NCBI RefSeq assembly: GCF_003144095.1 | Contig: NZ_NSKH01000018.1 | Coordinates: forward strand, 1,712,183-1,776,182 | Source: Streptomyces sp. ICBB 8177 | GTDB taxonomy: Bacteria > Actinomycetota > Actinomycetes > Streptomycetales > Streptomycetaceae | Reading direction: 5' to 3' | DNA length: 64,000 bases | Shown: positions 1-64,000 of the stretch, piece after piece | Layout of the letters: each line of letters begins with the position of its first letter | How positions within the stretch are numbered: position 1 is the first letter of the stretch | Program-made: the position numbers and the translations under genes | Notes under the pieces: generated by a model | Told to the model about the DNA's origin: nothing | Databases searched by the model: none | What the model saw: the letters and a program-made list of their open reading frames with translations, nothing else

Positions 1-36
1 ATCTGCTCCGCACCGTGAAAGGAAGGCGATCTACCA

Positions 37-77
37 TCTGGTGCGCACCAGAAGGTAAGCATCTGGTGCGCACCAGA
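37..77. promoter_or_regulatory. Twin 16-bp palindromic operator candidates
   Basis: TCTGGTGCGCACCAGA is a perfect palindrome present at 37-52 and again at 62-77, so the centres are 25 bp apart. A degenerate copy (12 of 16 positions) lies at 2187-2202, just upstream of the GntR-NUDIX gene. Paired palindromes of this size are typical operators for dimeric repressors such as GntR proteins. The controlled gene could be the rightward XRE gene or a leftward gene outside the window. Confidence 0.6.
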
Positions 78-161
78 GTCAAGCCCCTCGCTCATTCGGG
101 TGGTGGTTAGCCGCCTCGGTGCAATCCCAGGAGACCGGTACGAGCAGGGGGTTCGGTAGCC

Positions 162-196
162 AACAGGGCTTAACTCTCGTCCTGTTAAGCCCTGTT
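162..196. promoter_or_regulatory. 13-bp perfect inverted repeat upstream of the XRE gene
   Basis: AACAGGGCTTAAC at 162-174 is repeated inverted at 184-196 with a 9-base spacer. It ends 64 bases before the preferred GTG start of the XRE-type regulator and could be its operator. It covers an in-frame TTG at 195, which argues against that codon being the translation start. Confidence 0.5.
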
Positions 197-260
197 GACC
201 TGCGGCTATGTGGGGCATGCTGAGAAGGTCAGTTGGGGATCGATCGCCGGACGGTGGTCT

Positions 261-1391
261 GTGAGCACGGGACTTCGAAGTGCGCGGACGGCGCGCGGCT
301 GGTCTCAGGAGCGACTGGTTCGCGAGATCGAGCGCTACGCCCGCCAGCACGTCACCGACGTTGCCTCGAATGCGAGTTTGCGGGTGTACGTGTCGGAATG
401 GGAGAACGGCAAGCGCAAGATCTCGGAGCACTACGCGACGATCCTGCGGCAACTCCTCGGCGTTACTGACGCGGAGTTGCGGGGCGCGCCAGTCATGGCA
501 GCGCTTCCGATGGCCGACGGATACAGCGACTTGCTCAGTCGGATCGACTCGGCCAGCAGCATTAGTGAGTCCATGGTGAAGGCGTTCAACGGTCAGACGG
601 AGCTACTCCGCACAATGGACCGCGAGAGGGGCGCGGCACTCCTCATCGATCAGATGACGGGGCATCTTTCCGCCCTGGAAGACGCATTGAGCTTCGCCGT
701 ACTGCCGAGTGCGCGTCGCCCGGTGGCGCTTGCGCTCGCTGGCGCGTCGACACTGGCCGCGTGGCAGGCCATCGACGCGGGAGCGGTCGAACGGGCATGG
801 CGCCAATACGAACTCGCGAAGCGGGCGGCGCGCGACGCTGAGGCACCGATGTACCTCGCCCATGCCATGGGAGAGCAGGCGTACGTGCTGTGCGAGGCTG
901 GCCGGCCGGCCCTCGGGCTTGAGCTGATTCGTGACGCACAACGAGTTCTCGGGCGGAACGGATCGCCGCGGCTTTGGGCGTGGCTCTACGCCGCTGAGGC
1001 AGAGCTGTGTGCGCATGCCAACATGCCAGACGAGTCTAGGCGGGCACTCGATGCGGCCATGGGCAAGGTTCCTTCGGGCCCTGAGGACCGAGACCCGGAC
1101 ATGTTGAGCATCTTCCTGAACGACGCCCATCTGGCCCGATGGTGCGGCAACGTGTTAAGCCTGCTGGGCGACGATGACGCGGTGACCAGCCTGTACCGCG
1201 CCCTCGAAGTTGCAGACCCAACCTTTGTCCGCGCACGCGCTGGAATCCACGCGGATCTGGCCCATGCGCACCTGACGCGGGCCGAGTACGACGACGCGAA
1301 CACCCACTTGCGGCAGGCGCGACTACTCGCGAACCGCACGGGTTCGGTGCGGCAGCGCCGTCGCATCGACCTACTCAGCGCGCGACTGTGA
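261..1391 (+). CDS. XRE-family regulator with helical repeat C-terminus
   Basis: The first ~75 residues form a helix-turn-helix of the XRE/lambda-repressor type (SARTARGWSQERLVREIE, then VYVSEWENGKRKIS as recognition and clamp region). The remaining ~300 residues are Ala- and Leu-rich helices that look like tetratricopeptide-type repeats, as in Streptomyces XRE regulators that sense small peptides or ligands; the ligand here is unknown. The GTG at 261 is preferred because the HTH begins right after it; TTG 195 and GTG 210 are in frame but lie in or next to the inverted repeat. Codon 1155-1157 is TTA, so translation should depend on the bldA leucyl-tRNA. Its 3' end overlaps the convergent GntR-NUDIX gene by 17 bp. 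Product 376 aa. Confidence 0.75.
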   Translation: MSTGLRSARTARGWSQERLVREIERYARQHVTDVASNASLRVYVSEWENGKRKISEHYATILRQLLGVTDAELRGAPVMAALPMADGYSDLLSRIDSASSISESMVKAFNGQTELLRTMDRERGAALLIDQMTGHLSALEDALSFAVLPSARRPVALALAGASTLAAWQAIDAGAVERAWRQYELAKRAARDAEAPMYLAHAMGEQAYVLCEAGRPALGLELIRDAQRVLGRNGSPRLWAWLYAAEAELCAHANMPDESRRALDAAMGKVPSGPEDRDPDMLSIFLNDAHLARWCGNVLSLLGDDDAVTSLYRALEVADPTFVRARAGIHADLAHAHLTRAEYDDANTHLRQARLLANRTGSVRQRRRIDLLSARL

Positions 1392-2163
1392 CCCCCTGCG
1401 CACGTCGGCTTGCCAAGATGTGTAGCAGGGCAACGAGGGTGCCGGACCCCATCAGCTCACCGCGGGCCATGAGCCCTGGAATGTCAGCCAGGGGTATCCA
1501 TTCAATGTGGCCGGCCTCTTCCAAGTCTGTCGGTGAACCGACCTTCTCGGCGCCGTGGCCTACGAAGATCTCGTGAGGCGAGTCGACCATGCCCACCATG
1601 GGCTGATAGGTCACCACGTGCTCTAGCGACTTTGGCCGCCACCCGGTTTCCTCGACGACCTCGCGTATCGCCGTCTCTGTCGTGTCCTCCCCGTCCTCGA
1701 CGATGCCGCCGGGGAGCTCCCAGCCGAATTGCTGCGGCACGAATCGGTACCGCCACATCATGAGCACGCGGTCCTGATCGTCCAGAACGGCAGTCACGGC
1801 CACGCGGTGGAGCTTCACCACGTGGTGCTCAAACGGCTCCATGCCGGGCGGCTCTACGTCCCAGAGCTGAAGCTTGACCCACCGGTTGTCGTATAGGTCG
1901 CGCTCGCCATGGATGCGCCACGGCTTCAGTCCTTCCGGCCGCTCGACGCTCACCGCACCCGGCACCCGGTACGAGCTCCGTCCACGTACCTCCAGCGCGC
2001 CCTCGGAGACGAGGCGCGCGAGAACTTGCCGAAGCGCTGTCCGGCCGATGCCCAGCTCTTCGACGAGCGTGCGCTCTGAGGGGAACTTGTCCCCGGCGGT
2101 GTACACGCCAGCAGTGAGCCGTGCGTGAAGCGTCTCGTAGACCTTGGTCGTCTTCGGTCCCAT
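1375..2163 (-). CDS. GntR-type DNA-binding domain fused to a NUDIX hydrolase domain
   Basis: A 262-residue two-domain protein. Residues 1-67 form a GntR winged helix (KVYETLHARL, FPSERTLVEELGIGRTALRQ, LVSEGALEVRGRSSYRV). Residues ~95-250 are a NUDIX fold most like ADP-ribose pyrophosphatases. The complete Nudix box is at 152-174 (PGGIVEDGED then REVVEETGW), with all Glu ligands present. ATG 2163 is chosen because the HTH starts there and GGAGAG precedes it; a 310-aa reading from 2307 would add an unrelated sequence crossing a palindrome. A degenerate operator (2187-2202) lies 24 bases upstream, consistent with autoregulation. In pSAM2, the GntR protein KorSA represses transfer and the NUDIX protein Pif gives conjugal immunity; a fusion doing both is inference. 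Confidence 0.8.
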   Translation of the reverse strand: MGPKTTKVYETLHARLTAGVYTAGDKFPSERTLVEELGIGRTALRQVLARLVSEGALEVRGRSSYRVPGAVSVERPEGLKPWRIHGERDLYDNRWVKLQLWDVEPPGMEPFEHHVVKLHRVAVTAVLDDQDRVLMMWRYRFVPQQFGWELPGGIVEDGEDTTETAIREVVEETGWRPKSLEHVVTYQPMVGMVDSPHEIFVGHGAEKVGSPTDLEEAGHIEWIPLADIPGLMARGELMGSGTLVALLHILASRRAQGVTVAR

Positions 2164-2186
2164 CCGCGGGGCTCTCTCCGTTCCAC

Positions 2187-2202
2187 TGCGGTGCGTACCA
2201 GC
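2187..2202. promoter_or_regulatory. Degenerate operator copy upstream of GntR-NUDIX gene
   Basis: TGCGGTGCGTACCAGC matches 12 of 16 positions of the two palindromes at 37-77, including the core GGTGCG(C/T)ACCAG. It lies 24 to 39 bases upstream of the ATG at 2163, where a repressor would block the promoter. Confidence 0.45.
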
Positions 2203-2296
2203 GTAGCGAGGATAAATCACGCTTCCCCCAGTCGATGCGTGAACGACAGACGTCCCCACATTCGAGCCTGCTGGTAGGAAGTAGTGGCCGTGCCAA

Positions 2297-2338
2297 CTCA
2301 TCCCCACAGCCGACAGGCACAGCCACTGTGGGGATGAG
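2297..2338. promoter_or_regulatory. 13-bp inverted repeat between divided transcription units
   Basis: CTCATCCCCACAG at 2297-2309 is perfectly inverted at 2326-2338 with a 16-base loop. No T-run follows on either strand. It lies between the GntR-NUDIX promoter region and the end of the leftward two-gene operon, so it may be a second operator or a weak terminator of that operon. Confidence 0.35.
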
Positions 2339-2435
2339 GATGGGTAGGAGGAGACTGACGTATCGCGCCGAATTTAGCGAAAATCCGCCCGCAACTCACA
2401 GGTGACGTGTGTGGCGTGACCATCTCGCTCCAGAC

Positions 2436-3335
2436 TCAGGTCTCGAATAGTCCATCCTGTGACTCTGCAACGCGGACAAACCGGTACTCCGTCGAGCGTT
2501 CTCGCCCAAGCTGATCCTTCTTCTTTACGACTTCAATGAGGAAGGAAACCGGCATCCCAAGTTCAAGGTGCATTTCCATCAAGTTATCGGGTTCGATGTG
2601 TACATCATATGCTTTAGATTGACGGGTGGTACCGGTTTTAACCTTCACGACGCCCGACATGCGGAGTTCCGTGATCGTGCCCGCGACCGCTAGGCGGGAT
2701 CGATAAGTCATTAGTTCACGCAGGCTGCGCACGTAACTCTTGCCGCGACTCGAAAGGTTGGAGGATCGAACGGTGCCGTCCACGCTGTGCCAGCGCATTT
2801 CCATGGACAGATCGAATTTATCTAGGGCTTCTACGACGCCGTCCAGGCCAGGGATTATGCGTTCCCATTGACGTACGTCCTGCTCATTTTCGACTGCGTT
2901 GACAAGCTTAAGCAGGTCGCGCATTGCGGGGTCCGCAGGCGAAGAATCAACCCTGCCTAGGCCGCCTTCCTCTTCGCTATTCTCAACCTTGGGGCGGACG
3001 TGCAACACCGTACTTCCGTGAGACAGGCCAGTTAGCTCCAATTCCACGTCTTTCCGTGCCGCAGCGGCAACCCCATCGCGGAGGGGTTTAAGGAGTGCAT
3101 CACCGACGCGAAAATCCAGCACTCCTCGTTCGGCCACTTCGCCTCGTAGTCGGACTATCAGCTCTTCCGAAAGGGTGGCCTGGGGGTCGTAGTGGCGGGC
3201 CGCTTCCAGCCAATGTCGCCGCAACTCCTCTTCATATGCGTCGTCGCTGGATGGGGGGTCTGCCAGTTCAGCGAAGTATCGGCTGTTTGACTCGCGGTTA
3301 CGCTCTAGAGCACGTTCACGCCAGCTCGTGCTCAT
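2436..3335 (-). CDS. Unknown protein, second gene of a two-gene accessory operon
   Basis: A 299-residue protein I do not recognise. The first ~55 residues are charged and helical. The segment around residues 85-115 alternates hydrophobic residues (ELELTGLSHGSTVLHVRPK). The C-terminal third looks all-beta (VAGTITELRMSGVVKVKTG, then MPVSFLIEVVKKKD), like a small barrel. No signal peptide or membrane segment is seen. The ATG overlaps the stop of the upstream gene by 4 bases (ATGA) and has GGAGGTGA in front, so the two are translationally coupled. Codons such as AAA, CTA, TTT and GTT are frequent, unlike the rest of the window, which supports horizontal origin. It could be the partner or antitoxin of the upstream nucleotidyltransferase-like protein. 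Confidence 0.6.
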   Translation of the reverse strand: MSTSWRERALERNRESNSRYFAELADPPSSDDAYEEELRRHWLEAARHYDPQATLSEELIVRLRGEVAERGVLDFRVGDALLKPLRDGVAAAARKDVELELTGLSHGSTVLHVRPKVENSEEEGGLGRVDSSPADPAMRDLLKLVNAVENEQDVRQWERIIPGLDGVVEALDKFDLSMEMRWHSVDGTVRSSNLSSRGKSYVRSLRELMTYRSRLAVAGTITELRMSGVVKVKTGTTRQSKAYDVHIEPDNLMEMHLELGMPVSFLIEVVKKKDQLGRERSTEYRFVRVAESQDGLFET

Positions 3336-3913
3336 AGGGTCACCTCCAGGTAGCCGCGCCGTGGTGCCGCACTCTCGATGGTGGGCTCACTCTTGTCTAC
3401 CCCAGAGGTCCGACAGCGCTGCCACCAGTCATCCCACGCCCCTCTCTCCCGAAGGTACGCCTGATCCTCCGCATCCAAACGCTCGGCGCGGAAGACGGAG
3501 ACGATCGGCCTGTAACGCACGGGAAGTGGTGACACTCCGAACTCGTCCAGCCGGGCCTCCCGATTGAACGCGGAGAGTAGCCAACGACTTCCGGGGAGTC
3601 CCTTCATGGCCGAAGCCGCTCGGTCATCGATCAAGACTGTGAGATCGATGTTCTGGGGGTTCACCTTCGTGCTGACGTAGCTCCCGCCCAGCCAGATGGC
3701 ATGGACCAAGGAGACGTCGCCCACGTCCTCACGGTGACGTTCTTCGAGCTCAAAGAAACGGCTGAGGTAGCTCTCAAGGCCGGTCCAGAGTCGAGCCCTG
3801 GTCTCCGAGTCTTTGAAGATCAGGTCCTTGACCAGCAGTTTCTCAGCATTCTCCGGGCTGAGCCTGTACCTGCCGGGCCGTAGAAACCCGTCGTCCCCCC
3901 ACTCAGGAATCAC
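3332..3913 (-). CDS. Nucleotidyltransferase-like protein (DUF6932-like)
   Basis: A 193-residue protein if the GTG at 3913 is used; GGGGAGGGG sits 4 bases upstream and the family usually starts with an IPEW/DGFLRPGRY segment. A longer frame from 4108 runs into the region before the tRNA fragment and is unlikely. The nucleotidyltransferase signature follows a beta strand: AIWLGGSYVSTKVNPQNIDL. The glycine-serine pair is intact, but the first acid of the usual D-x-D reads Asn (N-I-D), so activity is uncertain. Family members are often small stand-alone nucleotidyltransferases of the toxin or defence type. It is the first gene of the operon with the downstream unknown gene. Confidence 0.6.
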   Translation of the reverse strand: MIPEWGDDGFLRPGRYRLSPENAEKLLVKDLIFKDSETRARLWTGLESYLSRFFELEERHREDVGDVSLVHAIWLGGSYVSTKVNPQNIDLTVLIDDRAASAMKGLPGSRWLLSAFNREARLDEFGVSPLPVRYRPIVSVFRAERLDAEDQAYLRERGAWDDWWQRCRTSGVDKSEPTIESAAPRRGYLEVTL

Positions 3914-4167
3914 GCGCCCCTCCCCTGAGCATGCGTCCGCCGACTGGCACATGATCCCGGCTGTGCATGTATCGGGCAAGGGCAGCCGTCGTAGCGCGGT
4001 GACCGGTGCCGTTGTTGTCTGTGTGGGGCCAAAGAGCGTGGCTGGGGAGCGGCCCGGCGTACTGGCGAGGCGGGCCGCTCTGGACGAGGCGTGGACGATC
4101 AGAGGCAACTTCGACGCCAGACCTACTGTTTTTACAGGTCATCAGCAGTCGCGAGGGGAGAACAAGG

Positions 4168-4222
4168 GCAGACTGTAAATCTGCCGGCTCAGCCTACCCA
4201 GGTTCGAACCCTGGCGCCGCCA
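4168..4222 (+). other. 3' fragment of tRNA-Tyr (attachment site)
   Basis: The sequence begins with a good anticodon arm (GCAGA, loop CTGTAAA, TCTGC; anticodon GTA at 4175-4177). A long variable arm, a complete T arm (CCAGG TTCGAAC CCTGG, 4198-4214) and the 3' acceptor strand CGCCGCC plus A (4215-4222) follow. The matching 5' strand GGCGGCG and the D arm are absent upstream, so it cannot make a tRNA. This is what remains on the chromosomal side when an element integrates into the 3' half of a tRNA gene. The crossover core probably starts near the anticodon arm. Confidence 0.8.
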
Positions 4223-4232
4223 CACGGACGAC

Positions 4233-4277
4233 AAGACCCCGTGCGGCCTGCTTGAACAGCAGGCCGCACGGGGTCTT
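4233..4277 (+). terminator. Terminator of the original tRNA-Tyr gene
   Basis: A perfect 19-bp stem (4233-4251 with 4259-4277) and a 7-base loop, starting 10 bases after the tRNA fragment. AAGACCCC at its foot gives a GGGGTCTT tail. Confidence 0.85.
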
Positions 4278-4629
4278 CTCGTTGGTCCGGGAGTGGGTAC
4301 GTGCCGCAGGCGGGAGGCCTCCCCCGTGCCGAGGCGTCCCCCTGCGCCATGTGTCCTCCGGCGGGCCCTTCAGCGAGTCCTGCGGATCGGGCGGAACGAG
4401 GCGCGCCAACGTCTTGCGCCCCCCCGGGGGCCGCCTGCCCGGTGCCGGCCCGGGATGAGCGCGACGTCGAGGGCGCGGCCGGGCGCACGGGTCGCTCGCG
4501 GCGGGCCGTTGAACGCGCCTTGCGCTGGGCCATCCGGGCGCTTCGGCAACACCGCGGTCGCAGCGCTTCGTTGGGGGTGTTGTCTCAGGACGCATCCACG
4601 TCCTGTCCTCATCAGAGGAGGTCTTCTCA
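4278..4629. other. Intergenic region, no gene seen
   Basis: 352 bases between the tRNA terminator and the SH3-like gene. It holds only small inverted repeats, such as CAACACC (4547-4553) against GGTGTTG (4576-4582) and GGACG/CGTCC near 4588-4603. These are close enough to the downstream gene to be part of its promoter or leader. Confidence 0.5.
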
Positions 4630-4977
4630 ATGACGTTCCGCTCCAGCCGCCGCTTCGCCATCGTCGCCGCGGCGACGATGGCACTGGCCGGCTCACTGAT
4701 GACCGCGTCTCCCGCGCTCGCGGCCCCGCCGCAGCCGTACGGCACGGTGGTCGCCGAGCACGGGACCTACGCGTATGCGCACACCCTTGTCGGTTCGCAG
4801 CGTCTCGCTTTCCTGCACTACGGTGCGGAGGTCGGCCTGCACTGCGAGGTGGTCGGCGAAACGGTCGACGGCAACAGGATCTGGTATGAGCTGCGCGACC
4901 GCATCGGGGGGCGGCTCGCCTGGACCCCCGCACGCTGGATGCGCAACACCGGCAGGGTGCCGGCCTGCTCCGCCTGA
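4630..4977 (+). CDS. Small secreted SH3-like domain protein
   Basis: 115 residues. A Sec signal peptide is clear: basic SSRR start, hydrophobic AIVAAATMALAGSLM, and an ALA-A cleavage site near residue 32. The mature part has two short beta-rich segments resembling a bacterial SH3 domain (GTVVAEHGTYAY, GLHCEVVGETVDGNRIWYEL), and Cys residues near 79 and 113 could form a disulfide. Such domains often bind cell wall. GAGGAGGT lies 7 bases before the ATG. Its role is otherwise unknown. Confidence 0.75.
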   Translation: MTFRSSRRFAIVAAATMALAGSLMTASPALAAPPQPYGTVVAEHGTYAYAHTLVGSQRLAFLHYGAEVGLHCEVVGETVDGNRIWYELRDRIGGRLAWTPARWMRNTGRVPACSA

Positions 4978-5114
4978 CCCGGCAGGAGGCGGACCCGGTC
5001 GAGCGCAGTCCGCGCCGGGACGACCCGCCGGGCTGACATCGAGTGGTCGGGCGCGCGAACCTCTTCGGGCGCCCGAGCCCCCGCCGGTCCGCACGCCTCC
5101 CGTGCGGCCGGCCG

Positions 5115-5534
5115 TCACCGCCGGCGGGCTCTGAGGGGCGCACCGCCGGCGGTCCGGCGGGTGCGCCGGGCGGTGATCATGCTGAGGATGCCCACGACGA
5201 AGGTGACCGCGAGGCCGGTGGTCATGATGACGTTGCCCGTCACCGTGCCCAGGTTGTGCGAGGTGAGGTTGGGCGTCAGCTGGCCGGCCAGGCCACCGAC
5301 ACCGACGATCCAGAACGCGATGAACACCGCGAAGACCGGATGCCACCACCACCGCACGGTGACCGCCGTCAGCAGGCCGAACGCGACGAGGAACAGGATG
5401 CCCGGCGGGAAGCCGCCGAACTTGGCCGGATTCGCGAACCACTGGACGACCAGGCCCAGGACGCCGAAGAGCAGGCCGCCCAGCGAGACGAGAGTGCCGC
5501 GGCTGTGCCGAAGCGGCTGAAGCGTACGAAGCAT
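5115..5534 (-). CDS. Small integral membrane protein (four predicted segments)
   Basis: 139 residues with about four membrane helices (GTLVSLGGLLFGVLGLVVQW, GILFLVAFGLLTAV, FAVFIAFWIVGVGGLAG, VIMTTGLAVTFVVGIL) and an Arg-rich cytoplasmic tail. Function unknown. GAAGGGAT precedes the ATG. It follows another small membrane protein gene by 30 bases on the same strand and has a similar size and layout, so the two probably form an operon and may act together. Confidence 0.7.
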   Translation of the reverse strand: MLRTLQPLRHSRGTLVSLGGLLFGVLGLVVQWFANPAKFGGFPPGILFLVAFGLLTAVTVRWWWHPVFAVFIAFWIVGVGGLAGQLTPNLTSHNLGTVTGNVIMTTGLAVTFVVGILSMITARRTRRTAGGAPLRARRR

Positions 5535-5564
5535 GATGCGATCCCTTCACAAGTGGGCCGGGGG

Positions 5565-6035
5565 TCAACGGGACGCGCGGCGCCGGGCGGCCCGTGCCGG
5601 AAACGCCGACAACGCCGGGAACGCCGAGAGCGCCGCGAGGACGGCGGCGGCGACGAACCCGAGCACCTGGAGCCAGCCGGCGGTGAAGTCCAGCACCTGG
5701 CCCGGCTCGACCAGGCGGGACGCGGACGTAGGCGTGACGAGCCCGCCGACGACGAAGAACGCGCACATGGCGATGACGAGCGGCGGGACGAACCGCCACC
5801 ACACCAGCACCACCAGCGCGGCGAGCGACAGGTCGAAGAACGGCCCTGGCCCGTCGTAACCGGTCGCCTCGTCGCCGATCGCGGCCAGGATCAGCGCCAC
5901 GCAGATGGCGATCAGCAGAGTGCGGTGACGACCTCGGGCGCGGCCGATCGCGGTCCTGGCCGCGCTCCCGCCGCGCCGCGGTGTCCTCGCCGGGTCCGGT
6001 GCCCGACGTTCGCCGGGCGATGTCCGCGCGGTCAC
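5565..6035 (-). CDS. Small integral membrane protein with basic N-terminus
   Basis: 156 residues. About 38 basic, proline-containing residues lead into four hydrophobic segments (LLIAICVALILAAIG, LSLAALVVLVWWRFV, LVIAMCAFFVVGGLV, VLGFVAAAVLAALSAF) and an Arg-rich end. The GTG start has AAGGAGG 6 bases upstream. First gene of a two-gene unit with the similar protein at 5115-5534. Function not recognised. Confidence 0.7.
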   Translation of the reverse strand: MTARTSPGERRAPDPARTPRRGGSAARTAIGRARGRHRTLLIAICVALILAAIGDEATGYDGPGPFFDLSLAALVVLVWWRFVPPLVIAMCAFFVVGGLVTPTSASRLVEPGQVLDFTAGWLQVLGFVAAAVLAALSAFPALSAFPARAARRRASR

Positions 6036-6528
6036 GGGACAGCCTCCTTGGCCGAGAGGATGGTGGGGTGGGTCGTTGACGTTCCTTCATCCTCATCGGG
6101 CGGCGCCCTCACGTCGTCGTATGGCGGGCGGCTTCCCGCGTACCCCCCTCGGCGTACGGACGACCGGCCGCGACATCTCCGGCCCCGAGTGACCCGGGGA
6201 GCGCGGGGCGGACCTCTGTGGGTTACCTGTGGGTCTCCCAGAACGCCGTTCCGCGGTCCCGGCAACCCGTGGCGGCACCCCCGGTGACCTGCTCGCCTTG
6301 CCGCCCAAGGGTCCGTGTACGCGGTGTTGCGCGGGGCGGTTCGCACGCCGGGGCGCGCGTGCTCCGCTTGACCGGGTTGTGCATATGTCCGTGTTGTGTA
6401 ACGCGGCCATCCAACCTTCAACATCCGGGCGTTCGGCACGACAGAGTGAGGGTCCTCGGCAACACGCCGGGATTTCGCACCATTTGGCACCGCCGCGAGG
6501 CTGTGCCCGCCCAAGGGGGTCTCACGTT
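6036..6528. other. Divergent promoter region, no gene seen
   Basis: 493 bases between the leftward membrane pair and the rightward lamin-tail gene. Open frames cross it on both strands but have shadow-type codon bias and no ribosome binding site. A TTGTGTAACGCGGCCATCC segment near 6392-6410 is A/T-richer than its surroundings and may be promoter DNA. Confidence 0.5.
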
Positions 6529-6990
6529 ATGTCCCGACTGTCACTCCGCCTCGCCGTGACCACCGCGGCCGCCACCGCGATCGCAGCCTCCGTGGCCCTG
6601 CCGGCCGTCGCCGCCCCGCACGCCCCGCACGTCCCCGCTCCGCGCACCGCGGTGGCGATCACCAAGGTGCAGGCCGAGGGGCCCGGCAGCAGCCGTTCGG
6701 CCAGGAGCCTGGACGCCGAGACGGTCACCATCACCAACGAGGGCCGGACGTCCGTCAACCTCAAGGGGTGGACCCTCTCCGACACGGCCCTGCGGCACAC
6801 CTACCGCTTCGGCTACGTGACCCTGCGGGCGCACCAGTCCGTCGTGGTCCACACCGGCTGGGGCCGCAACACCGCGCGCGATCTCTACCAGGGTTCGCGC
6901 AGCTACGTGTTCAGCAAGCGGCACGACACCGCCACCCTGCGCGACAAGTACGGCAAGGTCGAGTCGGTGAAGACCTGGGGGCACCGTTGA
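6529..6990 (+). CDS. Secreted lamin-tail-domain protein
   Basis: 153 residues. A signal peptide is evident (SRLSLRLAV, then AAATAIAASVALPAVAA-A). The mature protein is a single lamin tail domain fold: VAITKVQAEG, LDAETVTITNEGRTSVNLKG, WTLSDTALRHTYRF, then a beta strand series ending KVWVKTW-like (VESVKTWGHR). In bacteria such domains occur in secreted nucleases and wall proteins. The stand-alone form has no catalytic part, so a binding role outside the cell is inferred. ATG 6529 follows AAGGGGG; a longer frame from 6229 would remove the signal peptide from the N-terminus. The stop codon is the first part of the TGATCA array. Confidence 0.8.
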   Translation: MSRLSLRLAVTTAAATAIAASVALPAVAAPHAPHVPAPRTAVAITKVQAEGPGSSRSARSLDAETVTITNEGRTSVNLKGWTLSDTALRHTYRFGYVTLRAHQSVVVHTGWGRNTARDLYQGSRSYVFSKRHDTATLRDKYGKVESVKTWGHR

Positions 6991-7057
6991 TCAACAGTTG
7001 ATCAACTGTTGATCAACTGTTGATCAACCACTGATCAGCTGTTGATCAATGGTTGAG
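6986..7057. repeat. Six TGATCA palindromes at exact 11-bp spacing
   Basis: TGATCA starts at 6988, 6999, 7010, 7021, 7032 and 7043. Most units read GTTGATCAACT. The array begins at the stop codon of the lamin-tail gene. The 11-bp period is about one DNA turn, so all palindromes face the same side. As RNA it can fold into many alternative short hairpins. Confidence 0.85.
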
Positions 7058-7110
7058 TGACGGACGGCCGCCGCCCTGACCGGTCGGCGGGGGCCGGCCT
7101 CCACCGTGCA

Positions 7111-7156
7111 CAGCAGCGCGCCACGGCCCGCGAGGGAGGGTCGTGGCGCGCTGCTG
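7111..7156. terminator. Bidirectional terminator between convergent genes
   Basis: A perfect 15-bp stem (CAGCAGCGCGCCACG at 7111-7125 with its complement at 7142-7156) and a 16-base loop. It lies between the rightward lamin-tail gene and the leftward glycosyltransferase gene, so it can serve both. Confidence 0.8.
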
Positions 7157-7240
7157 ACGTGCGTGCCGAAGCGATGCCGGATGGAGCCGGACGGGTCGCT
7201 CCCGGCCACCGCCGGACGGCGCCGAACGGTTCAGTGTCGA

Positions 7241-7314
7241 GCCGCGCCGCGCCGCGCCGCGCCGCGCCGCGCCCGATCAGCGCCGGTTCGTGCCGATCGG
7301 CGCCGGTTCGTGCC
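7241..7314. repeat. Simple repeat (GCCGC)6 and a 20-bp tandem repeat
   Basis: 7241-7270 is six copies of GCCGC. Next, 7275-7294 and 7295-7314 are two copies of GATC(A/G)GCGCCGGTTCGTGCC, with a partial third copy running into the end of the glycosyltransferase gene. These look like slippage repeats at the 3' end of that gene. Confidence 0.8.
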
Positions 7315-7316
7315 GC

Positions 7317-9752
7317 TCAGTGCCGGCGCGAGCAGTCGTACAACCGCTGTCCGCCCGCCGTACCGCCGTAGTCCTTGACCGGGACGGCCGTGCAGGAGGA
7401 CGTGGCCCAGTTGGAGATCTGCTGCGCGGCGCTGGTCGTCCCGGACCCGCCGCCGAAGCCGCCGAATCCTCCGAACCCGCCCATGCCGCCGCGGGTTCCG
7501 CCCGCCAGCACGTACTCGACCTGACCCGACGTCACCATCTGCTGGAACTGGGAGAGTGACGGCGACGGCACCTTGCCGGTGAAGCCGCCCAGCGGCAGGA
7601 CGTCGGCGCCGGTGGCCAGTATGAACGGCGACGCCGTGCTCCAACTCGTCGTCGCGAAGACGTACTTGGCCTTGCCACGGTGAGCGCCGACGTACGAGAG
7701 CAGCTGCTTCTGCGAGGCGGTCAGCGTGCCGGAACCCGAACCGAAGCCGAACCCGCCGGCCATGCCGCCGCCACGACCCGCACCCCCCGCGCGCTCCGCC
7801 CCGCCGGGGGAGCCGTGCGCGGCAACGGGAGGCGCCGTGCCACGGAATCCGCCGAACCCGCGGCCGCCCTGCGCACCCGGCGTCGTCGGTCCGACCGACC
7901 CCATCATGCTCATCCGCCCGTACGTCGGGTCGAAGACCTGCGCCGCCCACGCCGACGGCGCGATCAGCATCGCCGCCAGGCCCGCGAGCAGCCCCGCCAG
8001 CGCGATCCGGCCGCGCGCGGTGATCCGGCCCCCGGGCCTGGCCAGCGCCAGCAGCACGACCGCCAGCACCCCGAGCCCGATCTCGACGGGGGCCAGCCAG
8101 GGCAGGAACGAGGTGAACTGCGAGGTCAGGTACGCGCCCCATGTCACCGTCGCCGCCACCGCCGCGGGCAGCGCCCAGGCGCGGCGGCCGCCCGCCCGGT
8201 AGGCGCGCCAGAGCTGGACGACGCCGCCGCCGGTGAGTGCGGCGAGCGGGACCGCGACCACGCCCATGTAGTACGTGTGACCGCCGACGCTGCCCGCGCT
8301 GAACACCAGGAAGTACGTGGCCAGCCACAGGCCCCACATCGCGAACCCGGCGCGCACCAGGTCGGTGCGCGGCTTGCGGCGCCGCCAGAGCAGGCCGCAG
8401 ATCACCGCGATCGCGCCGATCGGGTACAGCCAGCCGGTCTGGGTGGCCAGCGACGTGCCGAACATCTTCGCCCAGCCCTGCTGCCCGCCGCCGAAGCCGC
8501 CGCCCCCGCCGCGATGGGCGGCCGTGGCGGTCGCGCCGCCACCGGCCCGCACCGAACCGCCCGCCGCACCGGAGTCCTGGCCGGCGAAACCCTGGCCGGC
8601 GGAACCCTGTCCGCCGAAGGCCTGCCCCCCGGAGCCCTGCGCGCCGCCGCGACCCGCGAAGGCGCCGCCCGGGCCTGTGCCGCCGGCGCGGTGTGTCCGA
8701 CCGTGCCCGCCGCCACCACCGCCACCCCAGCCACCGAAGCCGGAGACGGCACCGGCACCCGCGTGGGAGCCCGCGCCGGAGGCCGACCCCGTGCCGGACG
8801 CGGCACCCGCGCCCGTTCCGGAGTGCGACGGGGCCGAGCCCCCGTGCCCGCCGAAGCCGCCCTGCGTCGCGCTGACGCTGCCCGTGGAGGCGGCGCTGAT
8901 GCCGAGCGAGGAGAAGCGGTTCAGGAAGTTGTAGCCGACGACCATGCTGAAGACGGAGTTGTCCGTCGTGCCGTCCACGTAGGGCCGGTCCTTGGCCGGC
9001 GTCAGCGTCACGGCGAGCATCCAGGAGACCGAGACGGCGATCGTCACCAGCCCGGCCAGCAGCACGTGCCCGATCCGCTTGCGCCGCGAGACCGGCGCCG
9101 CCATCAGGTAGACCACGGCCAGCGCGGGCAGCACCGCCCACGCCTCCAGCATCTTGGCCTGGAAGCCGAGCCCCACCCAGACCCCCGCGAGCAGCAGTGG
9201 CCGCAGCCGTCCCGAGGCGGCGGCCCGCTGGGTGGCGGATGCGGCGAGCAGGACACAGAGAGTGAACGCCGGGTCCTCGACGGCGGTGCGGAACAAGCCC
9301 GCGGCGACCGGCGTCACGAGGAAGGCCGCCGAGGCGATCAGCGCCGCGTTCACCCCGGCCCAGCGCCGTACGACGCGGTACAGCACGAGGAGGCTCGCCA
9401 CGCCTTCGAGGACCTGCGGCAGCGTCACCGCCCACGGGTGAAAGCCGAAGACGCGAGCGGAAATCGCTTGCGGCCAGAGGAATCCGGGGAGTTTATCCAG
9501 GGTGATGGAATTACCGGGATCGAATGAGCCGTAGAAGAACGCCTTCCAGCTCGTCGTCATGCTGCGCACGGCGTTGGCGTAGAACGAGTGGTACTGGCTG
9601 TGATTGATGCCCCACGCGTAGAGCACGGCCGCGCACGCGACGATGACCAGCAGCGCGGGTCTCGCGTAGGCCGGCTGGCCCGCCGGCGATCTCCACGGCG
9701 CGCGGCGATCGGCGCTGGCGGGGACGGTCGGGGTGAGGACGGTTGTTGCCAT
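7317..9752 (-). CDS. ArnT/YkcB-like membrane glycosyltransferase with Gly-rich insertions
   Basis: 811 residues. The N-terminal half is a multipass lipid-sugar glycosyltransferase of the GT39/ArnT type. It has a first helix at ~32-50, the extracellular loop YANAVRSMTTSWKAFFYGSF and FDPGNSITLDKLPGFLWPQA, and then repeated hydrophobic segments. Such enzymes move a sugar from a polyprenyl phosphate to an acceptor on the outer membrane face; the substrate is not known here. Residues ~285-425 are a Gly/Ser/Ala-rich insertion with short repeats (GQGSAGQGFAGQ), and further Gly-rich stretches lie at ~625-680 and ~752-772. The C-terminal extracellular domain (~680-811) ends with a Cys-containing YkcB-type segment. 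No strong ribosome binding site is seen before the ATG. Transcribed alone. Confidence 0.8.
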   Translation of the reverse strand: MATTVLTPTVPASADRRAPWRSPAGQPAYARPALLVIVACAAVLYAWGINHSQYHSFYANAVRSMTTSWKAFFYGSFDPGNSITLDKLPGFLWPQAISARVFGFHPWAVTLPQVLEGVASLLVLYRVVRRWAGVNAALIASAAFLVTPVAAGLFRTAVEDPAFTLCVLLAASATQRAAASGRLRPLLLAGVWVGLGFQAKMLEAWAVLPALAVVYLMAAPVSRRKRIGHVLLAGLVTIAVSVSWMLAVTLTPAKDRPYVDGTTDNSVFSMVVGYNFLNRFSSLGISAASTGSVSATQGGFGGHGGSAPSHSGTGAGAASGTGSASGAGSHAGAGAVSGFGGWGGGGGGGHGRTHRAGGTGPGGAFAGRGGAQGSGGQAFGGQGSAGQGFAGQDSGAAGGSVRAGGGATATAAHRGGGGGFGGGQQGWAKMFGTSLATQTGWLYPIGAIAVICGLLWRRRKPRTDLVRAGFAMWGLWLATYFLVFSAGSVGGHTYYMGVVAVPLAALTGGGVVQLWRAYRAGGRRAWALPAAVAATVTWGAYLTSQFTSFLPWLAPVEIGLGVLAVVLLALARPGGRITARGRIALAGLLAGLAAMLIAPSAWAAQVFDPTYGRMSMMGSVGPTTPGAQGGRGFGGFRGTAPPVAAHGSPGGAERAGGAGRGGGMAGGFGFGSGSGTLTASQKQLLSYVGAHRGKAKYVFATTSWSTASPFILATGADVLPLGGFTGKVPSPSLSQFQQMVTSGQVEYVLAGGTRGGMGGFGGFGGFGGGSGTTSAAQQISNWATSSCTAVPVKDYGGTAGGQRLYDCSRRH

Positions 9753-10082
9753 GCCCCGCAGTCTTCGGCACGCGAGAGGGGGGATCGCGCCGATCGGCGG
9801 AAGGGTAAGGGTTTTTGAAGGAATTTCTCATCGTGCCGATAGCAACGCTTTAACCGCCTGGAGGTGGTCTTTAGACGCGGGGGTGCGGACCATTACCCGC
9901 GGCGCACGGCGCAACGGAAACCGGACGCGAGGCCGGAAATGGCCGCGGTGTGGCCCTTCCGTGTTCTTCTTCACGCTTACGGGTCATGGCTCACACATGA
10001 CGGCCGGCCCCTGGATCGCGCGGGCGCGCTGGATCGGCCGTTCCGGCGGCGCTTGTCGGTGCTCGGGCGTACGGTCGTAACC
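9753..10082. other. Divergent promoter region, no gene seen
   Basis: 330 bases between the leftward glycosyltransferase and the rightward NAD(P)-binding protein. An A/T-richer patch near 9806-9855 (GTTTTTGAAGGAATTTCTC, GCTTTAACC) probably contains the glycosyltransferase promoter. Open frames through it have no start signals. Confidence 0.5.
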
Positions 10083-10742
10083 ATGCGTACGGTGATCGCC
10101 GGAGGACACGGAAAGATCGCGCTGCGGCTGGAGACGCTGCTGAGCACGCGCGGTGACGAGGTGGCAGGCCTGATCCGCCGCCCGGAGCAGGCGGCCGACC
10201 TGCGCGAGCGGGGTGCCGAGCCGATCGTCTGCGACCTGGAGCGGGCGTCGGTGGACGAGGTCGCCGGCCATCTGCGCGGCGCCGACGCCGTGGTCTTCGC
10301 GGCGGGCGCGGGCCCCGGCAGCGGCGTCGACCGCAAGAGGACGGTGGACCACGCGGCGGCGGTGCTGTTCGCCGACGCGGCCGAGCGGGCCGGAGTACGC
10401 CGCTACGTGATCGTCTCCTCGATGGGCGCCGACAGCGAGCCGCCGCCCGGCACCGACCCGGTCTTCGCCGAGTACCTGCGGGCCAAGCGGGCGGCCGACG
10501 AGGACATCAAGGCGAGGCCGGGACTGGACTGGACGGTGCTGCGCCCCGGCGCGCTCACCGATGACGCGGGCACCGGCTTCGTCGCTCTGGCCGAGCACAC
10601 CGGACGCGGCTCGGTGCCGAGGGACGACGTGGCGGCCGTGCTGGCCGCGCTGCTCGCCGAGCCCGGCACGGCGGGCCGCACGCTGGAGCTGATCGGCGGT
10701 CCGGTCCCCGTGATCGAGGCGGTCAAGGCCGCGGCGGCCTGA
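10083..10742 (+). CDS. NAD(P)-binding atypical short-chain dehydrogenase-like protein
   Basis: 219 residues with a Rossmann fold of the YwnB/NmrA-like group. It has a start strand with GGHGKIALRL as the dinucleotide loop, DAVVFAAGAGPGSG after the fourth strand, VSSMGAD, and EYLRAKRAADEDIKA in place of the classic Tyr-x3-Lys. These proteins usually bind NADP and often act as oxidoreductases or redox sensors with unknown substrates. ATG 10083 is chosen because the fold begins there; the frame is open further upstream but without signals. No clear Shine-Dalgarno precedes it, so it may be leaderless. It stands alone, convergent with the amidohydrolase gene. Confidence 0.8.
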   Translation: MRTVIAGGHGKIALRLETLLSTRGDEVAGLIRRPEQAADLRERGAEPIVCDLERASVDEVAGHLRGADAVVFAAGAGPGSGVDRKRTVDHAAAVLFADAAERAGVRRYVIVSSMGADSEPPPGTDPVFAEYLRAKRAADEDIKARPGLDWTVLRPGALTDDAGTGFVALAEHTGRGSVPRDDVAAVLAALLAEPGTAGRTLELIGGPVPVIEAVKAAAA

Positions 10743-10830
10743 CGCGGACGCGGCGGTCCTCCTGCGGCGACGCTTCAGGACACGGCAGGGCACGGCGGCG
10801 CGCCCGCACAGCGTCCTGCGGCGCGGGCCC

Positions 10831-12102
10831 TCAGGCCGGGGCGCCTCCGCTGCGCGACTGCCGGGGCAGGTCGAGCGCCGCGGTCGTGGCGCAGTCGGCG
10901 TACTCGCGCACCGCGCTGGTGCGGGAGATCACCCGGCCGCGGTGGATGACGATGCGGCTGTAGCCCAGGGACAGCACGCCGTCCACGCGCTGCCCGCGCA
11001 CCGCGAGCAGTTCGGCCGGGAAGCCCGCCTCCACCCGGACCTCCGGCAGCCCCAGCACCTCCCGGGCCCGCCCGGCCACCGCCTCGTACGCGGTCCGCGC
11101 GCCGCACTCGCCGTACGACGCCAGCAGGAAGGCCGCCTCCAGCGGATCGCCGCGGCCGACCGGGTTCGCCGCGTCCCGCAGCGCACCGCATCCCGCCGCC
11201 ACCCGGACCCCCGCCGCGCGCAGCGTCCGGAAGACACCCGCCCCGGGCCCGCCGCGGTCCAGCGCCCCGCAGCCGCCCTGTGGCAGGCAGACCACCGACA
11301 CGCCCGCCGCGGCGAGTTGGTGGGCGACGCGCTGCCGGGTGTCGGGGGGCAGCGCGGCGAGCCGGCCGCACGGTGAGATCGTCACACCGGGGCGCAGACC
11401 GCCGGCCATCGCCGCCAGCCGGGCGAGCCGCGCCGGGTCGCCGCCGTCGGTGTGCAGGTCGACCGGGCGCCCGGCCTCCGCCGCGACGCCCAGCACGGCC
11501 TCCACGTAACCGGTCGGGTCCGGGTCCAGGTCCGGGACGCCGCCGACCACGGCCGCACCCATCTTGACCGCGTCGCGCAGCATCGCCAGCCCGTCCGCGC
11601 CCGCCACGCCGGTCAGCAGCCGGGGCATGGCGACCGCGGTCAGCTCCACCAGGCCGCGCAGCGAGCGCCGTGCCTTCAGCACCGCCTCCAGGGTGGCCAG
11701 TCCCTGCACGTCGCCGATCCGGACATGGGTGCGCACGGCGGTGGCGCCGTGTCCGAGTTGGAGCAACGCGGCCTCGGTGACCCGGCGCTGCACCTCCTCG
11801 GGGGCGTCGCTGGGCGGGCCGTCGGGCCCGGCGGTGAGCGCCGAGTCGAGGTGGGCGTGCGGTTCCGCGGGCGCCGGCAGCAGCAGGTAGCCGCCGAGGT
11901 CGACGCGGGCGTTCGGCTCGTCCGCGGTGGTGAGGCTGCCCGCGGTGCCCACCGCCTCGATCCGGCCGCCGCCGAGCCGTACGTCCACCACCCGGCCGTC
12001 GCCGAGCCGCGCGCCGGTCAGCAGCAGGGCCGGGGCGTCCAGCTCGCCGTGGGCGTCGGGACGGTCCGGTTGATGCGGCTGCGGGGGCACACTCTCGGTC
12101 AT
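10831..12102 (-). CDS. Amidohydrolase-family protein (cytosine deaminase-like, catalytic residues altered)
   Basis: 423 residues with the amidohydrolase layout: a small beta sandwich (LLLTGARLGDGRVVDVRLGG), then a TIM barrel starting at the metal motif EPHAHLDSAL (His82, His84). The order of segments follows CodA-type deaminases. LHTDGGDP stands where CodA has His-x-Asp-Glu, ISPCGRLAAL stands at the later metal His (normally SH), and GCGALRDAANPVGRGDPLE stands where the catalytic Asp precedes the DxxxPxGxGD motif. Three catalytic positions are therefore changed, and deaminase activity is doubtful. GGAGGAG lies 6 bases before the ATG. Monocistronic. Confidence 0.75.
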   Translation of the reverse strand: MTESVPPQPHQPDRPDAHGELDAPALLLTGARLGDGRVVDVRLGGGRIEAVGTAGSLTTADEPNARVDLGGYLLLPAPAEPHAHLDSALTAGPDGPPSDAPEEVQRRVTEAALLQLGHGATAVRTHVRIGDVQGLATLEAVLKARRSLRGLVELTAVAMPRLLTGVAGADGLAMLRDAVKMGAAVVGGVPDLDPDPTGYVEAVLGVAAEAGRPVDLHTDGGDPARLARLAAMAGGLRPGVTISPCGRLAALPPDTRQRVAHQLAAAGVSVVCLPQGGCGALDRGGPGAGVFRTLRAAGVRVAAGCGALRDAANPVGRGDPLEAAFLLASYGECGARTAYEAVAGRAREVLGLPEVRVEAGFPAELLAVRGQRVDGVLSLGYSRIVIHRGRVISRTSAVREYADCATTAALDLPRQSRSGGAPA

Positions 12103-12447
12103 CGCGCTCCTCCGGTCCGGGCCGTCGGCGGTCGCCGCGCAAGATCACGCGGGAACGAGCGTAGGGCGAGCGGGCTGAGGCTTCGCGCAGGAGAGCAATA
12201 GTCGTACCGGGCCCTGTCGGCGGCCCGGGGCGGAGCCGGGATGCCGATGACGGTCAGTGACAAGGAGGGGCGGAGGACCGGCGGGCGTCAGGTGGCGAAC
12301 CCCACTCCGGGCTGGACCCGGTCACCCCCTGGAAGCCGAGGCCGCACGCCCCGTACACCCCAGGGGAACGTTCCCGCACGGCCGGTCCCGGCGGCCCCGG
12401 AACGGATTTCACGTATCGACGCGGAGCGTGTAATGTCTTCCTCGCTC
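12103..12447. other. Intergenic region upstream of tRNA-Thr, no gene seen
   Basis: 345 bases between the leftward amidohydrolase gene and tRNA-Thr. A TAATGT at 12431-12436, 12 bases before the tRNA, is a good -10 for the tRNA promoter. Open frames here lack ribosome binding sites. Confidence 0.5.
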
Positions 12448-12520
12448 GCCCCAATAGCTCAGTCGGTAGAGCGTCTCCATGGTAAGGAGAAGGTCTACGG
12501 TTCGATTCCGTATTGGGGCT
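12448..12520 (+). tRNA. tRNA-Thr (GGT)
   Basis: A full cloverleaf of 73 bases: acceptor GCCCCAA with TTGGGGC, D arm GCTCAGTCGGTAGAGC, anticodon stem TCTCC/GGAGA with anticodon GGT at 12481-12483, and T arm ACGGTTCGATTCCGT. No encoded CCA. Confidence 0.95.
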
Positions 12521-12577
12521 CTGATGTGACGGGAACCTCGTCCTCCATCGTTCGTGGACGGGGTTTTCGCTCATCAA

Positions 12578-12650
12578 GGCGGTGTAGCTCAGTCGGTAGA
12601 GCAAGCGGCTCATAATCGCTGTGTCACCGGTTCAAGTCCGGTCACCGCTA
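12578..12650 (+). tRNA. tRNA-Met (CAT)
   Basis: A 73-base cloverleaf with acceptor GGCGGTG paired to CACCGCT (one G-T pair) and anticodon CAT at 12611-12613 in stem AGCGG/TCGCT. The first acceptor pair makes it an elongator rather than an initiator tRNA. It lies 57 bases after tRNA-Thr and 84 bases before rpmG, the usual streptomycete order. Confidence 0.9.
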
Positions 12651-12734
12651 CTCCGTGTAGCCGATTGTGGGATCGGTCCTTCGATCGGCTACTCTTTCCT
12701 GCGTTCACCCGTCTGTCCGTCAAGGAGCACTCAC

Positions 12735-12899
12735 GTGGCTGCCACCGACGTCCGCCCGAAGATCACGCTGGCCTGCGTGGAGTGCAAGGAGCGGAACTAC
12801 ATCACCAAGAAGAACCGGCGCAACGACCCGGACCGTCTTGAGATGAAGAAGCACTGCCCCCGCTGCAACGCGCACACCGCGCACCGCGAGACCCGCTGA
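12735..12899 (+). CDS. rpmG: 50S ribosomal protein L33
   Basis: 54 residues, the usual L33 length. It carries two zinc-binding pairs (CVEC and CPRC), so it is the zinc-containing form rather than the zinc-free paralogue made under zinc starvation. The GTG start has AAGGAG 7 bases upstream. It is probably cotranscribed with the upstream tRNAs or uses a promoter in the 84-base gap, and ends at a strong terminator. Confidence 0.95.
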
Positions 12900-12963
12900 C
12901 CCTGGGCCCCGAGCCCACCCAGCGGTACGAGAGCGCGCCGCGCGCGCATTCCAGAACGCAGCC

Positions 12964-12993
12964 GAAGGCCGCCCCTCAGCAGGGGCGGCCTTC
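12964..12993 (+). terminator. Terminator after rpmG
   Basis: A perfect 13-bp stem GAAGGCCGCCCCT with a CAGC loop. It starts 65 bases after the rpmG stop. Confidence 0.9.
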
Positions 12994-13108
12994 GTGCGTT
13001 CCGTAGGCTTCGTACGCCCCCGTCACGCCCGGCCCGAAGGTACGCCGCGTGCGCCGACGCCGGGCCGTCCGGCCGAGACCGGCCACGCAACGTCAACTGG
13101 AGGCGCCG

Positions 13109-13561
13109 ATGCCGCTCGACCCGTCCTTCGTCGGGCGTACGTACCCGCCCACCACGCCGTACGAGGTGGGCCGCGAGAAGATCCGCGAGTTCGCCGAGGC
13201 GATCGGTGAGACCGACCCCGCGTACCTCGACCCCGAGGCCGCTCGGGCGCTCGGCCACCCGGACGTGATCGCGCCGCCGACCTTCCCGTTCGCCATCACC
13301 TACCGGGCCGCCGCCCAGGTGGTCCAGGACCCGGAGCTGAAGCTGGACTTCAGCCGGGTCGTGCACGGTGACCAGAAGTTCACGTACACGCGCCCGGTCA
13401 CGGCCGGCGACCTGCTGTCGGTGACCGTGAGCATCGAGTCGATCAAGTCGATGGCGGGCAACGACCTGATCACCGTGCGCGGTGAGGTGTCCGACGCGGA
13501 CGGCGCGCACGTCGTGACGTCGATGATGATGCTCGTGGTACGTGCCGCGGAGGGTGAGTGA
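13109..13561 (+). CDS. MaoC-fold dehydratase, HadA/HadC-like N-terminal type
   Basis: 150 residues with a hotdog fold of the MaoC N-terminal type: VGREKIREFAEAIGETDPAY, then GHPDVIAPPTFPFAIT, then VVHGDQKFTYTRPVTAGD. It resembles the non-catalytic or lid subunit of the (3R)-hydroxyacyl-ACP dehydratase heterodimer (HadA with HadB in mycobacteria). The next gene encodes the catalytic-type partner with only one base between them, so the two probably form one heterodimer in fatty acid synthesis. CTGGAGG lies 5 bases before the ATG. Confidence 0.85.
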   Translation: MPLDPSFVGRTYPPTTPYEVGREKIREFAEAIGETDPAYLDPEAARALGHPDVIAPPTFPFAITYRAAAQVVQDPELKLDFSRVVHGDQKFTYTRPVTAGDLLSVTVSIESIKSMAGNDLITVRGEVSDADGAHVVTSMMMLVVRAAEGE

Positions 13562-13562
13562 G

Positions 13563-13997
13563 ATGGCCGCCAGGTTGACGTACGACGAGGTCGAGGTCGG
13601 CACCGAACTGCCGCCGCTGTCCGTGCCCGTGAGCCGGGCGACGCTGGTGCGCTACGCGGGCGCGTCAGGCGACTTCAACCCCATTCACTGGAACGAGCGG
13701 TTCGCCCGCGAGGTCGGGCTGCCGGACGTGATCGCGCACGGCATGTTCACCATGGCGTCCGCGGCCCGCGTGGTCACCGCCTGGGCGGGCGACCCGGCCG
13801 CGGTCGTCGAGTACGGGGTGCGCTTCACCAAGCCGGTCGTGGTCCCCGACGACGACAAGGGCGCCCTGATCGAGGTCACCGGCAAGGTCGCGGCCAAGCT
13901 GGACGACGAGGCGCGCACCGTCCGCGTCGACCTGACGGTGACGTCGGCCGGCCAGAAGGTGCTGGGCATGTCCCGCGCGGTGGTCCGGCTGGCGTGA
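13563..13997 (+). CDS. MaoC-fold dehydratase, HadB-like catalytic subunit
   Basis: 144 residues. It holds the hydratase-2 active-site motif: YAGASGDFNPIHWNERFA supplies the catalytic Asp and His, followed by GLPDVIAHGMFTMASAARVV. Known relatives dehydrate (3R)-hydroxyacyl thioesters. The start at 13563 is 1 base after the upstream stop, with GAGGGTGAG as ribosome binding site inside the upstream gene; an in-frame start at 13542 would overlap it. Expected to pair with the product of 13109-13561. Confidence 0.85.
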   Translation: MAARLTYDEVEVGTELPPLSVPVSRATLVRYAGASGDFNPIHWNERFAREVGLPDVIAHGMFTMASAARVVTAWAGDPAAVVEYGVRFTKPVVVPDDDKGALIEVTGKVAAKLDDEARTVRVDLTVTSAGQKVLGMSRAVVRLA

Positions 13998-14064
13998 CGG
14001 CGAGGCCCGCGCGGGAGGGCGCGCGGGCCCGCCCCCTCCCCGTCCTTCCCGGCGGGGGGCCGCC

Positions 14065-14093
14065 TTGACAAGGTAGTAATTGATTACTAACTT
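14065..14093 (+). promoter_or_regulatory. TetR promoter with embedded operator
   Basis: TTGACA (14065-14070), 17 bases, then TAACTT (14088-14093) form a near-consensus promoter. The palindrome TAGTAATTGATTACTA (14074-14089) fills the spacer. Transcription should begin near 14100, at or next to the ATG at 14101, so the mRNA may be leaderless. The half sites TAGT-N8-ACTA recur upstream of the MFS gene. Confidence 0.75.
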
Positions 14094-14100
14094 AGGCCTC

Positions 14101-14709
14101 ATGGCGGCGAACTCCCCAAGGATGTCGGCGGAGGAGCGGCGCGAGAGCGTCGTGCGTGCCGCGTTCGCCGAGTTCGCCAGGACCGGCTACCACGGCACCT
14201 CCACCGAGGCGATCGCCCGCCGGGCGGGGGTCTCCCAGCCCTACCTCTTCCGTCTCTTCCCCGGAAAGCAGGCGCTCTTCCGGGCGGCGGCCGAGCGGTG
14301 CTTCGAGATCATCGAGGAGATGATGGAGAACGCCGCCGAGGGGCTGCGCGGTGAAGAGGCGCGGGAGGCGATGGGCGAGGGGTACGCCCGGCTCATCCTC
14401 GACCGCGACGTGCTGCTGCTCCAGATGCAGCTGTACGTGGCCGCGGCCTCGGCGGAGAACCCCCAGCTGACGGAGTTCATCCGGCGGCGCTGGAGCGACC
14501 TGTGGGACGTCGTCCGCAGTCGCAGTGGCGCCACCGACGAGGAGATGGCCGGGTTCTTCGGGACCGGGATGCTCATCAACACCCTCGTCTCCCTCGGCAT
14601 CCCCGCCGAGGACCGCTGCTGGAACGGCCTGGAGGGCTGCAAGACCGCCGCCGGACTCACGCCTTCGACGGCCGGCGCCGCCGAGAGCGGCACCGCCACC
14701 GTCATGTGA
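14101..14709 (+). CDS. TetR-family repressor of the adjacent efflux gene
   Basis: 202 residues. The N-terminal TetR helix-turn-helix is clear at ~10-55: RRESVVRAAFAEFARTGYHG, TSTEAIARRAGVSQPYLFRL, FPGKQALFRAA. The C-terminal ligand-binding domain is diverse, as in the family. ATG 14101 starts right after the promoter; an upstream TTG at 14080 lies inside the operator. The same TAGT-N8-ACTA pattern precedes its own gene and the downstream MFS gene, so it probably represses both and is released by an exported drug or metabolite. Confidence 0.85.
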   Translation: MAANSPRMSAEERRESVVRAAFAEFARTGYHGTSTEAIARRAGVSQPYLFRLFPGKQALFRAAAERCFEIIEEMMENAAEGLRGEEAREAMGEGYARLILDRDVLLLQMQLYVAAASAENPQLTEFIRRRWSDLWDVVRSRSGATDEEMAGFFGTGMLINTLVSLGIPAEDRCWNGLEGCKTAAGLTPSTAGAAESGTATVM

Positions 14710-14753
14710 ACCGTTCCCCTTCCGAGGAGGGGGTGCGCGTATGGCCGGAAAAC

Positions 14754-14771
14754 TTAGTGACCGCTAACTAA
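14754..14771 (+). promoter_or_regulatory. Second TetR operator, upstream of the MFS gene
   Basis: TTAGT (14754-14758) and ACTAA (14767-14771) are inverted with 8 bases between them, the same geometry as the TAGT-N8-ACTA in the TetR promoter. It lies 23 bases before the MFS start codon. Confidence 0.6.
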
Positions 14772-14793
14772 TTATGACTCTGCAGGGGGAGCC

Positions 14794-16245
14794 ATGCCGA
14801 AGCCGATACCCGAAGCCAGAACCGCCCCGTCGGGCCGCTCCACGGTCGTCTGGGCCCTGATCGTGACCAGCGTCGCCGGATTCATGGCGGCCCTGGACAA
14901 CCTGGTGGTCACCACCGCGCTGCCGTCGATCCGCAAGGACCTCGGGGGCGCGCTGACGGACCTGGAGTGGACGGTCAGCGCGTACACGCTCACCTTCGCC
15001 GTCCTGCTGATGTTCGGCGCGGCGCTCGGCGACCGGTTCGGCCGCCGCCGGATGTTCACCGCGGGACTCACCGTCTTCACCCTCGCCTCCGCGGGCGCCG
15101 CGCTCTCCTCCGGGATGGGCGAACTGATCACCGCACGAGCCGTCCAGGGCGCCGGCGCGGCCGTGATGATGCCGCTCACCCTCACCCTGCTGTCCGCGGC
15201 GGTGCCCGCGGAACGCCGGGGCATGGCCTTCGGCATCTGGGGGGCGGTCAACGGCCTCGCGGTCGCCAGCGGCCCGCTGATCGGCGGCACCCTGACCGAG
15301 CACTTCTCCTGGCAGTGGATCTTCTGGCTGAACGTGCCCATCGGCCTGCTCCTGCTGCCGTTCGCCCGGCTGCGGCTGAACGAGAGCCGCGGCCCCAACC
15401 CGCGCATCGACATCCCCGGCACCGCGCTGGTCAGCGCCGGACTGTTCGGCATCGTCTACGCGCTGGTGCGCGGCAACTCCGACGGCTGGACCGCCGCGCC
15501 GGTGCTCACCGGCCTGATCGCGGGCCCGCTGCTGCTGGCCGCCTTCGTCGCCTACGAACTGCGGGCCGCCAACCCGATGCTGCCGATGCGGCTGTTCCGC
15601 GGCCGGGCGTTCAGCGCGATCAACTCGGCGAGCCTGCTGATGTTCCTCGGCATGTTCGGCTCGATCTTCCTGCTCAGCCAGTTCCTGCAGAGCGTGCAGG
15701 GCTACAGCCCGGTCGAGGCGGGCCTGCGGATGCTGCCGTGGACCGCGATGCCGCTGATCGTCGCACCGATCGCCGGCGCGGTCTCCGACCGGATCGGCGG
15801 GCGCCCGGTCATCGCCCTCGGCCTCGCCCTCCAGGCGGCGGGACTGGCGATCTTCGCGGCGATCAGCACGGTCCACGTCTCGTACGCGGCGCAGGTCCCT
15901 GCGCTGGCCATCAGTGGCATGGGCATGGCGATGTTCTTCGCGCCCAGCTCCAACGTGGTCATGAGCAGCGTCGCCCCCGAGGAACAGGGCATCGCCTCCG
16001 GCGCCAACAACGCCCTGCGGGAGGTCGGCGGAGCGCTCGGCGTGGCGGTCCTGTCCTCGGTCTTCGCCCACACCGGCGGCTACACCTCGGGCCAGTCCTT
16101 CGTCGACGGCCTGCGGCCCGCCCTGTGGGCGGGAGCGGGCGCCGTCGCCCTGGGCGCGGCAGCGGCCGTGCTGATTCCGCGCCGCTCGCGGGTGGTCGCG
16201 GAGGAGGGAGCGGGGGAGCGGCGACCGGAGAAGGTACTCGCCTGA
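14794..16245 (+). CDS. MFS multidrug efflux transporter, DHA2 (EmrB/QacA) type
   Basis: 483 residues with about 14 membrane helices. Family marks are FMAALDNLVVTTALPSIRKD in helix 1, GDRFGRRRMF in the 2-3 loop, and the motif C region FGIWGAVNGLAVASGPLIGG in helix 5. Such pumps expel drugs with proton exchange. AGGGGGAG stands 4 bases before the ATG. The TetR gene 84 bases upstream and the shared operator point to substrate-induced expression. Two basic segments at the ends are cytoplasmic. A stable hairpin follows the stop. Confidence 0.9.
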   Translation: MPKPIPEARTAPSGRSTVVWALIVTSVAGFMAALDNLVVTTALPSIRKDLGGALTDLEWTVSAYTLTFAVLLMFGAALGDRFGRRRMFTAGLTVFTLASAGAALSSGMGELITARAVQGAGAAVMMPLTLTLLSAAVPAERRGMAFGIWGAVNGLAVASGPLIGGTLTEHFSWQWIFWLNVPIGLLLLPFARLRLNESRGPNPRIDIPGTALVSAGLFGIVYALVRGNSDGWTAAPVLTGLIAGPLLLAAFVAYELRAANPMLPMRLFRGRAFSAINSASLLMFLGMFGSIFLLSQFLQSVQGYSPVEAGLRMLPWTAMPLIVAPIAGAVSDRIGGRPVIALGLALQAAGLAIFAAISTVHVSYAAQVPALAISGMGMAMFFAPSSNVVMSSVAPEEQGIASGANNALREVGGALGVAVLSSVFAHTGGYTSGQSFVDGLRPALWAGAGAVALGAAAAVLIPRRSRVVAEEGAGERRPEKVLA

Positions 16246-16265
16246 GGCGGCTTGCCGGTTTGTGT

Positions 16266-16291
16266 GGGCGGGGCGCTTTCGCGCCCCGCCC
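16266..16291 (+). terminator. Terminator after the MFS gene
   Basis: A perfect 11-bp stem GGGCGGGGCGC with a TTTC loop, followed by TTT. It lies 21 bases after the stop. Confidence 0.85.
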
Positions 16292-16304
16292 TTTGTGCGG
16301 AGTG

Positions 16305-16824
16305 TCGTCCGCGCCCCTGAGCGGCTTGAGAGGGGAGGGGGGCCAGAGTGCTACGCACCTGGTGTGCGGAGGGTTGCGTCTGCGCCGCTGCGGGGCTTGG
16401 CGGGGGCAGGGTGGCCAGGGTGCTGCGCACTCTGGAGGGCGGAGTGCTACGTCTGCGCCGCTGCGCGGCTTGAGAGGGCGGAGGCGGGGTGCCCACGGTG
16501 CTGCGCACCTGCCTTTGATCCCTGGTTGCTGCGCGCCCAGGGTGGCCCACGGGATCCGATTGGCTCCCGGGAGGGCGGAGGGGTCGCGGATTAGTTGCTT
16601 CCCCCTTGTCTCCGGCAACGAGTTGTCACCGCTAGATGCTTGTCGGGGACAACGGTGAGACAACTGATCCGGGACCCCTATGTCTCCCCGGGTTGCGCAG
16701 CGGGCCGGTTTCCCTCCCGTCTCGCCGGTCGCGCAGCGACCGGGTGTCCAAGGCAGGTGCGCAGCACCGTGGGCACCCCGCCTCCGCCCCCTCAAGCCGC
16801 GCAGCGGCGCAGACGTAGCACTCC
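16305..16824. repeat. Degenerate tandem units leading into a ~384-bp imperfect palindrome
   Basis: 16441-16515 is inverted at 16750-16824 with a single mismatch over 75 bases. Complementarity continues inward with gaps (around 16566-16620 against 16640-16684), so the whole of 16441-16824 can fold back on itself. Two further diverged copies of the ~72-base unit lie in tandem to the left (about 16305-16368 and 16369-16440), sharing TCTGCGCCGCTGCG and GTGCTGCGCAC. No transposase is present. It could be a MITE-like element or a structured RNA. The frames through it have no gene character. This fills the gap between the MFS gene and murB. Confidence 0.8.
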
Positions 16825-16864
16825 GCAGAACGGCCCCCGCCCCCAGCCCCCGTAGGCTGTCCGC

Positions 16865-17920
16865 GTGCAGGTACTTCAGGACGCCCCCCTCGCTCCGCTC
16901 ACCACCTTCCGCCTCGGCGGCCCCGCCGCGCGGCTGGTCACCGCCACGACGGACGACGAGGTCGTGGCCACCGTGCGGGAGGCCGACGACGACGGCACGC
17001 CGCTGCTGGTGATCGGCGGCGGCAGCAACCTCGTGGTCGGCGACGACGGCTTCGACGGGACCGCGCTGCGCATCGCCACCCGCGGCTTCACGCTGGACGG
17101 CACCGCCCTGGAACTGGCCGCCGGTGAGGTCTGGAGCGACGCCGTCGCCCGTACCGTCGAAGCGGGGCTCGGCGGCGTCGAGTGCCTGGCCGGCATCCCG
17201 GGCTCGGCCGGTGCCACGCCGATCCAGAACGTCGGCGCGTACGGCCAGGAGGTCGCCTCGACGATCACCGAGGTGATCGCCTACGACCGCGCCGCCCGCG
17301 AGACCGTCACCCTGTCCAACGCCGCCTGCGCCTTCGCCTACCGCGACAGCCGCTTCAAGCGGGAGCCGGGCCGCTACGTCGTCCTGCGCGTGCGCTACCG
17401 CCTGGAGGACGCGGGCGGGCTGTCGGCCCCGGTGAAGTACGCCGAGGTCGCCCGCACGCTCGGCGTCGCCGTGGGCGAGCGCGTCGACGCCGCCCTCGCG
17501 CGCGAGACCGTGCTGCGGTTGCGGGCCGGAAAGGGCATGGTGCTCGATCCGGAGGACCACGACACGTGGTCCGCGGGGTCCTTCTTCACCAACCCGATCG
17601 TCCCCGAACGTGAGTTCGACGCCTTCCTGGACCGCGCCCGGGCCCGCCTCGGCGCCGGCGTCGAGCCGCCCTCCTGGCCGGCCGGGGACGGCCTGGTGAA
17701 GACCTCCGCCGCCTGGCTGATCGACAAGGCGGGCTTCACCAAGGGGTACGGTGACGGGCCCGCGCGGATCTCCACCAAGCACACCCTCGCGCTCACCAAC
17801 CGCGGTGCGGCCAAGACCGAGGACCTCCTCGCGCTTGCCCGGGAGGTGCGCGACGGGGTGCACGCGGCGTTCGGCATCACCCTCGTCAACGAGCCGGTGA
17901 TGGTCGGCGCGCAACTCTGA
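16865..17920 (+). CDS. murB: UDP-N-acetylmuramate dehydrogenase
   Basis: 351 residues. MurB reduces UDP-GlcNAc-enolpyruvate with NADPH to UDP-MurNAc in peptidoglycan synthesis, using bound FAD. Visible motifs are TTFRLGGPA, the FAD loop IGGGSNLVV, GIPGSAGATPIQNVGAYGQE, YRDSRFK, SAGSFFTNP with the proton-donor Ser, KTSAAWLIDKAGFTKG, and the final LVNEPVMVG with the catalytic Glu. GTG 16865 is used; TAGGCT at 16853-16858 is a -10 placed so that transcription would start at the GTG, and no ribosome binding site is seen, so a leaderless mRNA is likely. Confidence 0.95.
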   Translation: MQVLQDAPLAPLTTFRLGGPAARLVTATTDDEVVATVREADDDGTPLLVIGGGSNLVVGDDGFDGTALRIATRGFTLDGTALELAAGEVWSDAVARTVEAGLGGVECLAGIPGSAGATPIQNVGAYGQEVASTITEVIAYDRAARETVTLSNAACAFAYRDSRFKREPGRYVVLRVRYRLEDAGGLSAPVKYAEVARTLGVAVGERVDAALARETVLRLRAGKGMVLDPEDHDTWSAGSFFTNPIVPEREFDAFLDRARARLGAGVEPPSWPAGDGLVKTSAAWLIDKAGFTKGYGDGPARISTKHTLALTNRGAAKTEDLLALAREVRDGVHAAFGITLVNEPVMVGAQL

Positions 17921-18020
17921 CGGCCGTTCCCGCCTCTTTCTGCCCGAAGGATCTCCTGAAAACGTTCATGAGATTCTCATTCCGTACGCCGACCGGCGGG
18001 CAGATTGGGGAGGACGACTC

Positions 18021-19316
18021 GTGCGCAACACGGGGAACGCGTACCCGGGCACGGACTCGGCGGATGCCTCGGGGCCGCCCTCGGCAGCGCACGTCGGACG
18101 CATCGGCCGCTGGCCGGTGCGCTGGCACCACGCGCTGCTGACGCTGTGGACGATCTGCTGGTTCTGCATCGCGGGCCGGCACGGCGGGGTCTCCTGGCAC
18201 TACCTCAAGCAGGGCGAGCAACTGCTCTTCGGCCAGGTCGGCGGTGGCGGGCTGGCCCTGTACGCCAACCACCCCGAACTCCAGATCGGCCCGGTCAGCT
18301 TCCTTACCGCCGGGCTGTTCGCGCCGTTCCCGGCCGCCGTCGGCGAGCGGCTCGCCGAGGCCACCATGTCCGGTCTCGGGATGTACATGCTGGTCCTGAT
18401 CGGCCGCGCCGCCGCCGACTACTACCTGGGCACCGGCGTCAACCACAAGCGCCTCCAGCAGCGCGTGCTCATCGCCGGACTCGCCTTCATCCCCATGTGG
18501 GTCGAGGTGTCGGTGCGCTTCGCCCACCTCGACGACGTGATGGCGCTGTTCTTCACCACGCTCGCGGTACGGGCGCTGGTCCGCGGGCGGGCCGTCGCGG
18601 TCGGCGTCTTCCTGGCGCTGGCCGTGGACTCCAAACCCTGGGCGGTGGCCTTCCTGCCCCTGCTGCTGGCCCTGCCGAGACCCACCTGGCTGCGGTCCGG
18701 CGCCTGGGTGGTCGGCCTGGTCGCGGTGGCCTGGCTGCCGTTCTACCTGACCCACATCAACACGGTGGCCGCCGCCCACTTCACCATCCCCAACCAGCCC
18801 GCCTCCTCGCTGCGCTGGTTCGGCGCCAACGACCCCGTGACGCCCTGGTGGGACCGGCCCGCGCAGATGGCGCTCGGACTCGGCCTCGGCGCGCTGGCGG
18901 TGCACCGGGGACGCTGGCCGGCCGTCGTGCTGCTCGCCGCCGACGCCCGCATCGTGCTCGACCCCAGCGTCTACACGTACTACAACGCCTCCGTGCTGCT
19001 CGGCACGCTGATCTGGGACGCCATCGGACAGCGCAGGCTCGTGCCGTGGGTGAGCTGGATCGCGTTGATCTCGCTGTACGGCAGCGCGCTGATCGTGCCG
19101 TCCGACTCCACGCGCGGCCTCATCCGGCTCGCGTTCGCCGTGGGGTCGGCGGCGTACGTACTGCTGTGGCCGGACCGCAGGACGCGCCGCGGGCGGGGCG
19201 GCCGCCGGAACGTGACCGCCGCCATCCCGGCGCAGCGCGGGCCGGCCGACGACGGGACCTGGCCGCCGCCCCAGCAGCCGCCGGGCCCCGGCCCGCTGTA
19301 CGCCACCGGCATCTGA
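18021..19316 (+). CDS. Multipass integral membrane protein of unknown function
   Basis: 431 residues with roughly nine to eleven hydrophobic segments (ALLTLWTICWFCIAG near residue 40; ALGLGLGALAVHRGRWPAVV later). The cytoplasmic C-terminus is rich in Arg and then Pro. A FAHLDDVMALFFTTLAVRAL segment with paired Asp after an Arg/His recalls lipid-sugar-dependent glycosyltransferases (GT87-like), but this is not certain. The GTG start follows GGGGAGG. Monocistronic, ending close to the convergent adenosine deaminase gene. Confidence 0.65.
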   Translation: MRNTGNAYPGTDSADASGPPSAAHVGRIGRWPVRWHHALLTLWTICWFCIAGRHGGVSWHYLKQGEQLLFGQVGGGGLALYANHPELQIGPVSFLTAGLFAPFPAAVGERLAEATMSGLGMYMLVLIGRAAADYYLGTGVNHKRLQQRVLIAGLAFIPMWVEVSVRFAHLDDVMALFFTTLAVRALVRGRAVAVGVFLALAVDSKPWAVAFLPLLLALPRPTWLRSGAWVVGLVAVAWLPFYLTHINTVAAAHFTIPNQPASSLRWFGANDPVTPWWDRPAQMALGLGLGALAVHRGRWPAVVLLAADARIVLDPSVYTYYNASVLLGTLIWDAIGQRRLVPWVSWIALISLYGSALIVPSDSTRGLIRLAFAVGSAAYVLLWPDRRTRRGRGGRRNVTAAIPAQRGPADDGTWPPPQQPPGPGPLYATGI

Positions 19317-19336
19317 GCGCGCGGGGGCGCGGCGGT

Positions 19337-20356
19337 TCAGGCGGGCAGCGCCAGCCAGTCGTCGATCCCCGCCAGCAGGCTGCGCCGCACCTGTTCCGGA
19401 GCGCGTGAGCCGCGCACCGACTGCCGGGCCAGCTCTGCCAGTTCCTCGTCGGTGAACCCGTGGGCGTCGCGCGCCAGTTGGTACTGCGCCGCCAGTCGCG
19501 AGCCGAACAGCAGCGGGTCGTCGGCGCCCAGCGCCATCGGCACCCCGGCCGCGAACAGCGTGCGCAGCGGCACGTCCTCGGGCTTGTCGTAGACCCCGAG
19601 CGCCACGTTGGACGCCGGGCAGACCTCGCAGGTGACGCCCGCGTCCGCCAGCCGGGCCAGCAGCGCCGGGTCCTCCGCCGCCCGCACCCCGTGCCCGATC
19701 CGGCCCGCGTGCAGGTCGTCCAGGCAGTCGCGGACGCTGTGCGCCCCGGACAACTCGCCGCCGTGCGGAGCGGCCAGCAACCCGCCCTCCCGGGCGATCG
19801 CGAAGGCCCGGTCGAAGTCCCGGGCCAGGCCCCGGCGTTCGTCGTTCGACAGCCCGAAGCCGACCACCCCCCGGTCGGCGTGGCGCACCGCGAGCCGGGC
19901 CAGCGTGCGGGCGTCCAGCGGGTGCTTGGTGCGGTTGGCGGCCACCACGACCGCGATGCCGAGGCCGGTCTCACGGGAGGCGGACTCCACCGCGTCCAGG
20001 ATGATCTCCAGCGCCGGGATCAGACCGCCCAGGCGCGGCGCGTACGACGTCGGGTCGACCTGGATCTCCAGCCACCCCGATCCCGCGCGCACGTCCTCCT
20101 CGGCGCTCTCGCGCACCAGCCGCCGGATGTCCTCGGGGGAGCGCAGCACCGAGCGCGCGATGTCGTACAGCCGCTGGAAGCGGAACCAGCCGCGCTCGTC
20201 GGTCGCCCGCAGCTTCGGCGGCTCGCCCGAGGTCAGCGCCTCCGGCAGGTGCACGCCGTACTTGCCGGCCAGCTCCAGCAGGGTGGAGGGCCGCATCGAG
20301 CCGGTGAAGTGCAGGTGGAGATGGGCTTTGGGGAGCAGGGTGAGGTCGCGCGCCAT
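19337..20356 (-). CDS. add: Adenosine deaminase
   Basis: 339 residues. Converts adenosine to inosine in purine salvage. Signature parts: KAHLHLHFTGS with the first two zinc His, APHGGELSG with zinc His and catalytic Glu, RIGHGVRA, CPASNVALGV, and GADDPLLFG with the metal Asp. The order and size match the ADD family; adenine deaminase is less likely but not excluded from sequence alone. ATG 20356 has a weak GGATCTGGGA upstream. It lies downstream of aspC on the same strand but is separated from it by a strong hairpin, so it is probably a separate unit. Confidence 0.9.
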   Translation of the reverse strand: MARDLTLLPKAHLHLHFTGSMRPSTLLELAGKYGVHLPEALTSGEPPKLRATDERGWFRFQRLYDIARSVLRSPEDIRRLVRESAEEDVRAGSGWLEIQVDPTSYAPRLGGLIPALEIILDAVESASRETGLGIAVVVAANRTKHPLDARTLARLAVRHADRGVVGFGLSNDERRGLARDFDRAFAIAREGGLLAAPHGGELSGAHSVRDCLDDLHAGRIGHGVRAAEDPALLARLADAGVTCEVCPASNVALGVYDKPEDVPLRTLFAAGVPMALGADDPLLFGSRLAAQYQLARDAHGFTDEELAELARQSVRGSRAPEQVRRSLLAGIDDWLALPA

Positions 20357-20426
20357 TCCCAGATCCTGCCGTAACGGTTCCGCCGAGCGGTAGCCGTTTC
20401 CCCGAAAGAGGAAGACGCCCGAAAAG

Positions 20427-20462
20427 GGGCCGGGCGGGCGTCCGAGGACACCCGCCCGGCCC
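20427..20462 (-). terminator. Terminator after the aminotransferase gene
   Basis: A 17-bp stem (20427-20443 with 20446-20462) with one mismatch, starting 18 bases beyond the leftward aspC stop. Confidence 0.8.
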
Positions 20463-20479
20463 TGGCACCACGCCGCGCG

Positions 20480-21718
20480 TCAGTCGCGCGCCTCGCCCAG
20501 CAGCTTCTGGATGCGCGAGACGCCCTCGACCAGGTCCTCGTCGCCCAGCGCGTACGACAGCCGCAGGTAGCCGGGGGTGCCGAAGGCCTCACCCGGGACC
20601 ACGGCGACCTCCGCCTCCTCCAGGATCAGCGCGGCCAGCTCCACCGAGTTCTGCGGCCGCCTGCCGCGGATCTCCTTGCCCAGCAGCGCCTTGACCGACG
20701 GGTACGCGTAGAACGCGCCCTCCGGCTCCGGGCACAGGACGCCGTCGATCTCGCTCAGCATCCGCACCATCGTGCGCCGGCGGCGGTCGAACGCCTCGCG
20801 CATCTCGGCGACCGCGGTCAGGTCGCCGGAGACCGCGGCGAGGGCCGCGGCCTGGGCGACGTTGGAGACGTTGGAGGTGGCGTGCGACTGGAGGTTGGTG
20901 GCCGCCTTCACCACGTCCTTCGGGCCGATGACCCAGCCCACCCGCCAGCCGGTCATGGCGTAGGTCTTGGCGACACCGTTGACCACGATGCACTTGTCGG
21001 CCAGCTCGGGCACGACCACCGGCAGCGAGACGAACTCGGCGTCGCCGTAGACCAGGTGCTCGTAGATCTCGTCGGTCAGGACCCACAGGCCCTTGTCCGC
21101 CGCCCAGCGGCCGATCTCCTCGACCTGCTCGCGGCTGTAGACCGCGCCGGTCGGGTTGGACGGCGATACGAACAGCAGCACCTTGGTGTGCTCGGTGCGC
21201 GCCGCCTCCAGCTGCTCGACGGAGACCCGGTAGCCGGTGGTCTCGTCGGCGACCACCTCGACCGGCACGCCGCCGGCCAGCCGGATCGACTCCGGATAGG
21301 TGGTCCAGTACGGCGCCGGGACGATGACCTCGTCGCCCGGGTCGAGGATGGCGGCGAACGCCTCGTAGATCGCCTGCTTGCCGCCGTTGGTCACGAGCAC
21401 CTGCGACGGGTCGACCCGGTAGCCGGAGTCGCGCAGGGTCTTGTCGGCGATGGCCTGCTTCAGCTCGGGCAGGCCGCCGGCCGGGGTGTAGCGGTGGAAG
21501 CGCGGGGTGCGGCAGGCCTCGACGGCGGCGTCGACGATGTAGTCCGGCGTCGGGAAGTCCGGCTCGCCGGCGCCGAAGCCGATGACCGGGCGTCCGGCGG
21601 CCTTGAGCGCCTTCGCCTTGGCGTCAACGGCGAGCGTCGCGGACTCGGAGATCGACCCGACACGGGCCGAGACCCGTCGGTCGGTGGGGGACTGAACGGG
21701 GGGAGTAGCTGCGGTCAT
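20480..21718 (-). CDS. aspC: Pyridoxal-phosphate aspartate/prephenate-type aminotransferase
   Basis: 412 residues of the class I aminotransferases, subgroup Ib. Motifs: [46 protein letters not shown], and the PLP lysine in [15 protein letters not shown]. It moves amino groups between aspartate and 2-oxoglutarate and, in this subgroup, often to prephenate. ATG 21718 fits the streptomycete start (MTAATPP, then [13 protein letters not shown]); an in-frame ATG at 21727 is possible, and a 596-aa extension to 22270 is GC-rich noise. No ribosome binding site is evident. The gene is usually found just before secE in streptomycetes, transcribed away from it as here. Confidence 0.9.
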
Positions 21719-22352
21719 GACTGCCATCGTCGCAGACCGGCCACGCGGCCCGCGAAGCGGTTTCACGGGTCGGACCCCAACGAGTGAGCACCCCGCCCCC
21801 CGACGTGCGCCGCGGCGCCCCCGACGTGCCCCCGCCCCGCCTCCCGACGCACGGCCGCGGCGTCCCCGACGCGCTTCCCGCCCCGCCTCCCGACGCACGG
21901 CCGCGCGCCCTGGGCGAGCCGCCGACCCGTCCCCTCCACGTGCGACCAGCCCGCCCCCGAGGCGCCACCGCCCCGGCCCAAAGTGCCGCCGCCCCGCGCC
22001 CCGAGCGCCGCCGCCCTCAGCCCTGAGGTGCCGCCTCCCCGGCCCCCGAGGTGCCACCGCCCTCCTGCCGGGGCGGGCCGCCGCCCCGCGTCCCAAAGGG
22101 CCGCCGCCCCGCGCCCCGAGCGCCGTCATCCCAAGCCCGAGGCGCCGCTGCCCCGGCCTGCCCCGCCGGGGCAGGCCGGGGCAGCGGCATCCGGCGCGCG
22201 GGCCCGCCCAGGGCCCGCGCGACCCGCTTCGGCGGATGTCGTTCGACGCCCGGCCCCCGAACCCGTACACTCATCCCTCGTGGTCCCCGGCGAGGCGATC
22301 CGTGCTGCGCACCCAGTGCGACGCATTGGATGCGATACGTTGGGGAAGACAA
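21719..22352. other. Long GC-rich divergent interval with repeats
   Basis: 634 bases between aspC and tRNA-Trp, almost wholly G/C. A 29-base direct repeat occurs at 21831-21859 and 21877-21905. Short variants of CCCCGACG and GGTGCCACCGCC recur, and a very strong hairpin sits at 22144-22188. Long open frames on both strands are products of the composition. ATTGGATGCGATACGTTGG at 22325-22343 probably includes the -10 of the tRNA-Trp promoter (GATACG). Confidence 0.6.
22144..22188. terminator. 21-bp perfect hairpin in the aspC/tRNA-Trp gap
   Basis: 22144-22164 pairs without mismatch to 22168-22188 around a GCC loop. It is terminator-like in strength, but no gene ends next to it on either strand, so its role is unclear. 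It may block read-through from spurious transcription into the tRNA-Trp/secE region. Confidence 0.55.
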
Positions 22353-22425
22353 AGGGTCGTAGCTCAATTGGTAGAGCACTGGTCTCCAAAACCAGCGGTT
22401 GGGGGTTCAAGTCCCTCCGGCCCTG
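22353..22425 (+). tRNA. tRNA-Trp (CCA)
   Basis: A 73-base cloverleaf: acceptor AGGGTCG with CGGCCCT, anticodon stem CTGGT/ACCAG, and anticodon CCA at 22386-22388. It lies directly upstream of secE, a conserved actinobacterial arrangement. Confidence 0.95.
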
Positions 22426-22533
22426 CTACACGCATTGGTCACGTGATGCGTGCACGCGTACGTTTGTAGTAGATGCACCGCCGTGCGACCGGGCAGGGCG
22501 CGCGGCTCACGACCCGGATTCAGGTGAGGACGA

Positions 22534-22839
22534 GTGACGGAAGCCCTGGGCTCCACCGCGACGCCTGAAAGTGGTCGTCCCGAGGACGAGGCGGATGAGC
22601 TCCTCGACTCGAAGGCGAAGAAGAAGCGCGGCGGCAAGCGCGGCAAGAAGGGCCCGTTCGCGAGGATGGGTCTGTTCTACCGGCAGATCATCGCGGAACT
22701 TCGCAAGGTCGTCTGGCCCACGCGCAGCGACCTGATGTCGTACACCACCGTTGTGATTGTCTTCGTAGCCGTCATGATCGGTATCGTGACCCTGGTCGAC
22801 TACGGATTCACCAACCTCGTGAAGTACGTCTTCGGCTGA
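22534..22839 (+). CDS. secE: Preprotein translocase subunit SecE
   Basis: 101 residues. SecE clamps SecY in the export channel. A charged, Lys-rich N-terminus (KAKKKRGGKRGKKG) precedes the conserved ELRKVVWPTRSDLMSYT amphipathic helix and one membrane segment (VVIVFVAVMIGIVTLVDYGF). This is the short actinobacterial form with one transmembrane helix. The GTG start has AGGTGAGGA upstream. Followed after 77 bases by nusG. Confidence 0.95.
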   Translation: MTEALGSTATPESGRPEDEADELLDSKAKKKRGGKRGKKGPFARMGLFYRQIIAELRKVVWPTRSDLMSYTTVVIVFVAVMIGIVTLVDYGFTNLVKYVFG

Positions 22840-22916
22840 TGATCCGCGAGGCGGGCGTCCCAGTGGCGCCCGTCCGCCCGTTCAACCCTTAGAAAAGTCA
22901 GGAAGAAGCAGCCATC

Positions 22917-23825
22917 GTGTCTGACCCGAACCTGTACGACGCCGACCAGCCCCTCGAGGCCGACGCGGCCGACGAGGCTGCGGCGACGGCCGCCACGGCC
23001 GAGGTCGAGGGCGACGACACCGACGCGGACATCGTCGAGGCGGCCGACGCCGGCCCGGCCGACGAGGCGGACGCGGCTGCCGACACCGACGCGGACGAGC
23101 CGGCCGAACAGGCCGCCGTCCACGAGGCCGAAGAAGGCGAAGAGCCCGCCGAGGGCGAGGAAGCCGCCACCGAGGAACCCGCCACCGAGGAAGCCGAGGC
23201 CCAGCCCGCCGCCGACCCGGTCGCCGCCTTCCGCGAGGAGCTGCGCACCCTCCCCGGCGAGTGGTACGTCATCCACACCTACGCGGGCTACGAGAACCGG
23301 GTGAAGGCCAACCTGGAGCAGCGCGCGGTCTCGCTCAACGTCGAGGACTACATCTACCAGGCCGAGGTGCCGCAGGAAGAGGTCGTCCAGATCAAGAACG
23401 GCGACCGCCGCACCGTCCGCCAGAACAAGCTCCCCGGCTACGTGCTGGTCCGCATGGACCTGACCAACGAGTCCTGGGGCGTGGTCCGCAACACCCCGGG
23501 CGTCACCGGCTTCGTCGGCAACGCCTACGACCCGTACCCGCTGACCCTGGACGAGATCGTCAAGATGCTCGCCCCGGAGGTCGAGGAGCAGGCCGCGGCC
23601 GCCACCGAGGGCGGCGAGGCCGTGGCGCCGAAGCGCAAGGTCGAGGTCCAGGTGCTGGACTTCGAGGTGGGCGACTCGGTGACGGTGACGGACGGCCCGT
23701 TCGCCACCCTCCAGGCGACGATCAACGAGATCAACGCCGACTCCAAGAAGGTCAAGGGCCTGGTCGAGATCTTCGGCCGGGAGACCCCGGTCGAGCTGTC
23801 CTTCGACCAGATCCAGAAGAACTGA
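22917..23825 (+). CDS. nusG: Transcription termination/antitermination factor NusG
   Basis: 302 residues. NusG binds RNA polymerase beta' and links it to Rho or the ribosome. Residues ~1-110 are a long acidic Ala/Glu/Asp tail (repeated EEPATEE-like units) typical of streptomycetes. The NGN domain runs from [20 protein letters not shown] to [12 protein letters not shown], and the KOW domain is [20 protein letters not shown] to the end. GTG start with AGGAAG upstream. Same unit as secE. Confidence 0.95.
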
Positions 23826-23896
23826 CGGTTCTTCGAGGCCTTCCCCAGCAGTTTCCGCCCAGGTCAGGCAGGCTCTTCCCGGAGCCGGTCTGACCT

Positions 23897-23958
23897 GCGC
23901 GGTTTCAGGCCGCGCCCCGATACCCGTTATCGTGGTGCGGTATGCCTGCTCGCAGGCA
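23897..23958 (+). promoter_or_regulatory. rplK-rplA leader hairpins
   Basis: The 169-base nusG-rplK gap contains GCGCGG/CCGCGC (23897-23915), CGATA/TATCG (23918-23932) and TGCCTG-CTCG-CAGGCA followed by AAAAA (23943-23963). L1 is known to repress its own operon through a leader structure in other bacteria; assigning one of these hairpins to that role is inference. Confidence 0.4.
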
Positions 23959-23994
23959 AAAACACTCTCGACACAGGACCCGGAGAGAGAGCAC

Positions 23995-24429
23995 ATGCCT
24001 CCCAAGAAGAAGAAGGTCACTGGGCTTATCAAGCTCCAGATCCAGGCCGGCGCGGCCAACCCGGCGCCGCCGGTCGGTCCGGCGCTCGGTCAGCACGGCG
24101 TCAACATCATGGAGTTCTGCAAGGCCTACAACGCCGCGACCGAGTCGCAGCGTGGCATGGTCGTGCCGGTGGAGATCACGGTCTACGAGGACCGTTCCTT
24201 CACCTTCATCACCAAGACCCCGCCGGCCGCGAAGCTCATCCTGAAGGCCGCGGGCGTGGACAAGGGCTCCGGTGAGCCGCACGTGAAGAAGGTCGCGAAG
24301 ATCACCCGCGACCAGGTGCGGGAGATCGCCACCACCAAGATGCCCGACCTGAACGCCAACGACCTGGACGCCGCCGAGAAGATCATCGCCGGCACCGCCC
24401 GTTCCATGGGCGTCACGGTCGAGGGCTGA
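23995..24429 (+). CDS. rplK: 50S ribosomal protein L11
   Basis: 144 residues. L11 forms the GTPase-associated region with 23S rRNA and is needed for RelA-dependent stringent response. [20 protein letters not shown] is the Pro-rich N-terminal rRNA and thiostrepton site, and the C-terminal domain runs from [11 protein letters not shown]. The ATG at 23995 follows GGAGAG; an upstream frame from 23932 is not used. First gene of the L11-L1 unit. Confidence 0.96.
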
Positions 24430-24517
24430 GCCCCGGCGCACACCCGCCAGACCTTTCCGTGGCAGGGCCAGGCGCTGGCCCGCACCACGACTCCGAACCA
24501 CTCCCACAGGAGCAGCA

Positions 24518-25240
24518 GTGAAGCGCAGCAAGAACCTCCGCGCTGCGGACGCCAAGATCGACCGGGAGCGTCTGTACGCCCCGCTCGAGGCCGTCCGTCT
24601 CGCCAAGGAGACCGCCTCGACCAAGTTCGACTCGACCGTCGAGGTCGCCATGCGCCTGGGTGTCGACCCGCGCAAGGCCGACCAGATGGTCCGCGGCACC
24701 GTGAACCTTCCGCACGGCACCGGCAAGACCGCCCGGGTCCTGGTCTTCGCGACCGGTGACCGTGCTGCGGCCGCGGAAGCCGCGGGCGCCGACATCGTCG
24801 GCTCCGACGAACTGATCGACGAGGTGGCCAAGGGCCGCCTGGACTTCGACGCCGTCGTCGCCACCCCGGACCTCATGGGCAAGGTCGGCCGCCTGGGCCG
24901 CGTGCTCGGTCCGCGTGGTCTGATGCCGAACCCGAAGACCGGCACCGTGACCCCGGACGTGGCCAAGGCCGTGACCGAGATCAAGGGCGGCAAGATCGAG
25001 TTCCGCGTCGACAAGCACTCGAACCTGCACTTCATCATCGGCAAGGCGTCCTTCGGCGAGCAGCAGCTCGTCGAGAACTACGCCGCCGCGCTGGACGAGG
25101 TGCTGCGTCTGAAGCCGTCCGCCGCCAAGGGCCGCTACATCAAGAAGACCGCGATCAGCACCACCATGGGCCCCGGCATCCCGGTCGACCCGAACCGCAC
25201 GCGCAACCTCCTCACCGAGGAGGACCCGGCGTCGGTCTGA
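24518..25240 (+). CDS. rplA: 50S ribosomal protein L1
   Basis: 240 residues. L1 forms the mobile stalk at the E site and usually represses its own operon. Motifs: [20 protein letters not shown], and the L1 signature [21 protein letters not shown] start preceded by AGGAG. The last gene before a strong terminator. Confidence 0.96.
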
Positions 25241-25279
25241 CGCACGGTCTGACGTCCGGTTCTTCGAACGCGGATCGCT

Positions 25280-25313
25280 GAAAGGGGCCCGGGGTCTTCC
25301 CCGGGCCCCTTTC
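25280..25313 (+). terminator. Terminator after rplA
   Basis: A perfect 15-bp stem beginning GAAAGGGGCCCGGGG with a TCTT loop. It lies 39 bases after the stop. Confidence 0.9.
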
Positions 25314-25370
25314 GCATGGGTTAGCGTCGAGGCGACCTACCGGCACGGGGGCAGCATGGGGGAGGGGCAC

Positions 25371-26273
25371 ATGAAGCACGCGAGCGCGATACGCCGTATC
25401 GCGGCGGCCACGGCGGTGGTCGCCGCCCTGGGCGCCGTCTCGGCCTGCGGTGGCGACGCCAAGGCCGGTCACGCCACGGGCACCGGCAAGGCCACGTCGC
25501 AAGCGGGGAACACGGCGTCGGCGGACGACCTGACCGCGTTGCGCCAGGTCGTGAAGGCCACCGGTGACGCGGACTCCGCGAAGGTGGACGGTGACGTCTC
25601 GATGGGGAGCACCGAGTCGATGTCCGTCACCGGCAGGCTGGCCTGGGCGCACGGCCTGACCGGCGACATGACCATGAGCCACATCGGCGGTGCGGTCAGC
25701 AAGGCCCTGCCCGGCTCGATGGCGGTCCGCTATCTGCCGGACGCCGCCTACGCGAACCTGGGCGACGCCGCCTCGGCGCAACTGGACGGCAAGCACTGGG
25801 TGAAGTACTCCTACGCCGATCTCGCCAAGATCATGGGCGCCGGCTCCGGCGCGGCCATGCAGCAGCTGATGCAGAACGACAACCCCGTCCACAACGTCCA
25901 GCTAGCCCTGGCCTCCGGCACGTTGCACCGGGTCGGCACCGAGACGGTGCGCGGGGTGGCCGCCACGCACTACGAGGGCACCGAGAACACCGGCAGCCTC
26001 TCCACCGCCTCCGGCCTGACCGCCGCGGAGCGCGAGCAGCTCCAGCGGCAGCTGAAGCAGGCGGGCGTGACCTCCGGCACCGTCGACCTGTGGGTGGACG
26101 CGCACAACCTGCCGGTGAAGGTGGCCGACCGCATGCAGACCTCGCAGGGCACGGTCAGCTCGACGCTGTACTACTCCGACTACGGCGTCGCCTTCTCCGA
26201 GACCGCGCCGCCCGCCTCCGACACCGCGGACCTGACCGCGCTGCTGAGGGAAGCACAGGGCTCGTCGTCCTGA
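25371..26273 (+). CDS. Surface lipoprotein, LppX/LprAFG-like
   Basis: 300 residues. A lipoprotein signal peptide ends in the lipobox AVSAC-GG (Cys near residue 26), followed by a Gly/Ala/Lys linker. The rest is a beta-rich LolA/LppX-like fold (VDGDVSMGSTESMSVTGRL, then AGVTSGTVDLWVDAHNL). In mycobacteria such proteins carry lipids across the envelope; the cargo here is unknown. ATG 25371 is taken because GGGGGAGGGG lies 3 bases before it; the ATG at 25356 has no signal. Conserved place between rplA and rplJ in streptomycetes. Confidence 0.8.
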   Translation: MKHASAIRRIAAATAVVAALGAVSACGGDAKAGHATGTGKATSQAGNTASADDLTALRQVVKATGDADSAKVDGDVSMGSTESMSVTGRLAWAHGLTGDMTMSHIGGAVSKALPGSMAVRYLPDAAYANLGDAASAQLDGKHWVKYSYADLAKIMGAGSGAAMQQLMQNDNPVHNVQLALASGTLHRVGTETVRGVAATHYEGTENTGSLSTASGLTAAEREQLQRQLKQAGVTSGTVDLWVDAHNLPVKVADRMQTSQGTVSSTLYYSDYGVAFSETAPPASDTADLTALLREAQGSSS

Positions 26274-26290
26274 CCCGGGGGCGCCCGGAC

Positions 26291-26319
26291 CGGGCGGGAG
26301 GCGATTTGCCTCCCGCCCG
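26291..26319 (+). terminator. Terminator after the lipoprotein gene
   Basis: A 12-bp perfect stem CGGGCGGGAGGC with a GATTT loop. It lies 18 bases after the stop. Confidence 0.85.
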
Positions 26320-26339
26320 CACGCTCCCGTACTCTCATC

Positions 26340-26568
26340 CAGAAGCCAGAGACCGCTGGTCGCCGCCGTGCCCGATTTCGGACGTGGTGGCCGAAGGATC
26401 CGCTAGACGCGGACGGCCCGCGCAGGTGTCGTGAGGATGTAGCTCCCGGAGACGGATCCCGTCGCCGGTCGAGCCCCGCCCCGTGCGCCTGCGCCGGGGC
26501 GTTTCGTATGTACTGCCTCCTCCTTCAGTCCGTGCGGTCCGCACACACCCGGAAGGAGGCCGAGGCTC
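26340..26568 (+). promoter_or_regulatory. rplJ (L10) leader with attenuator hairpin
   Basis: A ~230-base untranslated leader before rplJ. Near its end CGCCCCG (26477-26483) pairs with CGGGGCG (26495-26501) and is followed by TTTCG, a terminator-like hairpin. L10 (with L12) binding to its own leader is well established in other bacteria, and a conserved L10 leader RNA family is known; matching this sequence to it is inference from position and shape. The start point is approximate. Confidence 0.6.
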
Positions 26569-27129
26569 ATGGCGAGGCCCGACAAGTCCGCCGCGGTTGC
26601 CGAGCTGACGGACAAGTTCCGCAGCTCGAACGCCGCCGTGCTGACCGAGTACACCGGTCTCACCGTGGCGCAGCTCAAGCAGCTGCGTCGTTCGCTCGGT
26701 GAGAACGCTCAGTACAGCGTGGCGAAGAACACGCTGTCCAAGATCGCGGCCAACGAGGCCGGGATCACGTCGCTCGACGACCTGTTCGCGGGTTCGACGG
26801 CGATCGCCTTCGTCACCGGTGACCCGGTGACCTCGGCGAAGGGACTGCGCGACTTCGCCAAGGAGAACCCCGCCCTGGTCATCAAGGGCGGCGTCATGGA
26901 CGGCAAGGCGCTGTCCGCCGACGAGATCAAGAAGCTCGCGGACCTCGAGTCCCGCGAGGTGCTGCTCGCCAAGCTGGCGGGTGCCATGAAGGCCAAGCAG
27001 TCCCAGGCTGCCGCGGTCTTCCAGGCGCTGCCCTCGAAGTTCGTCCGCACCGCGGAGGCGCTTCGTGCCAAGCAGGCCGAGCAGGGCGGTGCCGGTACGC
27101 CGGCTCCCGCCGAGGCCGACGCGGAGTAG
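26569..27129 (+). CDS. rplJ: 50S ribosomal protein L10
   Basis: 186 residues. L10 anchors the L12 stalk to 23S rRNA. N-terminal RNA-binding part: [20 protein letters not shown] and [12 protein letters not shown]-terminal helix that binds L12 dimers lies at ~145-175, followed by a short Gly/Ala/Pro tail. AAGGAGG lies upstream of the ATG. Transcribed with rplL. Confidence 0.96.
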
Positions 27130-27239
27130 TTCGCGCGTCGCGTCGCAGCGGGCCCCGTACGAAGTGATGCCGTAAGGCATTCGCCCGCCCCAGCAATCCG
27201 TACATCCGGCACCAGCCGATTTAGTGGAAGGACGCCATC

Positions 27240-27626
27240 ATGGCGCAGCTCAGCACCGAAGAGCTCCTCGAGCAGTTCGAGAACCTCACCCTGATCCAGC
27301 TCTCCGAGTTCGTGAAGGCGTTCGAGGAGAAGTTCGACGTCACCGCCGCCGCTCCGGTCGCCGTCGCCGCCGCGGGTGCCCCGGGCGCCCCGGCCGCCGA
27401 GGCCGCCGAGGAGAAGGACGAGTTCGACGTCATCCTCACCGGCGCCGGCGACAAGAAGATCCAGGTCATCAAGGTCGTCCGCGAGCTGACCTCCCTCGGC
27501 CTGAAGGAGGCCAAGGACCTGGTCGACGGCACCCCGAAGCCGGTCCTGGAGAAGGTCAACAAGGAGCAGGCCGACAAGGCCGCCGAGTCCCTCAAGGGCG
27601 CCGGCGCCTCCGTCGAGGTCAAGTGA
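27240..27626 (+). CDS. rplL: 50S ribosomal protein L7/L12
   Basis: 128 residues. Forms the stalk dimers that recruit translation GTPases. N-terminal dimer domain [20 protein letters not shown], an Ala-rich hinge ([18 protein letters not shown]), and C-terminal domain [20 protein letters not shown] to the end. GGAAGGA precedes the ATG. Followed by a long palindrome before rpoB. Confidence 0.96.
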
Positions 27627-27677
27627 CCCCTCGCACGGCCCGCGTGTCGTGCGTGCCCCTTTCGAGGGGCTGATCAG

Positions 27678-27715
27678 CCGCAGGGCGGCCACCCGATCGG
27701 GTGGCCGCCCTGCGG
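27678..27715 (+). terminator. Palindromic terminator/attenuator between rplL and rpoB
   Basis: 38 bases that are fully self-complementary (27678-27696 against 27697-27715), so the stem is up to 19 bp with the loop taken from the centre. It lies 51 bases after rplL. It probably reduces transcription into rpoB, giving more L12 than RNA polymerase. Confidence 0.8.
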
Positions 27716-28081
27716 TGTTCCGGTGGTCCTGCCCGGGCTTGAGTGGCGTTGTCGGTGGGGGCGGGTATGGTGATCTTCGCTGGTTCGCCGAGGGGCTCGG
27801 CAGCGGCTCGACGGTGAACCGGCGAGCGGTCCGCCCGGCGGTCCGGCTCCCTTGGCGGGACGGCCGGTGTGAGGATCTCCGACGGGCCGGGGCCTTGACG
27901 AACCGCACGAGGCGCGCAATTCTCAGGACGCGTCGTGAAGCGGTCGGTGCCGCCAGGCATGGATCGCGGCCGATGCGGGAATGACTGAGGTCGAAGCGCA
28001 GGACGAAGCCGCGGGACCCGGTCGCGTGCCGGTTCCGCCGGATGACGAGGGGGAGATGATTCGGTCCCCGAATCTCTGCTC

Positions 28082-28110
28082 TGGACATCAGTGTGCCGAG
28101 TGGCTACACT
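28082..28110 (+). promoter_or_regulatory. rpoB promoter candidate
   Basis: TGGACA (28082-28087), 17 bases, TACACT (28105-28110): a good sigma-HrdB-type promoter about 165 bases upstream of rpoB. Confidence 0.65.
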
Positions 28111-28278
28111 GACCCTTTGCGCTGCCTGTTAGCTGTTGCCTGGCCCGTCACCAGGGACAAGCATCACGTCTGAGCACTGAACCGACATGGAGACCTCCCC
28201 TCATCCGGGAAGCCGCCTGTGTGCTCAGGGGGGACCGGTACGCGCGTAGTGAGTCCGAGCCCTCGGAAGGACCCCCTC

Positions 28279-31764
<3,486 letters not shown>

Positions 31765-31775
31765 CGGGTTGCCGT

Positions 31776-31803
31776 CCGGGCCTCCACCGAGGAGGAGGCC
31801 CGG
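31776..31803 (+). terminator. rpoB-rpoC intercistronic hairpin
   Basis: CCGGGCCTCC (31776-31785) pairs perfectly with 31794-31803 around an 8-base loop. Without a T-run it is more likely a weak attenuator or RNA-processing site than a full terminator. Confidence 0.5.
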
Positions 31804-31894
31804 CGGCGCTCCCGGACCCGTTCAGACCATGATTGAGACACGACCCCGACAGCGTCTGTGTGTCGGGTAACCACGAAGGTGGGATTGACGACAA

Positions 31895-35794
<3,900 letters not shown>

Positions 35795-35819
35795 GTCCCT
35801 CCCGGCACCGCACGATGAC

Positions 35820-35853
35820 GAGGCGGCCGTCCCCTCCGGGGGGCGGCCGCCTC
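35820..35853 (+). terminator. Terminator of the rpoBC operon
   Basis: A 15-bp stem (35820-35834 with 35838-35853, one G-T pair) beginning GAGGCGGCCG, with a 3-base loop. Confidence 0.9.
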
Positions 35854-36037
35854 CGTCGTACGCACGGCGCCCGCCGCACCGGTGGGGCCCGCGACGGAAG
35901 GCTTTGCGAAACGAATCCGTACCGCGTCCGTCGTACGAACGGCGGGTGAAAACCGTCCGTACCGCCGATTCGCGAGGGCCGGGACGCGGGGGAGGCTGGG
36001 GCGTTCCCCTGAGCGTCGCGCGGTGAGGATGGCGAGG

Positions 36038-36466
36038 ATGACCTGCCCCATGGACTCGGAGCGCGTGGCGCCCGTGACCGCGGTGACTCCCGCCGCCGTC
36101 GGGCCGCTGGGCTTCCGGGCGGCGCGGGGGACCGGGGGCCGGGCGGCGCTCGAAGTGCTGGACGGCGACGAGGTGATCGGCGCCCACGTGGACACCGCGT
36201 TCACCGCGAGCGTGCTCGGGGCGCTGCGCGGGCGGGGCTGGGCGGTGGTGTGGGGCCGGGTCGAGCGGGACGGCGAGCCGCCCGCGGTGGTGTTCACCGG
36301 GCCCGGCCGGCGCAGGCGCGCGACCGGCACGCCCGCCCGCGTCGTCCGGGTGGGGGAGCGCTTCTGGGTGGCGTCCGCGTCCGGGGAGCACCGGGTGGCC
36401 ACCGTGTCCGACGGCGCGCGGGCGCAGGAGTGGCGGCTCGGCGCGTACGGGAACGGCGCGGTCTGA
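36038..36466 (+). CDS. Unknown small protein between rpoC and the str operon
   Basis: 142 residues if the ATG at 36038 is used (GGCGAGG just upstream; ATG 36029 and 36050 are also in frame). No membrane segment or signal peptide. A central part with alternating hydrophobic residues (GRAALEVLDGDEVIGAHVDT) and a C-terminal beta-like part (RVVRVGERFWVASASGEHRV) are visible. I do not recognise the family. Codon bias is coding-like in this frame. A gene of unknown function is also found here in other streptomycetes. Confidence 0.6.
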   Translation: MTCPMDSERVAPVTAVTPAAVGPLGFRAARGTGGRAALEVLDGDEVIGAHVDTAFTASVLGALRGRGWAVVWGRVERDGEPPAVVFTGPGRRRRATGTPARVVRVGERFWVASASGEHRVATVSDGARAQEWRLGAYGNGAV

Positions 36467-36550
36467 TCGTGCGGCAACCTCCCACGGGCGTCGCGCGTCC
36501 AGCAGTATGGGGGGTGGCGGATCCCTGACGCGGGGGAGGCGGTCGGCGGT

Positions 36551-37063
36551 ATGGCGAACAACGGAGGGTTCCTCTCCTGGAACGGAACACCCCAGTCGAT
36601 GATGCGCGCGGCGCACGTCGACCGTGAGCGCACCGTGGACGTGCTCAAGGCCGCGTTCACCGAGGGCAGGCTCGGCCAGGACGAGTACGAGCAGCGGGTG
36701 GCCGCCGCGTACCGGGCGCAGACCTACGGGGAGCTGAGCGCGCTGGTGGCCGACGTTCCGCAGGGCCCGGTGCCGATGCAGCAGCCCCCGCTCCCGCAGC
36801 CGTACCTGGCACCGGCGGCCTTCCTGCCGGTGCCGCGCCCGCCGACCAACGGGCTGGCGGTGGCCTCGCTGCTGTGCGGCCTGGGCGGACTCTTCCTCGT
36901 GGTCCCGGCGGTCCCGGCGATCGTGCTGGGCCACGTGGCGCGGGGCCAGATCCACCAGCGCAAGGAATCCGGCGAGGGCCTGGCCACCACGGGCCTGGTC
37001 TTCGGCTGGCTGGCGGCGGTGTTCTGGACGCTGGTCGTCATCGTGTCGGTCGTCGGCTCCTGA
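36551..37063 (+). CDS. DUF1707-DUF4190 membrane protein
   Basis: 170 residues. Residues ~18-60 form a DUF1707 (SHOCT-like) domain: MRAAHVDRERTVDVLKAAFT, EGRLGQDEYEQRVAAAYRA. A Pro-rich linker follows, then two membrane helices of DUF4190 (GLAVASLLCGLGGLFLVVPA and GLATTGLVFGWLAAVFWTLV). Function unknown; the pair is common in actinobacterial membrane proteins. The ATG stands 84 bases after the unknown gene on the same strand. Confidence 0.8.
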   Translation: MANNGGFLSWNGTPQSMMRAAHVDRERTVDVLKAAFTEGRLGQDEYEQRVAAAYRAQTYGELSALVADVPQGPVPMQQPPLPQPYLAPAAFLPVPRPPTNGLAVASLLCGLGGLFLVVPAVPAIVLGHVARGQIHQRKESGEGLATTGLVFGWLAAVFWTLVVIVSVVGS

Positions 37064-37294
37064 CACCGCGGGCGCCCGGGGGCGGGGGCGTAACGAGCGG
37101 CGTGTCCGCGCGGGCCGCCGGGCCCGTAGGCGTCCGGTCGCGGGGGCGCTCCGGGCGTCCCGTGTGAACGGGTCGTATCACCGTGTGAACTCCGCGTCCC
37201 GCGCGGTGGACAGCGTCTTCCCCCGCGCTCGCGCGGGCGCTACCGTGGGCCGGCGTGCCCGTGGCCCGGCGTGTCCTTCGCGTGTGCATTTGTT

Positions 37295-37323
37295 TTGACC
37301 GGAGCCGATGCGCTAGGTACGCT
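37295..37323 (+). promoter_or_regulatory. str operon promoter
   Basis: TTGACC (37295-37300), 17 bases, TACGCT (37318-37323). It lies about 250 bases upstream of rpsL. Confidence 0.7.
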
Positions 37324-37467
37324 CTGACCTTGTGCCTGGGGTGTCCCCGGGTCTTTGTGCGTGCGCCCTCGGCCTCCGGCCGGGCGGCACTCCCCTCGTA
37401 CAGGACACCGAGACTGCGACATCCAGACGATGTGCGCCTGCCCGCTCGCGGGTATCCGCGAAGTCTT

Positions 37468-37503
37468 CGACACACCCGACCGCGTGGGTCGGGAAGCGTG
37501 TCG
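37468..37503 (+). promoter_or_regulatory. rpsL leader hairpin, also found before rpsJ
   Basis: The inner stem CCCGACC-GCGT-GGGTCGG (37475-37492) is enclosed by CGACAC (37468-37473) and GTGTCG (37498-37503). The first 25 bases recur at 42721-42745 in the S10 leader with one difference. A leader element for control by a ribosomal protein is plausible. Confidence 0.6.
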
Positions 37504-37577
37504 GTGACCAGCGTAAACGGCCAGCAAACACCTCAGGTTAGCTTCAACGAGATCGGCACACAGAAACCGGAGAAGTA

Positions 37578-37949
37578 GTGCCTACGATCCAGCAGCTGGT
37601 CCGGAAGGGCCGGCAGGACAAGGTCGAGAAGAACAAGACGCCCGCACTGAAGGGTTCCCCTCAGCGCCGCGGCGTCTGCACGCGCGTCTACACGACCACC
37701 CCGAAGAAGCCGAACTCGGCCCTGCGTAAGGTCGCGCGTGTGCGTCTGACCAGCGGGATCGAGGTCACCGCTTACATCCCGGGTGAGGGCCACAACCTGC
37801 AGGAGCACTCGATCGTGCTCGTGCGCGGCGGTCGTGTGAAGGACCTGCCGGGTGTCCGCTACAAGATCATCCGCGGTTCGCTCGACACCCAGGGTGTCAA
37901 GAACCGCAAGCAGGCCCGCAGCCGCTACGGCGCCAAGAAGGAGAAGTAA
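37578..37949 (+). CDS. rpsL: 30S ribosomal protein S12
   Basis: 123 residues. Helps decoding at the A site. [17 protein letters not shown] and [17 protein letters not shown] are present, with Lys43 and Lys88 as in streptomycin-sensitive strains. GTG start with GGAG upstream. First gene of the str operon. Confidence 0.97.
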
Positions 37950-37952
37950 GCC

Positions 37953-38423
37953 ATGCCTCGTAAGGGCCCTGCCCCGAAGCGGCCGGTCATCGTCGACCCG
38001 GTCTACAACTCCCCGCTTGTCACGTCGCTGGTCAACAAGGTTCTGCTGAACGGCAAGCGCTCCACCGCCGAGCGCATCGTCTACGGCGCCCTGGAGGGCC
38101 TGCGGGAGAAGACCGGCAACGACCCGGTCATCACCCTCAAGCGCGCGCTGGAGAACATCAAGCCGACCCTCGAGGTGAAGTCCCGCCGCGTCGGTGGCGC
38201 CACCTACCAGGTGCCGGTCGAGGTCCGCCCCGCCCGTGCGTCGACGCTGGCGCTGCGCTGGCTGGTCGGCTACTCCCGCGCCCGTCGCGAGAAGACCATG
38301 ACCGAGCGCCTCATGAACGAGCTGCTCGACGCGTCCAACGGTCTTGGCGCCTCCGTCAAGCGCCGCGAGGACACCCACAAGATGGCCGAGTCCAACAAGG
38401 CCTTCGCGCACTACCGCTGGTAG
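37953..38423 (+). CDS. rpsG: 30S ribosomal protein S7
   Basis: 156 residues. Starts head assembly of the 30S subunit and usually represses the str operon. Motifs: [40 protein letters not shown], and the C-terminal [13 protein letters not shown]. Begins 3 bases after rpsL. Confidence 0.97.
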
Positions 38424-38462
38424 TCGCTACCCCATCGAGAAGCGAGAGAAGACTGAAGCCTT

Positions 38463-40565
<2,103 letters not shown>

Positions 40566-40787
40566 GGGACTCCGTTCTCGGAGACTCTGGCAAGCCTTAG
40601 GCTTGACGGCAGGCAGTCCGGGGCATACCGCCGCAAACCGTAAGGTAGTGGCGGGTGTCCCGGCCGCCGGCACCTAAATCCGCGGGTTGGTCACAGCAAG
40701 GCCCTTCGGGGTCCTCGCCAACCCGGCAACGATCACCTGGCGGCATACGGCGTATGGCGCACAGACTCAGTCCACAGGAGGACCCCA
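40566..40787. promoter_or_regulatory. fusA-tuf gap with candidate tuf promoter
   Basis: 222 bases. TTGACG (40603-40608) follows a palindrome AAGCCTTAGGCTT. A TAAGGT at 40641-40646 in CCGTAAGGTAGTGGCG resembles a -10 and recurs before rpsH and secY. A separate tuf promoter in this gap is known in streptomycetes; which box is used here is not decided. Confidence 0.5.
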
Positions 40788-41981
<1,194 letters not shown>

Positions 41982-41999
41982 CCTGACGCTGACGCTGGT

Positions 42000-42039
42000 C
42001 GAGACCCCGTTCACCCCACGCCGGGTGAGCGGGGTCTCG
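42000..42039 (+). terminator. Terminator of the str operon
   Basis: A 17-bp stem (CGAGACCCCGTTCACCC at 42000-42016 against 42023-42039, one G-T pair) with a 6-base loop. It lies 18 bases after the tuf stop. Confidence 0.9.
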
Positions 42040-42085
42040 CCGTTGCGGCGGGCGGTGGTGTTCTTCAGGGCGAGGTGGTTCCTTT

Positions 42086-42380
42086 GGGGGCGCGGGGAAC
42101 TGCGCGGCCGGCCGCGTGCCGGGCGGTAGGCGGCCAATCGCCGTACGTGTCAGGGTCGTTCCCCGGCCGCGGGCCGGCAGCTGGTTGCGCGCGCAGTTCC
42201 CCGCGCCCCCAAGAAGCCACCTTCGGCGCGCACAGTCAACGGCCAGTGGCTGGCAAGGGACGGCAAAGAGTGCGGCGATTGGCCCTCTGCCGCCCGGTAT
42301 GTGGCTGGTCGCGCAGTTCCCCGCGCCCCCTCGGGGCACACCGGAGGTGGTTCTTCAGGGGCGCGGGGAACGGCGCGCGC
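42086..42380. repeat. Four copies of a streptomycete intergenic repeat
   Basis: Copies based on GGGGCGCGGGGAACTGCGCG lie at 42086-42106 (+), 42190-42210 (-), 42310-42330 (-) and 42358-42380 (+). Similarity extends about 50 bases beyond the core (for example GGCGGCCAATCGCCG near 42130 and its inverse near 42280), so the real unit is roughly 70 bases. Single copies of the core also occur at 59204-59223 and 60776-60796. Confidence 0.85.
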
Positions 42381-42720
42381 AACCCACCGGCCCGCGGCCG
42401 GACAACGACCGCAACGAGTGCGGCGATTGCAGGCGCTCGGGGGTCCGGGGGCGGAGGCGTCAACCTCGCGGAGGGACCGATTAGCCCGAGTGGCCAACGG
42501 TATGGCACACTGTCCAGGTTGCTCGGTTGAGTGCCGATGCTGCGCGCCTCCCGTCGGGAGGACCGGAAGCGAGTCCCACAGTACTCGTCGCCCCTCATCA
42601 GGGGCGGACGTACGGGAATCTTCCGGGAAGCGTCGCGCGGGGCTCGCCAGGCGCCCGGTGGATGTCTTCCCCAACCCCTGACAAGGGAATCCCGCATGCG
42701 GATTTTTCCTGACGGGGGCG

Positions 42721-42745
42721 CGACACGCCCGACCGCGTGGGTCGG
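42721..42745 (+). promoter_or_regulatory. rpsJ leader hairpin shared with rpsL
   Basis: Contains CCCGACC-GCGT-GGGTCGG (42728-42745). The 25 bases match 37468-37492 upstream of rpsL at 24 positions. Located about 70 bases before the S10 start. Confidence 0.6.
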
Positions 42746-42815
42746 TGAGAAGCGGCAGGGAAGCGCCGTTCGCCGGAGCCCAGAGCGTTACGAGAGACAG
42801 GACTACGGAGTAGCC

Positions 42816-43124
42816 ATGGCGGGACAGAAGATCCGCATCCGGCTCAAGGCCTACGACCACGAGGTCATCGACTCCTCGGCGAAGAAGATCGTCGAGACGG
42901 TGACCCGCACTGGTGCGCAGGTCGCGGGCCCGGTGCCGCTGCCCACTGAGAAGAACGTGTACTGCGTCATCAAGTCGCCGCACAAGTACAAGGACGCGCG
43001 CGAGCACTTCGAGATGCGTACGCACAAGCGCCTCATCGACATCCTCGACCCCACGCCGAAGACGGTTGACTCGCTGATGCGTCTCGACCTGCCGGCCGGC
43101 GTCGACATCGAGATCAAGCTCTGA
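42816..43124 (+). CDS. rpsJ: 30S ribosomal protein S10
   Basis: 102 residues. Part of the 30S head and also the partner of NusB and Nus[21 protein letters not shown], the S10 signature [19 protein letters not shown], and [11 protein letters not shown] are clear. ATG 42816 has GGAG upstream; the frame is open to 42531 but that part is leader. First gene of the S10 operon. Confidence 0.97.
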
Positions 43125-43137
43125 GGTGACGCGCGAG

Positions 43138-43800
43138 ATGGCCAAGCAGCAGAAGACTGCCAAGCAGATCAAGGGCGTCCTGGGCGAGAAGCTCGGCATG
43201 ACCCAGGTCTGGGACGAGAACAACCGTGTCGTCCCGGTGACCGTGGTCAAGGCCGGCCCCTGTGTCGTCACCCAGGTCCGCACCGCCGACGCCGACGGCT
43301 ACGAAGCCGTCCAGATCGCCTTCGGCGAGATCGACCCGCGCAAGGTGAACAAGCCCCTCAAGGGCCACTTCGCCAAGGCCGACGTCACCCCGCGCCGCCA
43401 CCTGGTGGAGCTGCGGACCTCCGACGCCAGCGAGTACACGCTCGGCCAGGAGATCACCGCCGCCGCCTTCGAGGCAGGCGTCAAGGTCGACGTGACCGGC
43501 AAGAGCAAGGGCAAGGGCTTCGCCGGTGTCATGAAGCGTCACAACTTCAAGGGCCTCGGCGCCGGACACGGCACCCAGCGCAAGCACCGCTCGCCCGGTT
43601 CCATCGGCGGCTGCGCCACCCCGGGCCGCGTGTTCAAGGGCCTGCGCATGGCGGGTCGCATGGGCAACGAGCGGGTCACCACCCAGAACCTGACCGTCCA
43701 CGCCGTTGACGCGGAGAAGGGTCTGCTGCTCATCAAGGGCGCGGTTCCCGGTCCGAACGGCGGCCTCGTCCTGGTCCGTACCGCGGCCAAGGGGGCCTGA
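43138..43800 (+). CDS. rplC: 50S ribosomal protein L3
   Basis: 220 residues. Early 50S assembly protein near the peptidyl transferase centre. [17 protein letters not shown] and the L3 signature [20 protein letters not shown] are seen. ATG 43138 has GAGGTGA 8 bases upstream; GTG 43126 is an alternative. The N-terminus carries a short MAKQQKT extension relative to the usual MAKQIKG start. Confidence 0.95.
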
Positions 43801-43808
43801 GGTAACCC

Positions 43809-44459
43809 ATGAGCACCATTGACATCCTTTCGCCGGCCGGCGACAAGGCCGGGACCGTCGAGCTCCCCGCGGAGATCTTCGACGCGAAGGTCAGCGTTCC
43901 GCTGATCCACCAGGTCGTCGTCGCCCAGCTGGCCGCTGCCCGTCAGGGCACGCACAAGACCAAGACCCGTGGCGAGGTCCGCGGCGGTGGCAAGAAGCCG
44001 TACCGCCAGAAGGGCACCGGCCGCGCCCGTCAGGGCTCGACCCGCGCGCCGCAGTTCGCCGGTGGTGGCGTCGTGCACGGTCCCGTGCCGCGTGACTACT
44101 CGCAGCGGACCCCCAAGAAGATGATCAAGGCCGCCCTGCGTGGCGCCCTGACCGACCGCGCGCGTCACAGCCGCATCCACGTCGTGTCCGGCGTCGTCGA
44201 GGGTTCCGCCCCGTCGACCAAGGACGCCAAGGCGCTGCTGGGCAAGATCAGCGAGCGCAAGAACGTCCTGCTGGTCGTCGAGCGTGCCGACGAGCTGTCG
44301 TGGCTTTCCGCCCGCAACCTGCCCCAGGTCCACATCCTGGAGGCCGGTCAGCTGAACGCCTACGACGTGCTGGTCTCCGACGACGTGGTCTTCACCAAGG
44401 ACGCCTTCGACCGCTTCACCGGTGCCGGCGTTGCCGAGACCGAAGGGAGCGCCGCCTGA
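43809..44459 (+). CDS. rplD: 50S ribosomal protein L4
   Basis: 216 residues. Lines the exit tunnel; in E. coli it controls the S10 operon. The tunnel loop is [20 protein letters not shown] then [17 protein letters not shown]. Starts 8 bases after rplC with GAGGTAA, and its stop overlaps the rplW start (TGATG). Confidence 0.96.
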
Positions 44460-44791
44460 TGAGCGAGGCGACTGCGACCACCGTCACCAGCAAGACCTTC
44501 ACGGACCCCCGTGACGTCCTGCTCAAGCCGGTGGTTTCCGAGAAGAGCTACGCGCTGCTCGACGAGAACAAGTACACCTTCGTCGTCGACCCGCGTGCCA
44601 ACAAGACCCAGATCAAGCAGGCCGTCGAGGCGGTCTTCTCGGTCAAGGTCACCGGGGTCAACACGATCAACCGCCAGGGCAAGCGCAAGCGCACCCGCAC
44701 CGGTTTCGGCAAGCGCAAGGACACCAAGCGCGCCATCGTGACCCTCGCCGAGGGCGACCGCATCGACATCTTCGGCGGCCCGGTCTCCTAA
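44459..44791 (+). CDS. rplW: 50S ribosomal protein L23
   Basis: 110 residues. Sits at the tunnel exit and binds SRP and trigger factor. [20 protein letters not shown] and [20 protein letters not shown] are typical. The ATG overlaps the rplD stop by one base. Confidence 0.96.
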
Positions 44792-44838
44792 CGGGGATCG
44801 GAACGTCCAGAAGTCCGGAATCTTCCGAGGACTGAGAA

Positions 44839-45675
44839 ATGGGTATCCGCAAGTACAAGCCGACGACTCCTGGCCGTCGTGGCGCCAGCGTCGCCGACTT
44901 CGTCGAGATCACGCGGTCCACGCCGGAGAAGTCGCTGGTCCGCCCGCTGCACAGCAAGGGCGGCCGTAACAACGCCGGTCGTGTGACCGTCCGTCACCAG
45001 GGCGGCGGCCACAAGCGCGCCTTCCGTGTGATCGACTTCCGTCGTCACGACAAGGACGGTGTGCCGGCCAAGGTCGCGCACATCGAGTACGACCCGAACC
45101 GCACCGCCCGCATCGCGCTGCTGCACTACGCGGACGGCGAGAAGCGCTACATCCTGGCCCCGGCGAAGCTGGCCCAGGGTGACCGCGTGGAGAACGGCCC
45201 CGGCGCCGACATCAAGCCGGGCAACAACCTCCCGCTGCGCAACATCCCGGTCGGTACCACGATCCACGCGATCGAGCTCCGCCCGGGCGGCGGCGCCAAG
45301 ATGGCCCGTTCCGCGGGTGCGTCGGTGCAGCTGCTGGCGAAGGAGGGCTCCATGGCCACCCTTCGTATGCCGTCCGGCGAGGTTCGCATGGTCGACGTCC
45401 GCTGCCGCGCCACCGTTGGCGAGGTCGGCAACGCCGAGCAGTCGAACATCAACTGGGGCAAGGCCGGCCGCATGCGCTGGAAGGGCGTCCGCCCGACCGT
45501 TCGTGGTGTCGCGATGAACCCGGTTGACCACCCGCACGGTGGTGGTGAGGGCAAGACCTCCGGTGGTCGCCACCCGGTCAGCCCGTGGGGTCAGAAGGAA
45601 GGACGTACTCGCCGGCCGAAGAAGGCCAGCGACAAGCTCATCGTCCGCCGCCGCAAGACGAACAAGAAGCGCTAG
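44839..45675 (+). CDS. rplB: 50S ribosomal protein L2
   Basis: 278 residues. Needed for subunit joining and peptidyl transfer. [14 protein letters not shown] at the start, [20 protein letters not shown], and the signature region [20 protein letters not shown], which holds the conserved His, are present. Confidence 0.97.
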
Positions 45676-45687
45676 GAGCGGGTTTAG

Positions 45688-45969
45688 ATGCCGCGCAGTC
45701 TCAAGAAGGGGCCCTTCGTCGACGACCACCTCATCAAGAAGGTGGATGTCCAGAACGAAGCCGGCACCAAGAACGTCATCAAGACCTGGTCCCGCCGCTC
45801 GATGATCGTCCCGGCCATGCTGGGCCACACGATCGCGGTGCACGACGGCCGCAAGCACGTCCCGGTGTTCGTCACCGAGTCGATGGTCGGCCACAAGCTC
45901 GGCGAGTTCGCGCCGACCCGCACCTTCCGCGGCCACGAGAAGGACGACCGCAAGTCGCGTCGTCGCTGA
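45688..45969 (+). CDS. rpsS: 30S ribosomal protein S19
   Basis: 93 residues. Contacts S13 in the 30S head. [19 protein letters not shown] and [20 protein letters not shown] are typical. Starts 12 bases after rplB with AGGAGCGGG upstream. Confidence 0.97.
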
Positions 45970-46015
45970 TCTGCGGAGATAGCGAAGACCAATGACTGAC
46001 ACCGAAGGGACAACC

Positions 46016-46363
46016 ATGGAAGCCAGGGCCCAGGCGCGGTACATCCGCGTCACGCCCATGAAGGCCCGCCGGGTGGTGGACCTCATCCGTGGCATGAACG
46101 CCACGGAGGCTCAGGCGGTCCTGCGATTCGCTCCGCAGGCCGCGAGCGTGCCGGTGGGCAAGGTGCTGGACAGCGCCATCGCCAACGCCGCGCACAACTA
46201 CGACCACACCGACGCCGGTTCGCTGTACATCAGCGAGGCGTACGTGGACGAGGGTCCGACCCTGAAGCGGTTCCGGCCGCGCGCCCAGGGCCGTGCCTAC
46301 CGGATCCGTAAGCGGACCAGCCACATCACCGTGGTCGTCGCCAGCAAGGAAGGGACCCGGTAA
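46016..46363 (+). CDS. rplV: 50S ribosomal protein L22
   Basis: 115 residues. Tunnel protein near the macrolide site. [20 protein letters not shown], then the signature [20 protein letters not shown] and the beta hairpin. ATG 46016 has GAAGGGA upstream and fits the family start; ATG 45992 would add eight residues (MTDTEGTT). The stop shares its last base with the rpsC start. Confidence 0.92.
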
Positions 46364-47199
46364 TGGGCCAGAAGGTTAACCCGCACGGGTTCCGGCTCGG
46401 CATCACCACGGACTTCAAGTCCCGTTGGTACGCCGACAAGCTGTACAAGGACTACGTCAAGGAAGACGTCGCCATCCGCCGGATGATGACGCAGGGCATG
46501 GAGCGGGCCGGCATCTCCAAGGTGGAGATCGAGCGCACCCGTGACCGCGTCCGCGTCGACATCCACACCGCCCGGCCGGGCATCGTCATCGGCCGTCGCG
46601 GCGCGGAGGCCGACCGCATCCGCGGCGACCTGGAGAAGCTGACCGGCAAGCAGGTCCAGCTGAACATCCTCGAGGTCAAGAACCCGGAGACCGACGCTCA
46701 GCTGGTGGCCCAGGCCGTCGCCGAGCAGCTGGCCTCCCGCGTCTCCTTCCGCCGTGCCATGCGCAAGAGCATGCAGGGCACCATGAAGGCCGGCGCCAAG
46801 GGCATCAAGATCCAGTGCGGTGGCCGTCTCGGCGGCGCCGAGATGTCCCGCTCGGAGTTCTACCGCGAGGGCCGGGTTCCGCTGCACACGCTGCGGGCCA
46901 ACGTGGACTACGGCTTCTTCGAGGCCAAGACCACCTTCGGCCGCATCGGCGTGAAGGTGTGGATCTACAAGGGCGACGTGAAGAACATCGCCGAGGTCCG
47001 CGCCGAAGGCGCCGCCGCCCGCGCGGGCAACCGCCCGTCGCGCGGTCCCGGTGGCAGTGACCGTCCGCAGCGCCGCGGTGGCGAGCGCGGCGGCCGTGGC
47101 CGCAGGCCGCAGCAGTCCGGTGAGGCCCAGGCTCCCAAGGCCGAGGCTCCCGCCGCCGCTGAGGCCCCGGCCCCGGAGACCACCGGAACGGAGGCCTGA
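46363..47199 (+). CDS. rpsC: 30S ribosomal protein S3
   Basis: 278 residues. Forms the mRNA entry site. KH domain with [20 protein letters not shown], then the S3 C-terminal domain with [20 protein letters not shown]. The last ~60 residues are a Gly/Arg- then Pro/Ala-rich tail common in actinobacteria. Start overlaps rplV by one base. Confidence 0.96.
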
Positions 47200-47204
47200 C
47201 CCCC

Positions 47205-47624
47205 ATGCTGATCCCCCGTAGGGTCAAGCACCGCAAGCAGCACCACCCGAAGCGCGACGGCATGGCCAAGGGCGGCACCGAGCTGGCGTTCGGTGAGTAC
47301 GGCATCCAGGCCGTCACCCCGGCCTACGTGACGAACCGGCAGATCGAGTCCGCTCGTATCGCCATCACCCGTCACATCCGCCGTGGCGGCAAGGTGTGGA
47401 TCAACATCTACCCGGACCGTCCGCTGACCAAGAAGCCGGCCGAGACCCGCATGGGTTCCGGTAAGGGCTCTCCCGAGTGGTGGGTCGCGAACGTCAAGCC
47501 CGGTCGGGTGATGTTCGAGCTGTCTTTCCCGAACGAGAAGGTTGCGAAGGAGGCGCTGACCCGCGCCGCCCACAAGCTTCCGATGAAGTGCCGGATCGTC
47601 CGGCGCGAGGCAGGTGAGTCGTGA
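47205..47624 (+). CDS. rplP: 50S ribosomal protein L16
   Basis: 139 residues. Late assembly protein near the A site. [20 protein letters not shown] at the start and [20 protein letters not shown] are diagnostic. Overlaps the rpmC start (TGATG). Confidence 0.97.
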
Positions 47625-47848
47625 TGGCGGCCGGTACCAAGGCGTCCGAGCTGCGCGAGCTGAACAACGAGGATCTCCTCGGCAAGCTCCGTGAGGCGAA
47701 GGAGGAGCTGTTCAACCTCCGCTTCCAGGCGGCCACGGGACAGCTCGAGAACAACACCCGTCTCAAGGTTGTCCGCAAGGACATCGCCCGGATCTACACC
47801 CTCATGCGTGAGCGTGAGCTCGGCATCGAGACGGTGGAGAGCGCCTGA
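47624..47848 (+). CDS. rpmC: 50S ribosomal protein L29
   Basis: 74 residues. Tunnel exit protein next to L23. A coiled-coil-like hairpin: [15 protein letters not shown]-type part ([20 protein letters not shown]) and [23 protein letters not shown] 47624 overlaps the rplP stop by one base; GTG 47621 is the alternative. Confidence 0.95.
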
Positions 47849-48129
47849 TGAGCGAGAAGAATGTGACTGAGACGAACGACCGCGGCTTCCGCAAGACCCG
47901 CGAGGGCCTTGTCGTCAGCGACAAGATGGACAAGACCGTCGTCGTCGCCGTTGAGGACCGCGTCAAGCACGCGCTGTACGGCAAGGTCATCCGCCGTACC
48001 AACAAGCTCAAGGCGCACGACGAGCAGAACGCCGCCGGTATCGGTGACCGCGTCCTCCTGATGGAGACCCGGCCGCTGTCCGCGACCAAGCGCTGGCGCG
48101 TCGTCGAGATCCTCGAGAAGGCCAAGTAA
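47848..48129 (+). CDS. rpsQ: 30S ribosomal protein S17
   Basis: 93 residues. Early 16S rRNA 5'-domain binder. [20 protein letters not shown] and [20 protein letters not shown] are typical. Its ATG overlaps the rpmC stop. It is the last gene of the S10 group; a 100-base gap with two hairpins follows. Confidence 0.96.
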
Positions 48130-48131
48130 TC

Positions 48132-48194
48132 CCTGAGGGGCCTCCCTCAGGACCGTTCCGTCAGGCTCGGTCGGGGGCCGCGCAAGCGGCCCCC
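48132..48194 (+). terminator. Two hairpins at the S10/spc boundary
   Basis: CCTGAGGG (48132-48139) pairs with 48144-48151. Then GGGGGCCGC (48173-48181) pairs with 48186-48194 around a GCAA loop (a GNRA tetraloop). No T-run follows, so partial attenuation or RNA processing between rpsQ and rplN is more likely than a full stop. Confidence 0.55.
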
Positions 48195-48229
48195 GCACCG
48201 GGAACCGACGCGACAATCAGGAGATAGAC

Positions 48230-48598
48230 GTGATCCAGCAGGAGTCGCGACTGCGTGTCGCCGACAACACTGGTGCCAAGGAGATCCTTTGCATCCGTGT
48301 TCTCGGTGGCTCCGGTCGCCGCTACGCGGGAATCGGTGACGTCATCGTCGCCACCGTCAAGGACGCGATCCCCGGTGGCAACGTGAAGAAGGGCGAGGTC
48401 GTCAAGGCGGTCATCGTCCGCACCGTCAAGGAGCGGCGCCGTCCCGACGGCTCGTACATCCGGTTCGACGAGAACGCCGCGGTCATCCTCAAGAACGACG
48501 GTGACCCCCGCGGCACCCGTATCTTCGGGCCCGTCGGGCGCGAGCTGCGTGAGAAGCGGTTCATGAAGATCGTTTCTCTCGCGCCGGAGGTGCTGTAA
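48230..48598 (+). CDS. rplN: 50S ribosomal protein L14
   Basis: 122 residues. Interface protein that forms intersubunit bridges. [20 protein letters not shown] and [20 protein letters not shown] are diagnostic. GTG start with AGGAGAT upstream. First gene of the spc group. Confidence 0.97.
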
Positions 48599-48601
48599 CC
48601 G

Positions 48602-48925
48602 ATGAAGATCAAGAAGGGCGACCTGGTCCAGGTCATCACCGGCAAGGACAAGGGCAAGCAGGGCAAGGTCATCCAGGCCTTCCCCCGCGAGGACCGTGTC
48701 CTGGTCGAGGGTGTCAACCGGGTCAAGAAGCACACCAAGGTCGGCCAGACCGCGCGTGGGTCGAAGACCGGCGGCATCGTGACCACCGAGGCCCCCATCC
48801 ACGTCAGCAACGTGCAGCTCGTCGTGGAGAAGGACGGCAAGAAGGTCGTCACCCGCGTCGGCTTCCGCTTCGACGAGGACGGCAACAAGATCCGCGTTGC
48901 CAAGCGGACCGGTGAGGACATCTGA
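48602..48925 (+). CDS. rplX: 50S ribosomal protein L24
   Basis: 107 residues. Assembly initiator protein. The KOW motif is [20 protein letters not shown], then [13 protein letters not shown]. Starts 3 bases after rplN; its stop shares a base with the rplE start. Confidence 0.97.
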
Positions 48926-49488
48926 TGACTGCCACCACTGCTACGTCCCCGCGCCTGAAGCAGCGCTACCGCGACGAGATCGCGGGCAAGATGCGTGACG
49001 AGTTCAACTACGAGAACGTCATGCAGATCCCGGGTCTCACCAAGATCGTGGTCAACATGGGTGTGGGCGACGCCGCCCGCGACTCCAAGCTGATCGAGGG
49101 CGCCATCCGCGACCTCGCCACGATCACCGGTCAGAAGCCGGCCGTCACCAAGGCCCGCAAGTCCATCGCGCAGTTCAAGCTGCGTGAGGGTCAGCCGATC
49201 GGTGCCCACGTCACCCTCCGCGGTGACCGCATGTGGGAGTTCCTGGACCGCCTGCTGTCGCTCGCGCTCCCGCGTATCCGCGACTTCCGCGGTCTGTCGC
49301 CGAAGCAGTTCGACGGCCGGGGCAACTACACCTTCGGTCTCACGGAGCAGGTCATGTTCCACGAGATCGACCAGGACAAGATCGACCGCGTCCGGGGTAT
49401 GGACATCACCGTGGTCACCACGGCGACCAACGACGACGAGGGCCGTGCCCTGCTGCGTCACCTCGGCTTCCCGTTCAAGGAGGCGTGA
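48925..49488 (+). CDS. rplE: 50S ribosomal protein L5
   Basis: 187 residues. Binds 5S rRNA and contacts the P-site t[23 protein letters not shown] and [20 protein letters not shown] are typical. The ATG overlaps the rplX stop (TGATG). Confidence 0.97.
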
Positions 49489-49491
49489 GCC

Positions 49492-49677
49492 GTGGCGAAG
49501 AAGGCTCTCATTGCCAAGGCCGCTCGCAAGCCCAAGTTCGGCGTGCGCGCGTACACCCGCTGCCAGCGCTGCGGTCGTCCGCACTCCGTCTACCGCAAGT
49601 TCGGCCTGTGCCGCGTGTGCCTTCGTGAGATGGCTCACCGCGGCGAGCTGCCGGGCGTGACCAAGAGCTCCTGGTAG
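49492..49677 (+). CDS. rpsN: 30S ribosomal protein S14, zinc type
   Basis: 61 residues, the short zinc-containing form of S14 (type Z). The zinc pairs are CQRC and [24 protein letters not shown] starts the protein. GTG start 3 bases after rplE. Confidence 0.97.
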
Positions 49678-49884
49678 TCCCCTCGTTGGGACGCCAGGGC
49701 TCTCGGTAAGCAAATGGATGGCGAGCGCCCCGCCCGTACTGCCGTAAGGTAGAGGGGTTGGGCGCCCGCCGCCCATGACCGTCTTACTACGCCGAAGGTC
49801 CCCGCGCCCACCCGTCCCCAGCAGTTGGCTGGGGGAGAGGGACGCGCATACAGGAAACCGCGGCGAGAGAGGCCACAGGCCATC
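49678..49884. promoter_or_regulatory. rpsN-rpsH gap with possible internal promoter
   Basis: 207 bases, long for a gap inside the spc cluster. TAAGGT at 49745-49750, in GCCGTAAGGTAGAGGGG, resembles a -10, and the same GTAAGGT context precedes tuf and secY. Pairing of GTCCCCAGC with GCTGGGGGA-like bases near 49815-49836 gives a small hairpin. Confidence 0.4.
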
Positions 49885-50283
49885 ATGACCATGACCGACC
49901 CCATCGCAGACATGCTCACGCGTCTGCGGAACGCGAACTCGGCCTACCACGACGACGTCGTGATGCCGTTCAGCAAGATCAAGTCGCACATCGCGGAGAT
50001 CCTCCAGCAGGAGGGCTACATCACCGGCTGGAAGGTCGAGGACGCCGAGGTCGGCAAGAACCTCATCCTCGACCTGAAGTTCGGCCCGAACCGCGAGCGC
50101 TCGATCGCCGGCATCAAGCGGATCAGCAAGCCGGGTCTGCGGGTCTACGCAAAGTCCACCAACCTGCCGAAGGTGCTCGGCGGCCTGGGCGTGGCGATCA
50201 TCTCCACGTCGCAGGGTCTGCTCACCGGCCAGCAGGCCGCCAAGAAGGGCGTAGGCGGGGAAGTCCTCGCTTACGTCTGGTAA
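49885..50283 (+). CDS. rpsH: 30S ribosomal protein S8
   Basis: 132 residues. Central-domain 16S binder; in E. coli it represses the spc operon. [20 protein letters not shown] and the C-terminal [16 protein letters not shown] are diagnostic. ATG 49885 fits the family start; an open frame back to 49825 is leader. Confidence 0.97.
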
Positions 50284-50305
50284 CTCGGGAAACGGAGGTT
50301 TAGCC

Positions 50306-50845
50306 ATGTCGCGTATTGGACGGCTGCCCATCCCGGTTCCCGCCGGCGTGGACGTCACCATCGATGGCCGCACGGTCCAGGTGAAGGGTCCCAAGGGCTC
50401 CCTCTCCCACACCGTGGCCGCGCCCATCGAGATCGCCAAGGGCGAGGACGGCACCCTCGTGGTGTCCCGCCCGAATGATGAGCGTCAGTCGAAGGCCCTG
50501 CACGGCCTGTCGCGCACGCTGGTGGCGAACATGATCACCGGCGTGACCGCGGGCTACAGCAAGGCGCTCGAAATCAGCGGTGTCGGTTACCGCGTCCAGG
50601 CGAAGGGCTCCAACCTGGAGTTCTCCCTGGGGTACAGCCACCCGATCCTCGTCGAGGCCCCCGAGGGCATCTCCTTCAAGGTCGAGTCGCCCACCAAGCT
50701 CAGCGTCGAGGGCATCGACAAGCAGAAGGTCGGCGAGGTCGCCGCGAACATCCGCAAGCTGCGCAAGCCCGACCCCTACAAGGCCAAGGGCGTGAAGTAC
50801 GCGGGCGAGGTCATCCGCCGCAAGGTCGGAAAGGCTGGTAAGTAA
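50306..50845 (+). CDS. rplF: 50S ribosomal protein L6
   Basis: 179 residues. Near the factor-binding site. [20 protein letters not shown] and the signature [20 protein letters not shown] are present. GGAGG lies 8 bases before the ATG. Confidence 0.97.
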
Positions 50846-50848
50846 GCC

Positions 50849-51232
50849 ATGGCATACGGTGTCAAGATTGCCAAGGGCAACGCGTACAAGGGCGCCGCGC
50901 GCAAGCGCCGCCACATCCGCGTGCGCAAGCACGTGCACGGTTCCGTCGAGCGTCCGCGCCTCGTGGTGACCCGGTCCAACCGGGGCATCGTCGCGCAGGT
51001 CATCGACGACAACGCGGGTCACACGCTCGCCTCGGCCTCCACGCTGGACGCCTCCATCCGTGGTGGCGAGGGCGACAAGAGCGCCAAGGCGAAGCTGGTC
51101 GGCGCGCTCGTGGCCGAGCGTGCGAAGGCCGCGGGCATCGAGGCGGTCGTGTTCGACCGCGGTGGCAACCGGTACGCCGGTCGCATCGCCGCGCTGGCCG
51201 ACGCCGCCCGCGAGGCCGGGCTCAAGTTCTGA
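50849..51232 (+). CDS. rplR: 50S ribosomal protein L18
   Basis: 127 residues. Binds 5S rRNA with L5. [20 protein letters not shown] and [20 protein letters not shown] are typical. Starts 3 bases after rplF. Confidence 0.97.
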
Positions 51233-51275
51233 GCCGCTCCGTAGCTAGCGGAAGCAACGAAGAGAGGTAATTCCA

Positions 51276-51881
51276 ATGGCTGGACCCCAGCGCCGCGGAA
51301 GCGGTGCCGGTGGCGGCGAGCGGCGGGACCGGAAGGACCGGCGCGACGGCGGCGCCGCGGCTGAGAAGACCGCGTACGTCGAGCGCGTCGTCGCGATCAA
51401 CCGCGTCGCCAAGGTTGTCAAGGGTGGTCGTCGTTTCAGCTTCACCGCGCTGGTCGTGGTGGGCGACGGTGACGGTCAGGTCGGTGTCGGCTACGGCAAG
51501 GCGAAGGAGGTGCCGGCCGCCATCGCCAAGGGTGTCGAGGAGGCCAAGAAGCACTTCTTCCGCGTCCCCCGTATCCAGGGCACCATCCCGCACCCGATCC
51601 AGGGCGAGAAGGCGGCCGGTGTCGTGCTGCTCAAGCCGGCGTCCCCCGGTACCGGTGTGATCGCCGGTGGCCCGGTGCGCGCCGTGCTCGAGTGCGCCGG
51701 CATCCACGACGTCCTCAGCAAGTCGCTCGGTTCGTCGAACCCGATCAACATCGTGCACGCCACGGTGGCCGCGCTCCAGGGCCTTCAGCGGCCCGAGGAG
51801 ATCGCCGCCCGCCGCGGTCTGCCGCTGGAGGACGTGGCTCCCGCCGCTCTGCTGCGGGCGCGTGCAGGGGCGGGTGTCTGA
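51276..51881 (+). CDS. rpsE: 30S ribosomal protein S5
   Basis: 201 residues. Decoding accuracy and mRNA entry. A basic Gly-rich N-terminus, the spectinomycin loop [20 protein letters not shown], and ARAGAGV end are seen. AGAGAGGTAA lies upstream of the ATG. Confidence 0.97.
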
Positions 51882-51883
51882 TC

Positions 51884-52066
51884 ATGGCCCGTCTGAAGAT
51901 CACGCAGACCAAGTCCTACATCGGTAGCAAGCAGAACCACCGTGACACCCTGCGTTCGCTCGGGCTCAAGCGCCTGCACGACGTGGTCGTCAAGGAGGAC
52001 CGCCCGGAGATCCGCGGCATGGCGCACACCGTGCGTCACCTCGTCACGGTCGAGGAGGTGGACTGA
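51884..52066 (+). CDS. rpmD: 50S ribosomal protein L30
   Basis: 60 residues. [20 protein letters not shown] then [20 protein letters not shown] are diagnostic. It starts 2 bases after rpsE and is followed at 1 base by rplO. Confidence 0.96.
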
Positions 52067-52067
52067 C

Positions 52068-52526
52068 ATGTCGCAGGAATCCAAGCCGCTGAAGGTCCAC
52101 AACCTCCGTCCGGCTCCCGGCGCCAAGACCGCCAAGACCCGCGTGGGTCGTGGTGAGGCGTCGAAGGGCAAGACGGCCGGTCGTGGTACCAAGGGCACGA
52201 AGGCCCGCTACCAGGTTCCGGAGCGCTTCGAGGGCGGGCAGATGCCCCTCCATATGCGCCTCCCGAAGCTGAAGGGCTTCAAGAACCCCGCCCACAAGCA
52301 GTTCCAGGTCGTCAACCTGGACAAGCTGGCCGAGCTCTACCCGCAGGGTGGCGAGGTCACGGTGGCCGACCTGGTCGCCAAGGGCGCCGTTCGCAAGAAC
52401 GAGCTCGTCAAGGTGCTCGGCTCCGGCGAGGTCTCGGTGGCGCTGACGGTGACGGTCGACGCCGTCTCCGGCTCCGCCAAGGAGAAGATCGCCGCTGCCG
52501 GCGGCACCGTCACCGAGCTGCTGTAA
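52068..52526 (+). CDS. rplO: 50S ribosomal protein L15
   Basis: 152 residues. Late 50S assembly. A basic Gly-rich start ([20 protein letters not shown]), [19 protein letters not shown] and a C-terminal beta domain. CGAGGAGGTGG lies just upstream. Confidence 0.97.
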
Positions 52527-52695
52527 GGCTCGTTGACCTGTAGTACGGCCTACCGGGGGTGTCCCAGATTCGGGGCATCCCCGGTTGGTCATTCCTAGGG
52601 GTACTCCGTCGCCGGTAAGGTGGCGAGGACCGTATAACCAGCCACCCTCACGACCGACCCTTCCGCGCGGCGCCGCGGGGGGCGCAGGAGGCACC
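52527..52695. promoter_or_regulatory. rplO-secY gap with possible promoter
   Basis: 169 bases. TAAGGT at 52616-52621 in GCCGGTAAGGTGGCGAGG resembles a -10 and matches similar boxes before tuf and rpsH. GGGGTGTCCC..GGGGCATCCCC around 52556-52582 can form a small hairpin that may separate rplO from secY. Confidence 0.4.
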
Positions 52696-54012
52696 GTGCT
52701 CACCGCGTTCGCCCGGGCGTTCAGGACGCCCGACCTGCGCAAGAAGCTGCTGTTCACCTTGGGCATCCTGGTGCTGTTCCGGCTCGGCGCCACCGTGCCG
52801 ATCCCCGGCGTGGACTACGCGAACGTCAACCAGTGCATCAAGGAAGCCGGCGGCAACGGCGGCCTCTTCGGCATGATCAACATGTTCAGCGGCGGCGCGC
52901 TGCTCCAGCTGACGATCTTCGCGCTCGGCATCATGCCGTACATCACGGCGAGCATCATCCTCCAGCTGCTCACCGTGGTCATCCCACGCCTGGAGGCCCT
53001 CAAGAAGGAGGGCCAGGCCGGCACCACGAAGATCACCCAGTACACCCGGTACCTGACGCTGGCGCTCGCCATCCTCCAGGGCACCGGCCTGGTGGCCACC
53101 GCCCAGAGCGGCACGCTCTTCCGCACCTGCCAGGTCGGCAACCAGATCATCCCGGACACCTCGATCTTCCGCACCGCCGTCATGGTGATCACCATGACCG
53201 CCGGCACCGTGATGATCATGTGGCTGGGCGAGCTGATCACCGACCGCGGCATCGGCAACGGCATGTCGATCCTGATGTTCACCTCGATCGCGGCCGGCTT
53301 CCCCGGCTCGCTGTGGGCGATCAAGCAGTCGGGCAAGATCCTCGGCGGCTGGGGCGAGTTCTTCGGCGTGATCGTCGTCGGCCTGGCCATCGTCTGCCTG
53401 GTCGTCTTCGTCGAGCAGGCGCAGCGCAGGGTGCCGGTGCAGTACGCGAAGCGCATGATCGGCCGCCGTTCCTACGGCGGGACCTCGACGTACATCCCGC
53501 TCAAGGTCAACCAGGCGGGTGTGATTCCCGTCATCTTCGCGTCGTCGCTGCTCTACATTCCGGCGCTGATCGTGCAGTTCAGCGGTAACACCACGTCCGG
53601 ATGGGCCCAGTGGATCAGCACGAATCTCACCAAGGGTGACCACCCGGTCTACCTCGCCCTGTACTTCCTGCTCATTGTTTTCTTCGCCTTCTTCTACGTG
53701 GCCATTTCCTTCAACCCCGAAGAAGTTGCCGACAACATGAAGAAGTATGGTGGGTTCATCCCGGGCATCCGGGCGGGACGACCCACGGCGGAGTACCTGG
53801 GCTACGTGCTCAACCGGATCACCTGGCCGGGTTCGCTGTACCTGGGTCTGATCGCCCTTGTGCCCACGGTGGCGATCGCGCTGTTCAACGGAAGCCAGAA
53901 CTTCCCGTTCGGCGGCACGAGCATTCTCATCATCGTGGGCGTCGGTCTGGAGACCGTGAAGCAGATCGAGAGCCAGCTTCAGCAGCGTAACTACGAAGGG
54001 TTCCTCCGCTGA
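52696..54012 (+). CDS. secY: Preprotein translocase subunit SecY
   Basis: 438 residues with ten membrane helices, the protein channel of the Sec system. FRLGATVPIPGVDY near the plug, SGGALLQLTIFALGIMPYIT in helix 2, and the C-terminal part with ENMKKYGGFIPGIRAGRPT-like motif (NMKKYGGFIPGIRAGRPTAE). GTG 52696 has AGGAGG 4 bases upstream; a frame from 52585 is not needed. Its stop overlaps the adk start. Confidence 0.97.
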   Translation: MLTAFARAFRTPDLRKKLLFTLGILVLFRLGATVPIPGVDYANVNQCIKEAGGNGGLFGMINMFSGGALLQLTIFALGIMPYITASIILQLLTVVIPRLEALKKEGQAGTTKITQYTRYLTLALAILQGTGLVATAQSGTLFRTCQVGNQIIPDTSIFRTAVMVITMTAGTVMIMWLGELITDRGIGNGMSILMFTSIAAGFPGSLWAIKQSGKILGGWGEFFGVIVVGLAIVCLVVFVEQAQRRVPVQYAKRMIGRRSYGGTSTYIPLKVNQAGVIPVIFASSLLYIPALIVQFSGNTTSGWAQWISTNLTKGDHPVYLALYFLLIVFFAFFYVAISFNPEEVADNMKKYGGFIPGIRAGRPTAEYLGYVLNRITWPGSLYLGLIALVPTVAIALFNGSQNFPFGGTSILIIVGVGLETVKQIESQLQQRNYEGFLR

Positions 54013-54671
54013 TGAGAATCGTCCTCGTCGGGCCCCCTGGCGCTGGTAAGGGCACGCAGGCCCAGTACCTCGCCAAGAACCTGTCGATCCCGCACATCTC
54101 CACCGGGGATCTCTTCCGCAGCAACATCAGCCAGGGCACCGCTCTCGGCAGGAAGGCCCAGGAGTACACCAGCTCCGGGCGGCTGGTACCGGACGAGGTC
54201 ACCATCGCGATGGCGAAGGACCGGCTGGAGGAGGCGGACGCCGCCGAGGGCTTCCTGCTGGACGGTTTCCCGCGCAACCTCGGCCAGGCCGAGGCGCTCG
54301 ACGCCTACCTGCGGGAGAAGGACGTCGCGCTGGACGGCGTGCTCGACCTGGAGGTCCCCGAGGACGAGGTCGTCAAGCGGATCGCCGGCCGCCGGCTGTG
54401 CCGCAAGGACGGCGGCCACGTGTACCACGTGAGCTACAACCCGCCGAAGACCGAGGGCGTCTGCGACGTGTGCGGCGGCGAGCTGTACCAGCGCGACGAC
54501 GACACCGAGGACAAGGTGCGGGTGCGGCTGGAGGTCTACCACAGCGAGACGGAGCCGATCATCGACTACTACAAGGCGCAGGACCTGGTGGTCACGATCT
54601 CGGCGCTCGGCACGGTGGACGAGGTCACCCGTCGCGCGATGGAGGCGCTCGGCGCCGCCGAGTCGGTCTGA
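54012..54671 (+). CDS. adk: Adenylate kinase
   Basis: 219 residues. Makes two ADP from ATP and AMP. P-loop GPPGAGKGTQAQYLA, AMP site STGDLFRSNI and LDGFPRNLGQAEAL, and a long LID with Cys (LCRKDGG, VCDVCGGEL) that may hold a metal. Coupled to secY by a one-base overlap, as is common. Confidence 0.97.
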   Translation: MRIVLVGPPGAGKGTQAQYLAKNLSIPHISTGDLFRSNISQGTALGRKAQEYTSSGRLVPDEVTIAMAKDRLEEADAAEGFLLDGFPRNLGQAEALDAYLREKDVALDGVLDLEVPEDEVVKRIAGRRLCRKDGGHVYHVSYNPPKTEGVCDVCGGELYQRDDDTEDKVRVRLEVYHSETEPIIDYYKAQDLVVTISALGTVDEVTRRAMEALGAAESV

Positions 54672-54812
54672 CCCCGCCGCCCGCGGCCGCTCGCCGCGCG
54701 TGTGCCGGCGGTACGACGACGGCCGCGGTGCCCCTGGGGGCGCCGCGGCCGTACATTTGTGGGAACCGGCCCGGTGCCGCACCACTCACGAGACCAGGGA
54801 AGGCGCAACGCC

Positions 54813-55649
54813 ATGGTGGAGATCAAGACCCCCGAGCAGATCGCGAAGATGCGCGAGGCGGGACTGGTCGTCGCCGCGATCCACCGGGCGTGCGGTGAGG
54901 CCGCGCAGCCGGGGACGTCCACCAAGGAGCTGGACGAGATCGCCGCGAAGGTGATCGCCGACCACGGCGCCAAGCCGAACTTCCTGGGTTACGGCGGCTT
55001 CCCCGGCAACATCTGCACCTCGGTCAACGACGTCGTGGTGCACGGCATCCCGGACCGGGAGACCGTGCTGAAGTCCGGCGACATCATCTCCATCGACGCG
55101 GGCGCCATCGTCGACGGCTGGCACGGCGACGCGGCGTTCACCGCGTTCGTCGGCTCCGGGCACGCGCCCGAGGTGGTCGAGCTGAGCCGGGTCACCGAGG
55201 AGTCGATGTGGGCGGGGATCGCCGCGTTCCGCAACGGGGACCGGCTGGTCGACATCTCCAAGGCGATCGAGAACTACATCCGCCGCCAGCCGCGTCCTGC
55301 GACCGGCAAGTACGGGATCATCGAGGACTACGGCGGGCACGGCATCGGCACCCAGATGCACATGGACCCGCACCTGCTGAACTACGTCTCACGCAAGCGT
55401 GGCCGCGGTCCCAAGCTGGTGCCGGGCATGTGCCTGGCGATCGAGCCGATGGTCTCGCTGGGCACCCCCCGCACCCATGTGCTGGAGGACGAGTGGACGG
55501 TGCTCACCGACGACGGCACCTGGGCCTGCCACTGGGAGCACTCCGTCGCGCTGACCGAGCGCGGACCGCTGGTGCTCACCGCGCCGGACGGCGGCCGGGC
55601 GAAGCTGGCCGAGATGGGCATCGAGGCGGCGCCGGACCCGCTGGGCTGA
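54813..55649 (+). CDS. map: Methionine aminopeptidase, type I
   Basis: 278 residues. Removes the initiator Met. Metal ligands appear in SIDAGAIVDGWHGDAAFTAF, GGHGIGTQMHMDP, AIEPMVSLG and WEHSVALTE. No N-terminal zinc finger. ATG 54813 has AGGGAAGG upstream. The adk-map order is the usual one; the 140-base gap contains a GGCCGC-rich hairpin (CGGTACGACGACGGCCGCGG area). Confidence 0.96.
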   Translation: MVEIKTPEQIAKMREAGLVVAAIHRACGEAAQPGTSTKELDEIAAKVIADHGAKPNFLGYGGFPGNICTSVNDVVVHGIPDRETVLKSGDIISIDAGAIVDGWHGDAAFTAFVGSGHAPEVVELSRVTEESMWAGIAAFRNGDRLVDISKAIENYIRRQPRPATGKYGIIEDYGGHGIGTQMHMDPHLLNYVSRKRGRGPKLVPGMCLAIEPMVSLGTPRTHVLEDEWTVLTDDGTWACHWEHSVALTERGPLVLTAPDGGRAKLAEMGIEAAPDPLG

Positions 55650-55800
55650 GCCCGCGGCGACCCGCTGGACCGAGTGCGCGGCGGGCGCGTGAGGACGGGA
55701 GCGCGCCGGGCCGGGCGCCCGGTGCCCCCGCGTAACGATCTTGGAACCGGGGCAGGCTGCGGGGGACGACCCCGGATTAGTCTTTCCGGATGGGCTGACG

Positions 55801-55806
55801 TAGACT
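55801..55806 (+). promoter_or_regulatory. infA promoter -10 candidate
   Basis: TAGACT at 55801-55806 (in GACGTAGACTGACACG) matches the streptomycete -10, about 100 bases before infA. The -35 (TTAGTC, 55777-55782) is weak. It would let IF-1 and the alpha cluster be expressed apart from spc. Confidence 0.5.
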
Positions 55807-55904
55807 GACACGTCGGCTCACGTGTGTCCTCAGGCTTGCCTCTTTCAGGGCGGGTCCGCCGGGTGCCCGGGAGCCACCAAGGTAGCCGATCCCGAAAGCA
55901 GGAC

Positions 55905-56126
55905 ATGGCCAAGAAGCAAGGCGCCATCGAAATCGAGGGCACCGTGATCGAGTCTCTGCCGAACGCGATGTTCAAGGTGGAGCTGCAGAACGGTCACAAG
56001 GTCCTCGCGCACATCAGCGGCAAGATGCGTATGCACTACATCCGCATCCTCCCCGATGACCGGGTCGTGGTGGAGCTGTCTCCGTACGACCTGACGCGCG
56101 GACGGATCGTCTACCGCTACAAGTAG
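55905..56126 (+). CDS. infA: Translation initiation factor IF-1
   Basis: 73 residues, a single S1-like OB fold. [20 protein letters not shown] and [20 protein letters not shown] are diagnostic. ATG 55905 has GCAGGA upstream; the frame is open to 55824. Confidence 0.97.
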
Positions 56127-56163
56127 CAACGAGTAGATCTCACGACCCGGAGAACCTCATCCC

Positions 56164-56277
56164 ATGAAGGTCAAGCCGAGCGTCAAGAAGATCTGCGACA
56201 AGTGCAAGGTGATCCGCCGTCACGGCCGGGTCATGGTCATCTGCGACAACCTGCGCCACAAGCAGCGCCAGGGCTGA
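56164..56277 (+). CDS. rpmJ: 50S ribosomal protein L36
   Basis: 37 residues: [20 protein letters not shown], then [16 protein letters not shown]. The zinc ligands are Cys11, Cys14, Cys27 and His32, so this is the zinc-containing form. CCCGGAG lies upstream of the ATG. Starts 37 bases after infA. Confidence 0.96.
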
Positions 56278-56471
56278 CGCACGACCCGCACCTCGCAGAA
56301 CTTCGCGCGACGCAAGCAGCGACACGTACATACGCAGTCACCCGACCCCTCGCTCGGCGCGGGGACGACACCCCCGGTGGAGGCCGGGGACCCGGCTCGT
56401 AAGCCTTGGAACGAGTCTTACGGGAACGGTGCTGCGGAAGACCTCCGAACCAGTCACAGGAGCCAGTTTTC

Positions 56472-56852
56472 ATGGCACGCATTTCCGGGGTGGACCTCCC
56501 GCGCGACAAGCGCGTCGAGGTCGCTCTGACCTACGTCTTCGGCATCGGTCGCACCCGTGCCCAGGAGACGCTGAAGAACACCGGCGTGAACCCGGACGTC
56601 CGCGTTCGCGACCTGGCCGAGGAAGACCTCGTCAAGATCGGCAAGTGGGTCGACGAGAACTACACGACCGAGGGTGACCTCCGCCGTGAGGTTCAGGCCG
56701 ACATCCGCCGCAAGGTCGAGATCGGCTGCTACCAGGGTCTGCGGCACCGCCGCGGTCTGCCGGTGCACGGTCAGCGCACCCACACCAACGCCCGCACCCG
56801 CAAGGGCCCGCGTCGCGCCATCGCCGGCAAGAAGAAGCCGGGCAAGAAGTAG
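56472..56852 (+). CDS. rpsM: 30S ribosomal protein S13
   Basis: 126 residues. Contacts tRNAs and the 50S subunit from the 30S head. [20 protein letters not shown], the S13 signature [20 protein letters not shown], and a Lys-rich tail. CAGGAG lies upstream of the ATG. It follows rpmJ after 194 bases without signals I can define. Confidence 0.97.
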
Positions 56853-56918
56853 TCCTCAGCGGACGCTCGTCAGCGGTCTTCGCTGTAGGACCGACCACCT
56901 CCCCACAGGAGTTAAAGG

Positions 56919-57323
56919 ATGCCCCCCAAGGGTCGTCAGGGCGCTGCCAAGAAGGTGCGCCGCAAGGAGAAGAAGAACGTCGCCCACGGGCACGCTCACA
57001 TCAAGAGCACGTTCAACAACACCATCGTCTCGATCACCGACCCCACCGGGAACGTGATCTCCTGGGCCTCGGCCGGCCACGTCGGCTTCAAGGGCTCGCG
57101 CAAGTCCACTCCGTTCGCCGCGCAGATGGCCGCCGAGTCGGCCGCCCGCCGGGCGCAGGAGCACGGCATGCGCAAGGTCGACGTGTTCGTCAAGGGTCCC
57201 GGCTCCGGCCGTGAGACCGCGATCCGCTCGCTCCAGGCCACCGGCCTGGAGGTCGGTTCGATCCAGGACGTCACGCCGACTCCGCACAACGGCTGCCGCC
57301 CGCCCAAGCGCCGCCGCGTCTGA
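56919..57323 (+). CDS. rpsK: 30S ribosomal protein S11
   Basis: 134 residues. Platform protein near the anti-Shine-Dalgarno. [20 protein letters not shown] and the C-terminal [18 protein letters not shown] are typical. CAGGAG lies upstream of the ATG. Confidence 0.97.
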
Positions 57324-57350
57324 CCAGCTGAAGTAGGAGAAAACTAGACA

Positions 57351-57977
57351 ATGGCGCGTTACACCGGGGCCGACTGCAAGCGTTGCCGTCGGGAGAAGCA
57401 GAAGCTCTTCCTCAAGGGGAGCAAGTGCGAGAGCGCGAAGTGCCCGATCGAGATCCGTCCTTACCCCCCGGGTGAGCACGGACGCGGGCGCACCAAGGAC
57501 AGCGAGTACCTGATGCAGAAGCGCGAGAAGCAGAAGTGCGCGCGCATCTACGGTGTCCTGGAGAAGCAGTTCCGCGGGTACTACGAGGAGGCGAACAAGA
57601 AGTCCGGCAAGACCGGTGAGAACCTTCTTCGCATCCTGGAGTCCCGTCTGGACAACGTGGTCTACCGGGCCGGCTTCGCCAAGTCCCGCGACCACGCCCG
57701 TCAGCTGGTCCGTCACGGTCACATCACCGTGAACGGCCGCAAGACGGACATCCCGTCGGCTCGGGTCGCCCCGAACGACATCGTGGAGGTCCGTTCCTCC
57801 TCGCGTCAGCTGACCCCGTTCGTGGTCGCTGCCGCCGAGGCGGGCGAGAAGACGGTGCCGGCGTGGCTGGAGTCCAACCCCGCCAAGCTCCGCATCCTCG
57901 TCCACTCGCTGCCCGAGCGCCAGGTGATCGACACCCAGGTGCAGGAGCAGCTGATCGTCGAGCTTTACTCCAAGTAA
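57351..57977 (+). CDS. rpsD: 30S ribosomal protein S4, four-cysteine (zinc) type
   Basis: 208 residues. 16S 5'-domain initiator protein; in many bacteria it represses the alpha operon. The N-terminus holds four Cys (CKRC, CESAKC) that fit a zinc ribbon. YPPGEHGRGRTKDSEYLMQK, and the S4 RNA-binding domain LESRLDNVVYRAGFAKSRDH to VNGRKTDIPSARV follow. AGGAGAAAAC is upstream. It lies between rpsK and rpoA as in E. coli and mycobacteria. In S. coelicolor the rpsD I know of lies elsewhere (SCO1505) and lacks these Cys. Confidence 0.96.
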   Translation: MARYTGADCKRCRREKQKLFLKGSKCESAKCPIEIRPYPPGEHGRGRTKDSEYLMQKREKQKCARIYGVLEKQFRGYYEEANKKSGKTGENLLRILESRLDNVVYRAGFAKSRDHARQLVRHGHITVNGRKTDIPSARVAPNDIVEVRSSSRQLTPFVVAAAEAGEKTVPAWLESNPAKLRILVHSLPERQVIDTQVQEQLIVELYSK

Positions 57978-58009
57978 GGCTCCGGTCGCCCCTCGGGGCG
58001 GTCGGGGGC

Positions 58010-58041
58010 GGGCGGTACGGCGCTTTCGGGTCGTACCGCCC
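58010..58041 (+). terminator. rpsD-rpoA hairpin
   Basis: GGGCGGTACG (58010-58019) pairs with CGTACCGCCC (58032-58041) around 12 bases. No T-run follows, so partial attenuation is likely. A duplicated AGCGGGCGTC follows at about 58058 and 58072. Confidence 0.55.
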
Positions 58042-58105
58042 GTACCCTTGTCAGTACAGCGGGCGTCAAATAGCGGGCGTCCTCGACTGAAGGATCTGAG
58101 AACAC

Positions 58106-59125
58106 ATGCTGATCGCTCAGCGTCCGTCGCTGACCGAAGAGGTCGTCGACGAGTACCGCTCCCGGTTCGTGATCGAGCCGCTGGAGCCCGGCTTCGGCTA
58201 CACGCTCGGCAACTCCCTGCGTCGTACCCTCCTGTCCTCGATCCCCGGCGCGGCGGTCACGTCGATCCGGATCGACGGTGTCCTGCACGAGTTCACCACC
58301 GTGCCGGGCGTCAAGGAGGACGTCACCGACCTCATCCTCAACATCAAGCAGCTGGTCGTCTCCTCGGAGCACGACGAGCCGGTCGTGATGTACCTGCGCA
58401 AGCAGGGCCCCGGCCTGGTCACCGCCGCGGACATCGCGCCGCCGGCCGGTGTCGAGGTGCACAACCCGGACCTGGTCCTCGCCACCCTCAACGGCAAGGG
58501 CAAGCTGGAGATGGAGCTGACCGTCGAGCGCGGTCGCGGCTACGTCTCCGCCGTGCAGAACAAGCAGCAGGGCCAGGAGATCGGCCGCATCCCGGTCGAC
58601 TCCATCTACAGCCCGGTGCTCAAGGTCACCTACAAGGTCGAGGCGACCCGTGTCGAGCAGCGCACCGACTTCGACAAGCTGATCGTCGACGTCGAGACCA
58701 AGCAGGCCATGCGGCCGCGTGACGCCATGGCGTCGGCGGGCAAGACCCTGGTCGAGCTGTTCGGCCTGGCCCGCGAGCTGAACGTCGACGCCGAGGGCAT
58801 CGACATGGGCCCGTCCCCGACGGACGCCGCGCTCGCCGCGGACCTGGCGCTGCCGATCGAGGAGCTGGAGCTGACCGTCCGCTCCTACAACTGCCTCAAG
58901 CGCGAGGGCATCCACTCGGTGGGCGAGCTGGTGGCCCGCTCCGAGGCGGACCTGCTCGACATCCGCAACTTCGGTGCGAAGTCGATCGACGAGGTCAAGG
59001 CGAAGCTGGCCGGCATGGGCCTGGCGCTCAAGGACAGCCCGCCCGGATTCGACCCGACCGCCGCGGCGGACGCCTTCGGGGCGGACGACGACGACGCCGG
59101 GTTCGTCGAGACCGAGCAGTACTGA
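58106..59125 (+). CDS. rpoA: DNA-directed RNA polymerase subunit alpha
   Basis: 339 residues. The N-terminal domain (to ~235) makes the dimer that seeds polymerase assembly ([20 protein letters not shown]). The C-terminal domain (~250-320) with [20 protein letters not shown] and [18 protein letters not shown] binds DNA and activators. An acidic tail follows. GAAGGATCTGAG lies upstream. Confidence 0.97.
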
Positions 59126-59203
59126 TCGCTCCGCGGGTTCGGCGGGATTCCTCTCGCCGTTCTTCCGCGGGTCGTGGGGGACTGCGGGGCCGCTTCGGCT
59201 GGT

Positions 59204-59223
59204 CGCGCAGTTCCCCGCGCCCC
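59204..59223 (-). repeat. Single copy of the streptomycete intergenic repeat
   Basis: The core GGGGCGCGGGGAACTGCGCG on the minus strand, in the 207-base rpoA-rplQ gap. The same core occurs four times after tuf and once after truA. Confidence 0.8.
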
Positions 59224-59332
59224 TTTGGTGGCGGGCGCAGTCCTGCCCCTTGAAGACTGCCCGCAGGCGGCCGCCTGCGGGGTCCTGTCGCCGGTACCTG
59301 GTACGGCCGGCGCAGACTGAAGGAGAAACACC

Positions 59333-59821
59333 ATGCCGAAGCCCACCAAGGGCGCCCGTCTGGGCGGCAGCGCCGCGCACGAGAAGCTGCTCCTGGCGAA
59401 CCTCGCCAAGTCGCTCTTCGAGCACGGCCGCATCACCACCACCGAGGCGAAGGCTCGCCGGCTGCGTCCGTACGCCGAGAAGCTGATCACCAAGGCGAAG
59501 AAGGGCGACATCCACAACCGTCGCCTGGTGCTGCGCGACATCACCGACAAGGACGTGGTCTACACGCTCTTCTCGGAGATCGCCCCGCGGTACGAGAACC
59601 GTCCGGGTGGCTACACCCGTATCACCAAGATCGGTCCCCGTCGTGGCGACAACGCCCCGATGGCGGTCATCGAGCTGGTGGAGGCGCTGACCGTGGCCCA
59701 GCAGGCCACCGGTGAGGCCGAGGCCGCGACCAAGCGCGCCGTGAAGGAGGACGAGGCCAAGAAGGCCGAGGCCACCGAGGCTCCGGCGGCCCCGGCCGCC
59801 GAGGAGTCCGAGGACGCCTGA
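59333..59821 (+). CDS. rplQ: 50S ribosomal protein L17
   Basis: 162 residues. The L17 core (residues 1-115) contains [20 protein letters not shown] and [20 protein letters not shown]. The last ~45 residues are an Ala/Glu-rich tail as in other actinobacteria. AAGGAGAAA precedes the ATG. Confidence 0.96.
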
Positions 59822-59842
59822 GCCTGACGGCTCGTCCGGGAG

Positions 59843-59877
59843 CGGGCCCGCACCCCAGGTCACTGGGGGCGGGCCCG
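59843..59877 (+). terminator. Terminator after rplQ
   Basis: CGGGCCCGC and CCCCAG (59843-59858, one bulged A) pair with 59863-59877. It lies 22 bases after the stop and before truA. Confidence 0.75.
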
Positions 59878-59903
59878 TTCCGCGTGTTTGAGAGGATCTA
59901 CGC

Positions 59904-60734
59904 GTGAGCGACGCACTGGTACGGGTACGGCTCGACCTGAGCTATGACGGCAAGGACTTCTCCGGGTGGGCCAGGCAGCGCACCCGGCGGACCGTCCAGG
60001 GCGAGCTGGAGTCGGCGATCACCACGGTGCTGCGGCTGCCGGAGCCGGTGGAGCTGACGGTGGCCGGACGCACCGACGCCGGGGTGCACGCCCGCGGCCA
60101 GGTCGCGCACGTCGACCTGCCCGCCGAGGTGTGGGGCCGGGAGAGCGGCAGGCTGCTGCGCAGGCTCGCCGGACGGCTGCCGTGGGACGTGCGTGTGTGG
60201 CGGGTGAGTGAGGCGCCCCCCGGGTTCGACGCCCGCTTCTCGGCGATCTGGCGGCGGTACGCCTACCGGGTCGGCGACCACCCCGGCGGCGTCGATCCGC
60301 TGCTGCGCGGGCACGTGCTCTGGCACGACCGGCCGGTGGACGTCGACCTGATGAACGAGGCGGCCCGGCTGCTGCTGGGGGAGCACGACTTCGCCGCGTA
60401 CTGCAAGAAGCGCGAGGGCGCGACCACCATCCGCACCCTGCTGGAGCTGGGATGGGAGCGGGACGCGGACGGGCTCGCGGTGGCCACCGTGCGGGCCGAC
60501 GCCTTCTGCCACAACATGGTGCGGGCGCTGGTCGGCGCGATGCTGCTGGTCGGCGACGGGCACCGGCCGGTGGGCTTCCCCGGCGAGGTGCTGGCCGGGA
60601 AGGTGCGGCACTCCGCGGTCAACGTGGTGCGGCCGCACGGGCTGACCCTGGAGGAGGTCGGCTACCCGGCGGACGAGGAACTGGCCGCCCGAGCGGTGGC
60701 GGCCCGCAACAGGCGTACGCTGCCCGGATGCTGA
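59904..60734 (+). CDS. truA: tRNA pseudouridine synthase A
   Basis: 276 residues. Makes pseudouridine at tRNA positions 38-40. [17 protein letters not shown], the catalytic [16 protein letters not shown] with Asp, and [17 protein letters not shown] are diagnostic. GTG 59904 lies 26 bases after the rplQ terminator. It follows rplQ as in many actinobacteria. Confidence 0.96.
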
Positions 60735-60775
60735 CGGTGCGTCAGCGTCCGGATGGGGCCACGCTGGACCTGGAA

Positions 60776-60796
60776 GGGGCGCGGGGAACTGTGCGC
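60776..60796 (+). repeat. Single copy of the streptomycete intergenic repeat
   Basis: GGGGCGCGGGGAACTGTGCGC, followed by CCCCACCGGCC and GGCCGTGGGG bases that can pair (about 60803-60836). It lies between the convergent truA and membrane-anchored protein genes and may act as their terminator. Confidence 0.75.
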
Positions 60797-60839
60797 CCAG
60801 CCCCCACCGGCCGGTGGCCGGCGAACGGCCGTGGGGCCC

Positions 60840-62033
60840 CTAGCCCCTTCCCGACTGCGCCTCGTCGTTCCCCCGTTGGACGATGCGGTTGAAGGCGAAG
60901 GAGGCGATGTCGTCGCCCGCCTGCCGCGCCGCGGTGTCCGTCGAGGTGACCGCCGAGCCGTTGGTGAAGCCGGAGATGGTGAAGTAGGCGTACCGGCCGA
61001 CCGAGTTGGCGCTCGTGTGGCAGGCGGTGGCGTGGCAGAACGCGGGGACGCCCGCGCCGGACAGCGGCACGACGTAGCCGGTGAAGTCCGTCTTCGCCTT
61101 GTCGGCCTCGGCCTTGGTGTCGAAGACGGCCACGCCCACGGTGACCGCCACGCCGCCGCGTTCGTACGTCGCACGCAGCATCTTGCGGCAGCCCTCGTCG
61201 GACAGCACGGTGCCAAGGCCCGCGGCGGCGTAGTCGGCGCACACCGCCGTGGAGTCGGTGGCGCCCTTCGCGTACGCCCGCCCGGCCATGACGAGTCGGG
61301 TGCCGGGGAAGAGCCCGTCAGGGGTGAGCGGCGCGGTGTCCTTCTTCGGGTCCGACAGGACGGCCAGCGGGTCCGGTGCGGGCGGCGGCGTGACGTCGGA
61401 GAAGCTGGGGGTCGGCTGGGCGCTGACCGGCGCGGTGTCGGGGGCGGCGACCGGCTGCCTGTGGTGGCCGGTGACGACGACGGCGGTCGCCACGATCCCG
61501 GCGACCAGGGCGGCGGCCAGCACCCCGCCGACCGCGAACAGCACCTTGCGGCGCCGTCCTTCCGCCTCGGTGCGCTCCGCCAGCGCCGACCAGTCGGGCT
61601 CGCCGCCCGGCCCCTGCGGCTGCCGGGGCAAGCCGCTCTGCGCGAGGTTGACGGCGGGAGGCGACCAGGCGGGTTGCTGGGGTGCGGCGGGGTCGGCGGG
61701 CGGGAAGCCGTAGCCGGACGGCTGGGCGGGCGGGTAGCCGTAGCCCTGCGGTGCCTGCGCGGGCGGGTAGCCGTAGCCGGGCCCGGCCTGCTGCCGGGGC
61801 GGGTAGCCGTACGCGGGGGAGGGCGCGTCGGGTCGCGCCTGCGGGTCCTGCGCCTGCGGCGTGCCGCCGGTCGCGGCGGGCGGGGCGACGGCACGGAACG
61901 GCAGCGTGGGCTGGCGGGGGTTGGGCCGCCTGGGCTGCCCGCCGGCGTCGGGTGAACCCTGCGGCGGCTGGGCCTGCTCCGGCGATCCGGGCGTGCCCTG
62001 GGGCGAGTTCGGCTGCTGCGGCCCATCCGTCAT
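60840..62033 (-). CDS. Membrane-anchored protein with Pro/Gly/Tyr-rich cytoplasmic N-terminus
   Basis: 397 residues. The first ~155 residues are low complexity with repeated GYGYPPAQ-type units. A single membrane helix (VLFAVGGVLAAALVAGIVAT) follows, then a Pro/Thr linker and an extracellular domain of ~190 residues with three to four Cys (AVCADYAAAGL, DEGCRKMLRATYERGGVAVT, CHATACHTS). I do not know the family. ATG 62033 gives a sensible start; a 445-aa reading to 62177 crosses the next promoter. It runs convergent to truA and divergent from the ABC-F gene. Confidence 0.75.
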   Translation of the reverse strand: MTDGPQQPNSPQGTPGSPEQAQPPQGSPDAGGQPRRPNPRQPTLPFRAVAPPAATGGTPQAQDPQARPDAPSPAYGYPPRQQAGPGYGYPPAQAPQGYGYPPAQPSGYGFPPADPAAPQQPAWSPPAVNLAQSGLPRQPQGPGGEPDWSALAERTEAEGRRRKVLFAVGGVLAAALVAGIVATAVVVTGHHRQPVAAPDTAPVSAQPTPSFSDVTPPPAPDPLAVLSDPKKDTAPLTPDGLFPGTRLVMAGRAYAKGATDSTAVCADYAAAGLGTVLSDEGCRKMLRATYERGGVAVTVGVAVFDTKAEADKAKTDFTGYVVPLSGAGVPAFCHATACHTSANSVGRYAYFTISGFTNGSAVTSTDTAARQAGDDIASFAFNRIVQRGNDEAQSGRG

Positions 62034-62175
62034 GGCGCGAATCCTATTAGAGGCCCAACGCCGCCTCCATGGCCCGTACGACCACCCCGCAGCGCTCTCC
62101 CGGCCGTTCGCGTGCCGTTCCCCGTACCGCTGAAAACCTGTTGGGCGGCGAAGGGCGCGGGGTGAGAATCCAGCC

Positions 62176-63795
62176 ATGGGACACCTCGAAGCGGCACACC
62201 TGGAGTACCTCCTGCCGGACGGCCGGGTGCTGCTCGGTGACGTCTCGTTCCGGGTCGGCGAAGGCGATCACGTCGCGCTGGTGGGCGCGAACGGGGCCGG
62301 CAAGACCACGCTGCTGCGGCTGCTCTCGGGGGAACTGACGCCGGACGGCGGCTCGGTGACGGTCAGCGGCGGGCTCGGCGTGATGCCGCAGTTCGTCGGC
62401 TCGGTGCGCGACGACCGCACCGTGCGCGACCTGCTGGTCTCCGTCGCCCGCCGCCGCCTTCGCGAGGCCGCGCGGGCGGTGGACGCCGCCGAGCTGGAGA
62501 TCATGGCGCAGGACGACGAACCCGCCCAGCTCGCCTACGCCCAGGCCCTCGCCGACTGGGCGGAAGCCGGTGGCTACGAGGCCGAGACGCTGTGGGACAT
62601 GTGCACGACGGCGGCGCTGGGCGTGCCCTACGAACGGGCCCAGTGGCGGGAGGTGCGCACCCTGTCCGGCGGCGAGCAGAAGCGGCTGGTGCTGGAGGCG
62701 CTGCTGCGCGGCACCGACCAGGTCCTGCTGCTCGACGAGCCCGACAACTACCTGGACGTGCCCGGCAAGCGCTGGCTCGAGGAGCAGCTGCGGGCGACCC
62801 GCAAGACGGTGCTGTTCGTCAGCCACGACCGGGAACTGCTGGCCCGCGTCGCCGACCGCGTCGTGAGCGTCGAGCCGGGCCCGGCGGGCAGCGACGTGTG
62901 GACGCACGGCGGCGGTTTCGCCACGTACCACCAGGCCCGCAGGGAACGCTTCGCCCGCTTCGAGGAGTTGCGCAGGCGCTGGGACGAGCAGCACGCCAAG
63001 CTGAAGGCGCTGGTGCTGATGTACCGCCAGAAAGCCGCGTTCAACTCGGACATGGCCTCCCGGCTCCAGGCGGCCGTCACCCGGCTGGCGAAGTTCGAGG
63101 AGGCCGGACCGCCGCAGGAGCCGCCGCGCGAACAGGACATCAGGATGCGGCTGCGCGGCGGCCGCACCGGACTGCGCGCCGTCACCTGTGAGGGCCTGGA
63201 GCTGACCGGCCTGATGAAGCCGTTCGACCTGGAGGTCTTCTACGGCGAGCGGGTCGCCGTCCTCGGCTCCAACGGCTCCGGCAAGTCGCACTTCCTGCGC
63301 CTGCTGGCGGGCGGCGAGGTCGCGCACACCGGCAGCTGGCGGCTCGGCGCCCGCGTCGTGGCCGGCCACTTCGCGCAGACCGACGCCACGCCGGACTTCG
63401 AGGGCCGCACCCTCGTCGACATCCTGTGGAGCGAGCACGCCCGCGACCGGGGCCGGGCGATGAGCGCGCTGCGCCGCTACGAGCTGGAACGCCAGGGCGA
63501 CCAGCGCTACGGCACCCTCTCCGGCGGCCAGCAGGCCCGCTTCCGCATCCTGCTGCTGGAACTGGCGGGTTCCACCGCGCTCCTGCTGGACGAGCCCACC
63601 GACAACCTCGACCTGGAGAGCGCCGACGCCCTCCAGGCCGGTCTCGAGGCGTACGAGGGCACGGTGCTCGCGGTCACCCACGACCGCTGGTTCGCCCGCT
63701 CCTTCGACCGCTTCCTGGTCTTCGGCGCCGACGGCGTGGTGCGCGAGGCGCCGGGGCCGGTGTGGGACGAGGGGCGGGTGGAGCGCCGCAGGTAG
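62176..63795 (+). CDS. ABC-F family ATPase
   Basis: 539 residues with two ATP-binding cassettes and no membrane segments. Cassette 1: Walker A GANGAGKTT, signature LSGGEQKR, Walker B LLLDEPDNYLD. Cassette 2: Walker A GSNGSGKS, signature LSGGQQAR, Walker B LLLDEPTDNLD. The Arg/Lys-rich linker (~255-320) is the ribosome-contacting part in this family. Such proteins act on ribosomes in translation or antibiotic resistance. The first Walker B reads EPDNYLD where ABC-F proteins usually have EPTNHLD. GGGGTGAG lies upstream of the ATG. Confidence 0.85.
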   Translation: MGHLEAAHLEYLLPDGRVLLGDVSFRVGEGDHVALVGANGAGKTTLLRLLSGELTPDGGSVTVSGGLGVMPQFVGSVRDDRTVRDLLVSVARRRLREAARAVDAAELEIMAQDDEPAQLAYAQALADWAEAGGYEAETLWDMCTTAALGVPYERAQWREVRTLSGGEQKRLVLEALLRGTDQVLLLDEPDNYLDVPGKRWLEEQLRATRKTVLFVSHDRELLARVADRVVSVEPGPAGSDVWTHGGGFATYHQARRERFARFEELRRRWDEQHAKLKALVLMYRQKAAFNSDMASRLQAAVTRLAKFEEAGPPQEPPREQDIRMRLRGGRTGLRAVTCEGLELTGLMKPFDLEVFYGERVAVLGSNGSGKSHFLRLLAGGEVAHTGSWRLGARVVAGHFAQTDATPDFEGRTLVDILWSEHARDRGRAMSALRRYELERQGDQRYGTLSGGQQARFRILLLELAGSTALLLDEPTDNLDLESADALQAGLEAYEGTVLAVTHDRWFARSFDRFLVFGADGVVREAPGPVWDEGRVERRR

Positions 63796-63878
63796 CCCGG
63801 CTGCGTGCGGGCACTCGGCCGACCGCGTGGAGCCCGACCGGCGTGCGGGCCCGGGCGGCCACGCTTAGCATCCGAAGT

Positions 63879-64000
63879 GTGACGTGGGGTAAATCGGAAG
63901 AACTGGGTATAACGGGCTGGCTGGTGAGACGCGCCTCCTGGCAGGCGCGCGCCACCGCCGTCGTCCTGCTGCTCGCCTCGGTCTTCGAGGTCTACCGCCG
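63879..64000 (+). CDS. Start of an unknown gene, cut by the window end
   Basis: An open frame from GTG 63879 to the end, at least 40 codons: TWGKSEELGITGWLVRRASW, then ATAVVLLLASVFEVY, which looks like the start of a membrane helix. TAGCAT at 63866-63871 is a -10 that would start transcription at the GTG, so the message may be leaderless. Function cannot be told from this piece. Confidence 0.55.
   Translation, partial: MTWGKSEELGITGWLVRRASWQARATAVVLLLASVFEVYR

Follow-up and report, generated by a model that had tools for sequence, protein, structure and literature searches.

A 262-aa protein encoded near the end of an integrated actinomycete element joins a GntR winged helix to an intact Nudix box, and we propose, with a probability of roughly 0.8, that it acts as the transfer and replication repressor of an SLP1-like AICE. 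In this proposal, which comes from comparing sequences, the protein would stand in KorSA's place, with NUDIX in the position of UTRA as the dimerization and effector domain. A dimer would bind two operators, O1 and O2, of geometry GG-N6-CC, which would be read by R31 and R41 of the GntR head, and while bound there it would block RNA polymerase and keep the pra and tra genes silent. It would limit its own synthesis through a further site, O3. Release would occur when the NUDIX domain binds or hydrolyzes a compound of the nucleoside-diphosphate type, with ADP-ribose or a relative as the likeliest candidate.

The GntR-NUDIX protein and its element

The window is the whole 64,000-nucleotide stretch of DNA analyzed (G000:C11:1712183-1776182). 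The genes, domains, and attachment site considered here are as follows.

261..1391, plus strand: XRE-TPR regulator (NsdA-family TPR protein), convergent with the GntR-NUDIX gene and overlapping its 3' end
1375..2163, minus strand: GntR-NUDIX gene, from an ATG at 2163 to a stop codon at 1375-1377, with a product of 262 aa
1480..1809, minus strand: NUDIX domain, aa 119-228, ADP-ribose pyrophosphatase-like fold (Pfam PF00293 and fold comparison)
1639-1707, minus strand: Nudix box, about aa 153-175
1963..2148, minus strand: GntR winged helix, aa 6-67 (Pfam PF00392)
2436..3335, minus strand: 299-aa ORF, element cargo, no family match
3332..4108, minus strand: 258-aa ORF with DUF6932 (PF22014), element cargo, start codon uncertain
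4168..4228, plus strand: attR, matching the 3' part of the tRNA-Tyr gene of contig C10 at all 61 bp

An earlier note, made from the DNA letters alone, had read a complete GntR winged helix and a complete Nudix box into this one protein. Pfam confirmed both, far above the respective cutoffs, and the combination recurs in relatives: PF00392 matched aa 6-67 (E = 9e-17, 60.9 bits versus a cutoff of 27) and PF00293 matched aa 119-228 (E = 2e-18, 67 bits versus 21.1). The Nudix box is complete and follows the formula G-x5-E-x7-RE-x2-EE-x-G, which we take to be the Nudix box signature. An AlphaFold2 model had a mean pLDDT of 89.8 and a pTM of 0.73; it was made with a 34-row alignment, that is, 34 of 40 rows after L142, L144, L151, L153, L155, and L159 had been dropped. 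The NUDIX part groups with ADP-ribose and NDP-sugar pyrophosphatases (Foldseek, VIA-align 2), its top structural match having Z 21.7 and rmsd 2.0 over 178 aligned residues, and phmmer with this part returned 8wv3 (E = 1e-15) and the MT-ADPRase 1mk1 (E = 3e-12). Because all fold-search matches lie within the NUDIX part (residues 74-257), the assignment of the GntR part comes from Pfam and phmmer.

That the gene lies at the end of an integrated element, as had been supposed, is borne out by the 61-bp identity between window positions 4168-4228 and the tRNA-Tyr end on contig C10. That contig carries, in order, an intact tRNA-Tyr gene, a tyrosine integrase, a small ORF, a D5/DUF5906 replication gene, and the contig start; ahead of the tRNA-Tyr gene is presumably a yajQ-like gene. 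The small ORF is called xis-like by its position and has no NCBIfam match. Another contig (C9, 9.1 kb) holds DUF2637, GGDEF, a cytosine methylase fragment, and an FtsK-like ORF just below the Pfam cutoff (23.6 versus 24 bits). DUF2637, GGDEF, and FtsK genes share one contig with the GntR-NUDIX gene in three other loci (L065, L075, and L098).

A run of 10 N immediately precedes the first base of the window. The element is thus split between contigs, and its left scaffold neighbors cannot be trusted. The genes to the left, which we take to be RNase J, dapA, and thyX, were for this reason ruled out as the element flank. The integrase, D5/DUF5906 Rep, att, and tRNA site of an AICE are present, together with the FtsK-like gene just below its cutoff, on three contigs joined by inference. 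The window would then hold the attR end of an AICE in tRNA-Tyr, with the remainder placed on other contigs. We describe the element as SLP1-like from its tRNA-Tyr site and gene content, on the assumption that tRNA-Tyr is the integration site of SLP1.

Distribution of the family

The earlier note had proposed a search for the two-domain architecture across actinomycete integrative elements, and the architecture turned out to be widespread. In genome searches for GntR-NUDIX and XRE-TPR that scored the best few candidates per genome, at least 60 full-length GntR-NUDIX relatives (62-100% identity) were present in at least 57 of 394 Streptomycetaceae genomes among the matches listed, and XRE-TPR was found near full length at 63% identity or more in at least 60 places in the 394 genomes. 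A collection of contigs gave 296 confirmed relatives, the best 80 of which were taken as named loci, a choice that skews these toward close relatives. With our own locus and that of S. formicae, the set comprised 82 loci; the named ones fall into 64 of clade A (78% identity or more) and 16 of clade B.

Homologs confined to nonmobile contexts, which would have spoken against the earlier reading, are not what we found. An AICE gene marker was present in 52 of the 80 named loci, either a marker or a tRNA-Tyr remnant in 61, and neither in 19; such a remnant was seen in 30 of the 81 other loci searched. In the 27.8-kb S. formicae record such an element is repeated head to tail, and the gene is annotated twice, at 69.8% identity to ours. 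XRE-TPR matches occurred in 80 of 82 loci and were convergent with the GntR-NUDIX gene in every one. A viral contig (L141) carries a GntR-NUDIX gene that is 67% identical, with no XRE-TPR match and no double site in the viral-contig sequence examined.

A double site that accompanies the gene

Two exact copies of a 16-bp palindrome, already remarked on in the earlier note, lie at 37-52 and 62-77 of the window. The candidate regulatory sites are as follows.

37..52: operator O2 (candidate), same 16 bp as O1, directly after the -10
62..77: operator O1 (candidate) TCTGGTGCGCACCAGA, between the -35 and -10 of the leftward promoter
53..82, minus strand: leftward promoter, directed out of the window to the pra/transfer side (-35 TTGACT at 77-82, -10 TTACCT at 53-58, 18-bp spacer; the -10 assignment is tentative)
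161..197: candidate XRE-TPR site, an inverted repeat whose arms are GTTAA and TTAAC
2189..2200, minus strand: candidate operator O3 TGGTACGCACCG at the GntR-NUDIX promoter, with a -10-like TACGCT at 2200-2205

Within the window alone the palindrome means little, since at least two matches with three mismatches or fewer turned up in 6 of 100 shuffles; its weight comes from its recurrence in relatives. In 74 of 79 loci, the 300 bp past the XRE-TPR start contain two exact copies of the 12-mer TGGTGCGCACCA; three loci have one copy there and two have none (L107, L109, and L119, which lack that stretch, are outside this count). The start-to-start spacing of the paired sites is 24 or 25 in 72 of the 74. 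Elsewhere in 1.54 Mb the 12-mer appears once, in the tandem copy of S. formicae. TTGAC stands just ahead of the first palindrome in 76 of 77 loci, which puts O1 in the spacer that separates the -35 from the likely -10, with O2 following the -10. In our own genome, single 12-mer sites occur in seven places, five of them outside the window, versus one for the reversed control.

When the double site was used as the sole query against the 394 genomes, it was found at 54 places in 53 genomes, and the reversed control gave 0. All of these places but one lie 1,270-1,374 bp 3' of a family gene, and at the remaining one (G291) a contig end intervenes. Starting from the gene, the exact pair is present in 52 of the 57 genomes with a full-length copy among the matches listed. 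This almost one-to-one occurrence of gene and double site is a principal support for the repressor reading. It is also important to point out what counts against that reading, namely, the 5 of 57 gene-bearing genomes without an exact pair and the viral contig, which has neither XRE-TPR nor the site. Departures from the pattern are varied: G181 and G013 have one exact site and one with a single mismatch; G189 has one site at one gene copy and none at its second copy, which has no XRE-TPR match; in G345 the -35, O1, the -10, and half of O2 are missing from the stretch; and in G141 the nearby TPR gene is only 27% identical. Among the 337 other genomes the exact pair occurs in G352 only, where GntR and NUDIX sit on separate proteins whose genes overlap; the GntR protein has 76 aa, and TGGTGCGAACCA precedes its gene.

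The repressor reading is also favored by what the site adjoins. In 13 of the 16 named clade-B loci and in S. formicae, the start of a pra-family gene lies on the side of the site, about 0.3-0.36 kb away from that of XRE-TPR; the copies of S. formicae and L123 belong to the SCO3933 family (NCBIfam). In clade A the double-site promoter faces other genes, and an FtsK gene like that of contig C9 lies further along in at least 29 loci. In our own genome, the gene driven by the O1/O2 promoter falls beyond the contig gap.

At the promoter of the GntR-NUDIX gene itself, the best 12-mer within 120 bp upstream has one mismatch in 46 of 82 loci and two in 14. This O3 variant is mostly TGGTACGCACCA at -37, and clade B is mostly without it. 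Ten loci have a ACTCACGTGAGT-type palindrome before the gene and no clear O3 (nine of clade B, at less than 76% identity, and L123, at 76%), which is a further point against the repressor reading.

A protein probably in KorSA's place

Some related elements carry a solo NUDIX gene. Four of five such loci were sampled (L172 to L176; L173, cut by a contig, was left out), and each encodes a separate GntR-UTRA, KorSA-like protein. In L174 and L176 the GntR-UTRA gene is divergent from an SCO3933-family gene, like SCO3932; the candidate pra genes of L172 and L175 gave no NCBIfam family match. When three GntR-UTRA proteins and our own GntR domain were used as tblastn queries, the element side of 81 fusion loci yielded no additional GntR gene; in S. 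formicae the sole match was its tandem copy. As the loci end at 10 kb or earlier, this absence is strong but incomplete. A separate GntR-UTRA gene in the four sampled solo-NUDIX elements, and none on the element side of the 81 fusion loci, speaks for the repressor reading. GntR matches on the att/chromosome side were present in 9 of 82 loci and were not counted as element genes.

The fusion loci, the split genes of G352, a single ORF with two GntR matches and NUDIX in L177, and loci without GntR together mean that the GntR head occurs fused, split, doubled, or absent. A tree is compatible with fusion as well as with loss of the head: the GntR-less loci L168 to L171 join the fused proteins at an open fork, in an analysis whose bootstrap had not converged. 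L142, for which no intact ORF was found, is labeled there as fused by assumption, and L178 is a remnant counted as solo.

The earlier note had offered two readings, sensing of a nucleotide-type ligand through the NUDIX domain or a fused KorSA-Pif, and its interpretation is partly supported. The transfer-repressor half has strong comparative backing from the co-occurrence of gene and double site, the apparent replacement of KorSA, and the adjacency to pra. In a complete KorSA-Pif fusion, the NUDIX activity would also block redundant transfer in the recipient; this is possible, although we would sooner bet against it. It fits the gene layouts, since the solo-NUDIX loci L172, L174, and L176 show the same convergence of NUDIX and XRE-TPR genes as seen here while the KorSA-like gene is separate (L175 has no XRE-TPR match). 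In addition, the recipient is where pSAM2 Pif, also a NUDIX protein, acts (PMC3218068). Immunity in the present element is possible, but repression of transfer genes alone might mimic it.

A possible role for the NUDIX domain

Residue conservation was assessed for GntR-NUDIX and XRE-TPR in 76 of the 82 loci. The seven Nudix signature letters are invariant in the 76 aligned relatives, and the other box positions vary freely; the same letters are also invariant in the 34-row alignment, which includes viral homologs. Invariant signature letters amid varying positions would argue for retained catalysis over a dead scaffold. With an ADP-ribose pyrophosphatase fold and an intact box, it is plausible that the domain serves as a sensor of a nucleotide-type ligand; ADP-ribose or a relative as the candidate ligand is a guess from the fold.

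A more specific form of this idea, which we put forward only tentatively and consider rather doubtful, is a self-resetting metabolic gate on conjugation. As an active ADP-ribose pyrophosphatase, the repressor would bind a signal derived from NAD, free the promoter, destroy the signal, and close again, and it would also provide immunity. If this were true, conjugation would be wired to the NAD/ADP-ribose state of the host through one fused KorSA-Pif protein.

Alternatively, the NUDIX domain might be a dimerization scaffold and nothing else, with no response to a ligand. ADP-ribose pyrophosphatases are dimers, and dimerization by itself would suit a repressor. Given a signature that stays fixed in both alignments while its surroundings change, we think this unlikely.

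Which protein reads the double site

It is also conceivable that XRE-TPR, not the GntR domain, binds the double palindrome and that GntR-NUDIX has another target. XRE-TPR is the gene closest to the double site, the two occur together at nearly every locus, and the XRE-TPR HTH shows high conservation. HTH conservation is not decisive, however, as the recognition regions of GntR and XRE are both conserved. In three loci (L168, L170, and L171) an XRE-TPR protein at 63% identity is encoded beside a NUDIX protein that is 70-73% identical and has no GntR domain. No match to TGGTGCGCACCA with up to two mismatches was found in the 500 bp beyond the XRE-TPR start of these loci, with scattered single matches elsewhere, yet they retain a GTTAA-type repeat near that start. 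Divergence of XRE-TPR does not explain the loss of the site, because operator-bearing loci also reach 63% identity. GTTAA and/or TTAAC is present within 150 bp in 81 of 83 loci. A variant of the double-palindrome site lies at the GntR-NUDIX promoter in most close relatives as well, another point against XRE-TPR as the binder.

The geometry of the double site fits a GntR site, its GG-N6-CC being the spacing of the NagR dre palindrome. In NagR, Arg38 and Arg48 read the dre guanines, as Arg35 and Arg45 do in FadR (PMC4333415). R31 and R41 of our GntR head align with the two NagR arginines and are invariant in the 76 relatives, and residues 39-50 have a mean identity of 98%, versus 81% for the whole domain. 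The shared spacing with aligned, invariant arginines supports the repressor reading, and so does the absence of the site from GntR-less XRE-TPR loci together with its presence at the split-gene locus. On the other side, the three GntR-less loci all belong to a single clade and showed no transfer genes in their vicinity, and the HTH of XRE-TPR is conserved too. Taken together, XRE-TPR as the binder is disfavored by the GntR-less loci and the GntR-type geometry, and we regard it as improbable.

The weakest alternative, an ordinary NUDIX enzyme with an incidental HTH outside element control, could appeal to the abundance of NUDIX-only relatives (a match with an E value of 1e-30 or lower is present in at least 335 of 394 genomes) and to the 19 of 80 named loci with no element marker in the sequence examined, but the fixed gene pair, linked operators, and att sites make it hardly credible.

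Comparison with known systems

KorSA of pSAM2 and SCO3932 resemble the GntR-NUDIX protein in their GntR head, in their role as element regulators (predicted for the protein here), and in having sites at both pra and their own promoter (PMC8584621); candidate sites at both promoters are found among our relatives. The same paper gives SCO3933 as a Pra homolog and reports binding of the KorSA-like SCO3932 between the SCO3932 and SCO3933 genes. The palindrome TGGTGCGCACCA differs from the motif of SCO3932, and the GntR-NUDIX gene lies by its XRE-TPR partner, not directly beside pra. KorSA also has a UTRA C-terminal domain where our protein has NUDIX. The protein would be KorSA-like in its working, yet its domains do not make it a KorSA; whether it also works like Pif could go either way. 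Pif of pSAM2 is likewise a NUDIX protein of an AICE, but it is described as a separate protein (PMC3218068). It was not found in the collections searched, and no pSAM2 record was among the matches listed.

NrtR, an ADP-ribose-responsive repressor, also combines NUDIX and a winged helix in one protein. Its domain order is the reverse, with NUDIX first, and the NrtR model NF050029 (NCBIfam) scored GntR-NUDIX at 22.2 bits, far below its cutoff of 400. NagR/DasR and FadR have the same GntR head, and NagR shares the GG-N6-CC geometry (PMC4333415), but their effector domains differ.

In the openly licensed literature, we found no description of a GntR-NUDIX AICE repressor beyond one sentence in PMC9513070. 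That sentence, with data not shown, reports an HTH and a nudix in one gene of Streptomyces ICE01 and likens it to cI repressors; unlike the protein here, the gene is given no GntR assignment, operator, or mechanism there. The N terminus of phiC31 gp26 resembles that of GntR-NUDIX (57%), and no TGGT-N4-ACCA sites were found in 6.2 kb around gp26.

According to PMC8584621, no effector had been identified for KorSA, and PMC3218068 describes the way in which Pif confers immunity as unknown. With both kinds of domain in one widespread protein and candidate operators placed at base level, these two questions become testable together. If NUDIX gates DNA binding, a class of metabolite that controls conjugation would be named for a large group of antibiotic producers, and NUDIX would join the effector domains of GntR repressors.

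Inverted repeat near the XRE-TPR gene

A second conserved repeat, found at the same place in relatives, lies near the start of the gene for XRE-TPR, the regulator that is convergent on the GntR-NUDIX gene:

window 161-197, inverted repeat with GTTAA/TTAAC arms

This repeat is retained even at loci that lack the GntR domain. It is likely to be the XRE-TPR protein's own site, and we regard it as a candidate for that role.

Variant arrangements and cargo genes

The arrangement of the GntR and NUDIX domains varied among relatives:

L177, 9296-10426 (+), two GntR matches and, after them, a NUDIX domain, all within a single 376-aa ORF
L167, about 9777-10520 (+), domains split between two genes, that of a 76-aa stand-alone GntR protein overlapping the start of a NUDIX gene
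L141, 7977-8786 (+), GntR-NUDIX gene on a viral contig, directly adjoining an apparent tRNA gene

The double site, i.e., the paired palindromes that are candidate operators of the GntR-NUDIX protein, is retained at the split locus. On the viral contig, the stretch of sequence covered around the gene contained neither an XRE-TPR match nor a double site.

Probable genes of the element and its cargo included the following, of which the two in the window overlap each other:

window 3332-4108 (-), DUF6932 protein that weakly matches the PADLOC candidate PDC-M63A (E 1e-9)
window 2436-3335 (-), 299-aa protein with no matches across Pfam, NCBIfam, and PADLOC
contig C9, 1763-2416 and 2742-3395, GGDEF (diguanylate cyclase-type) gene and cytosine methylase fragment, adjoining an FtsK-like gene

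GGDEF matches were recurrent (14 of 82 loci).

Likeness to phage phiC31

Among the 17 loci whose GntR-NUDIX protein is less than 78% identical to that of the window, 10 carried the palindrome ACTCACGTGAGT (at most one mismatch) upstream of the gene:

ACTCACGTGAGT palindrome, 71-83 bp before the start of the GntR-NUDIX gene (L123, L125, L129, L131, L134, L135, L136, L138, L139, and L140)

Phage phiC31 (record L194) contains 15 exact copies of this palindrome, which may be the site of the phiC31 repressor; if so, control of the phage and control of the element would be linked. The N-terminal part of phiC31 gp26 (L020, 2947-3471) is 57% identical to the window GntR domain over 74 aa; the tblastn match stops short of the NUDIX part of the window protein.
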